DNA from: Acidimicrobiia bacterium
GTDB lineage: Bacteria; Actinomycetota; Acidimicrobiia; Spongiisociales; UBA11373
Assembly (NCBI GenBank): GCA_030584185.1
Contig: CP129495.1
Coordinates: 558,001-622,000 of the forward strand
Direction: 5' to 3'
DNA: 64,000 nucleotides
Shown here one piece after another: positions 1 through 64,000 of this stretch. The position numbers were made by a program, and so were the translations under genes. Each line of letters opens with the position of its first letter. The stretch's first letter is position 1. The notes beneath the pieces are model-generated. The model was given only the letters and a program-made list of their open reading frames with translations. It was not told the origin of the DNA and did not search any database.

Positions 1-585
1 GTCGTCGGAGGCGGCAAGGTTCACCATGTCGGTGCGGGGCACCATCACCTCGCGCACGATGGCATCGGTGAACTCGAGCACCGACGAGATGAGCTCCTTC
101 TCCTCGACCAACGCATCGTCCTCCGCTTCCCCGCTCCCGGTGGCATCGGAGCCCTCGGACATGAAGTCGGCGGCCCGACGCCCGAGGTGTACGGCGCCGG
201 CCAGCAGGCGAGAAAGGCGGTAGGCGGGCCGGCGAGGCGCCGCCCGTCCGAACGCCCGGGGCAAGGTGTCCCCGGCGAGCACCAGCAGCAGACCGAGCGC
301 CACCAGCAATCCGAGGAGCAAGGCGCCGCTGGCCAGGGCGGTGAGCGCCCAGGTCGCCGGGATGCCGGCGGCCACCAGAAGCGCCACGTGAACCATGCCT
401 ATCGATGGCTGTACCGATGTCGGGTCTTCGAGGAGCACCGCCACCCGGGTCGCCCCTGACATTCCCATGGCGGCGTCGCGCAAGGCATCGGCGCGGTTCG
501 TCCGCAGCATCGACGCCCCTCCGAACCGCAGGGCGGCGGCCACGGCCATGAGCGCCGCCGACAGGCCGAGGGCAAGGCCGATCAC
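1..585 (-). CDS. CorC/TlyC-family membrane protein, partial (cut by window start)
   Basis: Only the first 195 codons are inside the window. The protein opens with hydrophobic segments typical of a DUF21/CNNM transmembrane domain. A soluble stretch follows with the hallmark EFTDAIVREVMVPRTDMV, which precedes the CBS domains in CorC/HlyC (hemolysin-family) proteins. Such proteins are thought to act in Mg/Co efflux at the inner membrane, often under the label hemolysin family. The GTG start at 585 overlaps the ybeY stop, so it is translated as the last visible gene of a phoH-pgpH-ybeY-corC operon, an order common in bacteria. The CBS and CorC_HlyC C-terminal domains should lie beyond the edge. 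Confidence 0.8.
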   Translation of the reverse strand, partial: MIGLALGLSAALMAVAAALRFGGASMLRTNRADALRDAAMGMSGATRVAVLLEDPTSVQPSIGMVHVALLVAAGIPATWALTALASGALLLGLLVALGLLLVLAGDTLPRAFGRAAPRRPAYRLSRLLAGAVHLGRRAADFMSEGSDATGSGEAEDDALVEEKELISSVLEFTDAIVREVMVPRTDMVNLAASDD

Positions 586-1046
586 TGCCAGGTCCTCCCG
601 ATCAGGTCGAGTAGCTCGTCCTCGCGCCGCTCCATGGTCTCGGCGCCGCTCTCGTCGTCGTGCTCGTATCCCAACAGGTGAAGTATGCCGTGGGCGAGGA
701 GCAGATGGACGAAGTCGTCATATGGGATCTGCTCTCGCCGGGCCCTGCGCTCCACCTCCTCCGGGCACAGGAAGACGTCACCGAGGTTGATCGGCGGCTC
801 GCCGGGCAGCGACCGGGGTGGCTCGCCGGGGACCAGCACCTCGAGGGGGAAGGCGAGGACGTCGGTGGGACCCTTGCGTCCCATGAAGCGCTCGTTGTAG
901 ACGGCCATCTCCTTGGGGGACACCAGGTAGACGGCCAACTCGGAGTCGCCGGGAAACCGCTCGGCCTGCAACACCTTCTCGGCGAAGGCGAGAAGCGAGG
1001 CGGCATCGGCAGGATGACCCTGTTCGTCGCTCAGGTAGACGTTCAC
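582..1046 (-). CDS. ybeY: Endoribonuclease YbeY (rRNA maturation factor)
   Basis: A 154-aa protein of normal length for YbeY, the zinc-dependent endoribonuclease used in 16S rRNA 3' maturation and ribosome quality control. The C-terminal metal-binding motif is clear: HGILHLLGYEH, the H-x3-H-x5-H pattern. The upstream NERFMGRKGPTDVLAFPLE stretch is also typical of the family. The start is taken as the GTG at 1046 that overlaps the pgpH stop (GTGA). This gives the expected N-terminus VNVYLSDEQ. The reading frame stays open for a further 800 bases upstream inside pgpH, but that extension is a shadow. Confidence 0.93.
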   Translation of the reverse strand: MNVYLSDEQGHPADAASLLAFAEKVLQAERFPGDSELAVYLVSPKEMAVYNERFMGRKGPTDVLAFPLEVLVPGEPPRSLPGEPPINLGDVFLCPEEVERRARREQIPYDDFVHLLLAHGILHLLGYEHDDESGAETMERREDELLDLIGRTWQ

Positions 1047-3301
1047 ACCGGCTGGGTGGTTCGGGGAACCGGGAAGCCCGGGTACGGGATGCGGGTGTGG
1101 TAGTACCCGATCAGGGAATCGACGAACGCCTCCTTGATCCGGGTCAGCTCGCCGAACGTGACGTCGGACTCCTCGAGCTGACCATCTTCGACCTTCTCGG
1201 CGATGATCCCCTCCACCAGCTCGCGGATGCTCTCGCTGGTGGGGTCTTCGCTCTGCACCAGGGCCCGGGTGCCGGCCTCGGTGGCGTCGGCGAGCATCAG
1301 GATGACCATCTCCTTCGTCTTCGGCTTGCGGCCCCGGTGACGGTACTCGCCCAGGTCGACGTCGTCCCCGTAGAACTCCTCGGCACGGTGCGAGAAAAAG
1401 CGCATCAGGGATGTGCCGTGGTGGGTGAGGATCCCCTGGGCGACGTCGGGCGGGATCCGGAACTCCCTGGCCAGACGAAGGCCCTCGCTCACGTGGCTGC
1501 GAATGATCGCCGCCGACTCCTCGGGCGGAAGCCGGTCGTGAGGATTGGTGACCCCGAACTGATTCTCCACGAAGTACTTGGACTGAACGGTCTTCCCCAG
1601 GTCGTGGAAGTAGGCCATCGCCCGGGCGAGCAGCGGGTTGGCGCCGACGGCGCGGGAGGCACGATCCGCCAGGTTCCCCACCATGATCGAATGGTTGAAG
1701 GTGCCCGGCGCCGACTCCTCGATGCGGCGAAGCGCCGGGTGGTTGCGATCGGTGAGGTCGAGCAGGGTCTGCGTGGTGGTGATCCCGAACGCCGCGGCCA
1801 GGATCGGCAGCACGCCGAGAGCGACGACCCCGCTCACGATGCCACCCACGAAGCCCCACACCGCGGATAGCACCACGGTCTCCGAGCCGTAGAAGAGCCA
1901 GGCGAGTGCGCCGGCGAGCGGGGCGTGAGCCAACGCCGAGATCACCACCGCCAGGTTGAGTTGGGTCCTCGAGGCGACCGATGAGACCAGCGACACCGGC
2001 GTCAGGGCTGCGGCGGCGGTGAACACCACCAGTGCCAGGTCACCGGTGGCCAGGGCGGTGAAGGCGGGGAGGGGCAGCGCCATGAGAACCGCCACCCGCA
2101 CGTCGAACAGGTTGGCGGCGAGATACCCGATCAGGGCTGCGGGCAGGACGAATCCCAGTTCGATTCGATCGCGCGACACCAACTCGGGAACCCTCGACGT
2201 CAAGGCGGCGATCACCAGCAGCAGACCGAAGAGGGCGACCATCTTGGGGTGACGCCAGGTGTCGCGCGCCAACCTGGCCATGAACACGAACGCCAGCACC
2301 ACCACCAGCAGGGCCACCAGCGCCATGGCGCGCGTCGGGGCCGCCTCCACCTCGGGCTCGAGCAACCCGAGCTTCTCGATCGCCTCCAGGGCGGGAGCGG
2401 TCACCGGATCCCCCTCGCGTACGATCACCAGGCCGGCTCCGAAGGTGCGTTTCAGTTCCTCGACGGCGGCACTGGCTTCGAGGCGGGCCAGCTGGGTTGC
2501 GGCGTCGTCGCGGAACTCGTTGGCCTGCAGGGCATTGACCACGACGTCGGAGACGGCGCGCTCGGTCGGCTCGCGGATCTCGTCGGGGAGCAGAACCAGG
2601 GGCCTGGGGCGGGTCACCAGGTCGGTTCGTGCCTCGTCGAGCTCCGTCGGCCGGATCCCGTCGAGCAGATAGTCCTCGGCGATGTCGATCGCCTCCTGAC
2701 GCACCACCGGGAACAGCGCCGTCTCGCCGGCGGCGATCCGCTCGGCATCGTCGTTCACCAGGTCGACCAGGGCGGCGATCGTCTCGTCCTCGAGCAGCGG
2801 GTACGAGGCCTTGATGAGCAGAATCTGCTCGGTTCTCGGGATCGGTTGTGGAGGCTCGGTGGTCGTGGTGGTGGCGGCCTCCGTCGTGGTCGTCTCGTCA
2901 CCGGGAGCCGTCGTCACCGTGGTCGGGATCTCGGTGGTCGGGGGAGGCTCGGTGGTGGTGGTGGCAGGAGCCTCCGGCTCCACCGGCTCGGCGGCGACGG
3001 CGAGATCGGAGAAGAGGACGGCGATGATGCTGAGCACGGTCTCCGTGGCCTGGGTGTCGGTTCGGTACACGTCGGCGACCGCCGCCGCCGCCGCCTGGCG
3101 TGCCGCCTCGGTGGCCTCCTCGTCGACGACCTCGACCGTGCTGGTGGCCACGAAGGTGCGGGGAGCGCCCTCCCCCACCTGCAGCTCGATCGGGGCCGGA
3201 GCCTCCTCCTGGCCCCACACCAGGATCACGGCGACCAGGCCCACGGTGACGAACATGGTCGCCGGCCGGACCAGGGTGCCGAGGCGTGCCAGGAGCCTCA
3301 T
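1043..3301 (-). CDS. pgpH: PgpH-type 7TM-HD phosphohydrolase (c-di-AMP phosphodiesterase)
   Basis: A 752-aa membrane protein. An N-terminal membrane anchor lies at about residues 12-30. A large extracytoplasmic 7TMR-HDED-like region follows, then about seven membrane helices (roughly residues 325-500), then a cytoplasmic HD domain. H537 starts the HSIMVGNLADRA helix and the metal-binding HD doublet is at 566-567 (YFHDLGK). Characterised PgpH proteins hydrolyse the second messenger c-di-AMP. The extracytoplasmic part holds a Thr/Pro/Glu-rich low-complexity stretch at about residues 105-155, without a frame break. The stop overlaps ybeY and the start overlaps the phoH stop (ATGA), so the three genes are one operon. 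Confidence 0.88.
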   Translation of the reverse strand: MRLLARLGTLVRPATMFVTVGLVAVILVWGQEEAPAPIELQVGEGAPRTFVATSTVEVVDEEATEAARQAAAAAVADVYRTDTQATETVLSIIAVLFSDLAVAAEPVEPEAPATTTTEPPPTTEIPTTVTTAPGDETTTTEAATTTTTEPPQPIPRTEQILLIKASYPLLEDETIAALVDLVNDDAERIAAGETALFPVVRQEAIDIAEDYLLDGIRPTELDEARTDLVTRPRPLVLLPDEIREPTERAVSDVVVNALQANEFRDDAATQLARLEASAAVEELKRTFGAGLVIVREGDPVTAPALEAIEKLGLLEPEVEAAPTRAMALVALLVVVLAFVFMARLARDTWRHPKMVALFGLLLVIAALTSRVPELVSRDRIELGFVLPAALIGYLAANLFDVRVAVLMALPLPAFTALATGDLALVVFTAAAALTPVSLVSSVASRTQLNLAVVISALAHAPLAGALAWLFYGSETVVLSAVWGFVGGIVSGVVALGVLPILAAAFGITTTQTLLDLTDRNHPALRRIEESAPGTFNHSIMVGNLADRASRAVGANPLLARAMAYFHDLGKTVQSKYFVENQFGVTNPHDRLPPEESAAIIRSHVSEGLRLAREFRIPPDVAQGILTHHGTSLMRFFSHRAEEFYGDDVDLGEYRHRGRKPKTKEMVILMLADATEAGTRALVQSEDPTSESIRELVEGIIAEKVEDGQLEESDVTFGELTRIKEAFVDSLIGYYHTRIPYPGFPVPRTTQPV

Positions 3302-4272
3302 CGCCCCCGTGCCTCCTCGTGCATGCGGTAGGCCTCGACGATCGAGGCGACTATGCGATGGCGGACGACGTCCTCCGCGCCGAGCCTCAGGAATACGATC
3401 CCGGGGATGCCCTCGAGAACCTCACCGACCTGGCGCAGACCGGAAGCCCGCCCCTCCGGGAGGTCCACCTGGGTGACGTCGCCGGTGATCACCATCTTCG
3501 AGTTGAACCCGAGGCGGGTGAGGAACATCTTCATCTGCTCGGGAGAAGTGTTCTGCGCCTCGTCGAGAACCACGAAGGCATCGTTGAGGGTGCGGCCTCG
3601 CATGTAGGCCAGTGGTGCGATCTCGATCGCCCCCCGCTCCAGGAGCCTTCCGGTCTCGTCCGGCCCGAGCATGTCGAAGAGGGCGTCGTACAGGGGACGA
3701 AGGTACGGGTCCACCTTGGCGGCCAGGTCCCCGGGGAGGAACCCGAGCCGTTCACCAGCCTCCACGGCAGGGCGGGTGAGGATGATGCGGGTGTACTCCC
3801 CGGCCTGCAGGCCGTGCACCGCCAGGGCCATCGCCAGGTAGGTCTTGCCGGTGCCCGCAGGGCCGATGGCGAACACGACGGTGCCCTCGCGTATGGCGTC
3901 GAGATACCGCTTCTGGTTGAGCGTCTTCGGCCGGATCACCTTGCCCCGCCCGACGGGAACGCCGTCGGCGAAGACGCGAGACGGCACCTCGACGTCGTCC
4001 TTCACCAGCTGCACCATCCGTCGCACGCGGTCGGCGTCGAGACTCTGACCCCCGGCGATCAGTACCAGCAGCTCCTCGAAAGTGGTGCGAACCAGAGCCG
4101 CCGTCGCCTCCGGGGCATTGATGCGGATCTCGTCCCCGCGCGCCACGATGGTCGCATCGGGATGGGCATCCTCGACGATGCGAAGCAGGCCGTCACGCTC
4201 GCCGAGCAAGGCGACCATCGTGTGGTCGCCGGGAACGCGTAGCGTGACCTCGGTGAGTGAAGCGTGGGTCAC
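3298..4272 (-). CDS. phoH: PhoH-family ATPase
   Basis: PhoH-like P-loop protein, 324 aa from the chosen start. The Walker A motif GPAGTGKT lies at about residues 137-144 and the Walker B motif VVLDEAQN is in the second half. The family occurs next to ybeY and is linked to RNA metabolism; the exact role is not settled. The start is taken as GTG 4272 because AGGA lies a few bases upstream. A TTG at 4332 in frame would add 20 residues but has no visible ribosome-binding site. A TATACT box at 4310-4315 inside that extension also argues for the shorter protein. The stop overlaps the pgpH start by 4 bp. Confidence 0.88.
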   Translation of the reverse strand: MTHASLTEVTLRVPGDHTMVALLGERDGLLRIVEDAHPDATIVARGDEIRINAPEATAALVRTTFEELLVLIAGGQSLDADRVRRMVQLVKDDVEVPSRVFADGVPVGRGKVIRPKTLNQKRYLDAIREGTVVFAIGPAGTGKTYLAMALAVHGLQAGEYTRIILTRPAVEAGERLGFLPGDLAAKVDPYLRPLYDALFDMLGPDETGRLLERGAIEIAPLAYMRGRTLNDAFVVLDEAQNTSPEQMKMFLTRLGFNSKMVITGDVTQVDLPEGRASGLRQVGEVLEGIPGIVFLRLGAEDVVRHRIVASIVEAYRMHEEARGR

Positions 4273-4309
4273 GAAAGTCCTCGCGAAGAGGGGATCATGC
4301 GAAGGCGAA

Positions 4310-4315
4310 AGTATA
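4310..4315 (-). promoter_or_regulatory. Possible -10 box for the phoH-pgpH-ybeY operon
   Basis: Minus-strand hexamer TATACT, matching the sigma-70 consensus at five of six positions, lies about 38 bases upstream of the chosen phoH start and downstream of the bldD-like stop. No convincing -35 box is visible. The call rests on the -10 match and position only. Confidence 0.35.
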
Positions 4316-4339
4316 TCGCCGAGCACCGGCAAAGCCGGA

Positions 4340-4819
4340 CTAGGCGCCGGTCGTCATCCCCAGGTCGGAGAGCCGCTCCGAGAACGCCTCTTCGGTCTGA
4401 TCGATGAGCAGTGACAGCATCCGGAGATCGTCGGCACGGATGGTGAGCACTTCCCCGTTGAAGTCCTGACGCATCAGCTGGATCGAGCGCAGGAACCGGC
4501 TGACGATCACCGACTCGGTCCCGGAGAGCCGCTCGACACGATTGAGATCGATGGTCATCCCCTTGCTGGCGCGTGACGGCACCGCCCGTTCGGCGCCCTC
4601 GGGCCGGGGCAGGAACTCGCCAACCGGAACCTGGAAGAACTGGGAGATGCGCTGCAGGCGGGGCAGCGAAAGGCTGCGCTCACCGCGTTCGTAGGCCCCG
4701 ACGACGGCTGCCTTGAACTCGCCATCGGAGAGGCGCTGCACGTCCTGCAGGGACAAGCCACGCTGCCGACGGATGGACCGAAGCCGCATCCCGACCATCT
4801 CGTTGTACGACGCCGTCAC
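4340..4819 (-). CDS. BldD-like XRE-family transcription regulator with c-di-GMP motif
   Basis: A 159-aa protein. The N-terminal helix-turn-helix at about residues 5-70 contains GLSLQDVQ and VVGAYERGERSLS, which strongly resemble BldD, the master developmental repressor of Streptomyces. The C-terminal half keeps the BldD c-di-GMP-binding signature RxD-x8-RxxD, seen as RQD, eight residues, then RADD. In Streptomyces a tetramer of c-di-GMP drives BldD dimerisation and DNA binding. The GTG at 4819 is chosen because a strong GGAGGAGGG precedes it; an ATG at 4837 would add six residues. It is a single gene between phoH and dnaJ. The orthology is inferred from motif and architecture. Confidence 0.85.
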   Translation of the reverse strand: MTASYNEMVGMRLRSIRRQRGLSLQDVQRLSDGEFKAAVVGAYERGERSLSLPRLQRISQFFQVPVGEFLPRPEGAERAVPSRASKGMTIDLNRVERLSGTESVIVSRFLRSIQLMRQDFNGEVLTIRADDLRMLSLLIDQTEEAFSERLSDLGMTTGA

Positions 4820-4907
4820 CGATCCCTCCTCCACCATCCGCCACCCTGAGTCACCGATGGCTGCGCTGAGCGCTCATCCTAGCAACTCAGCGCGCGAGTT
4901 CCAGTGC

Positions 4908-5981
4908 TCAACGCCGCCGCCGCTTGGACGGCTTCACCGGACCGCCATCCCCGGCGAACCGTCGCAACGCCTCCTCCTGCTCCGAGGTGAGCGAAGTCGG
5001 GACCTCGACCCCGACCTCGATGAGCAGGTCACCCCGACCGCGGCGTTCGAGGCGCGGCATCCCCAGGCGCGCCAGCTTGAAGATGGTCCCCGGTTGGGTG
5101 CCGGCGGGGACGGTGAACGAGGTGGACTCGCCGTCGACGGTCGGAATCTGCAGTTCCGTGCCCAGTGCCGCCTCGGCGATCCCGATCGAGACTCGATGCA
5201 GAAGATCCGGGCCGTGGCGGAGAAAGCGAGAGTCGTCCTCGACGGAGATCCCGATGATCAGGTCGCCGCGCCGCGCCCCCGGGTCGCCCATCGAGCCCGC
5301 TCCGCCGATCCGCAGGCGGGTCCCATCCTCGACGCCCGGGGGGATCCCGACCGGGATGCTCACCTCGTCGGTCACCGATCCGCCGCCCCGGCACTCCTCG
5401 CAATGCGCCGTCGCCACCTTGCCCCTACCCCGACACCGGTCGCAGGGCACCACCGACACCGCGGTCCCGAACATGGTCTGACGGCTGGAACGCAGAGAGC
5501 CGGCACCCCGACAGCGGTCACACTCGACCAACTCGGCACCGGGGGCCACACCCGACCCGGCGCAGGTGGCACACGGCACGGCGGCGCGATATGTGACCAC
5601 CCGCTCGACACCCGATGCCGCCTCGGCGAGCGTGACCGCGACGTGCACCCCGACGTCCCGGCCGGGAACGGGCCCTCTGGACGATCCCCCGAAGCCACCG
5701 AACCCGCCTCCGAAGAACCGTGAGAGAAGATCCTCCACACCGGCGAACGACGAGAAGAGATCTCCCAGGTCGACCCGGTCCCCGCGGTCGTACGCCGCTC
5801 GCCGCTGCGGGTCCGACAGCACCTCGTAGGCCTCGGCCACCGCCCGAAAGCGCTCCTCGGCGGCGGCGTCATCCGGGTTGGCGTCGGGATGCGTCTCCCG
5901 GGCGAGACGCCGGAAGGCCCGCTTGATCTCCTCGGGGCCGGCGTCTCGGGCCACCCCGAGCGTCTCGTAGTAGTCCGCCAC
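4908..5981 (-). CDS. dnaJ: Molecular chaperone DnaJ (type I J-protein)
   Basis: A 357-aa co-chaperone of DnaK. The J domain occupies residues 1-70 with the HPD tripeptide at 31-33. A short Gly/Phe-rich segment (GGGFGGFGGSSRG) follows, then four CxxCxGxG zinc modules starting CATCAGSG, and the C-terminal substrate-binding domains. It follows hrcA with a one-base gap, so the two are co-transcribed behind the CIRCE operator. No dnaK or grpE is present in the window, so this is the separate hrcA-dnaJ heat-shock unit typical of Actinobacteria. Confidence 0.95.
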   Translation of the reverse strand: MADYYETLGVARDAGPEEIKRAFRRLARETHPDANPDDAAAEERFRAVAEAYEVLSDPQRRAAYDRGDRVDLGDLFSSFAGVEDLLSRFFGGGFGGFGGSSRGPVPGRDVGVHVAVTLAEAASGVERVVTYRAAVPCATCAGSGVAPGAELVECDRCRGAGSLRSSRQTMFGTAVSVVPCDRCRGRGKVATAHCEECRGGGSVTDEVSIPVGIPPGVEDGTRLRIGGAGSMGDPGARRGDLIIGISVEDDSRFLRHGPDLLHRVSIGIAEAALGTELQIPTVDGESTSFTVPAGTQPGTIFKLARLGMPRLERRGRGDLLIEVGVEVPTSLTSEQEEALRRFAGDGGPVKPSKRRRR

Positions 5982-5982
5982 G

Positions 5983-6993
5983 TCAGTGGTTGAGGCTGTC
6001 GCCCAAGGCGCCGGAAACCTCTTCCACGGCCTGGATGGCGCGCCGATAGTCCATCCGCATCGGGCCCAATACCCCGACGCGGCCTCTGGATGCGGCCGCC
6101 GGGTACCCGGCCGACACGATCGCCAGGTCGTGCTCAGGGGAGTGCAGCTCGGTGCCCAGCTTCACCGACGTGCCCTCGGAGGTGTCGTCCAGCAGCTCGA
6201 GGATGGCAGCCTCGCGTTCCAGCAGGGAAAGCACCCGATGGAGCTTCTCGAGGTCTTCCCAGAGGTCGACCATCCGGCTGGCCCCACCCACGAAGACGTC
6301 GCGGCCGCGGTCGAGGGCGGCGGAGATGGCATCTGCCGCCAGTGCCACCAGAGCGATGACGGCGGGGACGGCTCCGTTGGCGGGCAGGTCCACCTCGCTT
6401 CCCAACGTCGTCCCGACGTGGCAGGAGAGCAGCTCCGCGGCTGCGGCCACGTCGCTCGGTCCCACGGGCATCTGCGGACGCAGCACCGCCTGATACACCC
6501 TTCCCGAATCGGTGAGGAGCACGAGCATCGCCGCCCCCGCCTCGAGCGGAAACACCTGCAGGTCACGCACCACGTGGCCCCGGAGGCCGGGGCCGAGCAC
6601 GACGGCCGGATAGCGGGTGATCTCGCTGAGCAGGTCGGAGGTCTCGCGCAGGATCCTCCCGAACTCGGAGTGAACCGTGCTGAAGAACCCGTCGATGCGA
6701 TGGCGGACCGAGGCGCGTGCCGAACCTGCCGACAGGTGGTCGACGTAGTAGCGGAAGCCTCGATCGGTGGGCACTCGCCCGGCCGAGGTGTGTGGCTGGC
6801 TGACCAGCCCCATCCTCTCCAGGATCACGAGCTCGTTGCGGATGGTGGCGCTGGAGCATTCGATCCCGCAACGCTCGAGGATGGCGCGCGACGAGACCGG
6901 GTCTCCGGTGTCGATGTGGCCCTCGACCAGAGCCCCCAGGATGGCGGCCTTGCGCGCGTCGAGCATCCCCGGGAGATTAGCAGGACCGGCCAT
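5983..6993 (-). CDS. hrcA: Heat-inducible transcription repressor HrcA
   Basis: A 336-aa repressor. The N-terminal winged helix (DARKAAILGALVEGHIDTG, then SSATIRNELVILERMGLV and HTSAGRVPTDRGFRYYVD) is diagnostic for HrcA. HrcA binds CIRCE operators and is active only when folded by GroEL, which couples repression to chaperone load. A CIRCE element lies directly upstream, so the gene is autoregulated. The ATG at 6993 begins three bases after the operator with a poor ribosome site. An internal ATG at 6966 would remove nine residues and gives the N-terminus MLDARKAA that is more usual for the family. Confidence 0.94.
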   Translation of the reverse strand: MAGPANLPGMLDARKAAILGALVEGHIDTGDPVSSRAILERCGIECSSATIRNELVILERMGLVSQPHTSAGRVPTDRGFRYYVDHLSAGSARASVRHRIDGFFSTVHSEFGRILRETSDLLSEITRYPAVVLGPGLRGHVVRDLQVFPLEAGAAMLVLLTDSGRVYQAVLRPQMPVGPSDVAAAAELLSCHVGTTLGSEVDLPANGAVPAVIALVALAADAISAALDRGRDVFVGGASRMVDLWEDLEKLHRVLSLLEREAAILELLDDTSEGTSVKLGTELHSPEHDLAIVSAGYPAAASRGRVGVLGPMRMDYRRAIQAVEEVSGALGDSLNH

Positions 6994-6996
6994 TCG

Positions 6997-7023
6997 TTAG
7001 CACTCGGGGAGGTCGATTGCTAA
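6997..7023 (-). promoter_or_regulatory. CIRCE operator (HrcA-binding inverted repeat)
   Basis: On the plus strand the sequence is TTAGCACTC, nine bases, then GATTGCTAA. This matches the consensus TTAGCACTC-N9-GAGTGCTAA at 17 of 18 positions. It sits three bases upstream of the hrcA start and covers the last codons and TAA stop of hemW. Its position predicts HrcA repression of hrcA-dnaJ. The promoter itself must lie within the 3' end of hemW and is not clear by eye. Confidence 0.9.
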
Positions 7024-8154
7024 CAGTTCACGGGCCACCTCGTCGCCGAGCAGGGGGCGAGCCACCCTCAGGCGACCCCCTTCGACGGCGATCACGCCGG
7101 CATCTGCCAGGCGCTTCCCTGCCGGGGAGGCGAGCAGGGCGGCGCCGCCCCTTCCGAGAGTCACCCCGGCCGCCCGACGCAGCCCCAGCATGAGACGCTC
7201 CACTTCGACGGCGGCGCCTTCCACCCGCTCGTGCCCGCTGACCGGCGACGATCCTGCCTCGACCTTCTCCAGGTACCGGTCGAGCCTCCAGAGGTTCCAG
7301 GACCGCACCCCATCCCGATGCCGGTGCGCCCCGTTGCCGAAGGCCTCGTACTCACCCTGGGCCCAGGTGATGAGGTTGTAGGCGCAGGCGTGCCCGCGGC
7401 GAGCGAAGTTGGAGGTCTCGTAGCGTGCCAGGCCGGCGGCGGCAACGATCTGCAGGGCGACGTCGTAGGCATCGGCCTGCAGGTCGGGGTCGGGAGCCGG
7501 AGCGCCTTTGGCCACGGCACGAGAGAGTGCGGTGCCTCGCTCCACCGTCAGCGCGTAGGCCGACAGGTGGTCGACTCCGCACTCGATCACGCCTCTCAGC
7601 GACCTCTCCCACGACCCCGCCGACTCGCCGGGTGCACCGAAGATCAGATCGGCGTTGACCGATGGGAAGACGGCTCGCGCCGCATCGAGCGCAGCCCGCC
7701 CCTGAACGCCGTCGTGAGCCCGTCCCAGGTGACGCAGCACGTCGTCGTCGAGCGACTGGACACCCAGCGAGATCCGGTTGAACCCGCACTCGACCAGGGT
7801 TGACGCCAGTGCCGGGGTCAGGTCTTCTGGATTGGCCTCCAGCGACACCTCGACGTCGGGGGCGAACCGAAATCGGTGTTGCAGCGCCTCGAGGACTCGC
7901 CGCAGCAGCTTCGGCTCCAGGGCGCTTGGCGTCCCCCCACCGAAGTAGACCGCGTCGAGCGGCCGCGCGAACGGGCGGGATCTGCCGATCTCGGCGACCA
8001 GGGCACCGGTGAGCCGCTCGGCATCGCCCATCTCGGCCACGGCGAAGTCGCAGTAGGGGCAGCGCCTCCGGCAGAACGGGACGTGGACGTAGGCGGCGAC
8101 GAGATCGGCGGCACCGTCGGCGAGTGTGGCCGAGTCGGGTCGATCAGCCCTCAT
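6997..8154 (-). CDS. hemW: Radical SAM heme chaperone HemW
   Basis: A 385-aa radical SAM protein. The cluster ligands are C28, C32 and C35 in FCRRRCPYC, followed by GGGTPSALE and the NPEDLT and LGVQSLDD stretches of the HemW/HemN branch. The CxxxCxxC motif followed by a non-aromatic-rich D is typical of HemW, the heme chaperone once annotated as coproporphyrinogen III oxidase. It overlaps the lepA stop by 11 bp, and lepA-hemW-hrcA-dnaJ is a classical gene order. Its final codons double as the CIRCE operator. Confidence 0.92.
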
Positions 8155-9940
8155 CGACCGTGAGCACGGCGATGAAGGCCTCCTGCGGCACCTCGACGGA
8201 GCCGAGCATCTTCATCCGCTTCTTCCCCTCCTTCTGCCGCTCCAGCAGTTTGCGCTTCCGGGTGACGTCGCCTCCGTAGCACTTGGCGAGGACGTCCTTG
8301 CGCTTCGCCTTCACCGTCTCTCGGGCGATGATGCGCGATCCGACCGCGGCCTGGATCGGGATGTCGAACATCTGGCGCGGGATCAGTTGCCGCAGCCGAT
8401 CGACGAGCCGGCGCCCATAGGAGTACGCCTTGTCCTTGTGGACGATGGCGGAGAAGGCGTCCACGGGGAGCCCGTTGAGGAGGATGTCGACTCGAACCAG
8501 GTCGGCGATGGCATAGCCATCCACCTCGTAGTCGAGCGAGGCATATCCCCGGGTGCGCGACTTGAGCTGGTCGAAGAAGCCGAACACGATCTCGGCGAGC
8601 GGAACGCGATACACCAATTCGACGCGCTCCTTCGAGAGATAGTGCATCGACGTCAGGCCGCCCCGATGCTCCTGTAGCAACTCCATCACCGCCCCGGTGT
8701 ACTCGGTGGGCGTGAGCACCATCGCCCGCATCATCGGCTCGGAGATGTAGGAGCGAACCTCGGGGAGGTCCTGCGGGCTCCGCACCTCGGCCTCCTCGCC
8801 GTCGGGCAGTCCCACCCGAAACGCCACCGATGGCGCCGTGGTGACCAGCGACAGGTCGTACTCCCGCTCGAGGCGCTCCCTGACGATCTCCATGTGGAGG
8901 AGGCCGAGGAAGCCGCAGCGGAACCCGAAGCCGAGGGCGCGTGATGTCTCGGGCTCATAGACGAGGGCGGCATCGTTGAGCCGCAGCCGTTCCAGGGCCT
9001 CCCGCAGGCGCTCGAACTCGTCGCCGTCGGTCGGGAAGAGACCGCTGAACACCATCGGCTTCGGCTCCCGATACCCGGGAAGCATCTCGGTCGCCGGACG
9101 GTCGCGCCGGGTCACCGTGTCGCCCACCTTGATCCGCTCCACCTCCTTCACGCCGGTTATCAGATAGCCGACCTCGCCCGTTCCGAGCGATGCCATCGGG
9201 ACCGCCTTCGGGGTGAGCACGCCGACCTCGTCGGCGGGAAGGTCCTCTCCAGTGGCCATGAAGCGAAGCTGGTCACCCGTGGTGATCGAGCCATCGGTGA
9301 CCCGCAGGTAGCAGACGACCCCGCGATAGATGTCGTAATGGGAGTCGAACACCAGTGCCCGCAGCGGGCCCTCGCCCGGCGACGGCGGCGGCAGCCGTTC
9401 GACGATCGCCTCCAACAGTGCGTCCACCCCCTCGCCGGTCTTGGCGGAGACCCGAAGCACCTCCTCGGGATCCCCACCCAGGACCCCTGCCACCTCCAAG
9501 GCGACACGGTCCGGGTCGGCGGCGGGAAGATCGACCTTGTTCAAGACCGGAATCACCTCCAAGCCCCCTTCGATCGCCAGATAGGCGTTGGCGATGGTCT
9601 GTGCCTCCACCCCCTGGGCGGCGTCGACGAGGAGGATCGCCCCCTCGCACGCCGCCAGGCTGCGCGACACCTCGTAGGAGAAGTCGACGTGGCCCGGCGT
9701 GTCGATCAGGTTGAGCACGAACTCTTCGCCCCCCGGCCGCCGGTAGCGCAGTCGCACCGCCTGGGCCTTGATGGTGATCCCCCGCTCGCGTTCCAGGTCC
9801 ATCGAGTCCAGCACCTGATCCCGCATCTCACGGGGGGCTATCGCCCCGGTGCGCTCCAGAAGACGATCGGCCAGGGTCGACTTGCCATGGTCGATGTGCG
9901 CGATGATGGAGAAGTTGCGGATACGCGAGGTGTCGGTCAC
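8144..9940 (-). CDS. lepA: Elongation factor 4 (LepA), ribosomal back-translocase
   Basis: A 598-aa translational GTPase. It has the P-loop AHIDHGKST near the N-terminus, the switch region GITIKAQAV, the [13 protein letters not shown]3 motif, NKVDLP G4 motif, and the LepA-specific C-terminal domain ending near [16 protein letters not shown]. The GTG at 9940 gives the normal family N-terminus ([16 protein letters not shown]) and is preceded by a GGGAT sequence. The frame remains open further upstream, but that would run through the divergent rpsT region. Confidence 0.96.
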
Positions 9941-9963
9941 ACCGATCCCGGGATGGGGCCGGC

Positions 9964-9969
9964 ATTGTA
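9964..9969 (-). promoter_or_regulatory. Possible -10 box of the lepA-hemW promoter
   Basis: Minus-strand TACAAT lies about 24 bases upstream of the lepA GTG, giving a predicted 5' leader of under 20 bases. No good -35 is visible. The same bases form the -35 of the divergent rpsT promoter on the other strand. Confidence 0.4.
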
Positions 9970-9994
9970 CCGGGGCGCCACCGGCTGCTATCGT
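9965..9994 (+). promoter_or_regulatory. Probable rpsT-greA promoter
   Basis: Plus-strand TTGTAC at 9965-9970 and TATCGT at 9989-9994 are separated by 18 bases and sit 40 bases upstream of the rpsT ATG. Both hexamers match the sigma-70 consensus at four positions. It is the only good candidate in the short divergent gap between lepA and rpsT. Confidence 0.45.
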
Positions 9995-10033
9995 TGCGCC
10001 CCGTTCCCCCCCTATTCCACGGGTTGATTCACC

Positions 10034-10297
10034 ATGGCCAACATCCCATCCCAGATCAAGCGCAACCGGCAGAACGTCAAGCGTCAGGCGCGCAACAAGG
10101 CGGTTCGCTCGGAGCTGAAGACCCGGACCAAGATCGCCATGCTGGCCGCCGATGCCGGCGACCCCGCAGCCACGGACGAAGCGTACCGTCTCGCCCAGAA
10201 GCGGCTCGACCAGGCTGCCGCCGACGGCGTCCTCCACAAGCGCACGGCGGCCCGGCGCAAGTCGCGGCTCGCCCGCCGGCTCGCCCGCACCTCCTGA
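10034..10297 (+). CDS. rpsT: 30S ribosomal protein S20
   Basis: An 87-aa, lysine- and arginine-rich protein that opens with [14 protein letters not shown] and contains [15 protein letters not shown] near the end, both characteristic of S20. S20 binds 16S rRNA early in 30S assembly. It is divergent from lepA, the usual bacterial arrangement, and is followed 13 bases later by greA in the same direction. Confidence 0.95.
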
Positions 10298-10310
10298 GCC
10301 CACCAGGCCC

Positions 10311-10790
10311 ATGGTCGACGATCGGCCCACCTGGCTGACACCGGCAGCCCATCGCAAGTTGCTCGACGAGTTCGAGGCTCTCACCACGACGGGCCGTCGT
10401 GAGATCTCGGAACGCATCGCCGAGGCACGCTCGCACGGCGACATCCGGGAGAACGCCGACTACGACGCCGCCAAGAACGAGCAGGGGATGATGGAGGCTC
10501 GGATACGGCAGATCCAGTCGATCCTCGACTCCGCAGAGGTGCGGGAGGCCGAGATCGGCGACACGGTGACCGTGGGCTGTGTCGCCCTGGTGCGACGCAG
10601 CGACGGGATCGAGATCGAAGTGTTCGTGGCCACTCAGGAGAACCGCATTCCCGGGCTGGTCCTCGCCTCTCCCTCGAGCCCAATGGGGTCGGCCCTGCTC
10701 GGTGTGGCGGTCGGATCGATGGTCACCTACGAGGCGCCGGGAGGGTCGTTCCAGCTGACCGTGGTGTCGGTCCGGGCCTTCGAAGGCTAA
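10311..10790 (+). CDS. greA: Transcription elongation factor GreA
   Basis: A 159-aa protein with the GreA/GreB plan. The N-terminal coiled-coil carries the acidic tip motif [16 protein letters not shown]. The C-terminal FKBP-like domain contains [19 protein letters not shown]. GreA rescues backtracked RNA polymerase by stimulating transcript cleavage through the acidic tip residues. The ATG at 10311 is 13 bases after the rpsT stop, so the two are likely co-transcribed. It converges with holA. Confidence 0.9.
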
Positions 10791-10817
10791 CCGCGACCCC
10801 CGGCGGAACGAACGGGC

Positions 10818-11807
10818 TCAGCCGCGGCCCCGGTACCAGCGGCACAGGGCGACCGTCAGCCGCTCCAGCGTCACCCGATGGGTCTCCTCGGGACGGGTCT
10901 TGATGGTCAGGTCGGCACGCGCCAGGGCCTGCAGGGCGCGCCGCAGCTCGTCATCCCCGGCGGCATTGCGTCCGTTCCACGCCTTCTGCACCGGGTAGTG
11001 GTCGGCGGAAGCACCCAACCACTCGGCGAGCTCCTGGATGCTGCCGGCAGCCGCGGCCAGGGCCCGGCGCTCCAGGTCGGACTCGAGGAAGGCGATCAGT
11101 TGCAGAGGATGGCCGTGGGTGAGGAAGTCGGCCAGCCGCCGTAGCGCCTGACCGGTGTCGCCCGCACCGACGGCGTCTGCGTACAGCCACATCGGCTCGT
11201 CCGGGCGGTTGCGGAAGCGAGCCGCCACCTCGGCACCGGTGACCGGGCCTCCAGCCGCCGCCAGCTGGTCGAGTGCCTGACCCATCGCCGCGGTGTCGGT
11301 GCCGAATCGCTGGATCAGCAGCGTGGCGGCCTCGGGGTCGAGTCGAATTCGCCGATCTCGAGCCGCCTCGCGCAGCCATCCCACTGCATCCTTCTCCCGC
11401 ATCTTGCGCACGGTGAGGCTCTCGCCGCGTGCCTTCACCAGGCGAGCAAGCACCGCCGGAAGCGTTCCCTCGGCGACCATCACCAAGGTGATCGCCGCCG
11501 GATCGAGGTGCTCTGCCAGTTCGGCCACGACCGCGCTCTCGGTGGCCTGCAGATTGTGCGCGTCGACCAGGAGCACGCCGCGGCTCCCTCCGAACAGGGA
11601 ACCACTCTGCAGCGCCGGGACCAGGCGGTCCAGCCCGAGGCGCAGGTCACCGTCGCCCTCCTCGGCGGCGCCCCGGCCGGGTACGTCGAAACGATCGATG
11701 CCGTCGACGGCCGCCCTCCCCAGGAGGGCACGCGCCATCTCCAACATCTGCTGGCGTTCACCCGGGCCGGCATCCCGCGGGCCGATCACTGCATGGATGG
11801 CGGTCAC
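10818..11807 (-). CDS. holA: DNA polymerase III subunit delta
   Basis: A 329-aa clamp-loader subunit recognised by overall layout: an N-terminal P-loop-like region without a functional Walker motif, LLVDAHNLQ, a middle lid domain (AVGWLREAARDRRIRLDPEAATLLIQ), and the helical collar near PVQKAWNGRNAA with a late RRALQALARADLTIKT. Delta opens the beta clamp. The GTG at 11807 overlaps the comEC stop (GTGA), matching the common comEA-comEC-holA order. Confidence 0.88.
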   Translation of the reverse strand: MTAIHAVIGPRDAGPGERQQMLEMARALLGRAAVDGIDRFDVPGRGAAEEGDGDLRLGLDRLVPALQSGSLFGGSRGVLLVDAHNLQATESAVVAELAEHLDPAAITLVMVAEGTLPAVLARLVKARGESLTVRKMREKDAVGWLREAARDRRIRLDPEAATLLIQRFGTDTAAMGQALDQLAAAGGPVTGAEVAARFRNRPDEPMWLYADAVGAGDTGQALRRLADFLTHGHPLQLIAFLESDLERRALAAAAGSIQELAEWLGASADHYPVQKAWNGRNAAGDDELRRALQALARADLTIKTRPEETHRVTLERLTVALCRWYRGRG

Positions 11808-13933
11808 GAATCCGACGGTAGCGCCTCGGCCGCCGGGATCAGCAGGTCGAGTCGCAGACGGATCGTCCCCTCGACGTCGGTGCGCAGCACCTCGGCCCCG
11901 GCCGTCTCCAGGGCTTCGATCACCGCCGGCGAGGGATGCCCAAAGTCGTTGGGGCCCACCGAGACGACCGCCAGGCGAGGCTCGCATGCCACCAGCCAAT
12001 TCAGATCCGACGTGGCCGCCCCCTGGTGCGGGACCTTGAGCACGTCGCTCGGCACCGGCCGGAGTTCCGCCTGCGCCACCGCCTCGACGTCGCCGGCGAA
12101 CAGGACCGAGACGCCCGCCGCCATCACCCGGACCACCAGAGACCCGTCGTTGGGCGACTCGTAGCGACGCAGCGGTCCCAGCACCTCGAGGGTGAACGAC
12201 CCGAGTCGAGCCACGGTGCCGGGACCCGGCTGCTCGACGACCGTCCCCGCCAGCAGACGCTCGGCCACGATGGCATCCAGAGGCGAATCCTCTCCGAGCT
12301 GAGGAGGGTGCCACATCCGGGCAATCGGAACGTCCAGCCCGATCAGCCCCGTGGTGTGATCGGCGTGTCGATGAGAGACCACGAGCAGATCGACGTGATC
12401 CACGCCTGCACTCCTCAGGTGGGCGCGCAGGACGGCGCCATCGGGACCGCCGTCGATGAGCACCACCTCCCCCGAGGGGCCACGCAACAGGGCGGCATCA
12501 CCCTGCCCCACGTCGAGGAACGAGACCTCGGGACCGGCCGGAGGGGCCGGCGGCATGGCCGAGACCAGGAGCAGTGCCGCGGCGACGACGGTGGCCGGCG
12601 GGCGAAGCTGTCTCACCCATGTCACCGCGGCGACCGCTCCCGCCAGCAGTGCTCCCGTGACCGCATCGACCTGAGGAAGGTCTGCCGTGGCCCTGGCGAT
12701 CCCAAGCACCGACCAGGCCGCCAGGTCGGCGAGCGGAAGCAGCACCGGCAGGGCCAGGGCCCCCACACCCCCGAAGATGGTGGCCGTCGCAACCAGCGGC
12801 GCTGCCACCACGTTGGCTGCCGGCGCGAACAGCGGGATGCTCCCGAAGTGAAGGAGGAGCAAGGGAGCCACCGCCACCTGCGCCGACACGGTGGCTCCGA
12901 GGGCAGTCCACAGCCAGCCGGGCCTCCGGCCCTGCCAGGTCCGGTGGCCGGCGAGGATGCCGAGCGTGGCCGCAACCGAGAGCTGGAACCCCGGGTCGGC
13001 CGCCAGGGCCGGAGCGGCGGCGAGCAGCCCGGTGATGGCCCACCCCAGTGCGGCCCATGGCGAGGGCACCACCCCCCGGAGTCGGCCAAGCAGCAGCAGT
13101 GCCGCCATGGCCGCCGCCCGCATCACGGATGGCTCCCAGCGGGTGACGACCACGAACACGCCCAGCCCGACCAGCCCGGCGACTGCCCTACGGCGTGGGG
13201 ACCACCCCAGCGGGCCGCAGGCGACCCACCATGCCCCCAGGAACAGAGCGACATTGCTCCCCGACACGGCGACGAAGTGACTCAGTCCGGCGAGCCGCAG
13301 CGCCTCTCGATCGGGCGTCGGAAGCGCCGACACATCTCCGATCAGGAACCCGGAGATCAGACCCCGCTGGGACCCTCGGGCGTCACCCCCGAGGCGATCG
13401 ACCACGCGCCGCCGGAGCCGGTTCCCGATTCGCATCAGGGGATTGGCCGACTCCCCGAGACGCTCCAGGGACTCGGCCTCGACCTCTCCCGAAACCCATC
13501 CGCTTCGCATCCGAAACACCGTCGGGCGAACGCGGCCTGATGCCATCACCGGCTCGCCGGCGGCGAGATCCGACACCTCGCCCCTCACCAGCACGGCCGG
13601 TCCATCGGTGCTGATCCAGGTCGTGCCATCGAACAGGTCGGTGACCCTCACCACCAGCGACCCGGACTCCCCAAGCCCGCTTGGATCGCCCGCCGCCACC
13701 CCGAGGAAGGTGACCCTCCCCTGCCAACCGATCGGGTCCGGCGCCGTGTCGCGACCGGCGGCGAGATGGCCGCCGAAGGCTGCCGCCGCCAGCAACAGGA
13801 CCGCTGCTGCTGCCCGCCACCTGCACAGAACCAGCATCACCAGGACCGCCGGCAGGCCGAGCCAGACGACCGATCGCCCCCACGGCTGCAACCCCGCCAG
13901 GGCGCCGATCCAGGATGTCGACGCCGCCAGCAC
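11804..13933 (-). CDS. comEC: ComEC/Rec2-family DNA uptake channel protein
   Basis: A 709-aa polytopic membrane protein with all ComEC domains. An N-terminal OB-like extracytoplasmic region comes first (residues 65-160). The competence membrane domain follows, with the conserved GLSHFVAVSGSNVALFLG. The C-terminal metallo-beta-lactamase-like nuclease domain has FLDVGQGDAALLRG, VVLIDGG and the metal motif SHRHADH. ComEC passes single-stranded DNA into the cytoplasm and probably degrades the other strand. With comEA upstream it suggests potential for natural transformation, although no pilus genes are in the window. Confidence 0.92.
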   Translation of the reverse strand: MLAASTSWIGALAGLQPWGRSVVWLGLPAVLVMLVLCRWRAAAAVLLLAAAAFGGHLAAGRDTAPDPIGWQGRVTFLGVAAGDPSGLGESGSLVVRVTDLFDGTTWISTDGPAVLVRGEVSDLAAGEPVMASGRVRPTVFRMRSGWVSGEVEAESLERLGESANPLMRIGNRLRRRVVDRLGGDARGSQRGLISGFLIGDVSALPTPDREALRLAGLSHFVAVSGSNVALFLGAWWVACGPLGWSPRRRAVAGLVGLGVFVVVTRWEPSVMRAAAMAALLLLGRLRGVVPSPWAALGWAITGLLAAAPALAADPGFQLSVAATLGILAGHRTWQGRRPGWLWTALGATVSAQVAVAPLLLLHFGSIPLFAPAANVVAAPLVATATIFGGVGALALPVLLPLADLAAWSVLGIARATADLPQVDAVTGALLAGAVAAVTWVRQLRPPATVVAAALLLVSAMPPAPPAGPEVSFLDVGQGDAALLRGPSGEVVLIDGGPDGAVLRAHLRSAGVDHVDLLVVSHRHADHTTGLIGLDVPIARMWHPPQLGEDSPLDAIVAERLLAGTVVEQPGPGTVARLGSFTLEVLGPLRRYESPNDGSLVVRVMAAGVSVLFAGDVEAVAQAELRPVPSDVLKVPHQGAATSDLNWLVACEPRLAVVSVGPNDFGHPSPAVIEALETAGAEVLRTDVEGTIRLRLDLLIPAAEALPSDS

Positions 13934-13965
13934 CGGCGCCCGGTCGGCACTTGCGGGCAGCGAGA

Positions 13966-14493
13966 TCAGGGGACGACCACGACCTCGCGAATCGCCGCCA
14001 GCTTGCTCTCACCGATCCCCGGGACGTCGAGCAGGTCCTCGACCGTGGTGAACGGGCCATGTGCCTCCCGATGGGCGACGATCCGCCCCGCAAGGACCGG
14101 CCCCACGCCGGGAAGCCCGTCGAGGGCTTCGGCGTCGGCGGTGTTGACCCGGATTCCGATGGTGCCGGCCGCCGATGGGGCGACACCACTGCCGGGGACG
14201 ATCAGTTGCTGCCCGTCGACCAGTGGCGCCGCCAGGTTGAGCGCTGCCAGGTCGGCCTCGCCATGGACGCCACCGGCGGCGAGCACCGCATCGGCGACGC
14301 GAGAACCGGCGGGGAGCGACACCAGGCCGGGTCGGGCCACCAAGCCGGAGACGTGCACCGTGATGGTGCGTTCCGCCGCAACCGGGGACAGCACCTCGAG
14401 CACGGTCGGTGGCGGAGCCGACGGCCAGATGAGGAAGGCACCGGCGGAGCCGGCGACGGCCACGGCGACGGCCAAGACCCAGGTCCGATCCAT
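13966..14493 (-). CDS. comEA: ComEA-family helix-hairpin-helix DNA-binding protein
   Basis: A 175-aa protein. One N-terminal membrane anchor (WVLAVAVAVAGSAGAFLIW) is followed by an SLBB domain (VHVSGLVARPGLVSLPAGS). A C-terminal double helix-hairpin-helix contains VNTADAEALDGLPGVGPVLA and DVPGIGESKLAAI. ComEA is the membrane receptor that binds incoming double-stranded DNA for ComEC. The ATG at 14493 is chosen because the membrane anchor begins immediately after it. The gene is 32 bases upstream of comEC. Confidence 0.9.
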   Translation of the reverse strand: MDRTWVLAVAVAVAGSAGAFLIWPSAPPPTVLEVLSPVAAERTITVHVSGLVARPGLVSLPAGSRVADAVLAAGGVHGEADLAALNLAAPLVDGQQLIVPGSGVAPSAAGTIGIRVNTADAEALDGLPGVGPVLAGRIVAHREAHGPFTTVEDLLDVPGIGESKLAAIREVVVVP

Positions 14494-14531
14494 GGGATCG
14501 ATGTACCAGCAGGCCGACCCGGAGGGAAGAC

Positions 14532-15233
14532 CTACGCCGAGACCATGACGCCGATCACCGTCACCAGGTTGAAGCCGGCGTGGATGGCGATCGGTCGTCC
14601 CAGCCGCCCGGTGCGGAGACGTTCCGAGGCCAGGACCACGGCGAGGACGAAGAGGAAGGGAACCGAGAGTGCGGCAGCAGGATCGACCAGATGGAAGAGG
14701 GCGAAGGCGGCGCTGGAGACGATCACGGCGAACCGCGGCCCCCGATGGATGAGTGCCGACACGAGAATGCCGCGAAAGACGATCTCCTCGGCAACCGGCC
14801 CGACGACGACGAGACCGAGCACCACCAGAAGCCATTCCAGGGGACCGACGCCGGTGGCGACCACCTCCACGATCTCCTGCCGGGGCAACTCACCGCCGAA
14901 GAAGGTCTCCACGACGACCAGGGCCATGGCGGCGGCGAGTATCTGGATGCCCACCCCGACGGCCAGTCCCACCAGGTCCGATCGTTGCGCCCGCAACAGC
15001 AGCCGGTCCCGAATCGGCCCTCCACGGCGCGCCATCGCCAGCGCCACCCCGATCGTCGCCCCCGACTGGAGGGGCAGGATCAGGGCGAACACCTCGAGGG
15101 CTGTGATGCCGCCACCCCGAGAGAGAAGCGCCCCGGCGAGCGATGCCCCCAGCCCGACGCCGGCCGCCACCAGGGCGTGGCGAACCTTCCAGGTGGCCGC
15201 CTCAGCCGGTGGCAAAGGTTCCGGCGAGGGCAC
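14532..15233 (-). CDS. CPBP-family intramembrane glutamic endopeptidase
   Basis: A 233-aa integral membrane protein with about eight hydrophobic helices and the three CPBP (Abi, CAAX protease and bacteriocin-processing) motifs: VAEEIVFRG (EExxxR), FALFH (FxxxH) and HAGFN (HxxxN). Members are site-2-type intramembrane proteases of varied and often unknown substrate. It overlaps the next gene by 32 bp and is probably co-translated with it. The substrate cannot be inferred. Confidence 0.85.
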   Translation of the reverse strand: MPSPEPLPPAEAATWKVRHALVAAGVGLGASLAGALLSRGGGITALEVFALILPLQSGATIGVALAMARRGGPIRDRLLLRAQRSDLVGLAVGVGIQILAAAMALVVVETFFGGELPRQEIVEVVATGVGPLEWLLVVLGLVVVGPVAEEIVFRGILVSALIHRGPRFAVIVSSAAFALFHLVDPAAALSVPFLFVLAVVLASERLRTGRLGRPIAIHAGFNLVTVIGVMVSA

Positions 15234-15600
15234 GCGCCTCGACCTCCAGAGGATTGGCCCGGTAGGCCTCGAAGTGAGCCATGCCGTGGCGCCGCCTGCG
15301 CAGGTAGTCGCCGAGGTAGCAGCGCAACCAGCCGATGGTCCCGAGCCGGCGCCACTGCTCGACGTGGGTCAGCTCGTGGACCAGGAGCACGCCGAGTCGC
15401 TCGGCCGAGGCGTTGAGACGCTTCGGATGCAGGTACACGCCCCACGGCAGCGCCAGGGCGGTGATCCCGGGAGCCCAGAACATCCGGAACCAGGACCGGG
15501 CCACGCTGACTCGCACGCCGTCCGGGTCGACCCGCGGAAGCGCCAGGCGGACCGCTCCCACGGAGATCCCGGCACGCCGCAGGATCTCGCCGGCGGTCAT
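15202..15600 (-). CDS. Small HExxH metalloprotease-like protein
   Basis: A 132-aa protein with a zincin signature HELTHVEQW at about residues 75-83. Downstream acidic positions (HFEAYRANPLEVEARA) could supply the third ligand. It resembles the small DUF4157-like or basic-secretory-type peptidase domains, but I do not recognise an exact family. The ATG at 15600 overlaps the leuS stop (ATGA), and the 3' end overlaps the CPBP protease by 32 bp. Two putative membrane-associated proteases are therefore translationally coupled behind leuS. No signal peptide is evident. Confidence 0.7.
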   Translation of the reverse strand: MTAGEILRRAGISVGAVRLALPRVDPDGVRVSVARSWFRMFWAPGITALALPWGVYLHPKRLNASAERLGVLLVHELTHVEQWRRLGTIGWLRCYLGDYLRRRRHGMAHFEAYRANPLEVEARALAGTFATG

Positions 15601-18341
15601 CGGGTGACGATGCTGACGAGGTGGGGCGGCTTGACGATGACTCGGGCCGGTTGGGTCCCCGCCAGCCTCTCTCGAACCCGCGGCGAATCGAGCGCCATGG
15701 CCTTGGCCTCGGCGTCGCCGATCCCCGGATCGACCTCGATGCGATCTCGCACCTTGCCGTCGACCTGAACCACCATGGTCACCCGATCCTCGGCGGCGAG
15801 CAGGGGGTCGAAATCGGGCCAGGGGGCGTAGGCCACCGAACCCCGACCCCCCAGCCGCTCCCAGAGCTCTTCGGACACATGGGGAGCGAGAGGCGCCAGC
15901 AACCGCACCAACGCCTCGGCCACGGGTCGCGGCACACGCTCCAGGCCGACCAGGGCATTGTTCAGCTCGAAGAGGCGGGCGATGGCGGTGTTGAACCCGA
16001 GGTGATCCATGTCGGCGGTGACCGCCGCCACGGTGCGGTGCAGGAGTCGCTCCAACGACTCGTCGGACGCCGCCTCGGTCACCAGCACCTCACCGGTGTC
16101 GCGGTCGATCAGATTGCGCCACAGGCGTTGCAGGAACCTGGTGACACCCACGATGTCGCGCGTGGTCCACGGCTTGGAGGCATCCAGCGGCCCCATGAAC
16201 ATCTCGTACAGGCGCAGCGTGTCGGCGCCGTGCTCACCGACGAACTCGTCCGGGGCGATCGAATTCTTCTTCGACTTCCCCATGCTCCCGGTGACCCGGG
16301 TCACCGGCTTCCCCTCGTAGATGTAGTCGGATCCGACCTGTTCCACCTTCGCCGCCGGCACGTAGAAGCCGCGCTCGTCCTGGAAGGCGTCGGCCAGGAT
16401 GTACCCCTGGTTGAAGAGCCGACCGAATGGCTCGGCGGTGGAGACGTGGCCCAGGTCGTGGAGCACCTTGTGCCAGAACCGGGCGTAGAGGAGGTGCAAC
16501 ACGGCGTGTTCGACACCGCCCACGTAGAGGTCGACCCCGGTCTCCCCCATCCAGTAACGCTCCTCCTCCACGCCGGCGAGTGCCCGATCGTTCCGAGGAT
16601 CGATGAAGCGGAGGTAGTACCAGCAGGAGCCGGCCCACTGGGGCATCGTGTTCAGCTCACGGCGATACACCACCCCGTCGATCTCGACCTGCTTCCACTC
16701 CTCGGGAGCGTTGCCCAGCATGGGTGTCGGATCGGCTTCGGGATCGTCCATCGAAGCCGGCCGGTAGTCCTCCACCTCGGGCAGCAGCAGCGGGAGGTCG
16801 GCATCGTCCACGGGTCGTAGCTCGCCATCCGGACCGTGAAGGATCGGGATCGGCTCACCCCAGTAGCGCTGCCTGCTGAACAGCCAGTCCCGCAGCTTGT
16901 AGGAGACGGCGCCCTCGCCGTGCCCGTTGGCGCCGAGCCAGTCGATGATGGCGCGCTTGGCCTCGCCGACGGACATCCCGTCGAGGAATCCGCTGTTGAT
17001 CGCCGGCCCTTCGCCCACATAGGCCTTGCCGTCGAAGCCGCCGGGCGGCGCGACGGTGCGGAGTATCGGTAGGTCGAAGCGCTCGGCGAACTCCCAGTCG
17101 CGCTCGTCCTCTCCGGGTACGGCCATGATCGCCCCGGTGCCGTAACCCATCAGCACGTAGTCGGCGATGAAGATCGGGATCGTCTCGCCGTTCGCCGGGT
17201 TGATGCAGAACGACCCGGTGAAGACTCCGGTCTTGTCCTGCGTCTCGACCTGTCGATCCAGGTCGGATCGGCGCAGCGCCTCCCGGCGATAGGCGTCCAC
17301 CGCTTCTCCGGGGGTTGCCGATCCCCCCGTCCACTGCGGCAGTGCGCCGTCGGGCCAGGCGGAGGGCGCCAGCACTTCGACCAGGGGGTGTTCCGGTGCC
17401 AGGACCATGTAGGTGGCGCCGAAGATGGTGTCGGGTCGCGTGGTGAACACCTCGATGACGTCGGTGGTACCGGCCACCGGGAAGCGGATCGTGGCCCCTT
17501 CGCTGCGCCCGATCCAGTTGGTCTGCATCGCCTTTACCGACTCCGGCCAGTCGACCAGGTCGAGATCGTCGATCAGCCGGTCGGCGTAGGCGGTGATGCG
17601 CAACATCCACTGCCGCAGCGGCCGCCGGAACACCGGATGGTCCCCCCGTTCCGAGCGACCGTCGCGGGTGACCTCCTCGTTGGCCAGAACCGTTCCCAAG
17701 GCCGGGCACCAGTTGACGGTGACCTCGTCCAGGTAGGCGAGGCGATGGCCGTCGATGAAGGCCCGTCGCTCATTCTGGTCCAGATCCGACCAGGGACGGT
17801 CTCCCGCCTCCCGGCCCCCCGACTCCAGTTCGACGATCAACTCGGCCACGGGGCGAGCCCGGCGCGCCGCGGCGTCGAACCACGAGTCGAACAGACGAAG
17901 GAATATCCACTGGGTCCAGCGGTAGTAGTCCGGGTCGATGGTGCTCACCTTGCGGTCCCAGTCGTAGGAGAGGCCGATCGACCTCAGCTGGCGCTCGTAG
18001 GTGGCGATGTTGCGCTCCGTGGTGACCCGTGGATGGATCCCGGTCTCGACGGCGTACTGCTCGGCGGGGAGGCCGAAGGCGTCGAACCCCATCGGATGCA
18101 GCACGTTGCAGCCGCGCATCCGCTGGTACCGGGAGTAGATGTCGGTGCCGATGTAACCCACCGGGTGCCCGACGTGGAGGCCCTCGCCCGACGGGTAGGG
18201 GAACATGTCGAGCACGTACATCTTGGGGCGTGAGGCGTCGAATCCCTCGTCGCCCGGGTTGGAGACCCTGAAGGTGCCCTCGCGCTCCCAGCGCTCCTGC
18301 CATTTGGTCTCGATCAGCCGATGGTCGTAGCCGTGTTCCAT
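15597..18341 (-). CDS. leuS: Leucyl-tRNA synthetase
   Basis: A 914-aa class I synthetase. The HIGH-equivalent motif is HVGHPVGY near the N-terminus. The editing (CP1) domain contains FTTRPDTIFGATY. The KMSKS-equivalent is seen as MGKSKKNSI, and the WAGSCWYYLRFIDP block is diagnostic. The ATG at 18341 follows a GGTGTCCCA context; a GTG two codons earlier is also possible. The frame stays open a further 110 codons upstream into the MFS gene, but that stretch has no family similarity. Confidence 0.96.
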   Translation of the reverse strand: MEHGYDHRLIETKWQERWEREGTFRVSNPGDEGFDASRPKMYVLDMFPYPSGEGLHVGHPVGYIGTDIYSRYQRMRGCNVLHPMGFDAFGLPAEQYAVETGIHPRVTTERNIATYERQLRSIGLSYDWDRKVSTIDPDYYRWTQWIFLRLFDSWFDAAARRARPVAELIVELESGGREAGDRPWSDLDQNERRAFIDGHRLAYLDEVTVNWCPALGTVLANEEVTRDGRSERGDHPVFRRPLRQWMLRITAYADRLIDDLDLVDWPESVKAMQTNWIGRSEGATIRFPVAGTTDVIEVFTTRPDTIFGATYMVLAPEHPLVEVLAPSAWPDGALPQWTGGSATPGEAVDAYRREALRRSDLDRQVETQDKTGVFTGSFCINPANGETIPIFIADYVLMGYGTGAIMAVPGEDERDWEFAERFDLPILRTVAPPGGFDGKAYVGEGPAINSGFLDGMSVGEAKRAIIDWLGANGHGEGAVSYKLRDWLFSRQRYWGEPIPILHGPDGELRPVDDADLPLLLPEVEDYRPASMDDPEADPTPMLGNAPEEWKQVEIDGVVYRRELNTMPQWAGSCWYYLRFIDPRNDRALAGVEEERYWMGETGVDLYVGGVEHAVLHLLYARFWHKVLHDLGHVSTAEPFGRLFNQGYILADAFQDERGFYVPAAKVEQVGSDYIYEGKPVTRVTGSMGKSKKNSIAPDEFVGEHGADTLRLYEMFMGPLDASKPWTTRDIVGVTRFLQRLWRNLIDRDTGEVLVTEAASDESLERLLHRTVAAVTADMDHLGFNTAIARLFELNNALVGLERVPRPVAEALVRLLAPLAPHVSEELWERLGGRGSVAYAPWPDFDPLLAAEDRVTMVVQVDGKVRDRIEVDPGIGDAEAKAMALDSPRVRERLAGTQPARVIVKPPHLVSIVTR

Positions 18342-18391
18342 TGGGACACCGGAGGATAGGAGGGGTGCCGGCAGGCGGCGCCACCCCGGCG

Positions 18392-19639
18392 TCAGTGCGT
18401 GGCAGCGGATTCGGGCGTGTCGGTTCCGAACAAGGCGAAGCCGATGGTCCCCACCACACCGAAGCCGGCTGCGGTGAGCAGGTTGGCCTCCGGGGAGATG
18501 CTCCAGAGGAGGGCGCCGAGGAGTGCGGCAAAGGTCACCACCAGGTCGCGCACCAGGTAGTAGGCGCCGAAGGCGGCACTCCTGGCATCTTCGGGGGCGA
18601 GGTCCATGATGAGCGACTTTCGGGTCGGCTCCCCGAACTCCTTGAGCCCGCGCACCACGAAGGCGAGCACCAGCCACGAGAAGTCGCGACTGACGAGCAG
18701 CACCAGCGGGAAGGCGGTGAAGAAGGCGAACGTGGCCAGGACGAACGGCTTCTTGGCGGCGCGATCGGCCAACGCCGCCACCGGCACGTAGACGACCATT
18801 GCGGTCGCCATCTCGATGGCGGTGAGCAGGCCGAACGCCGATGCCGACACCGGCGACGGAATGGTCTTCATCGCCCAGACGACGACGAAGGCGTAGGGGA
18901 TCTGCTCACAGAACCGGATGGCGATGTCGGCGGCGAGCAGGCGGCGCATCGGTCCGCTCATCCTGCGCAGCACGGCCCGCAGCCGGGGCGGAGGGATCGG
19001 GCGTTCCACCCGACCCTCACGATCCGGGATCAGGCGCTGCTGCACGAGCAGCGCCACTCCGGCGAGGACGAAGGCGACGACGAAGGCCAGCCGCACGCCG
19101 TCGCGCTCCCCCCAGACACCGATGAACACTCCGCCGACGACCGGGCCGATCGCCATGGGAACCCGGCGCACCAGGGAGTGCATGGTCACCCCCATGGTCC
19201 GCTTGCCCTCAGGCAGCACCCGGTAGATCACGCCGATCGTGGCCGGCATCGACACGGCCGACCAGGAGATGAACAGGACCGCACCGAGCATCACCGCCTG
19301 CCACGCCGGGACCAGGATCACGATGGCGTAACCGCACATGGCGACCAGGTCGAAGAAGATCAGAGCACGCTTCTCTCCGATGCGCTCGGCCAGATACCCG
19401 CCCGGGTAGGAGTAGAGGGCGGAGAGCAGGTTGTCCATCGCCTGGAGAAGCCCGATGAGGAGCGTGCCTCCACCGAGGGCGAGCAGATAGATGGGCAGGA
19501 ACCGTTCCGCCATTCGCTCGCCGAGGCCGACCAGCACCACCATGGAGAGGACGCCGACCGTGGCGCGCTGCAAGCCGAGGAAGCCGAGCAGGCGACGGAG
19601 CCGGGGCGGCCTCACCGGCGGGTGGTGATCATCGGGCAC
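18392..19639 (-). CDS. Major facilitator superfamily transporter
   Basis: A 415-aa protein with about twelve hydrophobic segments in two halves. The MFS inter-helix 2-3 loop motif is visible as GYLAERIGEKRAL, and its second-half counterpart as ALADRAAKKPFV. MFS proteins are proton-coupled or facilitative transporters; no residue pattern here fixes the substrate, although the layout resembles drug/small-molecule exporters. It is the last core gene before the integrated element and lies 50 bases upstream of leuS on the same strand. Confidence 0.85.
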   Translation of the reverse strand: MPDDHHPPVRPPRLRRLLGFLGLQRATVGVLSMVVLVGLGERMAERFLPIYLLALGGGTLLIGLLQAMDNLLSALYSYPGGYLAERIGEKRALIFFDLVAMCGYAIVILVPAWQAVMLGAVLFISWSAVSMPATIGVIYRVLPEGKRTMGVTMHSLVRRVPMAIGPVVGGVFIGVWGERDGVRLAFVVAFVLAGVALLVQQRLIPDREGRVERPIPPPRLRAVLRRMSGPMRRLLAADIAIRFCEQIPYAFVVVWAMKTIPSPVSASAFGLLTAIEMATAMVVYVPVAALADRAAKKPFVLATFAFFTAFPLVLLVSRDFSWLVLAFVVRGLKEFGEPTRKSLIMDLAPEDARSAAFGAYYLVRDLVVTFAALLGALLWSISPEANLLTAAGFGVVGTIGFALFGTDTPESAATH

Positions 19640-19698
19640 CGGTCAGGCCCCCGACCGATGCCCCGCGACCCCCGCGCAAAGGGACATCCACGGGCGGC

Positions 19699-19720
19699 TG
19701 GACCTGAGGGGATTCGAACC
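19699..19720 (-). other. tRNA 3'-end-like fragment at the outer left edge
   Basis: Read on the minus strand this is a T-loop and acceptor half-stem (GGTTCGAATCCCCTCA then GGTCCA). It differs from the 3' end of the intact tRNA-Ala at 38964 by a single C-to-G change. No 5' half is present. It looks like a relic of an earlier integration or of attachment-site shuffling. Confidence 0.6.
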
Positions 19721-19741
19721 GTCTTCCACGCCGCACACGCT

Positions 19742-19868
19742 ACGCCGCCGACCGACCCCCATCCTCGCTCTTTCGAGTGAACCCGGGCAAGAAGAACAGC
19801 ATCCCCTCGCGAAACGCAGTGAGCCCGCCGAAAAGGCGGGCTCACCAGTGGAGCTGAGGGGATTCGAA
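19742..19868 (+). repeat. Left flanking direct repeat (putative attL)
   Basis: 127 bp, matching 38858-38983 with four substitutions and one single-base indel. The last 20 bases (TGGAGCTGAGGGGATTCGAA) equal the 3' end of the tRNA-Ala gene read on the opposite strand, after which the similarity stops abruptly. That 20-base end is the most likely recombination core. Confidence 0.85.
19819..19845 (-). terminator. Terminator-like hairpin in the left repeat
   Basis: Perfect 11-bp stem (GTGAGCCCGCC / GGCGGGCTCAC) with a five-base loop. It equals the hairpin behind the intact tRNA-Ala except for one base pair changed on both arms (T-A here, C-G there), so the structure is conserved by compensation. 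No T-tract follows. Confidence 0.5.
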
Positions 19869-20141
19869 AGGCCTTCTGTCACCTGACCAGAACCGTGCAC
19901 CTCGACCCCCAGCGGCGACCACGGTACGAAGCGTCGGGGGGAGGCGCGACCGCAACCTTGGAGACGAGGTCCGATCCCGGGTAGGGAGCGGACCGAGTGG
20001 AGCGACACCGTTGGTGGGCCTAACAGGACAGAACGCGAACCGTGGCAACGGCGCGATGTCAGGGATTCTCGAGCTTCTGGATTCCCGCCGAGAGGCTTGG
20101 GAGCACCCGGCGTGACTGCTCTTTGGGGTGATCCCGCGCCC

Positions 20142-21845
20142 TTAGCCCTCGAACTCGACACCCCCGGCCTCTAGGACCCGCACGACCTGAGCGCTATGAC
20201 GCGACGGCACAGCGATCCCAAGGAGGTCTTGTGCTCGCGATGCACCCACGTAGAGGACTCGCCGAGGTTCGCTGGGAAAGTCGTGTTCCCAGTCGTCGAG
20301 GACCGTGTTGCCTTTGTCATCGGCTCTGAGGGTCTTCGGGATCACGAGCAGGACCGCCCTGTACTCGTGGCCCTTGGCTGAGTGGATAGTCGATGCTCGC
20401 AGTCCGAGTGCGGTGGTTGCGCGCCGATTCGCAATGGGCTTCCAACTCTTCTCGGTCGGCATCCTGGCCGTGCGCACGACAAGGCCGTTCGGCCACGCGA
20501 CTGACCCAAGCCGAGCCTTCAGAGCATCTGTAAAACCCCGCCGGCCCGCTTGGCGCGGTTCCGGCATCGTCCTGGCTAGATGTGCCACCGTCCGTCGGAG
20601 CCAGAACTCGTTGATTCCGGTTTCATCAAGTAGGGCTGCGATGTCAGTCTGTTCAGCAACCCCTAGGTGGTAGAGCACTCCCCGGGTCAACATGGACTGA
20701 GCCCTCCTGCGCTCTATCGCCGACGCGGTGGCGTCGGTGAGCGTTCCGATAGCGTGGGCGACCAGGACAACTTGATCACTGCCCGTCGGTTCGGTGATGG
20801 TGCGGCCACCGACCCTCTCCGCATCTGAAGCCTTGTGCGCGAGAACCATGGCATCCTGGACCGAGACGTCACACGCTTCGAGAAGTCCAAGGAACTGCTC
20901 TCGGATCGCCTCAGGATCGTCGCCGGTAATCAGATGGATCGGGTGGTCGGTGCCCTCATTGAGCCCGGCTTCGGGCGTCCTCTTGTGTCTTAGTGAAGTG
21001 TTGACCGCGCTGATATTCGGAGTCGCTCGGCGGTTCTCCATCATGGGATCCAGCCCGGTGAGGGTGCGGGTGAGCTGCGCGACTTCATCAGGCACGGCGT
21101 TCCGGAACTCGTACACCGCCTGGTCCATATCAGCAACCAGCACCAGAGCAATCCCAGCTTCCTGGCAGAGCTTGAGAATCGCGAGTTCCTCAGGGCCGCA
21201 GTCCTGCATCTCGTCGACGATTACCTCGGCGAATCGGCCCCGTAGACGCGAAGCAACTCGCTCCCGTCCATCGTCCGTCGACAGCAGCCATTGGGCAATG
21301 GACCTTGCGGCCGAACAGCTGAGGATGTCCGATTTGACCAGCCGCTGCCACCGGCGAGCCGCTTCGGCTCGAAGCTCCTGGCCCCGTCGGTCGACAAGAT
21401 CGCGGTGACCCGATCGTGATCTGTCTGAAAGGGATTCCGAGCGGATCGCACAGGCACCACGGTGCTGGACATCGAACCACTCCAGCGGGAACCCATACTT
21501 GCTGTCCACGCGGCCCCGCAGTCGGATCTCGGTTCCAGGGATCTGCCCCCAGTGGTCGATGTAGCGGATCTTCCTGCCCCTCGCGCCGAAGTAGGGAGTG
21601 GTGATGAAGCGGTGAATGAAGCTATCGAAGGTCCCGACGAAGTGGGGCGCTCGAAGGAGGTCGCTCCTGGCACCACAGCGGCTTATGGCTTCCTCGACTG
21701 CCGACCTCGAGAATGATAAAAGGGCCACACCACGCCGGGTTTGACGGGCGACTTGGTCGATGTAGCGACCGACTACCTGGTGGGTCTTGCCAGCGCCGGG
21801 ACAGGCTGACAGGTACGAGTTGGTCGCAGCGTCACGAAGCTTCAT
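20142..21845 (-). CDS. gajB: UvrD-like helicase, GajB-like partner of the OLD nuclease
   Basis: A 567-aa superfamily 1A helicase. Walker A is at residues 13-21 (SACPGAGKT), motif II is DEMQD at 211-215, motif III is ADMDQAVYEFR at 238-248, motif V is TIHSAKGHEYRAV and motif VI is VLYVGASRAQDLL. The ATG at 21845 overlaps the nuclease stop by 14 bp, so translation is coupled. A class 2 OLD nuclease paired with a UvrD/PcrA-like helicase is the defining gene pair of the Gabija anti-phage system, where GajB acts with the GajA complex. It is somewhat longer than the first described GajB. The assignment as Gabija is inferred from architecture, not from a database hit. Confidence 0.82.
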   Translation of the reverse strand: MKLRDAATNSYLSACPGAGKTHQVVGRYIDQVARQTRRGVALLSFSRSAVEEAISRCGARSDLLRAPHFVGTFDSFIHRFITTPYFGARGRKIRYIDHWGQIPGTEIRLRGRVDSKYGFPLEWFDVQHRGACAIRSESLSDRSRSGHRDLVDRRGQELRAEAARRWQRLVKSDILSCSAARSIAQWLLSTDDGRERVASRLRGRFAEVIVDEMQDCGPEELAILKLCQEAGIALVLVADMDQAVYEFRNAVPDEVAQLTRTLTGLDPMMENRRATPNISAVNTSLRHKRTPEAGLNEGTDHPIHLITGDDPEAIREQFLGLLEACDVSVQDAMVLAHKASDAERVGGRTITEPTGSDQVVLVAHAIGTLTDATASAIERRRAQSMLTRGVLYHLGVAEQTDIAALLDETGINEFWLRRTVAHLARTMPEPRQAGRRGFTDALKARLGSVAWPNGLVVRTARMPTEKSWKPIANRRATTALGLRASTIHSAKGHEYRAVLLVIPKTLRADDKGNTVLDDWEHDFPSEPRRVLYVGASRAQDLLGIAVPSRHSAQVVRVLEAGGVEFEG

Positions 21846-23766
21846 CCGAGCGTTCGACCTCCTGGATGTGACTCTCAGCGGGCTGACATGCTGCCTGGAT
21901 GGCGTCGTCGATGTGAGAAGGCACAACGAACCCTGCTGCAGGGTCGCCGACTGCCTGGGCAATCGACTGAGCGAGTTGCCCCTTGCCAACCCTGAGTCGG
22001 CCACGCCGCAGCGCGACATAGAGGTGATCGGCGGCGTCCGAGTCGTTGTCGGACTCAAGTGTGTCATCCCACCGGTCACCGGATCTCGGGTGTTGCTCCA
22101 GGTAGGCCTGCTTGACGATGTCGCGGTTTCCGGCATCAACCAGGTCCGCTTCCAATGTGAGACGGCCCACGTGAACCGAGAGCCGATCCCCGGACCCAAG
22201 TTCGTCGGCTAGTCGCACCAGCTGGCGAGCCCTCATCCGCGCTTTGCCGATGCGATTATCTGAACGGAGCTTCGGGTCGGCGTCGGTCACGATCGCGACG
22301 TATTCGGCGAGTCGAACTCCGTTGTTCACTCCGAGCAGCAAATGAACATAGGGAGCGAAGTCGACGCTGCCAATGTTGATCAGAGTTACGCCGCGCCAAC
22401 GCTCACGCCACATCTCGTCGCCTAACACCCTTCTGGCGAACTCAGGCATCAGCAAGGCTTCAGAGATCCCCTCGACCAGTACGAACCGGCGTCCGAACAG
22501 CAGCTCCGCTCGGGTCACATCGAGGTAGCGGTCGATCTTTCGAATATCGTCGTCGGCCAGAGCAAGCGACGTCAGTGCAAGGACAACGGTGCAGGCATAC
22601 CGACGAACAGGATTCGCCTCGCTGGCCGGATCGTCCCCTGGTGTGGATTCGGCTTGCTGATCCGTGCCGGACTCTGATTCGCTTCGTTCGTCGTCGCTGC
22701 CGAGCGTTGTCTGCTGTTCGATCTGGTCGCTCTTAACCACGACGACACGTTCAATCCCCACCGCACTTGCGATGTTTGGTGAGTGTGTGGTCACTATGAC
22801 CTGGATTCGGCCATCTGGCCGATCAGGGTCGTCCTCGTCATTGTGGGAGGCTTCCGCAGCTTCGATCAGGAAGTCGAGCAGCACCCGCTGAAGCTGGGGA
22901 TGAAGGTGGGCCTCGGGCTCCTCGACAAGCAAGAGCGTCAGTTCGTTCTCTGCGGCGTGCTGGAGCTCCAGGATCACGCTCGATATGTAGAGCAGATTGG
23001 CGTACCCCAAGCCGGAAGCCGATAGGTCAGAAGGTTCGAGCCCGTGCTCGGCCATCTTGATCCTGAGGTTGCCGACCAGTTGGCGCAAGTTCTGATCGGC
23101 AGCGCGGATACCGAGGGCGTGCTCTCTGGCTGGCCGTGTCAACGTCTCCATCTGGACTTGCAGGCTGGTCTCAACGTCGCGGATCAACGGATCGCTGGCA
23201 ATCTCGGTATGGGCTCTCGTGGCCCGCGCCACGAACTCGCTGCGTTCTGTCTCGTCCTTCAGGTGCTCGATAATGCGCGCCAGTCGACCCCCCTGCGAGG
23301 AATCCAGCTTCCTTTGTGCGTCTCTCAGGGGCTCCACATAGACATGTCGAATCCGCCCTCGAGTATCCGTTTCCGGATCCGGGCTATCGACTGGCCCAGC
23401 CATCCGGGCGATGTCGACACCATTACGCGCACGCTCATCGAGAGTGAACCGAGTCGAATAGATGACCTCCTGTTTCTCTTCATCGATGGCCACCGTGAAG
23501 AGTCCAACTTGGGTGGGAGTCAGATCGTCGTAGGTACAGCGCAAGCCAACTGGGCTCGAGGGAGACCAGAACGATGGATCGTCGTCCTTCTCGAAGTAGC
23601 GCGTGATTCGCCCGGAAGACGGGGCTGTAACCAGGCGCAGGGCGTCAATGATGTTCGACTTGCCGGAGTTGTTCTCGCCAACGAGGACTGTCACAGAGGG
23701 GTCGAAACGCACCTTCGTCTTGGCACACGAGCGAAAGTTCTCAATGGAGATCTCGCTGAGCTTCAC
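21832..23766 (-). CDS. gajA: OLD-family ATP-dependent nuclease, GajA-like
   Basis: A 644-aa protein with the full OLD layout. The N-terminal ABC-type ATPase has Walker A at residues 30-37 (GENNSGKS), signature SGLGY at 251-255, Walker B LLLVEEPEAHLHP at about 278-290 and the H-loop THSPN at 327-331. The C-terminal TOPRIM nuclease domain has E432 in VLVEGISE, D495 and D497 in VTDADP, and a LTLEADL segment at 537-543. In Gabija, GajA is a nicking endonuclease whose activity is held off by nucleotides and released during phage infection. GTG 23766 is chosen because AGAGGG lies just upstream and the family N-terminus begins there. It lies 31 bases behind hsdR in the same operon. Confidence 0.86.
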   Translation of the reverse strand: MKLSEISIENFRSCAKTKVRFDPSVTVLVGENNSGKSNIIDALRLVTAPSSGRITRYFEKDDDPSFWSPSSPVGLRCTYDDLTPTQVGLFTVAIDEEKQEVIYSTRFTLDERARNGVDIARMAGPVDSPDPETDTRGRIRHVYVEPLRDAQRKLDSSQGGRLARIIEHLKDETERSEFVARATRAHTEIASDPLIRDVETSLQVQMETLTRPAREHALGIRAADQNLRQLVGNLRIKMAEHGLEPSDLSASGLGYANLLYISSVILELQHAAENELTLLLVEEPEAHLHPQLQRVLLDFLIEAAEASHNDEDDPDRPDGRIQVIVTTHSPNIASAVGIERVVVVKSDQIEQQTTLGSDDERSESESGTDQQAESTPGDDPASEANPVRRYACTVVLALTSLALADDDIRKIDRYLDVTRAELLFGRRFVLVEGISEALLMPEFARRVLGDEMWRERWRGVTLINIGSVDFAPYVHLLLGVNNGVRLAEYVAIVTDADPKLRSDNRIGKARMRARQLVRLADELGSGDRLSVHVGRLTLEADLVDAGNRDIVKQAYLEQHPRSGDRWDDTLESDNDSDAADHLYVALRRGRLRVGKGQLAQSIAQAVGDPAAGFVVPSHIDDAIQAACQPAESHIQEVERSDEAS

Positions 23767-23797
23767 GGCAGCACCCTCTGCTCTGTCACGTAACGCG

Positions 23798-26700
23798 TCA
23801 CGCTGCCTCCAAGGCGAACAGCTCGGCCTGTTCGAGGACGAGTTCGATGGCTCGTTCCTCCTTGTCTGGTGGGTAGTCGTACTTGGCGAGAAGGCGTCTG
23901 ACCTTGGCGCGCATCGCGGCCTTGACCGATTCCTTGAGGTTCCAGTCGATGCTGGCGCTCTCCCGGACGGTGTCGACGAGGTCGTGGGCGATCGCCTTGA
24001 GTACATCGTCACCGAGTTCGAGGACTGCGGAATCGTTCTGAACGACCGCGTCGTAGAAGGCGACCTCGGTCTCGGAGAGTCCGAGTTCGTCCTCGCGGGT
24101 GTCCATGTCTCGCATCTCTTTGGCGAGCTTGACCAGCTCGGCGATGATCTCGGCGGTCGTCAGCGCCCGGTTCTGATACCGATTGATGGCACCTTCGAGG
24201 AGTTCGGAGAATCGGCGCGACTGGACCAGGTTGGTGCGTCGAAGAGTTCGGATTCGATCCTCCAGGAGGCGTCTCAGTAGCTCCGCCTGCAGGTTCGGCT
24301 TGTCGGACTGGCCGAGCTTGTCGAGGAACTCGTCGGAGAGAATCGACAGCTCGGGCTTCTCGATACCGGCTTCGGCATAGATGTCGACGATGCCTTCACC
24401 GGCAACCGCCTCGGAGACGAGTTGCGCGATGGCGGTGTCTACTTCCTCCGTGCCTCCTCGGCCCGCCTTGTCGGGCGTGCCCTGCTTCTCCAGCTTGATG
24501 ATGTAGCCGCGGATGTCTGTGAAGAACTTGACGTCGTCCCGGATCTCGAGTGCCTCGTCACGTGCGCCAGCCAATGCGAACGCCTTCGCAAGGGCGAGGG
24601 TCTGGTCGAGGAAGCGGGTCTTGCGATCGGCGTCGGCGAGTACGAAGTCGACACCCTTTTGGAGTTGGGCGACCCGTTCGACAGGAGTCAGTGACGGATC
24701 AGAGGACCAGTCGAGTTCATGCAGGATTCCACGAACGATGTCGTGCTTCTCCAACATGACCTCGACAACCTGTTCGATCGGCACTCCTGCCTGGTCGCCA
24801 TCTGACGGCGAGTAGTCGGCAAGTGCCTCCCGCAGGTTCTGGGCGACGCCGATGTAGTCGACGATCAGGCCTCCAGGCTTGTCGCGGAAGGTCCGGTTGA
24901 CTCGGGCAATCGCCTGCATCAGGCCGTGTCCCTGCATCGGCTTGTCCACGTACATGGTGTGCATCGAAGGTGAGTCAAAGCCGGTCAGCCACATGTCGCG
25001 GACGATGACCATCTCGAGGGGATCGTCCGGGTCTTTGGCGCGAGCCTTGATCTTCCGAAGCGTGTCCTTCGGGTACAGGTGCGGCTGGAACTCGGCAGGA
25101 TCAGCGGCCGATCCAGTCATCACCACCTTGATCCGGCCCTTGAGCGGATCATCAGAGTGCCAGTCAGGACGTAGAGCAACAATGTGCTGGTAGAGCTTCA
25201 CACCGATCCGGCGACTCATCGCCACAATGAGAGCCTTGCCGAGGAGGTTCTCGCGACGCTTCTCCCAGTGATCCACGATGTCGGCGGCGATCAAGTCCAA
25301 CCGCTCGTCTGCGCCGACGATCGCTTCGAGTCGGGCCCAGCGGCTCTTGGCCCGCTCGGCCTCGGTCATCTCCTGACCTTCGGTGATATGAGCGACCTCT
25401 TCGTCGATCTGGGAACGCACCTCGTCGGGCAGACTCACCTTGGCGAGTCTCGACTCGTAGTAGAGACGGACTGTCGCGCCATCCTCGACGGCACGGGTGA
25501 GGTCGTAGATGTCGATGTAGTCGCCGAATACCTGCCGGGTGGACTTGTCGGTAGATTCGATCGGGGTGCCGGTGAACCCTATGTAGGTGGCGTTCGGGAG
25601 CGCATCTCGCAGGTGCCGAGCGAAGCCGTCGATGAAGTCGTATTGGCTGCGGTGCGCCTCGTCGGCGATCACCACGACGTTGCGGCGGTCTGTGAGAACG
25701 GGATGAACGTCTCCACGGGTCTCCGGAGCGAACTTCTGGATCGTCGTGAAGATGATCCCTCCAGAAGCACGATCCAGGAGACGCCTCAAATCGACGCGAC
25801 TGTCAGCCTGTTTCGGATGCTCGGGGAGTGTCTTCGCCGGAGCGAACACCTCGCCGAACAACTGATCATCGAGATCGTTGCGGTCAGTGAGCAGCACGAG
25901 GGTCGGGTTGCCCATCTCCTCGGAGCGCATGATCTTCCCTGCGTAACAGAGCATCTCGAAGCTCTTGCCTGAACCCTGCGTGTGCCAGACGACACCCCCT
26001 CGTCGATCGCCGTCCTGGCCGGATGCTTCAATAGTCGACTCGACTGCTGCGTCGACCGCCCAGTACTGGTGGTACTTGGCGACCCGCTTCACCAGGCCGT
26101 CGGGTTCATCGGAGTGGACGACGAAGTAGAGCAGTAGATCCAAGAAGCGTTCAGGTTCGAACACCCCGCGGATGAGCACCTCGAGTTGAGGCTTGTCGGA
26201 GACAACCTCTCGTCCATCGATGGTCTTCCACGGCGCGTAGTGCTCGAAGCCAGCCGAGAATGAGCTCATTACAGCTCCGAGACCATCCGACGCAACGCAG
26301 ACTACGTTGGGCGTGAAGGCTGAGGGAATGTCGGTGCGATAGGTCTGGATCTGGTTCCAGGCACCCTTCAGAGTGGCGTTCTCATCGCCGGGATTTTTCA
26401 GCTCGATGAGTCCCAGCGGTAGTCCGTTGACGAACACCACCACATCTGGTCGGCGATTCTTGCCATCCTCGATCACGGTGAACTGATTGACGACCAGCCA
26501 GTCATTGTTGGTGGCATCGTCGAAGTCGATGAGCCAGGCCAACTCGTGGCGAATGCTTCCGTCGTCGTTTCGATACTCGACCGCGACGCCTTTGGTGATC
26601 AGCTCATGAACCCGGAGGTTCTCGTCCAGCGGGCTCTGAGACTCGGCCCGAAGGACCCGCGCCACGACCTCCTCTGCGGTGCCAGCCGGAAGATCGGGGT

Positions 26701-26878
26701 TGATGCGCGTGATGGCCTTCAGGAGTCGAGCGCGAAGTACCACGTCACGCCACTCCGCCCGTTCCTGCGCTGTACCCCCCGGACCAATGTCGGGGCCGAA
26801 TAGACGCTCGTAGCCAAGGGCTGCGAAGTAGTCGAGGCAGGCATCTTCGACAACGCCCTCTGTGACACCGCCACTCAT
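23798..26878 (-). CDS. hsdR: Type I restriction endonuclease, R subunit
   Basis: A 1026-aa protein of normal HsdR length. The PD-(D/E)xK nuclease core is D145 with E159 and K161 (RPDVVVFV, then LIELKN). The translocase motor has Walker A at about 299-306 (TQGSGKS), DEAH at 406-409, and GFTGTPI as motif III. The C-terminal region is helical and docks on the methylase. HsdR uses ATP to pull DNA past the complex and cuts distant from the site. The ATG overlaps the hsdS stop by 4 bp. Codon use and GC look lower than in the flanking core genes, which fits horizontal transfer. Confidence 0.93.
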   Translation of the reverse strand: MSGGVTEGVVEDACLDYFAALGYERLFGPDIGPGGTAQERAEWRDVVLRARLLKAITRINPDLPAGTAEEVVARVLRAESQSPLDENLRVHELITKGVAVEYRNDDGSIRHELAWLIDFDDATNNDWLVVNQFTVIEDGKNRRPDVVVFVNGLPLGLIELKNPGDENATLKGAWNQIQTYRTDIPSAFTPNVVCVASDGLGAVMSSFSAGFEHYAPWKTIDGREVVSDKPQLEVLIRGVFEPERFLDLLLYFVVHSDEPDGLVKRVAKYHQYWAVDAAVESTIEASGQDGDRRGGVVWHTQGSGKSFEMLCYAGKIMRSEEMGNPTLVLLTDRNDLDDQLFGEVFAPAKTLPEHPKQADSRVDLRRLLDRASGGIIFTTIQKFAPETRGDVHPVLTDRRNVVVIADEAHRSQYDFIDGFARHLRDALPNATYIGFTGTPIESTDKSTRQVFGDYIDIYDLTRAVEDGATVRLYYESRLAKVSLPDEVRSQIDEEVAHITEGQEMTEAERAKSRWARLEAIVGADERLDLIAADIVDHWEKRRENLLGKALIVAMSRRIGVKLYQHIVALRPDWHSDDPLKGRIKVVMTGSAADPAEFQPHLYPKDTLRKIKARAKDPDDPLEMVIVRDMWLTGFDSPSMHTMYVDKPMQGHGLMQAIARVNRTFRDKPGGLIVDYIGVAQNLREALADYSPSDGDQAGVPIEQVVEVMLEKHDIVRGILHELDWSSDPSLTPVERVAQLQKGVDFVLADADRKTRFLDQTLALAKAFALAGARDEALEIRDDVKFFTDIRGYIIKLEKQGTPDKAGRGGTEEVDTAIAQLVSEAVAGEGIVDIYAEAGIEKPELSILSDEFLDKLGQSDKPNLQAELLRRLLEDRIRTLRRTNLVQSRRFSELLEGAINRYQNRALTTAEIIAELVKLAKEMRDMDTREDELGLSETEVAFYDAVVQNDSAVLELGDDVLKAIAHDLVDTVRESASIDWNLKESVKAAMRAKVRRLLAKYDYPPDKEERAIELVLEQAELFALEAA

Positions 26879-28101
26879 GCCGGGACACCTCCAACTCTCA
26901 CGTTCCCGTTCATCAGTTGCGGAAGACAGGCGTCGCGCAGGTCCGTCAGCACTCGAGATGAGGTCTCAGCTACCCGCAGGCGATCGTCGATCGGTCCGAC
27001 CATCCGGTCGAAGGCAGCTACCAAGTGCTCGGGAGGGACTACGTGCTGAGTACCGGCAAGATCCTTTTTGGTGATAGACCCGAAGACGGTGCCACGAGCC
27101 TCGTACCGGAAGAATTCGTCCTGCAATGCCTGCATTGAGTAATAGGTGAAAGCCGCAGAGCCGCTCTTGTGCCGAAGAGCAGCTAGGCCTCGACCAATGG
27201 CGCAGTCCTCTAGAGCAACGTTGAGATCACCCACAGGAGCACGGACACTCATGAGGGTGTCCCCAGACTTCGCGAATCTGGTGGGCGCGGTGCAGTAAAC
27301 CCGATCGGACGGAAACCGGTGACCGAAGTCCGCCCGACCCTGGAAGAAGCGCGGTCCGTTTCCGTCCTCGTTGTAGCTCTCCCCAGGAGGCGATTGGCCC
27401 ATGACGATGTCGAATTCCTCATCAAGACGGGCGACTCGCCACCCAGAAGGGACTCTGCGTGGTGCCCCCTGCTCTAATGAGGCAGGGAACAGTTCGGCGA
27501 TCGGTGCAGGCAACCCGGGATCCTCACCTTCGGCCTTTGCGCGAACGGGATCGAAGTCAACGAACCATGACTTGAATAGCGCCCGGGCGATACCTTCAAG
27601 GGTCTCGCTCATGCGCCGGTTCAACTCAATCTTGTCGTCCAAAGCACCGAGGATGGAGGAGATAGCAGCACGCTCAGCTGCGTGTTCAGGCCAGGGCAAG
27701 GCCAGCGATACGAGATCCTTCTTCGTTGCGTTTCCGAAGACAGAGCCGCCGCCTTCGATCGCCCGCCAGCTGCTCTCAAGCCATCGAAGCACGAATTCCA
27801 AATAGCGAGCATCGCCTGGGTCGTGTGGACGAATGATTGCCAGGCCTCGACCAGTGGCGCACTCGCGGTCAGCGATATTGACTCGCCCGATCGGAGCACG
27901 GACGCTGAGAAGGATGTCGCCAGGCTGTGCGATTCGGGTGGGCGCGGTGCAGTAGACCCGGGGGGTTGGGAAGCGGTAGCCGAAGTCCTTGACCCCTTGA
28001 AAGAACGCGAGACCCTGTCCGATCTCGTTGTACGTCGATCCGGGCGGCGATTGGCCCATGATCACATCGGCAACATCAGCGAGCCTGGTGTCACTCGCCA
28101 T
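26875..28101 (-). CDS. hsdS: Type I restriction specificity subunit with two near-identical recognition domains
   Basis: A 408-aa HsdS with two target-recognition domains at about residues 14-131 and 233-350, each followed by a conserved helical spacer ([18 protein letters not shown] for the first). The two domains are unusually alike: residues 14-91 and 233-310 share roughly 50 of 78 positions by eye, including [16 protein letters not shown] and GRGLA. Because each domain reads one half of a bipartite site, the site is predicted to be a near-palindrome with a spacer. The start overlaps the hsdM stop by 11 bp. Confidence 0.9.
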
Positions 28102-29674
28102 ACCCCAGCTCCTTCAAGTTAGCTGCTATGAGTTGGTCGAGTCGGACCGCCTCTTCCTGTTGTTCGATGAGTCGGGTCGTGAGTCGCTGCATTTTGTCGT
28201 CGAAGGGTTCATCGTCGTCTTCCAGGTCCTCGGCCCCGACATACCTGCCGGGCGTGAGGACGTGGCCGTGTTCGCGGATGTCGTCAATGGTTGCGCTCTT
28301 ACAGAACCCGGGGATGTCTTCGTAGTCGCCGGCTTCTGGTTCGCCGCGCCAGGTGTGGTAGGTCCCGGCGATGTGTGCGATGTCGTCGTCGGTGAGGATG
28401 CGATGGGTGCGGTCAATCATGGTGCCGAGCTTGCGGGCATCGATGAACAGGGTCTCACCGCTGCGGTCCCGGAATCGGCCGTTCTTCTTATTCTTGGCCA
28501 GAAACCAGAGACAAACCGGGATCTGAGTGGTGTAGAAGAGCTGGCCTGGCAGAGCCACCATGCAATCGACGAGGTCGGCTTCGATGATGTTCTGGCGGAT
28601 GTCGCCTTCGCCGGATTGATTGGAGGTCATGGACCCATTCGCCAGGACGAACCCGGCCGTACCGCTAGGTGCGAGGTGATGGAGGAAGTGCTGGACCCAT
28701 GCAAAGTTGGCGTTGCCGGTGGGTGGAGTGCCGTACTTCCAGCGAGGGTCATCACGTAGGCGTTCACCGCTCCAGTCCGAGTCGTTGAACGGAGGGTTAG
28801 CCAAGACAAAGTCGGCTCGAAGATCGGGGAACTTGTCGTCGTGAAAGCTGTCACCCCAAGAGTCGGCGAGGTTGCCTTCGAGCCCCCGGAGAGCGAGGTT
28901 CATCTTGGCGAGACGCCAGGTCGTGGCCATCGATTCTTGGCCATAGATGGAGATGTCGCTACGTCGGCCATTGTGGGCCGCTACGAATTCGGCTGACTGG
29001 ACGAACATCCCGCCAGAGCCACAGCAGGGATCGAAGACGCGGCCTTCGTAGGGCTCCAGCATCTCAACAAGGAGCTGCACGACGTGTCGCGGCGTGTAGA
29101 ACTCGCCCTTGTTCTTGCCTTCGGAAGCCGCGAACTGTCCAAGGAAGTACTCATAGACCCGGCCGAGCACGTCGTCCGCGCCGTGGTCGACCTCAGTGAA
29201 GCCGATCGAACCGATCAAGTCGACGAGCTCACCTAGGAGGCGCTTGTCGATCTCCGCGCGCCCGTAGGTCTTGGGCAAGACGCCACGAAGTGAGCGGTTC
29301 TCCTTCTCGACGAGGTCCATCGCCTTGTCGATCAGGACGCCGATCTCCGGCTGCTTGGCCTTCGACTGCAGTGCCTCCCATCGTGCCTCTGCTGGGATCC
29401 AGAAGACGTTCTCGCGCGTGTACTCATCCCGTGACTCGAGAATCCGGGTTCTGCGGTCTTCGTTGGGGATGTAGTCCTTTGACTTAGGATCGGAGAGGGA
29501 TGCCTCGATGGCTTTGCGCCGGTTCTCGAAGGCGTCGGACACGTACTTGAGGAACACCAAGCCCAAGACAACATGCTTGTACTCGGCGGCCTCGAGATTG
29601 CCGCGCAGCTTGTCTGCGGCCTCCCAAAGTGTTGCTTCAAGCGTCTTGTTCTTCTTGGTGCTCTTCTTCGCCAA
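28091..29674 (-). CDS. hsdM: Type I restriction-modification DNA methyltransferase, M subunit
   Basis: A 527-aa N6-adenine methylase. The N-terminal helical domain ([20 protein letters not shown]) is typical. The AdoMet motif I is seen as [12 protein letters not shown] and the catalytic motif IV as LANPPFND. With HsdS it methylates the host sites and with HsdR it forms the restriction complex. The start codon is TTG at 29674 with AAGGGA about eight bases upstream; TTG gives the normal N-terminus. An AT-rich patch just upstream could hold a promoter, so hsdM may be transcribed separately from the 245-aa gene before it. Confidence 0.93.
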
Positions 29675-29739
29675 TGTGTTGTCCCTTACATTATTTGGTA
29701 TTCAGTATGAACCAGTGCGCGAAATCCGACAAGCGTTGT

Positions 29740-30477
29740 TCACATGCTCCAGGCTGCCAAACGCTTCAGCCCTTCGGGATCGAACTCGCTCGCGCCATGC
29801 CGAACAAACCGTTCACCGTAGGTGTCGACGTACTCGCCGAGCATGCTCTCCAGTCGCTTCCCGGCGGCTCGTGCCGCTAGTTCGTGCTCGGCGACCTGTG
29901 AGGCGTACTCGGGCCCTTCCTGCTTGCGGAGGGCAGCGATGGTTTCCGCTCGGAGGGTGTAGACCTCGGCCCATATCCGTGAGATCAACTCCTCTTCGGC
30001 GGTGAGATCGTCATCGGTGAGCTTCGGGGTGTCGCCGGTCGGTTCCATGGCCTCTAGGGCCCGACGGGAGCGGCTCTTGTAGCGGAGGCTGTCGCGATGG
30101 AGCAGAAGGGCGACCTCACGACGGAGTCTCGGTTCGATCTTCTTGCGGAAGTGGTCATCGTCGTAGCCCTGTAGCGCGGCGGCGCGCGATCGTCGGTTGG
30201 TGAGGTTGAGGCCTCGCGTGCCTTGAGCGACTCCGAAGACGATCTGGGTTGCTTGGCGTTCGAAGTCATCCTTGATCTTGGCGATCAGCTTCGGAACGAG
30301 TTCGTTGAACGCGTCGGCGCGACTGACCCGTTCGTCGGGGTGAACCGAGCGAGCCGCTACTCCGAGTAGATCCAGTAGTGCATCGTCGATGATCTGGTCG
30401 GAGGCGGGCAAACCGGCGTGGACGACCGGCTTGAGCTTGTCGTCAAGCTCATCGACATCTCCCGCGGTCAGCGGCAC
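29740..30477 (-). CDS. Unrecognised 245-aa protein heading the defence operon
   Basis: I do not recognise a named family. The protein is largely helical and charged, with no membrane segment and no nuclease or ATPase motif. A central stretch reads GTRGLNLTNRRSRAA followed by FRKKIEPRLRREVALLL, a pattern I recall from actinobacterial regulatory or effector-linked proteins, where it may be helix-turn-helix-like; this is weak evidence. It starts at GTG 30477 after GGGGGA and ends 65 bases before hsdM on the same strand. By position it could be a regulator or accessory subunit of the restriction/OLD operon. It could also be an independent cargo gene. Confidence 0.75.
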   Translation of the reverse strand: MPLTAGDVDELDDKLKPVVHAGLPASDQIIDDALLDLLGVAARSVHPDERVSRADAFNELVPKLIAKIKDDFERQATQIVFGVAQGTRGLNLTNRRSRAAALQGYDDDHFRKKIEPRLRREVALLLHRDSLRYKSRSRRALEAMEPTGDTPKLTDDDLTAEEELISRIWAEVYTLRAETIAALRKQEGPEYASQVAEHELAARAAGKRLESMLGEYVDTYGERFVRHGASEFDPEGLKRLAAWSM

Positions 30478-30578
30478 TTCGTCCCCCGATACCCAGTTCG
30501 TGCCCAGTATTGCACCTTGTGCCGTGCCCTCCCCGCTCGGGCAGCGTGAAGCTGCTCATGCAAGATCAAGGAGGTGAC

Positions 30579-30884
30579 ATGAGCAACGAACTGGTAAAGC
30601 GGATCAGCGACAACGCGGGCATCGCCCCGCGGGTCTCGTCGCCGCGGGTGCCGCGGCCGGTGGTGAAAGCGGTCGAGGGTGCCGCCCACCGCGGTCTGGT
30701 GGCGGCGGCGAAGGTTCAGGCGGCCGGGTACGTGACCCACGTGGCTTTGAGCCAGGTGGCGATGCTGACTGCCGAGGAAGGCCGGATGATCGAGCAGTGC
30801 CCGCTCGGTGAACCCCGGTTCCGGGTGATCGTGGACACGTACGCCGGGCTGGCGGCGGCCGAGATCGCGCAGTTGGGGTACTAG
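30579..30884 (+). CDS. Small hypothetical protein of the mobility module
   Basis: A 101-aa protein starting at ATG 30579, preceded by an excellent AAGGAGGTGA ribosome site; the longer in-frame ATG at 30510 has none. Contents are MSNELVKRISDN, then an Arg/Pro segment (SSPRVPRPVVKAVEG) and an Ala-rich helical C-terminus. No family is recognised. It is divergent from the 245-aa defence gene and is the first of three short plus-strand genes that are separated by two bases and then overlap. It may be an element maintenance or transfer accessory protein. Confidence 0.65.
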   Translation: MSNELVKRISDNAGIAPRVSSPRVPRPVVKAVEGAAHRGLVAAAKVQAAGYVTHVALSQVAMLTAEEGRMIEQCPLGEPRFRVIVDTYAGLAAAEIAQLGY

Positions 30885-30886
30885 CC

Positions 30887-31105
30887 GTGGAGATCTTGGC
30901 GCTGTTCGTGGTGTTGGCAATGGCGATCATCGGCGGCAGCTGGGCCATGCACGAGTACATGGTCTACACCCAGCCCGAGCGCGAGCGTGCACTGCGGGAC
31001 GAGCTGGAGGCGTTGCAGGCGGCCCAACGGCTGTCGATCGCGGCGTGGCAGGCTCGCCAGTACATGGCCGATGTCGTCCGCGACGACGTCATCGACGAGT
31101 CGTAA
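30887..31105 (+). CDS. Small single-pass membrane protein, unknown
   Basis: A 72-aa protein with an N-terminal hydrophobic helix (LALFVVLAMAIIGGSWAM) followed by a charged, Ala/Glu/Arg-rich probable coiled coil (ERERALRDELEALQAAQRL). GTG 30887 comes two bases after the previous stop. The stop overlaps the next ATG (TAATG). The topology suits a membrane-tethered accessory protein. No known family. Confidence 0.6.
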   Translation: MEILALFVVLAMAIIGGSWAMHEYMVYTQPERERALRDELEALQAAQRLSIAAWQARQYMADVVRDDVIDES

Positions 31106-31257
31106 TGCAGAAGTGGGCGATCGGCGGGCTCGTGTACCTGGTCGTCCTGGCGGTGGCGGTGCGGGTGTCGGCGGATCTGCTGGCACCCGCACTTCCGCTC
31201 CTGGTCGTCCTGCTGGGTCTGGCGGTCTTATTCCGGCGCCTGTGGCGGGGGTACTGA
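31105..31257 (+). CDS. Tiny hydrophobic membrane protein, unknown
   Basis: A 50-aa protein made almost wholly of two hydrophobic stretches (GGLVYLVVLAVAV and LAPALPLLVVLLGLAVLF) with a short Arg-rich C-terminus. The ATG at 31105 overlaps the upstream stop by one base. Coupling to the preceding gene is the main argument for its being real. No family is recognised. Confidence 0.5.
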   Translation: MQKWAIGGLVYLVVLAVAVRVSADLLAPALPLLVVLLGLAVLFRRLWRGY

Positions 31258-31460
31258 TGGCGTTGCGAAAGCGTTGCTCATTCCACCATAGACAAGGCGC
31301 ATGCCTGCAACGTACGCTGAATGTGCGCCGCCAGTCCGTCGCATCCCACCTCTCCCTCTCCGTTACACCTCTGACCGATCCGGTCGTCGCTATCCGTGAT
31401 CTGTCGCGTCCTGCCGGGCTGGCGTGCGCTCCTGCACCTAATCACGAAAGGAGGTGAATC
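31258..31460. other. Non-coding gap before the coupling-protein operon
   Basis: About 200 bases. A 66-codon open frame begins at 31258 but has no ribosome site, no recognisable sequence and codon use unlike its neighbours. The stretch probably carries the promoter and leader of the 31461-34568 operon. I could not place convincing -35 and -10 boxes. Confidence 0.5.
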
Positions 31461-31610
31461 GTGTCCGAGCCACGCCGGATCCGAGTCATCGGACAACAAC
31501 GCAAAGAACCAGACCTCAAGGCCCTCGCCAGGGCGGTCATCGAATTGGCCCGCCTACTCGACCAGGAGTCCGGCGACAAGCCGAACACCAAGCGGGAGAT
31601 CGACGAGTGA
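31461..31610 (+). CDS. 49-aa conserved-looking small protein upstream of the TraG-like ATPase
   Basis: GTG 31461 follows the near-perfect ribosome site AAAGGAGGTGAATC. The product (49 aa) is charged: SEPRRIRVIGQQRKEPDLKA then a helical LARAVIELARLLDQESGD. Its stop overlaps the GTG of the next gene (GTGA), which implies translational coupling. No family is recognised. The pairing suggests a small partner or regulator of the coupling ATPase. Confidence 0.6.
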   Translation: MSEPRRIRVIGQQRKEPDLKALARAVIELARLLDQESGDKPNTKREIDE

Positions 31611-33691
31611 TCACATATCGGATCTCCCATCCCGGCTCCACCGACGCCCGTCAGATCGTCTCGACGCTCAGGAGCCTGCTGGCCACGATCGGCCGCACCG
31701 GCCGCCTCGACCCATCACGCCGTTTCCTCTGCCTGGAGGTCTGGGCCACCGCCAAGGGCATCACCCATCTGCTCACCGTTCCCGAAACCGCCCCGATTGT
31801 GAGCGCACTGACGACCGCACTGCCCGGGGTCAGGGTCGAGGAGAGTGAACGGCCCACCGAAGACCTGGCCGGATCATCTGCGGGTATCCAGCTGCTGGGC
31901 CCAACCCCCGGAGTCCTGCGCACCGACATCGCGGATGACACCGCCACCTCAGTACTGGCCGCGATGAGTGACCTGCGACGTGGCGAGATCCTCGTCGTCC
32001 AGTGGCTGATTGCTCCACTTATCAGATCCCGGTCGTGGCTCATGCCATCCAAGGATGCTCCGGATCGGATCGAGAAGCTGAAGCGCGCTGAGGCCGAGGT
32101 GGTGGCCTGCGGCAGGGTCGCCGCCTGGGCCGCGACAACACCCCGAGCGCGAGGCCTAATCGGAACCACTGCTCGTGCTCTTCGTTCTGTGAGTGGGCCC
32201 GATGGTCATCTCCGTGCTCGTGGTTCTGTACGCGCCGTCCGTTCGCTCGTGTCCATCCGACCGCCGTTGCTCGTATGGCCGTCGCATCTGAATCTCGGTG
32301 AACTCGTCGGACTGGTGGGGTGGCCAACCGACCCGACCCCGATCCGCGGACTGAGCCGCGGAGCAAGCAGGCTTCTCCCTCCACCGGCTGGGGCACCGAC
32401 CAAGGGGCCAGTCGTGGGAGTCACGACTTTCCCTGGGACCGGACAGAGGATCCGTCTCGGGACCACCGGACGGCTGCGTCACCTGCATGTGATCGGCCCC
32501 ACTGGAGTCGGCAAGACCACTCTTCTCACGCATCTCATCGCCGCCGATATCAAGGCCGGCCGCGGCGTGGTGGTGTTCGACCCACTCGGGGATCTGACCG
32601 ATCACGTCGCTCGGCTCGTACCCGAGAACCGCATCAGCGACGTCGTGATCGTCGATCCCACCGACTCCGACGAACCCGTCGGACTCAATGTTCTCAGCGG
32701 AGCGGACCGGTATCGGACCGTCGACTTCCTCGTCGGGGTCATGGCGCGGCTGTTCGCTTCGTCATGGGGCCCCCGTACCGCCGACGTACTCCGCGCGGGA
32801 CTCCTGACGCTCAGCGCAGCACCGACATCGACGCTCGCGGATCTGCCTGAGCTCCTCACCAATCCGGCGTTCCGACGACGCCATCTCGCCCCAGTAATGG
32901 ATGACCGCGCTCTGGCGGGCTTCTGGACCTGGTACGAAACACTCAGCGAAGCCGAACGCAACTCGGTGATCGCACCGGTCCTCAACAAGATCCGCGCCGT
33001 CGTCCTGCGACCCGAAGCACTGCGAACCCTGTGCCACCCGGCAGGTCGCCTCGACCTCGAGGGCGTGTTCACCCGACGCCAGGTGGTCGTCGTGCGGCTG
33101 GCCAAGGGTCTCATCGGGGAGGACACCGCTGCGCTGATCGGCGGGCTCCTCCTGGCCCGGCTCTGGCAGTCGATCCTGGGACGGGCCTCGATCATTCCGG
33201 AGCGACGGCACCCGGTATTCGTGTACCTGGACGAGTTCCAGGACTACCTGCGGCTCCCTATCGGTCTGGGTGACATGCTCGCCCAGGCCCGCGGTATGGG
33301 GGTCGGGATCGTCGCCGCCCACCAACATCTCGGCCAACTCCCCGACAACGTTCGCCGCGACGTGCTGTCCAACACGGGCTCACGGGTGATGTTCCAGACC
33401 ACCGCCGACGACGCCCGCATCCTCGCCCGAGACCTCGAGCCACATCTCACCGCGGCCGACCTGCGCGGCCTGGCATCGAGAGAGATCGCCGTCCGGATCG
33501 CCCTGACAGATCGAATGCTTCCACCGTTCACTGGCCGCACACTCCCTCCACTTAAACAGGTCACCGATCCCCGGACGGTGAGATCGCGATCGCGGGAGCA
33601 GTTCGGTGCACCGCTCCCCAGAACTGACGTGCGCGGCTCTGGTCAAGACGAGTCACGGATCGGGCGGAAGCGCCGGAGAGGTGACCGATGA
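31607..33691 (+). CDS. TraG/VirD4-like type IV coupling ATPase
   Basis: A 694-aa protein. Walker A is at residues 297-304 (GPTGVGKT) and Walker B reads VFVYLDEFQDYL. The segments VVVFDPLGDLTDHV and AHQHLGQLPDNVRRDVLSNT are typical of TraG/TraD/VirD4 coupling proteins that feed DNA into a secretion channel. No N-terminal membrane helices are evident, so it may be soluble or work through a small membrane partner such as those encoded at 30887-31257. The start is GTG 31607, coupled to the 49-aa gene; an upstream ATG at 31454 lies in the wrong context. Confidence 0.85.
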   Translation: MITYRISHPGSTDARQIVSTLRSLLATIGRTGRLDPSRRFLCLEVWATAKGITHLLTVPETAPIVSALTTALPGVRVEESERPTEDLAGSSAGIQLLGPTPGVLRTDIADDTATSVLAAMSDLRRGEILVVQWLIAPLIRSRSWLMPSKDAPDRIEKLKRAEAEVVACGRVAAWAATTPRARGLIGTTARALRSVSGPDGHLRARGSVRAVRSLVSIRPPLLVWPSHLNLGELVGLVGWPTDPTPIRGLSRGASRLLPPPAGAPTKGPVVGVTTFPGTGQRIRLGTTGRLRHLHVIGPTGVGKTTLLTHLIAADIKAGRGVVVFDPLGDLTDHVARLVPENRISDVVIVDPTDSDEPVGLNVLSGADRYRTVDFLVGVMARLFASSWGPRTADVLRAGLLTLSAAPTSTLADLPELLTNPAFRRRHLAPVMDDRALAGFWTWYETLSEAERNSVIAPVLNKIRAVVLRPEALRTLCHPAGRLDLEGVFTRRQVVVVRLAKGLIGEDTAALIGGLLLARLWQSILGRASIIPERRHPVFVYLDEFQDYLRLPIGLGDMLAQARGMGVGIVAAHQHLGQLPDNVRRDVLSNTGSRVMFQTTADDARILARDLEPHLTAADLRGLASREIAVRIALTDRMLPPFTGRTLPPLKQVTDPRTVRSRSREQFGAPLPRTDVRGSGQDESRIGRKRRRGDR

Positions 33692-33819
33692 GGTGGCCGA
33701 TCGCCCGACCGTTCGCGTCGAGCACGCAGGTCGACACCCGCATGCGGGTCAACAGGTATGGCGTCGATGCTGCGACGAAAGACCTACCCCTGGTGGTCGC
33801 GGGGGGAGGCAGTCGATGA
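33688..33819 (+). CDS. Possible 43-aa peptide bridging two transfer genes
   Basis: A 43-codon frame whose ATG overlaps the stop of the coupling ATPase (ATGA) and whose stop overlaps the ATG of the replication-relaxation gene (ATGA). The sequence (MRWPIARPFASSTQV, ending VVAGGGSR) has no recognised family. The perfect chain of overlaps is the only support. It may serve merely to couple translation across the gap. Confidence 0.35.
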   Translation: MRWPIARPFASSTQVDTRMRVNRYGVDAATKDLPLVVAGGGSR

Positions 33820-34568
33820 GGGTGACCGCTCAGACTGTCGATCGGATCCGCCGCCGGCTCAGCAACGTCGACTGGTTCGTTATCGAAACCCTCGCCCGCG
33901 TGGACATCGTCTCCGCCGCGCAGTTACGTCGCCTGCACTGGCCCGACCCTGAGCAAGCACGCACCGCACGCAGACGGCTCAGCCAACTCACCGAGATGCG
34001 AGTGATCAGCCGTCTCGACCGTCGCATCGGAGGAGTTCGGGCCGGATCGGACGGGTACGTGTACCGACTCGATGTCACCGGACGCCGCCTACTCGGACTC
34101 GCACCAGGGCGACGACCGCATACCCCAGGCCGCGCCTTCCTGGATCACTCGCTGGCCATCACCGAGGTCTACGTCCGGGCCACCGAGGCATCACGCGTCG
34201 ACACCATCGAGGTCGCCAAGTTCCAGACCGAACCTGCCTGCTGGCGTGCCTGGGGAGCTGGACACCTCAAACCCGACGTCTACCTGGTCACCGTCACACC
34301 GGACTTCGAAGACCACTGGTTCATCGAAATCGACCGGGCCACCGAAGCCACCACGACGATCGTCCGCAAGGCCGCCGTCTACGAGCAGTACCACCGCACC
34401 GGCATCGAACAGGAACACCACGGCGTGTTTCCCCGAGTCCTGTGGATCGTGCCCCACGACCGCCGCAAAGGACAGCTCGTCGACGCTCTCGGCCTCCGAC
34501 CCGCCGACGCCTGGTCGCTGCACCAGGTCGCCCTCGAGAGCGACATCCCGAACATCTTCAAACCGTAA
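33816..34568 (+). CDS. Replication-relaxation family protein
   Basis: A 250-aa protein that fits the actinobacterial replication-relaxation family found on plasmids and integrative elements. The N-terminal winged helix contains IETLARVDIVSAAQLRRLHW and ARRRLSQLTEMRVISRL, followed by TPGRAFLDHSLAITEVYV and a nuclease-like C-terminal half with LKPDVYLVT and WFIEIDRATEA. Family members are thought to act in plasmid DNA relaxation or replication control; the D-(E)-x-D-like residues suggest a restriction-endonuclease fold. The ATG at 33816 is chosen because it gives the family N-terminus. Confidence 0.8.
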   Translation: MRVTAQTVDRIRRRLSNVDWFVIETLARVDIVSAAQLRRLHWPDPEQARTARRRLSQLTEMRVISRLDRRIGGVRAGSDGYVYRLDVTGRRLLGLAPGRRPHTPGRAFLDHSLAITEVYVRATEASRVDTIEVAKFQTEPACWRAWGAGHLKPDVYLVTVTPDFEDHWFIEIDRATEATTTIVRKAAVYEQYHRTGIEQEHHGVFPRVLWIVPHDRRKGQLVDALGLRPADAWSLHQVALESDIPNIFKP

Positions 34569-34591
34569 AGGAAAGGACATACAACATTGCC

Positions 34592-35158
34592 ATGGAACAA
34601 CAACCCCGACCATCCCCCGAAACCGAACCCGAGATCCGACCCCGCATCTACGTCGCGTCGCTCAGCGACTACAACGCCGGACGCCTCCACGGAACCTGGA
34701 TCGACGCCACCCAAGACCCAGAGGGCATCAACGAAGCGGTGCAGCGGATGCTCGCCACCAGCCCGCAGCTCTTCGCCGAAGAGTGGGCCATCCACGACTA
34801 CGAAGGCTTCGGCTACGCCCGGCTCTCCGAGTACTCCAGCTTCGAGACCGTCTCCCGCGTCGCCCAAGGCATCGAGACCCACGGAGACGCCTTTGGAGCC
34901 TGGATCGCTTACAGCGGCGACGACTCCGAGGAGAACCTCGACAAGTTCGAAGAGGCCTACCTGGGTCGATGGGACAGCCTGCGCGACTACGCCGAACAGC
35001 TCGCCGAAGACCTCGGCATCACCGAGGACGTCATCCCCGAAGAGCACCGCCCCTACATCAGCATTGACATCGACCGGCTCGTCCGAGACCTCGAGATCGA
35101 CCTCGTCGTCGCCAAAGCCGCGGACGGAGGGATCCATGTCTTCAACCCCTACGTCTGA
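34592..35158 (+). CDS. ardA: Anti-restriction protein ArdA
   Basis: A 188-aa acidic protein with the ArdA hallmark RIYVASLSDYNAGRLHGTWI near residue 20 and AEEWAIHDYEGFGYARLSEY in the middle. ArdA folds as a mimic of about 40 bp of bent DNA and blocks type I restriction enzymes (and often their methylase), protecting an element entering a new host. The ATG at 34592 has GGAAAGGA upstream. The 3' end overlaps the methyltransferase by 23 bp. It is notable that the same element encodes a type I system, the usual target of ArdA. Confidence 0.92.
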   Translation: MEQQPRPSPETEPEIRPRIYVASLSDYNAGRLHGTWIDATQDPEGINEAVQRMLATSPQLFAEEWAIHDYEGFGYARLSEYSSFETVSRVAQGIETHGDAFGAWIAYSGDDSEENLDKFEEAYLGRWDSLRDYAEQLAEDLGITEDVIPEEHRPYISIDIDRLVRDLEIDLVVAKAADGGIHVFNPYV

Positions 35159-36065
35159 GCTCCGCAACCGGCTCCTCGTCGGCGACGCCCACACCATCCT
35201 CCAGACGCTCCCCGACGCGTCCGTCGACTGCGTGGTCACCTCACCGCCGTACTACCAACTCCGCGACTACGGGAGCACCGGACAGATCGGTCACGAACCC
35301 GACGTCCACGGCTGGGTCGCCAACCTCGTCAGCGTCTTCGATCAAATCCAGCGGATCATCAAACCGACCGGCACCGTGTGGCTCAACCTCGCCGATACCT
35401 ACTCCCAGCACCGCCGACAGGGCACCCGCCGCAAGAGCCTCCTCTTCGGACCCGAACGGCTTCTGCTCGCGCTCGCTGCTCACGGATGGATCGTGCGCAA
35501 CAAGATCATCTGGTCCAAGACCAACCCGATGCCGCACTCCGTCCGGGACCGACTCACCGGCACGTGGGAGTACCTCTACCTGCTCACCGCCACAGAGAAG
35601 GGGTACTGGTTCGACCTCGACGCCATCCGCATCCCGCACCTCACCAAGTCGCCGAAGCCCTCCAGGTCGACCCGCACCTGGGACGGCTCCTATGGCGGTA
35701 CGCATGACGGCATCACCAAGCTGAAGCGAGCCGGACAGATCGGACATCCCCTCGGAAAGAATCCCGGCGACGTCTGGCGGCTCGCCAAGGCTGCCCACCG
35801 CGGTTGCCACTCCGCCACCTTCCCAGAACGGCTGATCGAATCTCCGATCCTCGCCGGATGCCCAGCCACCACATGCGCCCGATGCGGTGCTCCAACCTGC
35901 GGCCACGACGCCGGGCGGTTGCCTGGTCTTGTGCTCGACCCGTTCATCGGTACCGGTACCACCGCCCACGTCGCGGCACGACTGCGACGCGACTGGATCG
36001 GCATCGACATCACCGACCAGTACTTCCGATATCCCGAACAGGTCGAGCAGAAGGAGGTGGCGTGA
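35136..36065 (+). CDS. Orphan site-specific DNA methyltransferase
   Basis: A 309-aa amino-methylase. The catalytic motif TSPPYYQLRDYG is near the N-terminus (about residue 34) and the AdoMet motif DPFIGTGTT near residue 267, so the order is that of the beta class (N4-cytosine or N6-adenine). A CxxCGxxxC-like insert (TCARCGAPTC) just before the AdoMet motif may bind zinc, as in phage-type methylases. No cognate restriction gene lies beside it. It probably modifies the element's DNA to evade host restriction, working with ArdA, with which it overlaps. Confidence 0.9.
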   Translation: MSSTPTSELRNRLLVGDAHTILQTLPDASVDCVVTSPPYYQLRDYGSTGQIGHEPDVHGWVANLVSVFDQIQRIIKPTGTVWLNLADTYSQHRRQGTRRKSLLFGPERLLLALAAHGWIVRNKIIWSKTNPMPHSVRDRLTGTWEYLYLLTATEKGYWFDLDAIRIPHLTKSPKPSRSTRTWDGSYGGTHDGITKLKRAGQIGHPLGKNPGDVWRLAKAAHRGCHSATFPERLIESPILAGCPATTCARCGAPTCGHDAGRLPGLVLDPFIGTGTTAHVAARLRRDWIGIDITDQYFRYPEQVEQKEVA

Positions 36066-36137
36066 TGTTGTCGATTCCACCATTGCGCGCCCACGCGCCC
36101 TGTGAGATTCTGGAAGCACTAAACGGAGACCATTCAC

Positions 36138-36497
36138 ATGAGCGACCCTGCGACTGCCCTGGGACGCACCGTCCAGGCTGCTCGGCACGCCAAGGACCTC
36201 ACCGCATATGAGGTCGCACAACGCACCGGCGTGGTTCACCGAGCCACCATCCAGCGCATCGAATCAGGCGACATCAGCAGACCTCGACCCGAGACGTTGC
36301 GTTCAATCGCGCAGGTCCTCGAGCTCGACCTCGACGACCTGCTCTCACTCGCCGGATACGCCCAGCTTTCCGACCTACCCGGATTCGAGCCGTATCTCCG
36401 AGCGAAACACGGTGACCTCCCAGAAGAGGCCATCGACCAACTCGTCGGACACTTCAACCTCATCGCAGAGAAGTACCGACAGCACAACACCAAGTAA
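36138..36497 (+). CDS. XRE-family repressor
   Basis: A 119-aa protein with a Cro/C1-type helix-turn-helix at about residues 8-65 (LTAYEVAQRTGVVHRATIQRIESGD). The C-terminal part contains LPGFEPYLRAKHGDLPEEAIDQLV, a segment common in repressors paired with ImmA-type proteases. It is followed by immA and the recombinase, an order that resembles the ImmR-ImmA switch of ICEBs1. It is the likely master repressor of excision or transfer of this element. Confidence 0.85.
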   Translation: MSDPATALGRTVQAARHAKDLTAYEVAQRTGVVHRATIQRIESGDISRPRPETLRSIAQVLELDLDDLLSLAGYAQLSDLPGFEPYLRAKHGDLPEEAIDQLVGHFNLIAEKYRQHNTK

Positions 36498-36546
36498 TCA
36501 GCGACCGGCCCTCCTCACGCGGGCGCGGACCGCGAAAGGAGGACCC

Positions 36547-37130
36547 ATGATCATCAACACCCTGCAGAAGCTCGTCCCACGACGCCACCTGCACCAAACC
36601 GAGGCACTCGCCGTCGCCGAGAAGCAAGCCCAAAAGCTCCGCTCGGCACTCGGCATCGACACCGCCGCCATCGCCACTGAACACCTCCGCGCCATTCCCG
36701 GAGTGATCATTGAAGAAGTGGCTGGACTCGGTGTCTCCGGTGCCACCCGCCAGATCGGTGACCTGTGGATCGTCCTCGTAAACGCCGACGAAGCCCCGGT
36801 TCGCCGCCGGTTCACTATCGCTCACGAAATCAAGCACATCCTCGACGACCACGCGATCAGCCATCTGCGCCAGACCGGCTCACCTGGACCGGATTGGCTC
36901 ATCGAGCGGGTCTGCGACTACTTCGCCGCCTGCCTGCTCATGCCACGACCGCACATCAAGAGGGCATACACCACCGTCAGCCAGGACGAAGCCACCCTCG
37001 CCAAGATGTTCGACGTCTCAATCGACGCCCTCCGAATCCGCCTCCAGCAGATCGGGCTTACCGACACCCCGAAACGCTGCGACGGATACACCCGCGATGT
37101 GATACCCCTTCCCACAAGGACCGCAGCCGC

Positions 37131-37134
<4 letters not shown>
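36547..37134 (+). CDS. ImmA/IrrE-family metallopeptidase
   Basis: A 195-aa protein with the zinc motif HEIKH at residues 93-97 and downstream ERVCDYFAACLLMP that is typical of the ImmA/IrrE family. Family members cleave their cognate XRE repressor, releasing transcription after DNA damage or quorum signals. The ATG at 36547 has AAAGGAGGACCC upstream; earlier in-frame starts lie inside the repressor gene. The TGA overlaps the recombinase ATG, so the protease and recombinase are translated together. Confidence 0.88.
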
Positions 37135-39036
<1,902 letters not shown>

Positions 39037-39061
39037 GAGGGAACCGAGATTGTAGTGACCC

Positions 39062-39427
39062 TCAGGAGGGGGCGGCCGTGAAGGCGAGCCGAGGGGCGTC
39101 GGCCCAGAGCCGCTCCAGGTCGTAGTACTCACGGGTGTCGCGATCGAACACGTGGACCACGACATCGCCGTAGTCGAGCAACACCCAGGTGGCGTGTTCC
39201 ATGCCCTCACGACGCAGCGGCCTGCGGCCCAAGGGTCGAAGACCCATCTCGACCTCCTCGGCCAGGGTCTGCACATGGCGCCGTGAGGTCCCGGAGGCGA
39301 TGATGAACACGTCGGTCACGACCAGCAACCCGGAAACGTCCAGCAGGGCGATCTGCTGAGCCTTCTTGTCGTCGAGTGCGGCGGCGGCTGTCGCGGCGGT
39401 AGAGATGGTGTCTTCGTGGAGCGGAAT
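39062..39427 (-). CDS. rsfS: Ribosomal silencing factor RsfS
   Basis: A core of about 121 aa matching RsfS (Iojap/YbeB): AALDDKKAQQIALLDVSG, VVTDVFIIASGTSRRHVQTLA, GMEHATWVLLDYGDVVVHVFD and REYYDLERLW. RsfS binds L14 and blocks 50S-30S joining in starvation. It follows nadD as in most bacteria. The start is uncertain: no in-frame ATG, GTG or TTG exists between the nadD stop and the conserved region. ATT 39427, preceded by GGGGG, is given as the shortest plausible start. The nearest standard start is at 39646, far inside nadD. Confidence 0.82.
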   Translation of the reverse strand: MPLHEDTISTAATAAAALDDKKAQQIALLDVSGLLVVTDVFIIASGTSRRHVQTLAEEVEMGLRPLGRRPLRREGMEHATWVLLDYGDVVVHVFDRDTREYYDLERLWADAPRLAFTAAPS

Positions 39428-39510
39428 AGGCCGGACCCCCGTCGTGTCTGTCCAGGCGATCTTAGGGCCTGAGCCGTCTGTGATCGATGGCCACGACCGC
39501 TCGCACGAGA

Positions 39511-40080
39511 TCAGTCCAGGTAGAGGCCGGTCTCCTCGATGTGGTCGTACACGCCCTCGCGCACGAAGAAGCGAATGCTGAGACCGGCACGCCGCCTGCG
39601 ACGGAGGTCGGTTCCGCTGATCGCGATCGGTGGGACATCGAGCCACGCGGGTTCGAGCCCGGCGGCGATCACCTCCGCACGCGACGTGCCGGGGCGGGGC
39701 ATCACCGCCACCTCGGCGCGCCGCATCACCTCCGTGGCGCGATGCCAGGTCGGTAGGCGGGCGGCGGCGTCCGCTCCGAGGATGAGGACGAGCTCCTCGT
39801 CGGGGGCGAACTCCCCCAGTGTCTCCACCGTGTAGGTCCAGCCATCCCGCCCCACCTCACGGTCGTCGGCCTGGAAGTACTCGATCCCGGCGACGGCGAG
39901 TCGGGTCATCTCCCATCGTTCACCGGCCCCGGTGATCCGACCACCCGCCTTCTGCCATGGCGCCCCGGCCGGGATGAACGACACCACGTCCAGCCGGAGC
40001 TGCCGGTAGGCGGCTTCGCCGGCGATGAGATGAGCGAGATGAGGCGGGTCGAAGGTTCCGCCCAGGATGCCGCGGCGCAC
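39511..40080 (-). CDS. nadD: Nicotinate-nucleotide adenylyltransferase
   Basis: A 189-aa protein with the nucleotidyltransferase signature GGTFDPPHLAHL at residues 6-17 and the second ATP motif ISGTDLRRRRR near the end (the ISxTxxR motif). NadD converts nicotinate mononucleotide to deamido-NAD in NAD synthesis. The GTG at 40080 is fixed by the conserved N-terminus. It is followed by rsfS. Its first 161 bases lie inside the frame of the upstream M23-like gene. Confidence 0.93.
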   Translation of the reverse strand: MRRGILGGTFDPPHLAHLIAGEAAYRQLRLDVVSFIPAGAPWQKAGGRITGAGERWEMTRLAVAGIEYFQADDREVGRDGWTYTVETLGEFAPDEELVLILGADAAARLPTWHRATEVMRRAEVAVMPRPGTSRAEVIAAGLEPAWLDVPPIAISGTDLRRRRRAGLSIRFFVREGVYDHIEETGLYLD

Positions 40081-40537
40081 GCCGCTCAGGATAGGTTGAT
40101 GGCAGCGGCCCGAAAGTGAGCCTCAGGCCGGCGACCGGCGCCAGCCGACACGCCGTCTCCGGATCCAGGTAGCGGTCGCCCACCCGCAACGACAGGTGGA
40201 GCGCCGGACGCTGCCGATCCAATCCAGACCAGCCGAGGACCGAACCCCGCCGAACCCAAACTCCTGAACTCACGGCGGTACCGGAGAGATACGAGTAGGA
40301 GGTGCGGACACCTCCCCCGTGGTGAACAGTGACGCCGGTGCGCCCGGCGACGGTTCCGGCGAAGGTCACGATTCCGGGCGCCACGGCTCCGACCGGCGTT
40401 CCGACCGGGACCTCCAGATCGATCCCCCAATGCCCGCCGTAGGCCCCAGAAGGGGCGAATCGAGCCACCACCGGTCCGTCCACGGGGGGAGCAAACCAGC
40501 AGGGCGCTGTGAGCAGGAGCAGAACTGCGGCGATCAT
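39920..40537 (-). CDS. Secreted M23 (LytM)-like peptidase domain protein
   Basis: A 205-aa product with an N-terminal signal-like segment (MIAAVLLLLTAPCWF) and a LytM domain at about residues 22-130. The first metal ligands are present as HWGID (HxxxD). The usual final HxH is seen as ALHLS, so the first of these histidines is missing. VGDRYLDPETACRL is normal for actinobacterial relatives. The role would be peptidoglycan hydrolysis or activation of hydrolases. The last 50 or so residues are Arg/Pro-rich, are not LytM-like, and overlap nadD by 161 bp. The original stop was probably lost. Confidence 0.72.
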   Translation of the reverse strand: MIAAVLLLLTAPCWFAPPVDGPVVARFAPSGAYGGHWGIDLEVPVGTPVGAVAPGIVTFAGTVAGRTGVTVHHGGGVRTSYSYLSGTAVSSGVWVRRGSVLGWSGLDRQRPALHLSLRVGDRYLDPETACRLAPVAGLRLTFGPLPSTYPERRAPRHPGRNLRPASSRSSHRRRSRLPAAPAGRGVVHPGRGAMAEGGWSDHRGR

Positions 40538-40598
40538 CTCGGGCTGCCCGCGCCGATCGCAGGCTACATCCCGGGCCGTCCGCCGGGAACCCTCTCGT

Positions 40599-40982
40599 TC
40601 AGGCCGACGCCACCGTGTTGGAGAGCAGGCCGAGGGCGACCGCCCTCAGGTCGTCGGGGCGAAACGGCTTCGTCAGGAAGGCGTCGGCTCCGCCCCGGTC
40701 GGCCTTCTCCCGGGTCTCCTCCTGTGCGTGGGCGGTTAGGACCAGCACCTTCATCGTGCTGGTGCGAGGGTCGGAACGGATCCGCTCCAGAACCTCCCAA
40801 CCATCCATCAAGGGCAACCCGACATCGAGGATGAGCAGATCTGGTACCAGCTCGAATGCGGCGTCCAGACCAGTGGGCCCGTCGCCGCGGGTCTCCACCT
40901 CCAGACCGGCCGGGCGCAGGCAGACCGAGATCAGCCGCTGGATCACGGCCGAGTCTTCCACGACGAGAACCTGTTTCGACAA
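40599..40982 (-). CDS. Single-domain response regulator (CheY-like)
   Basis: A 127-aa receiver domain with no output domain. The acidic pocket is VVEDSA, the phosphoacceptor lies in LLILDVGLPLMDGW (Asp about 53), the switch threonine in LVLTAHA and the conserved lysine in LTKPF. It resembles stand-alone regulators that act by protein contact. No histidine kinase lies nearby. A 60-base gap separates it from the M23-like gene. Confidence 0.88.
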   Translation of the reverse strand: MSKQVLVVEDSAVIQRLISVCLRPAGLEVETRGDGPTGLDAAFELVPDLLILDVGLPLMDGWEVLERIRSDPRTSTMKVLVLTAHAQEETREKADRGGADAFLTKPFRPDDLRAVALGLLSNTVASA

Positions 40983-41059
40983 GGCGACCTCTGGTTGGGA
41001 GTAGAGCCTACGAGGGCATCGGATGGTTTCCGAGGACCCTTGAGGGGTGGTCCGACTGC

Positions 41060-42484
41060 TCAGACCGAGTGGCGAACCGGCCGCGTCGAGGGCAAAGCGA
41101 CCTTCTCCACGAAACGTGACAGCTGACGCAGGTTGCGGACCTCATGAACCTCGTCGCACACCTTGGAGTAGACGCCCATCACCGAGTCGCCCGTATCCCA
41201 GTAGCGCTTCGCCTCCGGGTTGAGCCAGTAGAGGGCTCGGGCGTCGGCAGCGATCCTTCCCAGTGCCTCCTGGTTCGGATCGTGATAGTTGGTTCGGGCA
41301 TCCCCGGCGACGATCACGGTAGTTCTGGGTCCAACCACGCCCTGATACCTGTCGATGAAGGCACCGAAGGCGTGGCCGTAGTCGGAGTGCCCGTCCATCC
41401 AGACGATGGCCGCTTCGCTGCCGATCCTGCGCATGGCGTCCCCGAAGTCGGAGCCGGGACCGAAGAACCCGGTCACCTCGTCGATGCCATCGATGAAGGC
41501 GAACGACCGCACCCGGCGCAGCTGGGACTGCACGGCGAACACCAGCTGCATGGTGAACCGGGCGAACGTCGCCACCGAGCCGGAGATGTCGGCGAGGACC
41601 ACGATCTCGGGCTTCTCGGGACGCGGCCTGCGAAACCGCGGATCCGCCGGCACACCCCCGGTGCTCAGGGAACGACGCATCGTGCGGCGGAAGTCGAGCC
41701 GTCCCTGGCGTCCCGGTCGACGCTGCCGGGCCAGGCGGGTCGCCAGGCGCCTGGTCAGCGGGTGCACCACCGCCTCGATCGCCGCCAGATCCTCCCGCGT
41801 TGCGGTAACCAGGTCGACCTCCTCCACCGGAGGGCGCCGTAGCGTGCGAGCCACCTGCTCGGGGCCCCTGTCGGCGACCAGTCGGCGCCGGATCTCGGCG
41901 CGCACCTCGGCGCGAAGGTCCTCGAGCCGGCGGTCGATCTCATCGAGCACCAGTCGTTCGTCGAACGATCCCGTTGCCGCGCCCATCTCCTCGAGCAGAC
42001 GATCGCGCAGCCCCTCCAGACCGAGCCCCCGCAACACCCGATACATGTAGTAGGTGCCGCCCACCGGTCGTCCCGGCTCCATCCCGGCCAGCATCGTCAC
42101 CGCCCGCCGTATCGCCGCTTCGATCCGGCCGGAGTCCCGATCTCGCAACGCCAGGAAGAGCGCCTCCACCAAGGCATCCAGATCGGCCTCTCCCCCGGCA
42201 CCCGCCATGCCGAGCGCGGCGAGATCGGATGAGACGCGCAGTTTCGCCTCCACCGTTCCATCGGGGGGTGGCAGCAGCGAGAAGTAGATCTCGAAGGCGG
42301 CTTCGAACGCAGCCAGGTGGCGACTGTTCTTCACCATCGTGGCGGCCAGGGCCGCCTTCACCATCGAGCGTGAACCGAGGTCGACGTGCTCCAGGGCACG
42401 TCCGGCGTCGATCGCCTCCACCATCGACACCGGCACCCCGGACTGCCGAAGCTCGTCGACGAACCCGGTGAGGAACCGGGGCAT
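41060..42484 (-). CDS. VWA-domain protein of the CoxE type
   Basis: A 474-aa protein. A helical N-terminal region is followed by a von Willebrand factor A domain whose metal-ion-dependent adhesion site is ADISGSVATF (DxSxS), with TVIVAGDARTNYHDP later. It matches CoxE-like proteins that work with MoxR ATPases in metal insertion or complex maturation. The ATG at 42484 overlaps the moxR-like stop by one base (TGATG), so the two are a translationally coupled pair. No carbon monoxide dehydrogenase genes are close by, so the client is unknown. Confidence 0.85.
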   Translation of the reverse strand: MPRFLTGFVDELRQSGVPVSMVEAIDAGRALEHVDLGSRSMVKAALAATMVKNSRHLAAFEAAFEIYFSLLPPPDGTVEAKLRVSSDLAALGMAGAGGEADLDALVEALFLALRDRDSGRIEAAIRRAVTMLAGMEPGRPVGGTYYMYRVLRGLGLEGLRDRLLEEMGAATGSFDERLVLDEIDRRLEDLRAEVRAEIRRRLVADRGPEQVARTLRRPPVEEVDLVTATREDLAAIEAVVHPLTRRLATRLARQRRPGRQGRLDFRRTMRRSLSTGGVPADPRFRRPRPEKPEIVVLADISGSVATFARFTMQLVFAVQSQLRRVRSFAFIDGIDEVTGFFGPGSDFGDAMRRIGSEAAIVWMDGHSDYGHAFGAFIDRYQGVVGPRTTVIVAGDARTNYHDPNQEALGRIAADARALYWLNPEAKRYWDTGDSVMGVYSKVCDEVHEVRNLRQLSRFVEKVALPSTRPVRHSV

Positions 42485-43356
42485 CAGGAAGCCGGAGCGG
42501 CCAACTCCGAAGCCATTCGATCGATGTCGCCCTGGTGCTTGAGCAGGACGTGGAGCGTCCCGGTGACCGTCTCGCCATCGGGCTCGGCGACGCCGAGCGC
42601 GAGCAGTGTGCGCGCCCAATCGATCGACTCGCTCACCGATGGCGGCTTGCGAAGGGAGTGGCCCCGGATGCTGGCGACCAGGCGGGCGATCCGTTCGGCG
42701 AGCACCACTTCGAGGCCGGGAACCCGCGCCATGAGGATGTCACGCTCCCTCTCCATGGTCGGGTAACCGATGTGGAGGAAGAGGCAGCGGCGCTTGAGGG
42801 CCTCCGACAGCTCCCGGGTGGCATTGGATGTGAGCACGACGAACGGAAGCGACTCGGCGGTGATGGTTCCCAGCTCGGGAATGGAGACCTGGAAGTCACC
42901 GAGCACCTCGAGGAGGAGGGCCTCGGTCTCGATCTCGAGACGGTCCACCTCGTCGATCAGCAGGACCACCGGCTCAGGAGAGCGGATCGCCTCCAGCAAC
43001 GGACGGGCCAGCAGGAAGTCCTCTCCGAAGATGTCGGCCTCGACCTCGGCCCAGTCGCGACCCTTGTCGGCCTGGAGTCGCAGCAGCTGCTTGCGATAGT
43101 TCCACTCGTACAGGGCGCGGGATTCGTCCAGTCCCTCGTAGCACTGCAGTCGGATCAATCTCCGCCCCGACGCCGCGGCGACTGCCCGGGCGAGCTCGGT
43201 CTTGCCCACGCCGGCGGGGCCCTCGGTCAGTATCGGCTTCTCGAGACGCCCGGCGAGGAACACGACCTGGGCGATGTGATCGTCCGCCAGGTACGAGGCC
43301 GACATCAGGCCGTCGATCACCTCGTCGGGGTCGGTGAGGGCGTTGAGGTCCATCAC
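42484..43356 (-). CDS. MoxR-family AAA+ ATPase
   Basis: A 290-aa AAA+ protein. Walker A is GPAGVGKTEL at about residues 46-55, Walker B is VVLLIDEVDRL, sensor 1 is VVLTSNATREL and the arginine finger region is LKRRCLFLHIGYP. MoxR ATPases act as chaperones with VWA partners to activate enzyme complexes. It pairs with the downstream VWA gene. A GTG at 43356 and an ATG at 43353 are equally possible starts. Confidence 0.9.
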   Translation of the reverse strand: MMDLNALTDPDEVIDGLMSASYLADDHIAQVVFLAGRLEKPILTEGPAGVGKTELARAVAAASGRRLIRLQCYEGLDESRALYEWNYRKQLLRLQADKGRDWAEVEADIFGEDFLLARPLLEAIRSPEPVVLLIDEVDRLEIETEALLLEVLGDFQVSIPELGTITAESLPFVVLTSNATRELSEALKRRCLFLHIGYPTMERERDILMARVPGLEVVLAERIARLVASIRGHSLRKPPSVSESIDWARTLLALGVAEPDGETVTGTLHVLLKHQGDIDRMASELAAPAS

Positions 43357-43395
43357 CGGCGCAAGTGTAGGTGGGAGCGGCGCGCCCCCTCCCCG

Positions 43396-44661
43396 CTACC
43401 CGTCCTCATCGCCGGGCTCATCGCTGAACTCGAAGACGAGGTCCCCGATTCGAACCTCGTCGCCGGCCACCGCCCCCAGTCGGCGCAGCTCGTCGTCGAC
43501 GCCGGCGGCGGCCAGCCGACGGGCCGCCAGTGCCGCCGCGCCGGGCTTGGTCAGGTCGTCGAAGGCGACGGCGCGCTCGGCGGCTCGTCCCGTCACCACC
43601 CACTGTTCGCCGTCACGATCCACCGAGAACCCCGGCGCGACCGGGCGATGCAGCACGTAGCCCTCCCCCTCGGGCGATCGCGGCGCCGACTCGACGAGGT
43701 CGGCAACCGCATGCATGAGCCGATCTACCCCGCTGCCGGTAACCCCCGACACCAGATGAACCTCGGTCCCGGTGGCCCGGAGCCGCCTCGCCTGCTCATC
43801 GGCCCCCGGCAGGTCGCCCTTGCCGACGACGACCAGCCCGGGGCGCTCTGCAAGTTCGGGCAGATGCCGTTCCAGCTCCGACCTCAGAACCCCCAGTTGA
43901 GTGACGCAGTCGGCCTCCTGCATTGGCGAAGGATCGAGCAGGAACACGAGTACACGGCTTCGCTCTACGTGTCTGAGGAACTCGTGGCCCAGGCCCTTGC
44001 CTTCGGCGGCCCCCTCGATCAGCCCGGGGATGTCGGCGAGCACGAATTGCCTCCCGTCGACGTCCACGACGCCCAGGTTCGGGATCAGGGTCGTGAACGG
44101 ATAGTCGGCGATCTTGGGCTTGGCCGACGACACCCGCGAGATGAGAGTGCTCTTGCCGGCGTTCGGAAAGCCGATGAGGGCGGCATCGACCAGCAGCTTC
44201 AGCTCGAACACGAAGCTGACTTCCGTACCGTACTCGCCCTGCTCGGCGTAGTCGGGAGAGATACGGCGGGGGCCTGCGAGGGCGGCGTTCCCCTGCCCTC
44301 CCCTACCCCCCTGGAGCAGGGTCACCCTCTGGCCAGGAAGTGCCAGGTCGGCGAGGATGGTGCCGGTGTCATCGCGGATCACGGTGCCCGGTGGGACAAG
44401 CAACACCAGGTCCTCCCCGCGGCTGCCGTGTTGCAGGTCGCCGCGACCGTGAGTTCCGGAAGACGCCCTGCGATGGGGTCGGCGCATGTAGTCCAGGAGT
44501 GTGGAGACCCCGGGGTTCGCTTCGACCACGACGTCGCCGCCGGGACCACCCGAGCCGCCCACCGGCTTCCCGCGCGGGCGACCACGGGACTTGACGAAGG
44601 CGACGATGCCGGCCCCTCCATCACCGCCTCGCAGATGGACCCGAACCTGGTCGACGAACAC
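43396..44661 (-). CDS. obgE: GTPase Obg
   Basis: A 421-aa protein with three domains: the glycine-rich Obg fold (VHLRGGDGGAGIVAF, then GGSGGPGGDVV), the GTPase domain (G1 GFPNAGKST, G3 ADIPGLIEGA) and a C-terminal OCT domain (RPVAPGFSVDRDGEQWVVTG). Obg is an essential GTPase of 50S assembly and stress control. The G4 motif reads GKGD instead of NKxD, a change at the guanine-specificity asparagine. GTG 44661 gives the usual FVDQVRV start. It follows rplU-rpmA as in most bacteria. Confidence 0.94.
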   Translation of the reverse strand: MFVDQVRVHLRGGDGGAGIVAFVKSRGRPRGKPVGGSGGPGGDVVVEANPGVSTLLDYMRRPHRRASSGTHGRGDLQHGSRGEDLVLLVPPGTVIRDDTGTILADLALPGQRVTLLQGGRGGQGNAALAGPRRISPDYAEQGEYGTEVSFVFELKLLVDAALIGFPNAGKSTLISRVSSAKPKIADYPFTTLIPNLGVVDVDGRQFVLADIPGLIEGAAEGKGLGHEFLRHVERSRVLVFLLDPSPMQEADCVTQLGVLRSELERHLPELAERPGLVVVGKGDLPGADEQARRLRATGTEVHLVSGVTGSGVDRLMHAVADLVESAPRSPEGEGYVLHRPVAPGFSVDRDGEQWVVTGRAAERAVAFDDLTKPGAAALAARRLAAAGVDDELRRLGAVAGDEVRIGDLVFEFSDEPGDEDG

Positions 44662-44683
44662 CGGCCCAGACCAGCCGGGCAGT

Positions 44684-44938
44684 TCAGCCGTCGGCGCGGA
44701 CGCTGACCTCGCGGCGGCCGTGCCGGGTGCCGTATGCGACCGTCCCGTTGGAGGTGGCGAACAGCGTGTCGTCGCCCCCGCGAGCCACGTTGTCGCCGGG
44801 ATGGATCTTGGTGCCACGCTGACGGACGATGATCGCCCCGGCGGTCACCGTCTGGCCATCGAACACCTTGGGGCCAAGGCGCTTGGCGTGCGACTCGCGG
44901 CCGTTCTTGGTGGACCCTCCACCCTTCGTCTTGGACAT
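44684..44938 (-). CDS. rpmA: 50S ribosomal protein L27
   Basis: An 84-aa protein with the L27 pattern [20 protein letters not shown] near the N-terminus and [20 protein letters not shown] in the centre. L27 sits at the peptidyl transferase centre. It lies one base after rplU in the standard rplU-rpmA-obgE order. The frame is open further upstream within rplU, but the family start is at ATG 44938. Confidence 0.96.
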
Positions 44939-44939
44939 G

Positions 44940-45536
44940 TCAGCCCTCCTTGCCCTCGGTCGGGGCCTCGTCGGCCGGCTTCTTGGCCGCCGGCTTCTTG
45001 GCCGGGGCTTCCGCCGTGGTCTTGGCAGGAGCCTTCTTCGCCGCCGCCGGCTTCTTGGCCGGAGTGTCTGCCGTCGTCTTGGCAGGAGCCTTCTTCGCCG
45101 CCGCCAGCTTCTTGGCCGGAGTGTCTGTCGTCGTCTTGGCAGGAGCCTTCTTCGCCGCCACCTCGGTGGGTGGGGCCTTCTCGGATGCGGCGTCGGCCTC
45201 ATCGTCCGCCGGAGCCTTGCCCGGCGGCTTCTTCGGTCCTTCGATCTTCAGCACCTCGAGCGTGGTGTAGCGCTGACGATGGCCGCCACGGTTGCGATAG
45301 CCGGTCTTCGCCTTGTACTTGAAGATGTCGATCTTGTCGCCCTTGGCGGCGCCCACGACCCGAGCCGTCACCCGGGCGCCCTTCAAGTCGGATCCCTTGG
45401 TGACCTTGCCCTTGTCGTCCACCAGGAGCAAGGGGGTGAAGGTGACATCGCCGTCGGCGCGCAGACGCTCGACGTCGATGACGTCGCCTTCGCGCACCTT
45501 GGCCTGCTTGCCGCCGGAGCGGATGATGGCGTACAT
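44940..45536 (-). CDS. rplU: 50S ribosomal protein L21 with a long Lys/Ala/Pro tail
   Basis: A 198-aa product, while L21 is normally about 103 aa. Residues 1-103 are a normal L21 ([14 protein letters not shown], ending [14 protein letters not shown]). After a short acidic linker ([14 protein letters not shown]), a basic tail of about 80 residues follows. It has three 18-19-residue repeats of the form [18 protein letters not shown] and ends acidic. The tail resembles histone H1-like actinobacterial DNA- or RNA-binding tails. ATG 45536 is the family start. Confidence 0.93.
44985..45160 (-). repeat. Tandem 57-bp repeats coding the L21 tail
   Basis: Three in-frame units of about 57 bp encode the [12 protein letters not shown] motif in the 3' half of rplU. 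The second and third units are nearly identical at DNA level. The number of copies may vary between strains. Confidence 0.7.
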
Positions 45537-45585
45537 GATCAGCAAAACCTCACGACGGGGAACCGGGACATGTTAGCCGCTTCGC

Positions 45586-47118
45586 TCAGGCTTCCGGCTC
45601 GGGGTCGGGCATCCGAGATCCCGAGGTGGCTGCATCCTCGTAGAGCACCACTCCCCGACCGGCACATGTGGGGCACAGGTGACTGAACGACTCGAGCAGA
45701 CCCTCCGACTCGTTCTTGCGGGTCATCTCGACGAGCCCCAGGTTGGACACGTCGAACACCTGCGTGCGGGTCTTGTCGCGAGCCAGCTCCTCCCGGAACT
45801 TGCGCAAGACGGCATCGCGGTTCTTGGCGATCTCCATGTCGATGAAGTCGATCACGATGATCCCGCCGATGTCGCGTAGTCGAAGCTGGTGGGCGATCTC
45901 GGCGGCTGCCTCGAGGTTGTTCTGCAACACCGTCTCCTCCAGGTTGGAGTGGCCGACGAAGCGGCCCGTGTTGACGTCGATCACCGTCAGCGCCTCGGTC
46001 CGGTCGATCACGACATGACCCCCCGATGGCAGCCACACCTTGCGGTCCAAGGCCTTGCGCAGCTGGTCCTCGACGTGGAAACGCTCGAAGATCGGCATCT
46101 CCTCGTCGTACCGGGCGACACGCGACACCAGGTCCGGATCGGTGTCGTCGAGGTAGCCGACGACCTCATCGAAGATGTCCTGATCGTCGATCAGCAGCCT
46201 GCGAAAGTCCCTGGTGAAGTGCTCACGGATCACACGGATCACCAGGGGTGGCTCCTGGTAGAGGAGTCTCGGAGCGCCACCTCTCGGAATCTCGGCGTTG
46301 ATGCCGTCCCACACCTCCAGCAACCGCAGGATGTCGCTCGAGATCTCCTCCTTCGTCGCCCCTTCGGCGGCGGTGCGAACGATCATCCCGAAACCCCGCA
46401 GGTCGATCTCGGATGCCAGCACCCGGGCGATGTCCTTGAGGCGATCTCGCTCGGCGTCTGATAGCCGGCGGCTGACCGAAGGCTTGTCGACGTTCGGATC
46501 GAGCACCACGTACCTGCCCGAGAGGTTCACCTCGTTGGTCAGCCGTGCGCCCTTGTGCCCCATGGCGTCCTTCACGACCTGGACGAGCACCTCGTCACCG
46601 GTCTTGAGCATCTTCTCGATGCGAAGCTTCTTGCGACCCTCGCCATCCGACGCCACATCACCGGCGTAGAGGACCCCGTTCTTGGGCTCGCCGAAGTCGA
46701 CGAAGGCGGCCTCCATCCCGGGAAGCACATTCCTCACCTTTCCCAGGTAGATGTTGTTGGTCAGCGACGGCCGGTCGGATCGGGCCACGTAATGCTCGAC
46801 GAGCAGCGCCCCCTCCATGACCACGATCTGGGTCTGGTGTGGTGTGCGGCGCACCAGCATCTGCCTGCGCTCGCTCACCGGCGGCGGGGTGATGGCCTCC
46901 GGTTCGGTGCGCTGGTCGGTGCGACCGTCGCGAGGTCGACGCTTCCTCGACTCGCCGCGCCGTTCCCGGCCTCCCTGTTGCGGGGGCGGCGAGGCCTCGA
47001 CGACGCGGCGAATCTCAACGGTGCTGCCGGCAACCCGCCTGGTCTTGCGCTCCTCCACCGCGGTGTCGCCGACACCGCGCCGCACGACGCGTGCGGACTT
47101 CTTGCGAAACAAACCCAT
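45586..47118 (-). CDS. Ribonuclease E/G family
   Basis: A 510-aa endoribonuclease. A basic, disordered N-terminal extension of about 85 residues precedes the S1 domain (IYLGKVRNVLPGMEAAFVDFG). The catalytic metal-binding aspartates lie in VIDVNTGRFVG and IIVIDFIDM, and the zinc-link is CPTCAGRG near the C-terminus. It lacks a long C-terminal degradosome scaffold, so its size is nearer RNase G, while the N-terminal extension is typical of actinobacterial RNase E. ATG 47118 is chosen because it starts the basic extension (MGLFRKKSARVV). It precedes rplU on the same strand. Confidence 0.9.
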   Translation of the reverse strand: MGLFRKKSARVVRRGVGDTAVEERKTRRVAGSTVEIRRVVEASPPPQQGGRERRGESRKRRPRDGRTDQRTEPEAITPPPVSERRQMLVRRTPHQTQIVVMEGALLVEHYVARSDRPSLTNNIYLGKVRNVLPGMEAAFVDFGEPKNGVLYAGDVASDGEGRKKLRIEKMLKTGDEVLVQVVKDAMGHKGARLTNEVNLSGRYVVLDPNVDKPSVSRRLSDAERDRLKDIARVLASEIDLRGFGMIVRTAAEGATKEEISSDILRLLEVWDGINAEIPRGGAPRLLYQEPPLVIRVIREHFTRDFRRLLIDDQDIFDEVVGYLDDTDPDLVSRVARYDEEMPIFERFHVEDQLRKALDRKVWLPSGGHVVIDRTEALTVIDVNTGRFVGHSNLEETVLQNNLEAAAEIAHQLRLRDIGGIIVIDFIDMEIAKNRDAVLRKFREELARDKTRTQVFDVSNLGLVEMTRKNESEGLLESFSHLCPTCAGRGVVLYEDAATSGSRMPDPEPEA

Positions 47119-47310
47119 GGGGTATTCCCTTCGGCGCCCGCGCCAGCGGGCGACTGTCGAACGATGCTTGCCCGGTCGAGCATCCGCATTCCCCGACACC
47201 GGGCCGCGAAGGTGGCGGCTCACAGACGGTGTTGTTGAGGAAGGCGGGCACTCGCATCACTCCGGTCGAAACGGGGCGGCTCGGCGGCGGCCGACGCCCT
47301 CAGGGGAGCC

Positions 47311-47336
47311 AGTGTAGCGGCTGGATGGTTCCATCC
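47311..47336 (-). promoter_or_regulatory. Possible promoter and palindrome of the RNase E/G gene
   Basis: Minus-strand TACACT (47311-47316) is a good -10 match. Just upstream lies the perfect 14-bp palindrome GGATGGTTCCATCC (47323-47336) in the -35 region. The gene start is at 47118, so the leader would be about 190 bases. A long leader fits the autoregulation known for RNase E, but this is inference. Confidence 0.35.
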
Positions 47337-47352
47337 CGAGACATCCGCCGCA

Positions 47353-47943
47353 TCAGCCCGTACCGATCTCCAGGCGCTCCTGCTGACCCTCCTCGGGGTC
47401 GTAGCAGCGCCTGCAACGCGCCTCGTACGCTCCCTGAGCTCCCAGCACCACCAACTCGTCGGAGCGGATCACGCGCTGGGTGAACATTCCCGGGCCGCCA
47501 CAGCGATGGCACACGGCCAGGCTCTTCGTGAGGTACTCGGCCCTGGTCATGAGGGTCGGAACCGGACCGAAAGGCCGCCCCAGGAAGTCGAGATCGAGAC
47601 CGGCAACGATCACCTGCTTCGAGGCTGCGGCGAGACGGTCCACGACCTCGACGAGCCCGGCGTCGAAGAACTGCGCCTCATCGATGCCCACGACCACGGT
47701 CGACTCCCGCACCCGGGCGAGGATGTCGGCGGAGGTGGCGACCGGCTCGGCGGCGGTCGAGAGGGAGGAGTGCGAGACCACCCGGTCACTGGAGTAGCGG
47801 TCGTCGATCACCGGCTTGAAAGTCTGAGTGGGAATCCGAGCGATGGCGTAGCGGGTGATGCGACGGATCAGCTCTTCGCTCTTTCCGGAGAACATGGGAC
47901 CGCAGATCACCTCGACCCAGCCCCGCTGATCCCTCCGATCCAT
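47353..47943 (-). CDS. tdk: Thymidine kinase (type II)
   Basis: A 196-aa enzyme with the P-loop GPMFSGKSEELI near the N-terminus, the GIDEAQFF motif in the middle and a structural zinc site in the lasso domain (CHRCGG and CRRCY). The chain fits bacterial type II thymidine kinases, which phosphorylate thymidine to dTMP in salvage. It lies between the RNase E/G gene and rodA on the same strand with short gaps. Confidence 0.93.
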   Translation of the reverse strand: MDRRDQRGWVEVICGPMFSGKSEELIRRITRYAIARIPTQTFKPVIDDRYSSDRVVSHSSLSTAAEPVATSADILARVRESTVVVGIDEAQFFDAGLVEVVDRLAAASKQVIVAGLDLDFLGRPFGPVPTLMTRAEYLTKSLAVCHRCGGPGMFTQRVIRSDELVVLGAQGAYEARCRRCYDPEEGQQERLEIGTG

Positions 47944-47968
47944 GGCGCCGGACTGTAGCCGTCGGGGG

Positions 47969-49132
47969 TCAGCGGGTCAGTTGCAGCGCACCGGGCAGCC
48001 GCGCCCGTCGCATCCAGATCGAGTTGACGATCCCGACGCTGAGCGCCATTGCCAGGTAGAACGATCCTCCGTACGAGAGGAAGGGCAGGGGAAGCCCGGT
48101 GACCGGAAGCAGACCCAGCGTCATCCCCACGTTCACGAACACGTGGAACCCGAACATGGCCGCCACGCCGGTCGCCACCAACTGGCCGAACCGATCCCGC
48201 GCCGCCCCGGCGATCATGAGCATGCGAAGGATGACCAGGCCGTACAGCCCCAGTACCAGGGCACCCCCGACGAAGCCGAGCTGCTCGCCGACGGCGGTGA
48301 AGATGAAGTCGGTGGTCTGCGCCGGGACGAAGGCGAGGTTCGTCTGAGTGCCTTCGAAGAGCCCGCGGCCGAACAGCCCGCCGTTGCCGATCGCCACCTG
48401 GCTCTGATTCTGGTTGTAGTTGATCGAGAGCGTCTGGTCCCCCAGGTTGAAGAAGCCTTCGATCCGATCCAACTGGTACGCCTTGAGGATGTTGAGCTGG
48501 ACCGCCGCCAACAGTGCCACGAGGGCCAGAGCGATGAGCAGCACGATCTGACGCACCGAAGTGCCCGCCACGAACATCATCACCAGGGCCACGAAGCCGA
48601 AGACGAGCATCGTGCCCAGGTCGGGCTGGACGAAGATGAGCGCCGCCGGCAGCGCCACGAGGGCCAGCGCCTTCGCCACCCGCCGCCACCTCATCGATGC
48701 CTCGTGCACGGGAGCCAGGAGCACCGCCAGGGCGAGGACCACCGCCGGCTTGGCGATCTCGGACGGCTGCAGGTCGATGACGCCGAGGTCGATCCAGCGC
48801 TGCGCTCCCTGGCGCAGGGCGCCCACCGGTGAGAGGACTGCCGCCAGCAGCACCAGGGTCCCTCCGTAGATCAACGGGGTGATCGCATGCCAGGTGCGGT
48901 CGGATATCAGCGATGCGACCAGCAGCACAACCAGTCCCAGGGCGACGAACCACACCTGCCGAACCATCAGCGAGGATCGGTCGAGGCCCTCCGCTTCCAA
49001 CCGAGGCGCCGACGCCGTGAAGATCATCAGGATCCCGAGTGCCGTGAGCAGGCCCATCGCCCCCAGCAGGAGAAAGTCGGGCCGCGAGCGTGATCCTCTC
49101 GGCCGGAGGTCCACTCCGCTCATGCTGCTCAT
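47969..49132 (-). CDS. rodA: Rod-shape peptidoglycan polymerase RodA (SEDS family)
   Basis: A 387-aa polytopic protein with about ten membrane segments. SEDS marks are QPSEIAKPAVVL, FVQPDLGTMLVF and LPLPFLSYGGSF. RodA polymerises glycan strands during elongation together with its cognate class B PBP. The ATG at 49132 overlaps the mrdA stop by 4 bp, so the polymerase and transpeptidase are translated together. A longer in-frame start would lie within mrdA. Confidence 0.94.
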   Translation of the reverse strand: MSSMSGVDLRPRGSRSRPDFLLLGAMGLLTALGILMIFTASAPRLEAEGLDRSSLMVRQVWFVALGLVVLLVASLISDRTWHAITPLIYGGTLVLLAAVLSPVGALRQGAQRWIDLGVIDLQPSEIAKPAVVLALAVLLAPVHEASMRWRRVAKALALVALPAALIFVQPDLGTMLVFGFVALVMMFVAGTSVRQIVLLIALALVALLAAVQLNILKAYQLDRIEGFFNLGDQTLSINYNQNQSQVAIGNGGLFGRGLFEGTQTNLAFVPAQTTDFIFTAVGEQLGFVGGALVLGLYGLVILRMLMIAGAARDRFGQLVATGVAAMFGFHVFVNVGMTLGLLPVTGLPLPFLSYGGSFYLAMALSVGIVNSIWMRRARLPGALQLTR

Positions 49133-51084
49133 CGTTCGGTGTCCGCCCCGGGCCGAAGCGGATCGGGGTCCTCGCCCATCAGGTACTGGAAGATCCGCCG
49201 GGCCGCAGGAGCCGCCACCCTGCCGCCGGAGCCACCCTGGTCGACGACGACGGCGACCACCCACCTGGGATCGCTCAGCGGAGCAGCCCCCACGAACCAG
49301 GCGGTGTCCTTCGACTGCTCATCGTCCTCGACCGCCTGGAAGATCTCGGCGGTACCGGTCTTGCCCCCCACCTCCTGCAGGGCGGCGCACTCGGCGTCGG
49401 GCTCGTCGTCACAGAAGCCGGCGAACGCCGAACGGGCGGTCCCGAACTGGCTGTTGACCACGCCGTTGAGGTCGGCGCGCAGGCCGGCAACCGTCTCGTC
49501 GGCGAGGTCGATCTTGCGGGTCACCGACTTCGGGTTGGTGAAGATCACCTCGTTGGTGGCGTCGCGAACCGACTCGACCACCCGCGGCCGCCACAGTGTG
49601 CCGCCGTTCACCAGGGCCCCGTAAGCCACCGCCATCTGCAGAGGGGTCACGGTCAGTGCCCCCTGGCCGGTGGCGATGTTCATCAGATCGCCCCCCGACC
49701 ATCCGCCCTCTTCCCGCACCACGCCGGTCTTGTTCTGCTGGTGGTACTGGAACCATTCGCGGTCCGGAACGAGGCCGGCCTGCTCGAAGGGCAGGTCGAT
49801 GCCCGTCGTGCTCCCGAAGCCGAGCTTCTCCGCCCATCGCTGGAGGAGGTCCTCGTCCCAATCGAGCCCGCGCTGCTCCCAGATGGCGAGGGCGATCGAC
49901 CAGTAGTAGAGGTTGCACGACTGGTGCAGCGACTCGCCGAGCGTGATCTCTCCATGCCCTCCCTCCTTCCAGTCGTTGAGGGGTGGGGTGGCGGGGAACA
50001 GCAGCTGTCCGTCACAGAAGAACAGGCTCGGATCCTGGGAGCGATCGAGGTCGGCGTGGTCCTCCTCGAGCGTGGGCGAGATCCCCTCCTCCAGGGCCAG
50101 GGCGTAGACGATGCTCTTGAAGGACGATCCCGGCGGGTACAGGCCCTGGATGGCGAAGTTGTTGAATGCCGCCTTCTCGGAGAGCGTGTCCCACTCCTTC
50201 TCGGTGAGCTGCCCATCGGAGAATGCGGTGGGATCGAACGAAGGCACCGATGCCATTGCCAGGACCGATCCGTCGGTGACGTCGAGCACGACTGCCGACG
50301 CCCGGAGAACCGGCTCGCCGTCCTGGCGGGCGAGGGCGATCGCCGACTCGAGCGTGCCCTCTACGAAGCGTTGCAGGGCCAGGTCGACGGTGGTGACCAC
50401 GCTGCCCCCGGGCTGCGGTGGTACCTCATCCACCACTCCGAGGATCGCCCCCTTGGCGTTGACACGGTAGGTGATCCGACCCGGGGTCCCCCTCAGCAGC
50501 CGGTCGTAGGAGCGCTCCACGCCGAACTTGCCGACCCGATCGCCCAGCGAGAGGTCGATCCGGTCGAGGTCCTCCTCCCCGGGGGCGCCGATGTATCCGA
50601 CGATGTGGGCCGCCGATTCACCGAGCGGGTAGACGCGGGTGGGAATCCACTCGATCGAGACCCCCGGGAAGCGTTCCAGGTTCTCCAGGACGAACACCCC
50701 AGTCGACTCGCTCACCTCGCCGCCGAGGAGAAACCGGGCGCCCGAGCCTTGGTGTTCGAACTCGGCGTCGATCTCGGCGACGGGGATTCCCAGGACCGCC
50801 GACAGGTTCTGTTTGAGGCCCGGCTCTTGCTCGGTGGTCACCAGCCTGCGATCGACGACGACGCGAGGAGTGGGGACCGTCCCGGCCATGATCTCCTTGC
50901 CCGATCGGTCGAAGATGTCGCCACGAGGCGCCTCGATGGTCACGGTTCGCAGCTGCTGGCTCTCGGCGACCTCCAGGGACGCAGTGAGGTCGGTCACCTG
51001 GAGCACCCACATCCGCAGGAGGAGGAGGGTGAACATGGCGATGATCGTCGCCCCGACCGTTGCGATCCTCCAGCCGATCTTCAT
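49129..51084 (-). CDS. mrdA: Penicillin-binding protein 2 (elongasome transpeptidase)
   Basis: A 651-aa class B PBP. One N-terminal membrane helix (ATVGATIIAMFTLLLLRMWV) is followed by the pedestal domain and the transpeptidase domain with SxxK in PGSSFKSIVYA, SxN in SCNLYYW and KTG in GKTGTAEIF. It cross-links new peptidoglycan as the partner of RodA. It overlaps mreD at its start and rodA at its end by 4 bp each. Confidence 0.95.
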   Translation of the reverse strand: MKIGWRIATVGATIIAMFTLLLLRMWVLQVTDLTASLEVAESQQLRTVTIEAPRGDIFDRSGKEIMAGTVPTPRVVVDRRLVTTEQEPGLKQNLSAVLGIPVAEIDAEFEHQGSGARFLLGGEVSESTGVFVLENLERFPGVSIEWIPTRVYPLGESAAHIVGYIGAPGEEDLDRIDLSLGDRVGKFGVERSYDRLLRGTPGRITYRVNAKGAILGVVDEVPPQPGGSVVTTVDLALQRFVEGTLESAIALARQDGEPVLRASAVVLDVTDGSVLAMASVPSFDPTAFSDGQLTEKEWDTLSEKAAFNNFAIQGLYPPGSSFKSIVYALALEEGISPTLEEDHADLDRSQDPSLFFCDGQLLFPATPPLNDWKEGGHGEITLGESLHQSCNLYYWSIALAIWEQRGLDWDEDLLQRWAEKLGFGSTTGIDLPFEQAGLVPDREWFQYHQQNKTGVVREEGGWSGGDLMNIATGQGALTVTPLQMAVAYGALVNGGTLWRPRVVESVRDATNEVIFTNPKSVTRKIDLADETVAGLRADLNGVVNSQFGTARSAFAGFCDDEPDAECAALQEVGGKTGTAEIFQAVEDDEQSKDTAWFVGAAPLSDPRWVVAVVVDQGGSGGRVAAPAARRIFQYLMGEDPDPLRPGADTER

Positions 51085-51593
51085 AGCGACAGGCTCGCCG
51101 ACCTGCGTCGGGCGACCCCGAGCGTCCGCGGGGCCATGGCGAGTATCAACGGTGCCAGCAGGGTGTTGTACACGGCGGGGAGAAGGATCTTCTTCAGGAC
51201 GGCTGCATCGGCCAGGGTCCGCTCGCCGAAGATCGTACCCAGGACCGAAAACAGCGTGAGCGCACCGACCGTCGCCACCAGGACGTAGGGGCCGAGCAGC
51301 CCGAAGTCGTCTTCGAGCCGCTCACGCACCCGCACCGTCACGAACGCCAGCGTGGTCAGCACCAGCGCCCAGAGGCCGAGCGGGGTGTCCGAGAGCAGGT
51401 CCTGCAGCAGGCCGGCACCGAAGCCGAGGAGGAGGGCGAACTCGGCAGGCAGGTAGCGGGCATATGCGAGCACCACGAGCAGCACCAGGCTGGGGGCGGC
51501 ATCGAACGGTCGAATCCGGACGAAGACCGTCGTCTGGATGGCGACCGCCACCAGGACGACGAGCACCAGGATGACGATTCGCCGCGCCTTCAC
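51081..51593 (-). CDS. mreD: Rod shape-determining protein MreD
   Basis: A 170-aa membrane protein with five or six hydrophobic segments (VILVLVVLVAVAIQTTVFV, LLVVLAYARYLPAEFALLLG and others). MreD sequences are poorly conserved; the call rests on size, topology and its position between mreC and mrdA. It is part of the elongasome. It overlaps both neighbours by 4 bp. Confidence 0.88.
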   Translation of the reverse strand: MKARRIVILVLVVLVAVAIQTTVFVRIRPFDAAPSLVLLVVLAYARYLPAEFALLLGFGAGLLQDLLSDTPLGLWALVLTTLAFVTVRVRERLEDDFGLLGPYVLVATVGALTLFSVLGTIFGERTLADAAVLKKILLPAVYNTLLAPLILAMAPRTLGVARRRSASLSL

Positions 51594-52570
51594 GGCTGCA
51601 CCTGAGGGACCGTGGTCGACGTCATCGACGAGGTGGTGGTCGAGGTGGTGGGAGGTGGCTCCTCGGTCTCGCCTTCGGTGGGATCTCCGGGGTCGGCAGG
51701 AACCTGCGTCGGAAGACGGTCGCCCTGATCGAAGCCGATCACAACGGCCTCGTCGCGGGTGAACACCAGCACCTGCACGAAGTCGATCCGGGTGATGGCG
51801 GCAACCGGCTTCGCAGTGGTGCGCAGGGCGAACCCCACCTCGGAGCGAGCGGGTTCGCTCACCCGAGCCACCGGAATCCCAGCCGGGAACCGCCCGTCGG
51901 CCGTGACCAGCAGGTCCCCTTCGACGACGGCGGCGTCCGTGTTGAACATCTCGAGCACCATCGGGCCGGCGCCCCGCCCCCGCAGCACGCCGGTCTCACC
52001 GGTGCGCTCCACCCGTACCGCAACCACGATCGAAGGATCGGTGATCAATCGGACCCGCGCCGAGTTCTCGGTGACGGCGACCACCCGGCCCACCAGGCCT
52101 CCCTCGTCGATCACCGGCATGTCGAGCCCGATGCCGGCAGCCCGACCCTTGTCGATGACCCTGGTGTGATCGAACTCGGAGACCCCCACCGCCAGCACTC
52201 GGGCGGTGATGGTGTCGATTCCCTCCGGAGGCGCCAGGTCGAGTAGGGCTTCCAGCTCACGCACCCGGATGCGGATGCTCTCGGTCTCCTGGATCTGACT
52301 CTCAAGCGCGGTGAGGCGCTGCCGCAGCTGACGGTTCTCCTCTCGCAAGGAGAACAGATCGCTGAGGCTCTCGAAGAAGTCGACCGCCGGCCGCGTGGCC
52401 GAACCGAGGAACCGCTGCACCGGGGCGAATGCGGCCTGGGTGCCGTCGCGCAGGGTGGCTCCGATTCCGGTGCCGGCCGATCGGATGTCCACGGTGACCA
52501 GCACCAGAGAAACGATGATCAGGCCGATGAAGACGCCGGTGGGGCGATCGACTTCTCGGGGCCGCCACAT
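51590..52570 (-). CDS. mreC: Rod shape-determining protein MreC
   Basis: A 326-aa protein with one N-terminal membrane helix (GVFIGLIIVSLVLVTVDI), a coiled coil at about residues 65-105 (FSLREENRQLRQRLTALE) and two beta domains. The PVIDEGGLVGRVVAVTENSARVRL stretch spans the family hallmark, split here as VIDEGGLVGRVV. A Thr/Ser-rich tail of about 40 residues ends the protein. MreC links MreB to PBP2 and activates it. It lies 13 bases downstream of mreB. Confidence 0.92.
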   Translation of the reverse strand: MWRPREVDRPTGVFIGLIIVSLVLVTVDIRSAGTGIGATLRDGTQAAFAPVQRFLGSATRPAVDFFESLSDLFSLREENRQLRQRLTALESQIQETESIRIRVRELEALLDLAPPEGIDTITARVLAVGVSEFDHTRVIDKGRAAGIGLDMPVIDEGGLVGRVVAVTENSARVRLITDPSIVVAVRVERTGETGVLRGRGAGPMVLEMFNTDAAVVEGDLLVTADGRFPAGIPVARVSEPARSEVGFALRTTAKPVAAITRIDFVQVLVFTRDEAVVIGFDQGDRLPTQVPADPGDPTEGETEEPPPTTSTTTSSMTSTTVPQVQP

Positions 52571-52583
52571 CTGCGGCCGTCAG

Positions 52584-53618
52584 TCAGTTCGTGCCCGCCG
52601 TGGACGTGAGCACGTCCTGGAGAAGGTCGAACTCCTCCAGGCACCGCCCCGAACCGACCACGACGGAGTGAAGGGGCTGATCGGCGGTGATGACCGGGGT
52701 GCCGGTCTCGTTGGCGATGCGCACGTCAAGGCCGCGCAGCAGCGCCCCGCCGCCAGTGATGACGATCCCCCGCTCCATGACGTCGGCGGCAAGCTCCGGA
52801 GGCGTCTTGTCGAGACAGAACTTGACGGCGTCGATGATTCCCTGCACCGGCTCCTCGATCGCCTCACGGACCTCGGCGGCGGTGATCACCACCGTCTTGG
52901 GGAGTCCCGTCACCAGGTCGCGGCCGCGGATCTCGGCGTTCGGCTCGTCGCTGAACGGCCATGCGGAGCCGATGGCCATCTTCAGCTGCTCGGCGGTTCG
53001 GTCACCTAACAGCAGGTTGTGCTCCTTCTTCACCCAGTCGACGATCGCCTCGTCGAGTTCGTCGCCGCCGATACGGGCCGACTTGGCGACCACGATCCCG
53101 CCCAGCGAGATCACCGCCACCTCCGAAGTTCCGCCGCCGATGTCGACGATCACCGAGCCCGCCGGCTCGTGGACCGGGAGTCCCACCCCGATGGCGGCCG
53201 CCATGGGCTCCTCGATGGTGAAGGCGCGTCGGGCACCGGCGTGATACGCCGCCTCCTCGACCGCCCGGCGCTCGACACCGGTGATTCCGGATGGCACGCA
53301 GATGATGATCCTTGGTCGCGCCCAGCGGCGGGGCTGTACCTTCTTGATGAAGTAACGCAGCATCTTCTCGGTGATGTCGAAGTCGGCGATCACGCCGTCG
53401 CACAGCGGACGGATCGCCTGGATGTGCGACGGCGTACGCCCGATCATCCGCTTGGCCTCGAGACCGACCGCCAGTGCTCGATTGTCGCGGGTGTTGATCG
53501 CCACCACGGACGGCTCGTTGAGCACGATGCCTTGGCCGCGCAGATACACCAGGGTGTTGGCGGTTCCGAGATCGATCGCCATGTCGCGGGTGGCGAACGA
53601 GGCGAGGTTGGTGACCAT
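52584..53618 (-). CDS. mreB: Rod shape-determining protein MreB
   Basis: A 344-aa actin homologue. Phosphate loop 1 is IDLGTANTLVYL, loop 2 is VIVDIGGGTSEVAV and the adenosine motif is VITGGGALLRGLD. MreB filaments guide elongasome movement. It heads mreB-mreC-mreD-mrdA-rodA. The presence of the full set suggests a rod-shaped cell that grows by dispersed lateral synthesis, unlike the polar growth of mycobacteria. ATG 53618 with GGGAT upstream is chosen. Confidence 0.96.
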   Translation of the reverse strand: MVTNLASFATRDMAIDLGTANTLVYLRGQGIVLNEPSVVAINTRDNRALAVGLEAKRMIGRTPSHIQAIRPLCDGVIADFDITEKMLRYFIKKVQPRRWARPRIIICVPSGITGVERRAVEEAAYHAGARRAFTIEEPMAAAIGVGLPVHEPAGSVIVDIGGGTSEVAVISLGGIVVAKSARIGGDELDEAIVDWVKKEHNLLLGDRTAEQLKMAIGSAWPFSDEPNAEIRGRDLVTGLPKTVVITAAEVREAIEEPVQGIIDAVKFCLDKTPPELAADVMERGIVITGGGALLRGLDVRIANETGTPVITADQPLHSVVVGSGRCLEEFDLLQDVLTSTAGTN

Positions 53619-53645
53619 CAGTGGGATCCCTGTTGGGTTCTCGAG

Positions 53646-53651
53646 AGTGTA
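53646..53651 (-). promoter_or_regulatory. Possible -10 box of the mreB operon
   Basis: Minus-strand TACACT sits 28 bases upstream of the mreB ATG, between the ndk stop and mreB. The same hexamer occurs upstream of the RNase E/G gene. No convincing -35 is visible. Confidence 0.35.
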
Positions 53652-53664
53652 ATCCCCAACCGGG

Positions 53665-54063
53665 CTATGAGAAGAAGAGAGCAAGCTCCCGGGCGGCGCT
53701 CTCCGGAGAATCCGAACCGTGAACGATGTTCTCGGTGATCACCGTGGCGAGATCGCCGCGAAGGGTTCCTGGTGGTGCAGTCGCAGGATTGGTGGGACCC
53801 ATCAGGACTCGCACGATGGCGACGGCGTCGGGACCGGACCACTCCATCGCCACCACGGGCCCGCTGGTGATGAAGGCGACCAGATCGCCGAAGAACGGCT
53901 TGTCGACGTGCTCGGCGTAGTGGCGGCCCGCGAGGCCCTCATCGATGGTGAGCATCCGCATCCGCTCCAGGGTCAGACCCTTCCTCTCGAGACGCCCGAT
54001 CACATCGCCCACGAGGCGGCGGCGTACGCCGTCGGGCTTCACCATGACGAAGGTGTGTTCCAT
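53665..54063 (-). CDS. ndk: Nucleoside diphosphate kinase
   Basis: A 132-aa enzyme with TFVMVKPDGVRR at the N-terminus and the catalytic histidine in ENIVHGSDSPESA. Ndk balances nucleoside triphosphate pools through a phosphohistidine intermediate. The length is typical. It is 47 bases upstream of mreB. Confidence 0.95.
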   Translation of the reverse strand: MEHTFVMVKPDGVRRRLVGDVIGRLERKGLTLERMRMLTIDEGLAGRHYAEHVDKPFFGDLVAFITSGPVVAMEWSGPDAVAIVRVLMGPTNPATAPPGTLRGDLATVITENIVHGSDSPESAARELALFFS

Positions 54064-54161
54064 GCGGGCTCCAGGTTCGAGACGGCGGGAGGGTAGCGGG
54101 GTGACACGACCTTCGGTACGCCCCGGCCGGACGGGGCGACACGCGACACAGGGCTCTCAGG

Positions 54162-54273
54162 GTTTGCCCCCCTCCCGGCTTCGCCGTACTCCCCCCAGCG
54201 GGGGGAGGAACGCGCAGGCCCGACGGCAACATGCCCTCCCCGGGGAGGTGGCCCGAAGGGCCGGAGGGGGCAA
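54162..54273. repeat. Palindromic intergenic repeat (REP/BIME-like)
   Basis: A 112-bp GC-rich block between ndk and folC. Its ends form an imperfect inverted repeat (GTTTGCCCCCCTCC and GGAGGGGGCAAC). Inside are a perfect hairpin (CTCCCCCC-AGC-GGGGGGAG, 54189-54207) and a second palindrome (CCTCCCCGGGGAGG, 54235-54248). The pattern is that of dispersed REP-like or miniature transposable elements. Only one copy is seen in the window. Confidence 0.6.
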
Positions 54274-54298
54274 CTAACCGCTCGTGGCTCTCCCGTCC

Positions 54299-55576
54299 TC
54301 ATGCCAGGCCGAGAGTCCGCCTCGCCTCCCCAACCACGTAGATCGAACCTGTGACCAGCACCGGGCCGCCGGAACCCCTCGCCGCCGCCACCGCCCCGGC
54401 GACCGAGTCGTGGGCGGCGACCGGCACCCCGAGGTTCTCGAACACCAGGGAGGCCACCTCGCCGCCCGCCAACGCACGCGGGGTGCCGGCGGCCGCCACA
54501 TGAGCATCCCGGACCAAACCCCGAAGGGCGCCCAGCATCCGACCGATGTCCTTGTCCCGCATGGCACCGAACACCAGGGTCCAGGCCACCCCCGGGAACT
54601 CCTCGTGGAGGGAAGACGCCAGGGCCTCCATGCCCCCCGGGTTGTGGGCCCCGTCGAGCACCAGCAGCGGATCGCTGTCGACCACATCAAGGCGTCCAGG
54701 CGTCGTCACGGTCTGCGCAGCCCGATGCACCGCCCCCTCGTCCAGAGGGCGATCCAGAAGAGCCTCCACCGCTGCCACAGCCACGGCGAAGTTGGCCACC
54801 TGGTGGCGCCCACGCAGCCTCAGCTCGATATCGGAGTACCCACCGTGGACCCCGTGGAGGTCGAACTGCCAGCCACCGCCGCCAGCACGGGCACCGTCGG
54901 GACGAAACTCCTCCCCCAATCTGAACCAGCGTGCCTCCCGCTCGGCGGCAACCCTCCCCGCCACGGCCAGCGCATCCGGGTGGAGGTCCCCGGTGACCAG
55001 GTCGGCGCCGGTGTCGAGAATCGCCAGTTTCTCCTCGGCAATGGCGGTGATGGTGTCGCCCAGATACTCGGTGTGCTCCAGCGAGATGTTGGTGACCACC
55101 GCCACCTTCGAGTTAGCGGCGTTGGTTGCGTCCCACCGACCACCGAGCCCGGTCTCGATCACACCCACGTCGGCGGCCCCGTCGGCCAACCACCAGAACG
55201 CCAGCGCCGCCGTCACCTCGAAGTAGGTGACCGGTTCGAACCGCTCCTCGTAGAACTCGATGATGGGAGCAACCGATCCCATGGCCTCGGCGAACTGGTC
55301 GGCGGTCATGGGTGCGCCGTCCAGCTGGAAACGCTGCTCCACGGCATCGAGGTGGGGCGATGTGAACGAACCGGACCGCAGGCCGTGAGCGGCGACGATC
55401 GACTCCACCATGCGTGTGGTGGATGTCTTTCCGTTGCTGCCGGCGACGTGGACGATCGGGTACGCGGCGTCGGGCCGGGCCATCATGTCGAGCAGTCCCG
55501 TGATGCGTTCCAGCCCGGGCTTGACCCCGGTTCCGATCCTGCTGTCGAGGAAGTCGATGGCGGCGGGGTAGTCCAT
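54299..55576 (-). CDS. folC: Bifunctional folylpolyglutamate/dihydrofolate synthase
   Basis: A 425-aa Mur-ligase-type enzyme. The ATP P-loop is VAGSNGKTSTTRM, followed by the Omega loop region SPHLDAVEQRF, VIETGLGGRWDATNA and the C-terminal DGAHNPGGMEAL. FolC adds glutamates to folate and may also make dihydrofolate. ATG 55576 is preceded by GGTGAGG and lies four bases after the valS stop, a common gene pair. Confidence 0.94.
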   Translation of the reverse strand: MDYPAAIDFLDSRIGTGVKPGLERITGLLDMMARPDAAYPIVHVAGSNGKTSTTRMVESIVAAHGLRSGSFTSPHLDAVEQRFQLDGAPMTADQFAEAMGSVAPIIEFYEERFEPVTYFEVTAALAFWWLADGAADVGVIETGLGGRWDATNAANSKVAVVTNISLEHTEYLGDTITAIAEEKLAILDTGADLVTGDLHPDALAVAGRVAAEREARWFRLGEEFRPDGARAGGGGWQFDLHGVHGGYSDIELRLRGRHQVANFAVAVAAVEALLDRPLDEGAVHRAAQTVTTPGRLDVVDSDPLLVLDGAHNPGGMEALASSLHEEFPGVAWTLVFGAMRDKDIGRMLGALRGLVRDAHVAAAGTPRALAGGEVASLVFENLGVPVAAHDSVAGAVAAARGSGGPVLVTGSIYVVGEARRTLGLA

Positions 55577-55580
55577 GGCC

Positions 55581-58169
55581 TCACCCCAGGTCTGCGAGTT
55601 GAAGACGAAGCTTCTCGAGAACGGCCTCGATCTCGGTAACCCGTTGGCGCTCCTTCTCGACCACGGCTTCCGGTGCGCGCTCCACGAACTGGGGATTGCC
55701 CAGCTTGGCATGCGACCTGTCGAGTGCGCCGACCAGGTCGGCGATCTCGGTGTCGAGGCGGGCTCGCTCCGCCCCCACATCCACCACATCCTCGAGGGCG
55801 ATCAGCGCCTGTGCGGAACCGGCGACGACACGACTGAAGGCACCCTTCGGTGCGTCGGCGACGGCCCGAGGAGACACCCCGGCGAGGGCGACGAACTGCC
55901 GCCCCCACCACTCCCCGGCCAGACCCTCGGGATCGATGAGGAGGACGTCGAGCGGGCGTCGCGGAGACAGCCCGTGCTCGGCTCGAAAGCGCCTGATCCC
56001 CACGACCAGTTCGCGAAACTCATCGAACCCCGCCGGCGCCTCGACTTCGGGAGGCTCGGGCCACCGGGCAGAAGCGGCGAAGCCGTCGCCCACGAAGTGG
56101 CTCCACAGCTCCTCGGTCAGGTAGGGCATCGCCGGATGGAGCAGCAGCAGGAGGTCGCGCATGACCACCCCGAGCGCCTCCCCGACACCGCCGTCGTCGC
56201 CGTCGCGCAGCGGCGCCTTGGCCAGCTCGAGGAACCAGTCGAACACCTCGGACCAGGCGAACTTGTACAGGAGTCCGTAGGCGTCACCGAGGCGATACTC
56301 GTCGAGCATCCTGTCGAACTCGGCGCGCACGTGATGCAGCCGGGAGAGGATCCAGGAGGCCTCGGGACCGGGAGACTCGGGGTAGCCGCCGAAACTTGGA
56401 ACCGACCGCTCATCGAGATGGCCGAGAGCGAATCGAGCTGCGTTCCACACCTTGTTGCCGAAACGCCGGGCGGCGTCGACCCACTCGACCTGGAATGGGA
56501 CATCCTGACCGGGTGCGGCGGCAAGGATCAGCGCCAGCCTCAGGGCGTCGGCCCCATGCTCCTCGACCACTTCGAGAGGATCGACCGTGTTGCCCAGCGA
56601 CTTCGACATCTTTCGCCCGTCGCCGGCGCGGATGAGGCCATGGATGACCACATCCGAGAAGGGCTTGCTCCCCGTCAGATGCAGACCGAACTGGATCATC
56701 CGCGCCACCCAGAACGAGATGATGTCGTAACCGGTGACCAGCGTGGCGTTTGGGTAGAACCGGGCGTAATCGGCGGTGTCCTCGGGCCAGCCCAACGTGG
56801 AGAAGGGGAACAAGCCGGAGGAGAACCAGGTGTCGAGAACGTCTTCATCCTGGTGCAGTTCGGTAGATCCGCAACCACACGTCGACGGGTCTTCGATGGA
56901 CACGATCGTCCCGCCACAGGAGTCGCAGTACCACGCCGGGATCCGATGGCCCCACCAGATCTGGCGGGAGATGCACCAGTCCCGAAGGTTCTCCAGCCAG
57001 TTGAGGTAGGTCTTCTCCCACCGTTCCGGAACGAATCGAATGTCGCCGGTCGTCACGGCCGCGATCGCCGGGCCGACGAGCGGACCCACCTTCACGAACC
57101 ACTGTTCCGACAGGAAGGGCTCGACCACGGTGTGACATCGCTGGCAGTGCCCTACCGAATGTGGGTGATCCTCGACACCCACCAGCACGCCTTCGGCCTC
57201 CAGCGCCTCCTTGACCGCCCGGCGGGCTTCGACGCGGTCCAGTCCGGCGAAGGGACCGCCCTCCTCGGTGATGGCGCCGCCCTCGTCGATGACGACGGGT
57301 GCCTCGAGGCCGTGGCGCTGTCCGATCTCGAAGTCGGTTGCATCGTGTGCCGGCGTCACCTTCACCGCACCGGTGCCGAAGCCGGGATCCACCGCATCGT
57401 CGGCGACCACTGGGATCTCTCGGCCCAGCAGGGGGAGCCGCACGGTGCGTCCGACCGCTGAGCGGTAGCGTTCGTCGCCCGGGTGCACCGCCACGGCCGT
57501 GTCGCCGAGCATCGTCTCCGCCCTGGTCGTGGCCACCTCGATTCCACCATCGCCGTCGGCGAACGGATACCGGATCCGAACCAGCTCGCCCTGCTCCTCC
57601 TCGTGTTCCACCTCGACGTCGCTCAGGGCGGTGCGATCGCGCGGGCACCAGTTGATGATGCGGCGACCCCGGTAGATCAGACCCTCGTGATAGAGATCGA
57701 CGAACACCTTGCGCACGGCGGCGGAGAGACCATCGTCCATCGTGAAACGCTCCCGCGACCAATCGGTGGAGAAGCCCATCCGCCTGATCTGCTCGGTGAT
57801 CCTGCCACCCGACTTGGCCTTCCAGGCCCAGACCTGCTCGATGAAACGCTCTCGCCCCAACTCCTCACGGGTCACGCCCTCGCGGGCCAACTCGCGCTCG
57901 ACGACGATCTGCGTGGCGATACCGGCGTGGTCGGTACCCGGCAACCACAGGGCGGCGTACCCCTGCATGCGCTTGCGCCGGATGATGACGTCCTGGATCG
58001 TCTGATCCAGGGCATGACCCATGTGGAGCGAACCGGTGACGTTTGGTGGCGGGATGACGATGCAGTACGGATCGCCGTCCGGGTTGACCTCAGGTCGAAA
58101 GACCCCGGCAGCCTCCCAACGGGGATACCACCGCGCCTCGACGCGCCTCGGGTCGTACGCCGGATCCAT
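55581..58169 (-). CDS. valS: Valyl-tRNA synthetase
   Basis: An 862-aa class I synthetase. The HIGH motif is SLHMGHALDQ near residue 45, the KMSKS motif is GRKMSKSLGNTVDP, and the editing domain holds ATTRAETMLGDTAVAVHP. A C-terminal coiled coil (about residues 795-860, ERARLDTEIADLVGALDR) contacts the tRNA, as in bacterial ValRS. It precedes folC. Confidence 0.96.
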   Translation of the reverse strand: MDPAYDPRRVEARWYPRWEAAGVFRPEVNPDGDPYCIVIPPPNVTGSLHMGHALDQTIQDVIIRRKRMQGYAALWLPGTDHAGIATQIVVERELAREGVTREELGRERFIEQVWAWKAKSGGRITEQIRRMGFSTDWSRERFTMDDGLSAAVRKVFVDLYHEGLIYRGRRIINWCPRDRTALSDVEVEHEEEQGELVRIRYPFADGDGGIEVATTRAETMLGDTAVAVHPGDERYRSAVGRTVRLPLLGREIPVVADDAVDPGFGTGAVKVTPAHDATDFEIGQRHGLEAPVVIDEGGAITEEGGPFAGLDRVEARRAVKEALEAEGVLVGVEDHPHSVGHCQRCHTVVEPFLSEQWFVKVGPLVGPAIAAVTTGDIRFVPERWEKTYLNWLENLRDWCISRQIWWGHRIPAWYCDSCGGTIVSIEDPSTCGCGSTELHQDEDVLDTWFSSGLFPFSTLGWPEDTADYARFYPNATLVTGYDIISFWVARMIQFGLHLTGSKPFSDVVIHGLIRAGDGRKMSKSLGNTVDPLEVVEEHGADALRLALILAAAPGQDVPFQVEWVDAARRFGNKVWNAARFALGHLDERSVPSFGGYPESPGPEASWILSRLHHVRAEFDRMLDEYRLGDAYGLLYKFAWSEVFDWFLELAKAPLRDGDDGGVGEALGVVMRDLLLLLHPAMPYLTEELWSHFVGDGFAASARWPEPPEVEAPAGFDEFRELVVGIRRFRAEHGLSPRRPLDVLLIDPEGLAGEWWGRQFVALAGVSPRAVADAPKGAFSRVVAGSAQALIALEDVVDVGAERARLDTEIADLVGALDRSHAKLGNPQFVERAPEAVVEKERQRVTEIEAVLEKLRLQLADLG

Positions 58170-58217
58170 CGGTACCCCGTGCCATGATGAGGACAGTCTA
58201 GGAGAACGACGCCGGGC

Positions 58218-59486
58218 TCAGGCGCTGCGCTCCTCCGGCAGCTTCTTGGCGATGTCCTGCATCGGAACCAGCGTCGGGTTGACCCGCTCCCGCACCACGT
58301 CGCCGTCGATCAGCACGCGAGCGACGTCATGGCGCGAAGGCAGCTCGTACATGGTGTTGAGCAAGACCTCCTCGAGGATTGCCCGCAGGCCTCGAGCGCC
58401 GGTGCCACGCAACAGGGCTTGGTCTGCGACCGCCTCGAGCGAGTCGTCGGTGAACATCAGCTCCACACCGTCCATCTCGAAGAACTTGCGGTACTGCTTC
58501 ACCAGGGCGTTCTTCGGCGCGGTGAGAACCTGCACCATCTGGTCCCGGTCGAGGTCGTCGACCGTGGAGACCACCGGCAGCCGGCCGATGAACTCGGGGA
58601 TCAATCCGAACGACATCAGGTCTTCGGGGAGCACCTGGGACAGCGTCGAGCCATCGCGCGTCTTCTTCGAGTGGACGTGGGCGTCGAACCCGATCGCCCT
58701 CTTGCCGATGCGCGACTCGATGATGTGCTCCAGCCCGCTGAAGGCGCCCCCACAGATGAACAGCATGTTGGTGGTGTCCACCTGCAGGAACTCCTGGTGC
58801 GGGTGCTTGCGCCCCCCCTGGGGAGGCACCGAGGCGACCGTGCCCTCGAGGATCTTGAGGAGGGCCTGTTGAACGCCCTCTCCGGAGACGTCGCGTGTGA
58901 TCGACGGGTTCTCCGCCTTGCGAGCGATCTTGTCGATCTCGTCGATGTAGATGATCCCGGTCTCGGCCCGCTTGATGTCGAAGTCCGCCGCCTGGATCAG
59001 CTTGAGGAGGATGTTCTCGACGTCTTCACCCACGTACCCGGCCTCGGTCAGTGCGGTGGCATCGGCGATGGCGAAGGGCACGTTGAGCATCCGGGCCAGG
59101 GTCTGGGCGAGCAGGGTCTTCCCCGACCCGGTGGGTCCGATGAGCAGGATGTTCGACTTGGAGAGCTCGATGTCGTCCTTGGCCCGCTGCCCCGAGCGGA
59201 CGCGCTTGTAGTGGTTGTACACGGCAACGGCCAGGACCCGCTTGGCCCGATCCTGCCCGACCACGTAGTCGTCGAGGAAGGCGTTGATCTCGGTCGGCTT
59301 GGGAAGCTCGGCGAAGGGGGTCTCCTCGGTGCCGGCGAGCTCCTCCTCGATGATCTCGGTACACAGGTCGATGCACTCGTCGCAGATGTACACGCCGGGA
59401 CCGGCGATCAGCTTCTTCACCTGCTTCTGCGACTTGCCGCAGAAGGAGCACTTGAGGAGGTCGCCCCCCTCGCCGAACTTGGTCAT
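58218..59486 (-). CDS. clpX: ClpX, ATPase subunit of the ClpXP protease
   Basis: A 422-aa AAA+ unfoldase. The N-terminal C4 zinc-binding domain is [10 protein letters not shown] and ICDECIDLC. Walker A is [12 protein letters not shown], the pore loop is GYVG, Walker B is [10 protein letters not shown], and the loop that docks on ClpP contains IGF (RAIGFDAHV). It lies 20 bases downstream of clpP, the usual tig-clpP-clpX order. Confidence 0.96.
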
Positions 59487-59506
59487 GACCCCGGGACCAC
59501 CTTCCG

Positions 59507-60124
59507 TCAGTTGGCAACCGCTCGCAGGGAGCGTCCCTCCAGGACCTCGTCCACGACTCCGTAGGCACGCGCTTCGTCAGCGGTCATCCAGAAGTCGCGG
59601 TCGGTGTCCATGCGGATCTTGTCCAGCTCCTGGCCGGTGTGGGCGGCGAGGATCTGGTTCATGTCCTCCTTGACCCGGATGATCTCCCGGGCATGGATCT
59701 CGATGTCGGTCGCCTGACCTTCGAGACCTCCAATGTGGGGCTGATGCAGCATCACCCTGGCGTGGGGAAGCGCGTAACGCTTGCCCTTGGCGCCGGCAGC
59801 CAGCAGCACCGCTGCCGCCGAGGCCGCCTGACCCATGCAGTAGGTGGCCACGTCGGGCTTGATGAAGTTCATCGTGTCGTAGATGGCCATCAGCGACGTG
59901 ATGGCCCCGCCTGGTGAGTTGATGTACAGGGCGATGTCCTTGTCCGGATCCTCACCCTCCAGGTGGAGCAGCTGGGCCATGATCAGGTTGGCGACGGTGT
60001 CGTCGATCGGTGTGCCCAGGAAGATGATCCGGTCCTTCAGCAACCGGCTGTATATGTCGAACGCTCGCTCACCGCGGCTGGTCTGCTCGACCACCGTGGG
60101 GACCAGATAGCTGCTCTCGATCAT
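59507..60124 (-). CDS. clpP: ATP-dependent Clp protease proteolytic subunit
   Basis: A 205-aa serine peptidase. The catalytic serine is in [12 protein letters not shown] and the catalytic histidine in [11 protein letters not shown]. Only one clpP is present here, whereas many Actinobacteria have clpP1-clpP2 in tandem; a second copy may be elsewhere. The ATG at 60124 overlaps the tig stop (ATGA). Confidence 0.95.
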
Positions 60125-61536
60125 TCTTGAACCTCCACGGGCTCGGGCCCGTCTTCGTCTTCTACGAGGGCCGATCCATCCGGTTCGGTCCCCTCTTCGG
60201 CGTCTTTCGGCCCGTCGCTTCCGTGGCGGGCGGGCAATTCGACGGCAGCACCGCCGGCATCGACGGGAACCACGAGGTCGAGGATCCGGTCGACCGCCTT
60301 GCGCCGCAGGATATCACCGGCCAGTGCCACAACCCCATCACCTCGCGTCAGCGCCTCCAGGTACTCGTCGGCCGGAACCTTCGCCGCCCTCGCCAGGGTG
60401 TTCACGGCGTGCTCCAACTCCTCGGCGGTGACCGTGATTCCCTCCTGGTCGGCCACCGACTCGAGCAGCACACGCGTCTTGAGATTGAGCACCGCCTGCG
60501 ACCTGAGATCGGCGACGAACGCCGACTCGTCCTGCCCGGTGAGCTGGAGGTACTGATCGAGCCCCACCCCCTGACCCTCGAGCCGATGAGCGAACCGGTG
60601 CAGGACCGACTCCATCTCGGCGTCGACGAGCGCTTCGGGGACATCCAACGACATGGCGTCGATGAGGTCCGCCAGGACGCGTTCTTCGACCTGTCTCCAA
60701 GCCGATCTACGCCGGATGTCGGTCATCTGCTCCATGAGGTCGGACCGCATCGCCTCCACACCCTCGAGACCGGAGACCTCGGCCACCCACTCGTCGGACA
60801 CGACGGGGAGCCGCTTGGCCTTGACCTGCTTCACCAGGATGCGAACGCCGACCTCCTCCCCCGCCTCGGGACCGAGCCCCTCGGGCAGTCGAGACTGGAA
60901 GGAGACGATGGATCCGGCCCCGGCCCCCCGAAGGGACTCGTCCATGCCCTCCAGGAAGCTGCCGGAACCGATCTCGTAGAGGAGGTCCTTGGCGGAGCCC
61001 GGGGCGTACTCGCTTCCGGCCAGGGTGGTCGCCACGTCGATCAGAACGAAGTCGCCGTCGAATCCTTCACGCCCCACATCCTCGAGAGTGGCGAACTGGT
61101 GCCGCATCCTTTCGATCTGTTCGTCCACGTCCTCTGGGCCCACCTCCGGGATCTCCACCGCGACGGACTTCCCGGCGTACTCGGGCACCTCGTCGAGGGT
61201 CGGCCACAGCGTCACCTGGACCTTGACGGCCACCTCACCGTCGGCATCGGCGATGTCGATCACACGGGGGGTGACCGCCGGTTGGAGACCGGCCTCGTCC
61301 AGTGCAGCCGTCACCACAGGGGGGAGAGCCTCCTCGATCGCCTCGCGGCGGAACTGCTCGGCCCCGATCATCGACTCCACGACCTTCACCGGGGCCTTCC
61401 CCGGCCTGAATCCCTTGACCTTGGCGTCCTGGGACAGGCGCGCAGCCGCCTTGCGGCGGCCCGTCTCGATCGCCTCGGGCGGGAGCGTCACCGTCACCGC
61501 CCGCTCGAAGCGGCCGACCTCTGTCACCTCGACCAC
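60121..61536 (-). CDS. tig: Trigger factor
   Basis: A 471-aa ribosome-bound chaperone. The ribosome-docking signature is [15 protein letters not shown] in the N-terminal domain. A FKBP-like domain (about residues 160-245) and the long helical C-terminal domain follow, then a highly acidic tail (about 30 residues). GTG 61536 is chosen because GGGAG is upstream and the N-terminus [17 protein letters not shown] fits the family. It heads tig-clpP-clpX. Confidence 0.93.
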
Positions 61537-61569
61537 GGGGGCTCCCTTCCTGGGAATAGACGAACGACG

Positions 61570-61594
61570 ACGGGACGATCGTTGATCGTCCCGT
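61570..61594 (-). terminator. Strong hairpin between tRNA-His and tig
   Basis: Perfect 11-bp stem (ACGGGACGATC / GATCGTCCCGT) with a three-base loop, just downstream of tRNA-His and upstream of tig. It most likely ends the Pro-Gly-Arg-His tRNA transcript. There is no T-run on the minus strand; on the plus strand TTTC follows. Confidence 0.6.
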
Positions 61595-61599
61595 TTCGG

Positions 61600-61675
61600 G
61601 GTGACCGAGGGGACTTGAACCCCCGACCTCCAGGGCCACAACCTGGCGCTCTAACCAAACTGAGCTACGGCCACC
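61600..61675 (-). tRNA. tRNA-His (anticodon GTG)
   Basis: 76 nt including the extra 5' G (G-1) that pairs with discriminator C73, the identity mark of histidine tRNAs. Acceptor GTGGCCG pairs with CGGTCAC; anticodon stem CCAGG/CCTGG encloses TTGTGGC. No CCA is encoded. Confidence 0.94.
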
Positions 61676-61695
61676 ATGCCAGAGGCCCGGTGGAG

Positions 61696-61768
61696 TGCCC
61701 CCGGAGGGATTCGAACCCCCGACCAAGAGCTTAGAAGGCTCCTGCTCTGTCCCCTGAGCTACGGGGGC
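61696..61768 (-). tRNA. tRNA-Arg (anticodon TCT)
   Basis: 73 nt. Acceptor GCCCCCG pairs with CGGGGGC. The anticodon loop is CTTCTAA, giving TCT. The T-loop is TTCGAAT. No CCA is encoded. Confidence 0.94.
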
Positions 61769-61803
61769 GACATGGCGCCGGGCGCCATCCACCGGGACCG
61801 CTG

Positions 61804-61875
<72 letters not shown>

Positions 61876-61950
61876 GCGAATCCCACCGCAGGATAGTTTC
61901 GCCGCGCCGCCATCGGCACTTCCGCCCGGGCGACCCGGATACGACGCTCG

Positions 61951-62024
61951 TCGGGCTGGCCGGATTCGAACCGACGACCCCCTGCTCCCAAAGCAGGTGC
62001 GCTACCAAGCTGCGCCACAGCCCG
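61951..62024 (-). tRNA. tRNA-Pro (anticodon TGG)
   Basis: 74 nt. Acceptor CGGGCTG pairs with CAGCCCG, with the C1-G72 pair typical of proline tRNAs. The anticodon stem CCTGC/GCAGG encloses TTTGGGA, giving TGG. It is the first of the four minus-strand tRNAs. Confidence 0.94.
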
Positions 62025-62090
62025 CCGTCCCATTGTGCCAAACCCGGGGCGGTTCCGAGTGATCCGTGGGTCGGGGCTATCCTCCACGAC

Positions 62091-62162
62091 GGGTCGCTAG
62101 CTCAACGGCAGAGCATCGGACTCTTAATCCGCAGGTTCAGGGTTCGAATCCCTGGCGACCCA
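62091..62162 (+). tRNA. tRNA-Lys (anticodon CTT)
   Basis: 72 nt. Acceptor GGGTCGC pairs with GCGACCC. The anticodon stem TCGGA/TCCGC encloses CTCTTAA, giving CTT. The T-loop is TTCGAAT. It is divergent from tRNA-Pro. Confidence 0.93.
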
Positions 62163-62181
62163 CTTCCCTCGGGGATGGCTG

Positions 62182-62266
62182 GCGGGTGTAGCCGAATCGG
62201 TACAGGCGCCGGACTTAGGATCCGGTGGGCTTCGGCCCGTTGTGGGTTCGAGTCCCACCGCCCGCA
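62182..62266 (+). tRNA. tRNA-Leu (anticodon TAG)
   Basis: 85 nt with a long variable arm, as in class II tRNAs. Acceptor GCGGGTG pairs with CGCCCGC with one G-U pair; the anticodon stem CCGGA/TCCGG encloses CTTAGGA, giving TAG. It is 19 bases behind tRNA-Lys. Confidence 0.93.
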
Positions 62267-62349
62267 CTCGGTCGCCACCGTCGCGGCCCACGACTGAGGA
62301 CCGCGATCGGTGCCCACCGGCCGGGCGTTCGGCAGGGCCCCCGGCTGGC

Positions 62350-63975
62350 TCAGCGGGCGCGGGCGGGGACCCGCAACTGGGTGACCCGCCGGAGGGTCTG
62401 CTGGGGGATGTGTCTGTCATGGCGCCTGCCGTCGGCGGTCCACGCCGAGCGCCTCTCTGCGGAGACGGTGATGAGGATTGCCCCGGCCCCTCTCCCCAAG
62501 GTGATCTCGTGGAGCCCCGACGAAGGGTCGTTCCACAGGGCGACCACCCGAGACGCCCTCGTTCCTTGTGGTCGCGAGCGGCGCACCATGCCGAACGAGC
62601 TGAGCGTGAGAACCGCGGAACCGGTCTCGTCGGTGATGACCGATGCGTATCGATGGGGCCACCGGGTGGCCAGCTGCGGTCCGTCGAGAAGCACGGCGAC
62701 CACCAGGCTCGGTCCGATCCGACGCAGCAGGTCGGACACCTCGTCCATGCGGGCAAGGTCTTCGCAGACCAGCGGGGCGGCCGTCCCTCCGGCGCCGACA
62801 TCGATGATCTGCAGGGTCCGCGGCGGAAGCTCGATGCCCTCCCACCAGTGCCGGGCCGGGTCGAGCGACCGGCTGAGGCGGTACTGGCTGATCTGAGCCC
62901 TGTCGATCGACCATCGATGATGCTTCTCCTGCCGGTACCTCTGCCAGCCGTGATCGGTGAGCAGGCCAATGTGGACGTGGTTTCCCCCAAGTCCGCCTCG
63001 AGGCGCCGGTCGGCGGACACCGGCGACCAGGAAGGGAACCCGGCGGCGTTCGAGCAGTTCCTCCATGAGCGAGACCTCTGACTCGGCCAGCGCAGCCTCG
63101 GGGAGGATCACCGCGTCAACACCTCCCTCCCGGGCGGTGGCCTCCTCGAGGAGGCGCTCGACGTATGCAACGTCGAGCACCGTGTCCGGAGAGAACTCGA
63201 AGAAGCCGAAGGCGGATCGGTCCATATCCACCGGAGTCTCGATCGGCTTGAAGGCCCGGGCATCGACTCGTAAGGGCCAGGGAAGGAGCATCACCCTGCG
63301 GTCGGCGACCGGACCCGATGGCTCGCCTGCGGTGACGATGGGATCGATCCTGTGCCAGGAGACGTCCACCGCCTCGTACATCAGGGCAAGATACCGGGAC
63401 AGCGATCGAATCGTGATCCCCCGCAGAGCCAGGTGGGTCTTGGGGGTGATGCGCACCCTCGCCGGCGAGATCCTCGACAGGGAGCCACGGCCGGTGAGCA
63501 ACGCCCAGGCGCGACCCTCGAAGCTGTCGGCCCCCGATCCCGGATCGGAGCCGGACAACCCGCTGCACGCCTCATCGGCCATGGCGTGAAGGGTGATCAA
63601 CGCCACCGCAACCCGTTCGGCGCCGCCCCGGCGCAGAGACTCCAGAGAGAGCCCGCGATGGCGGGTCACCACCTCCCACTCCCGGGCGACCGGCTCCGGG
63701 ACCGTGCCCCCTTCCGACACCGCCCTCCGCCACTCCTCGGCAGCAACCCGAACCATCTCGTGCCATCCGGACTCCGGTGGCCACCGGCTTCCCGCAGGCG
63801 GGGACACCGCGAGCCGGTAAGCCTCGGTGTGGTCGAGGACCAGGTTGGTCACGGCGAAGACGTCCGGCGGCCAGGCACAGATCTCATCCCATGCCGGCGA
63901 GGTGGTGAAGGCGCCCACATAGGAGTCGATCGTGGGCGAAGCCCGTTCGGCATCAACCGAATCCGCTGCCCTCAT
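62350..63975 (-). CDS. Nitrilase-like (carbon-nitrogen hydrolase) protein, possibly defence-related
   Basis: A 541-aa protein. The C-terminal half (about residues 225-510) has the carbon-nitrogen hydrolase triad: E293 in VILPEAAL, K351 in EKHHRW and C404 in PLVCEDLAR. Blocks such as LLDGPQLATRWPHRYASV and SAVLTLSSFGM resemble, as I recall, the nitrilase domain fused to defence-associated reverse transcriptases (DRT type 1). The N-terminal 220 residues are helical and carry no reverse-transcriptase motif, so this would be a stand-alone relative. Substrate unknown. ATG 63975 has GAGGACC upstream. It is convergent with tRNA-Leu, and nothing upstream is visible before the window ends. Confidence 0.72.
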   Translation of the reverse strand: MRAADSVDAERASPTIDSYVGAFTTSPAWDEICAWPPDVFAVTNLVLDHTEAYRLAVSPPAGSRWPPESGWHEMVRVAAEEWRRAVSEGGTVPEPVAREWEVVTRHRGLSLESLRRGGAERVAVALITLHAMADEACSGLSGSDPGSGADSFEGRAWALLTGRGSLSRISPARVRITPKTHLALRGITIRSLSRYLALMYEAVDVSWHRIDPIVTAGEPSGPVADRRVMLLPWPLRVDARAFKPIETPVDMDRSAFGFFEFSPDTVLDVAYVERLLEEATAREGGVDAVILPEAALAESEVSLMEELLERRRVPFLVAGVRRPAPRGGLGGNHVHIGLLTDHGWQRYRQEKHHRWSIDRAQISQYRLSRSLDPARHWWEGIELPPRTLQIIDVGAGGTAAPLVCEDLARMDEVSDLLRRIGPSLVVAVLLDGPQLATRWPHRYASVITDETGSAVLTLSSFGMVRRSRPQGTRASRVVALWNDPSSGLHEITLGRGAGAILITVSAERRSAWTADGRRHDRHIPQQTLRRVTQLRVPARAR

Positions 63976-64000
63976 CGTTACTGGTCCTCCGTGCGCATCC

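Follow-up and report, generated by a model that had tools for sequence, protein, structure and literature searches.

A gene in the stretch of Acidimicrobiia DNA that we have analysed (64,000 nucleotides, here called the window; bases 558001-622000 of a 2.21-Mb single-contig genome) encodes a protein with a predicted nitrilase fold and an invariant Glu-Lys-Cys triad. It belongs to an undescribed family that is scattered between phyla and carried on mobile elements: plasmids, prophages and islands. The members are probably phage-defence effectors, stand-alone nitrilases free of any reverse transcriptase (RT), that act as a single gene or, in the gammaproteobacteria, as a pair of genes. A literature search gave no earlier description of the family and no experiment on any member; its coverage was incomplete, and a recent description may be missed.

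The gene and its product

The key features of the locus are summarized in Table 1. A preliminary description had placed an open reading frame here and proposed E293, K351 and C404 as a carbon-nitrogen hydrolase triad. The frame is present, on the minus strand, which had not been given, and the three residues lie at exactly those positions. Scans of the protein against Pfam, PADLOC (the 2023 version of PADLOC-DB), NCBIfam and PHROG gave no match above noise, and a sequence search of the PDB gave no meaningful match. Because none of these models matches the protein, the recognition of its nitrilase blocks exceeds what standard annotation detects. The earlier reading that the protein has no RT motifs agrees with the Pfam, PADLOC and NCBIfam scans, in which no RT was found. 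The G+C content of the gene is 68.6%, similar to that of its surroundings.

Table 1. The nitrilase gene, its conserved elements and the adjoining tRNA genes, in window coordinates.
Feature	Position	Strand	Basis
Nitrilase-fold protein gene, 541 aa	62350..63975	minus	ORF with ATG start; homologues over most of length
Predicted nitrilase (carbon-nitrogen hydrolase) domain, residues 225-519	62419..63303	minus	AlphaFold2 model and fold search, Z 15.8
E293, presumed general base	63097..63099	minus	Invariant 19/19
K351, within family motif KHHRW	62923..62925	minus	Invariant 19/19
E379, candidate second glutamate of a catalytic tetrad	62839..62841	minus	Invariant in 17/17 core members
C404, presumed nucleophile, within motif CEDLAR	62764..62766	minus	Invariant 19/19
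N-terminal region, about residues 27-200, predicted mostly helical	63376..63897	minus	Family alignment; low-confidence models
tRNA cluster His-Arg-Gly-Pro (-) / Lys-Leu (+), six genes	61598..62267		ARAGORN and Rfam; marks variable site

Fold of the protein

An AlphaFold2 model built from seven sequences has a mean pLDDT of 59 overall; in the nitrilase region many blocks reach 80-93, and the core strands are well supported. The nitrilase region of the model matches nitrilases with Z = 15.8 (VIA), an rmsd of 3.9 over 225 residues and 11% identity, with 9wpo as the top row. Foldseek returned 35 PDB chains at E<=1e-3, every one of them of the nitrilase superfamily. The matches include formamidases, Nit2, ureidopropionases and cyanide hydratases; as comparisons of a model, these top rows are tied metabolic enzymes that identify the fold and not the function.

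The window protein has no match to Pfam CN_hydrolase at the cut-off, and among the core members of the family that were scanned only that of Deinococcus gave a signal, with E = 0.21; the divergent protein of G418 (L003) passes at 4.8e-6. A match to this model is a criterion of detection rather than a defining trait; superfamily membership is decided by fold and triad. By its predicted alpha-beta-beta-alpha fold and its Glu-Lys-Cys triad, the window protein is a member of the nitrilase superfamily. Profile-profile comparison with three carbon-nitrogen hydrolases, for which the alignment is too shallow, gave a short match at the catalytic cysteine with a probability of 55%, and a PDB search with the family profile gave weak carbamoylase, NAD synthetase and DRT1 rows.

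For the N-terminal 200 residues the prediction is helical, at low confidence. Modelled alone they have a mean pLDDT of 43, and this model was left out of the fold search. The helical N-terminal half of the preliminary description is retained at that low confidence, and no domain assignment was reached. In the family alignment the region ends in a conserved motif of the LPK.RTP..G.T.R.LS. type that includes K179 and G186; across the family it is a VLPK.RTP..G.T.R.LS-type block preceding the nitrilase domain.

A scattered family

We found 16 further full-length relatives with 26-45% identity to the window protein, spanning Actinomycetota, Deinococcota and Alpha-, Beta- and Gammaproteobacteria. 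All keep the E-K-C triad. Homologues occur in Kribbella (45% identical, found by a pattern scan of 85,000 genomes), in G655 (a second genome of the same class as the window genome, found by a class-wide profile search), in Deinococcus, Massilia, Cupriavidus, Vibrio, rhizobia and E. coli W, and in prophages. The genome, plasmid and viral collections searched are samples. Thirteen plasmid records from ten genera were found by tblastn, and five contigs of IMG/VR matched, three of them with a full-length copy. No phage genome record carries a family member, and two queries of viral collections were also empty.

The triad is invariant in an alignment of 19 proteins. Two of these, L003 (G418) and L015 (Azospirillum), are long-branch outliers that may belong outside the family, and they were left out of the core of 17 members. 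Within the core K179, N332, H353, R354, W355, Q361, E379 and D406 are also invariant, as are DGPQ431-434 and RW438-439. The lysine lies in the family motif KHHRW and the cysteine in CEDLAR, which is followed by DGPQ..RW. Judged by this conservation the window gene is a real gene, and invariance of the catalytic residues across phyla at such low identity indicates an active enzyme under selection.

In the tree the window protein groups with the other two actinobacterial members (support 86/99), and therefore the donor need not be distant. In both of those members a gene for an XRE/MmyB-like regulator lies upstream in the opposite direction (L002 8310-9335; L027 232-1218, both minus). The two regulators are 38% identical to each other. 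They are common in Actinomycetota and a coincidence is possible.

A variable tRNA site in the window genome

The preliminary description had placed the gene beside a tRNA cluster, and six tRNA genes are indeed found there. The nitrilase gene lies between tRNA-Leu (62182-62267) and a gene for an alpha/beta-hydrolase-like lipoprotein, past which come lipoprotein, usp, rdgB and rph genes (names read by eye from the sequences). In related genomes the same tRNA set (His, Arg, Gly, Pro, Lys, Leu) adjoins tig, and it lies between tig and usp/rph where one contig spans both ends. The cargo among the tRNAs differs from genome to genome. G003 and G005 are near-empty, G010 has an IS3-type transposase and metabolic genes, in G001 and G009 a large enzyme gene separates tRNA-Lys from tRNA-Leu, and G008 and G011 have other cargo. 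The nitrilase gene is absent from all 13 other genomes of the same taxonomic family examined. On these genome comparisons the cluster is a variable insertion site. Across the clusters beside tig (L060-L069 compared with that of the window) tRNA-Leu, Lys and Pro vary in their order and strand.

The suggestion of a site where islands insert holds in that the site is variable; near the window copy we detected no integrase, no direct repeat of the tRNA end and no promoter or terminator consensus. The region beyond position 64000 had been proposed as a place to look for RT or other defence genes. Reading by eye the ORFs of the 14 kb beyond the window gene, we recognised neither, the genes there including the housekeeping rdgB, rph and usp. 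An ORF of 288 aa in that region (L004 15415-16281, minus; C1:631415-632281, beyond the window) has a long, very acidic Ser-Asp repeat (SDD/DDSDD) as its second half. A match to ordinary nitrilases and a conserved neighbourhood had been held to count against the preliminary description. Half of this holds: the fold does match ordinary nitrilases and amidases, as that of any nitrilase would, but the cargo is not conserved, the nitrilase gene being absent from the 13 related genomes.

An exchangeable slot in E. coli

Out of 5426 E. coli genomes, 17 carry the nitrilase gene, E. coli W among them, and always on the chromosome. The E. coli W gene (WP_000776118.1) and an overlapping ORF of 88 aa (WP_001291041.1) are flanked on one side by a type I restriction-modification operon (hsdS), and on the other by genes for a 5'-nucleotidase and a phosphorothioate-dependent restriction endonuclease, an integrase and tRNA-Leu. 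Other E. coli share this arrangement, with one copy beside tRNA-Phe. The type I genes are found in 400 genomes and the downstream pair in 47, compared with 17 for the nitrilase, which is therefore variable cargo.

The element of strains MEI4B-1023 and Cn5 is the same, with matching integrase and flanks, but carries dsr1, annotated as an anti-phage defence-associated sirtuin, in the nitrilase slot. For MEI4B-1023 the match to E. coli W is at 95% identity, and the edges of the replaced segment were located by blastn. One falls within hsdS, past base 13548 of the E. coli W locus (L029), bar a short shared piece; the other is at base 17036, where the 5'-nucleotidase gene starts and homology returns. 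Between the same flanks another E. coli strain carries a DEAD/DEAH helicase and a hypothetical gene, which precede the 5'-nucleotidase; in one more strain, which shares the type I system, hsdS is followed by an AAA ATPase and an HNH endonuclease.

Comparison of L029 13549-17035 with L091 3141-9000 shows the nitrilase and its partner swapped for dsr1 plus a hypothetical gene of 687 nt. The occupants of this slot make it a good place for finding unknown defence genes, the 687-nt gene beside dsr1 being one candidate. The nitrilase gene is frameshifted in two of the four E. coli islands checked (L030 ZYB39 and L031 200177), both of which retain the partner gene. The other two (L032 and L034) have an intact frame, although its start is annotated too late.

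A small partner protein

A small ORF of 88-108 aa overlaps the stop codon of the nitrilase gene in all four gammaproteobacterial loci (E. coli W, Vibrio, L021 and L022). The Kribbella and G655 proteins are extended at the C-terminus, and the extension can be loosely aligned with this small partner. The window protein ends before the extension, and its gene leaves no space before tRNA-Leu for a partner. The partner (P0003) has no plasmid relative by tblastn. The partner may play a regulatory role.

Relatives on plasmids and in prophages

On plasmid pCMU01 of Methylorubrum extorquens CM4 a relative lies a few genes from a complete Pycsar pair (PycC 2e-220, PycTIR 4.5e-92). In Agrobacterium S7/73 the relative is near genes of the DndB/DpdB family and beside a gene for a P-loop (GTPase-like) protein of 755 aa. 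The latter (L009 5286-7553) lies 12 bases upstream of the relative and its product is below the Pfam cut-off; it is possibly an operon partner or a separate defence gene. The Massilia relative, on a plasmid with a mer transposon-type region, has in its vicinity a short KAP-type NTPase with a match to PifA. Prophage-type contigs carry the gene as well. In L021 it adjoins a P2-like integrase and repressor and has a third-codon G+C content of 27%, compared with about 60% in the tail genes, and in L022 and L023 it lies among phage genes. For many plasmid relatives (Kribbella, Deinococcus, Bradyrhizobium, A. vaccinii) the neighbours are not clearly defence genes; these neighbourhoods, and those of Vibrio and Cupriavidus, contain transposases, toxin-antitoxin genes or nothing telling. 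Placement in a defence island or hotspot therefore holds for relatives (the E. coli slot, the Pycsar neighbour and the prophage cargo) and not for the window copy, and this neighbour evidence consists of individual loci.

A probable role in phage defence

The defence role is suggested by several lines of evidence. In the E. coli slot the nitrilase and its partner are exchanged as a cassette for dsr1, and the gene is variable cargo in that species. The pCMU01 relative adjoins Pycsar and that of Agrobacterium S7/73 lies near DndB/DpdB-family genes. Prophage-type contigs carry the gene, in one case as low-GC cargo beside a P2-like integrase. The active-site residues are invariant across phyla, and nitrilase effectors are known in DRT1 (PMC13275509) and in the UG5 RT-nitrilase (PMC9122126). 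Against this reading, the window copy has no recognised defence gene within 14 kb and no partner, and the fold is common to ordinary amidases. The preliminary description had proposed a defence or signalling enzyme of the DRT1 lineage. The hydrolase fold and triad, the lack of an RT, the mobility and the tRNA site accord with the first part, and the relatives point to defence; the assignment to the DRT1 lineage is not upheld.

In the mechanism that we propose, the helical N-terminal region (and in some branches the small helical C-terminal domain or partner) would hold the nitrilase inactive or sense infection. The N-terminal region is the obvious candidate for the phage sensor. Phage activity would release the nitrilase, and the E-K-C active site would hydrolyse a C-N bond of, or modify, some essential metabolite bearing an amide or amine, hydrolysis of such a molecule on infection being suggested by analogy with DRT1. 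The cell would then be stopped before phages mature, i.e. by abortive infection. It is quite possible, if short of probable, that the nitrilase alone serves as sensor and effector, without an RT or a cyclic-nucleotide sensor domain, from Acidimicrobiia-type actinobacteria to E. coli, and with a helical regulator in some branches. An RT-free nitrilase family in similar genomic slots would separate the effector from the DNA-synthesis machinery, and would provide a simpler protein for finding the substrate. The natural copy of nitrilase plus partner in E. coli W makes the question directly testable.

The family might instead be an accessory amidase or nitrilase for nitrogen scavenging or detoxification that is spread by plasmids and has no anti-phage role. 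The metabolic enzymes among the fold matches and the many plasmid members that lie among metabolic genes would fit this, but we consider it improbable. The window protein is unmatched by the metabolic nitrilase models of Pfam and NCBIfam, and the conserved N-terminal region of about 200 residues is foreign to ordinary nitrilases. Moreover no transporter or pathway gene is conserved as a neighbour, and the gene is placed in defence slots in E. coli, Methylorubrum, Agrobacterium and prophages. Still less probable is a toxin-antitoxin or addiction module in which the nitrilase is the toxin and the small helical protein (in Actinomycetota a C-terminal fusion) the antitoxin, stabilising mobile elements with defence perhaps secondary. 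The overlapping ORF of all four gammaproteobacterial loci, the alignable extension in Kribbella and G655 and the carriage on plasmids and prophages are as expected for such a module. Yet the partner is absent from the window copy and from most alpha- and betaproteobacterial members, the fused extension aligns weakly, and frameshifted nitrilase copies persist in two E. coli that retain the partner gene.

Another alternative concerns ancestry, and overlaps the phage-defence reading on function. The family could belong to the DRT1/UG5 lineage, either as the nitrilase half of an RT-nitrilase after loss of the RT or as the stock of the DRT nitrilases, and would still be a toxic effector. Fold and triad are the same as in DRT1. 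The RT_UG5-nitrilase model of PADLOC matches four of the ten relatives scanned, all of them core members, with E = 0.001-0.012 and within the nitrilase part, and these four have no Pfam CN_hydrolase match at E up to 10. Yet no PADLOC model matches the window protein itself. Among the same ten relatives the RTasNitrilase (DRT1-type) model matches one, with E = 0.072. The DRT1 structure 9YFD was found at E = 0.8 with the first family alignment and was gone with a larger one; DRT1 is not among the rows of the fold search, an absence that is no argument against kinship. The N-terminal region is conserved and specific to the family, and is not recognised as an RT remnant by the models used. We think descent within that lineage rather unlikely. 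The DRT1 lineage given in the preliminary description is not upheld by these profile and structure searches, and the fused RT domain of DRT1 is absent: there is no RT in the protein, none was recognised in the next 14 kb, and the two RT-nitrilase models have no match in the whole window genome. Elsewhere in Actinomycetota those models match RT parts only, or almost nothing. The marginal profile matches suggest that UG5-type nitrilases may be the nearest described relatives. A specific kinship with DRT1, or descent from it, is unproven by sequence comparison.

Comparison with known nitrilases

The metabolic nitrilases (Nit2/omega-amidase, formamidase AmiF, beta-ureidopropionase and the NAD synthetase glutaminase) have the fold over residues 225-519 and the triad in common with the window protein. 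Their identity to it is 10-18%, below the Pfam cut-off or undetected, and the window family adds KHHRW, CEDLAR, DGPQ..RW and the N-terminal region of about 200 residues.

In phage defence nitrilases have been described as uncommon, and those known so far are fused to RTs, in DRT1 and UG5 (PMC13275509). The CARF-nitrilase (PADLOC PDLC01989) is also a stand-alone nitrilase, with a regulatory domain in place of the RT. Its model is matched by the divergent G418 protein (L003) alone, with E = 1e-4, and by none of the core members, and no CARF domain was detected. The UG5 RT-nitrilase of P4-like satellites, which is accompanied by a transmembrane protein, also protects against phage (PMC9122126). 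It shares with the window family the nitrilase domain, the carriage as mobile defence cargo and the marginal profile matches of four relatives. It differs in that the window family has no RT and no transmembrane partner was seen, and that the window protein is unmatched.

In DRT type 1 (the UG1 RT-nitrilase; PDB 9YFD) abortive infection depends on the nitrilase, whose substrate is an open question, an essential molecule bearing an amide or amine being suspected (PMC13275509). The window family has no reverse transcriptase and no protein-primed DNA, its N-terminal region is different, and the sequence similarity to the DRT1 nitrilase is not significant. Nevertheless the two have in common the nitrilase fold, the E-K-C residues, their occurrence among defence genes and, by analogy, probably the role of effector in abortive infection.
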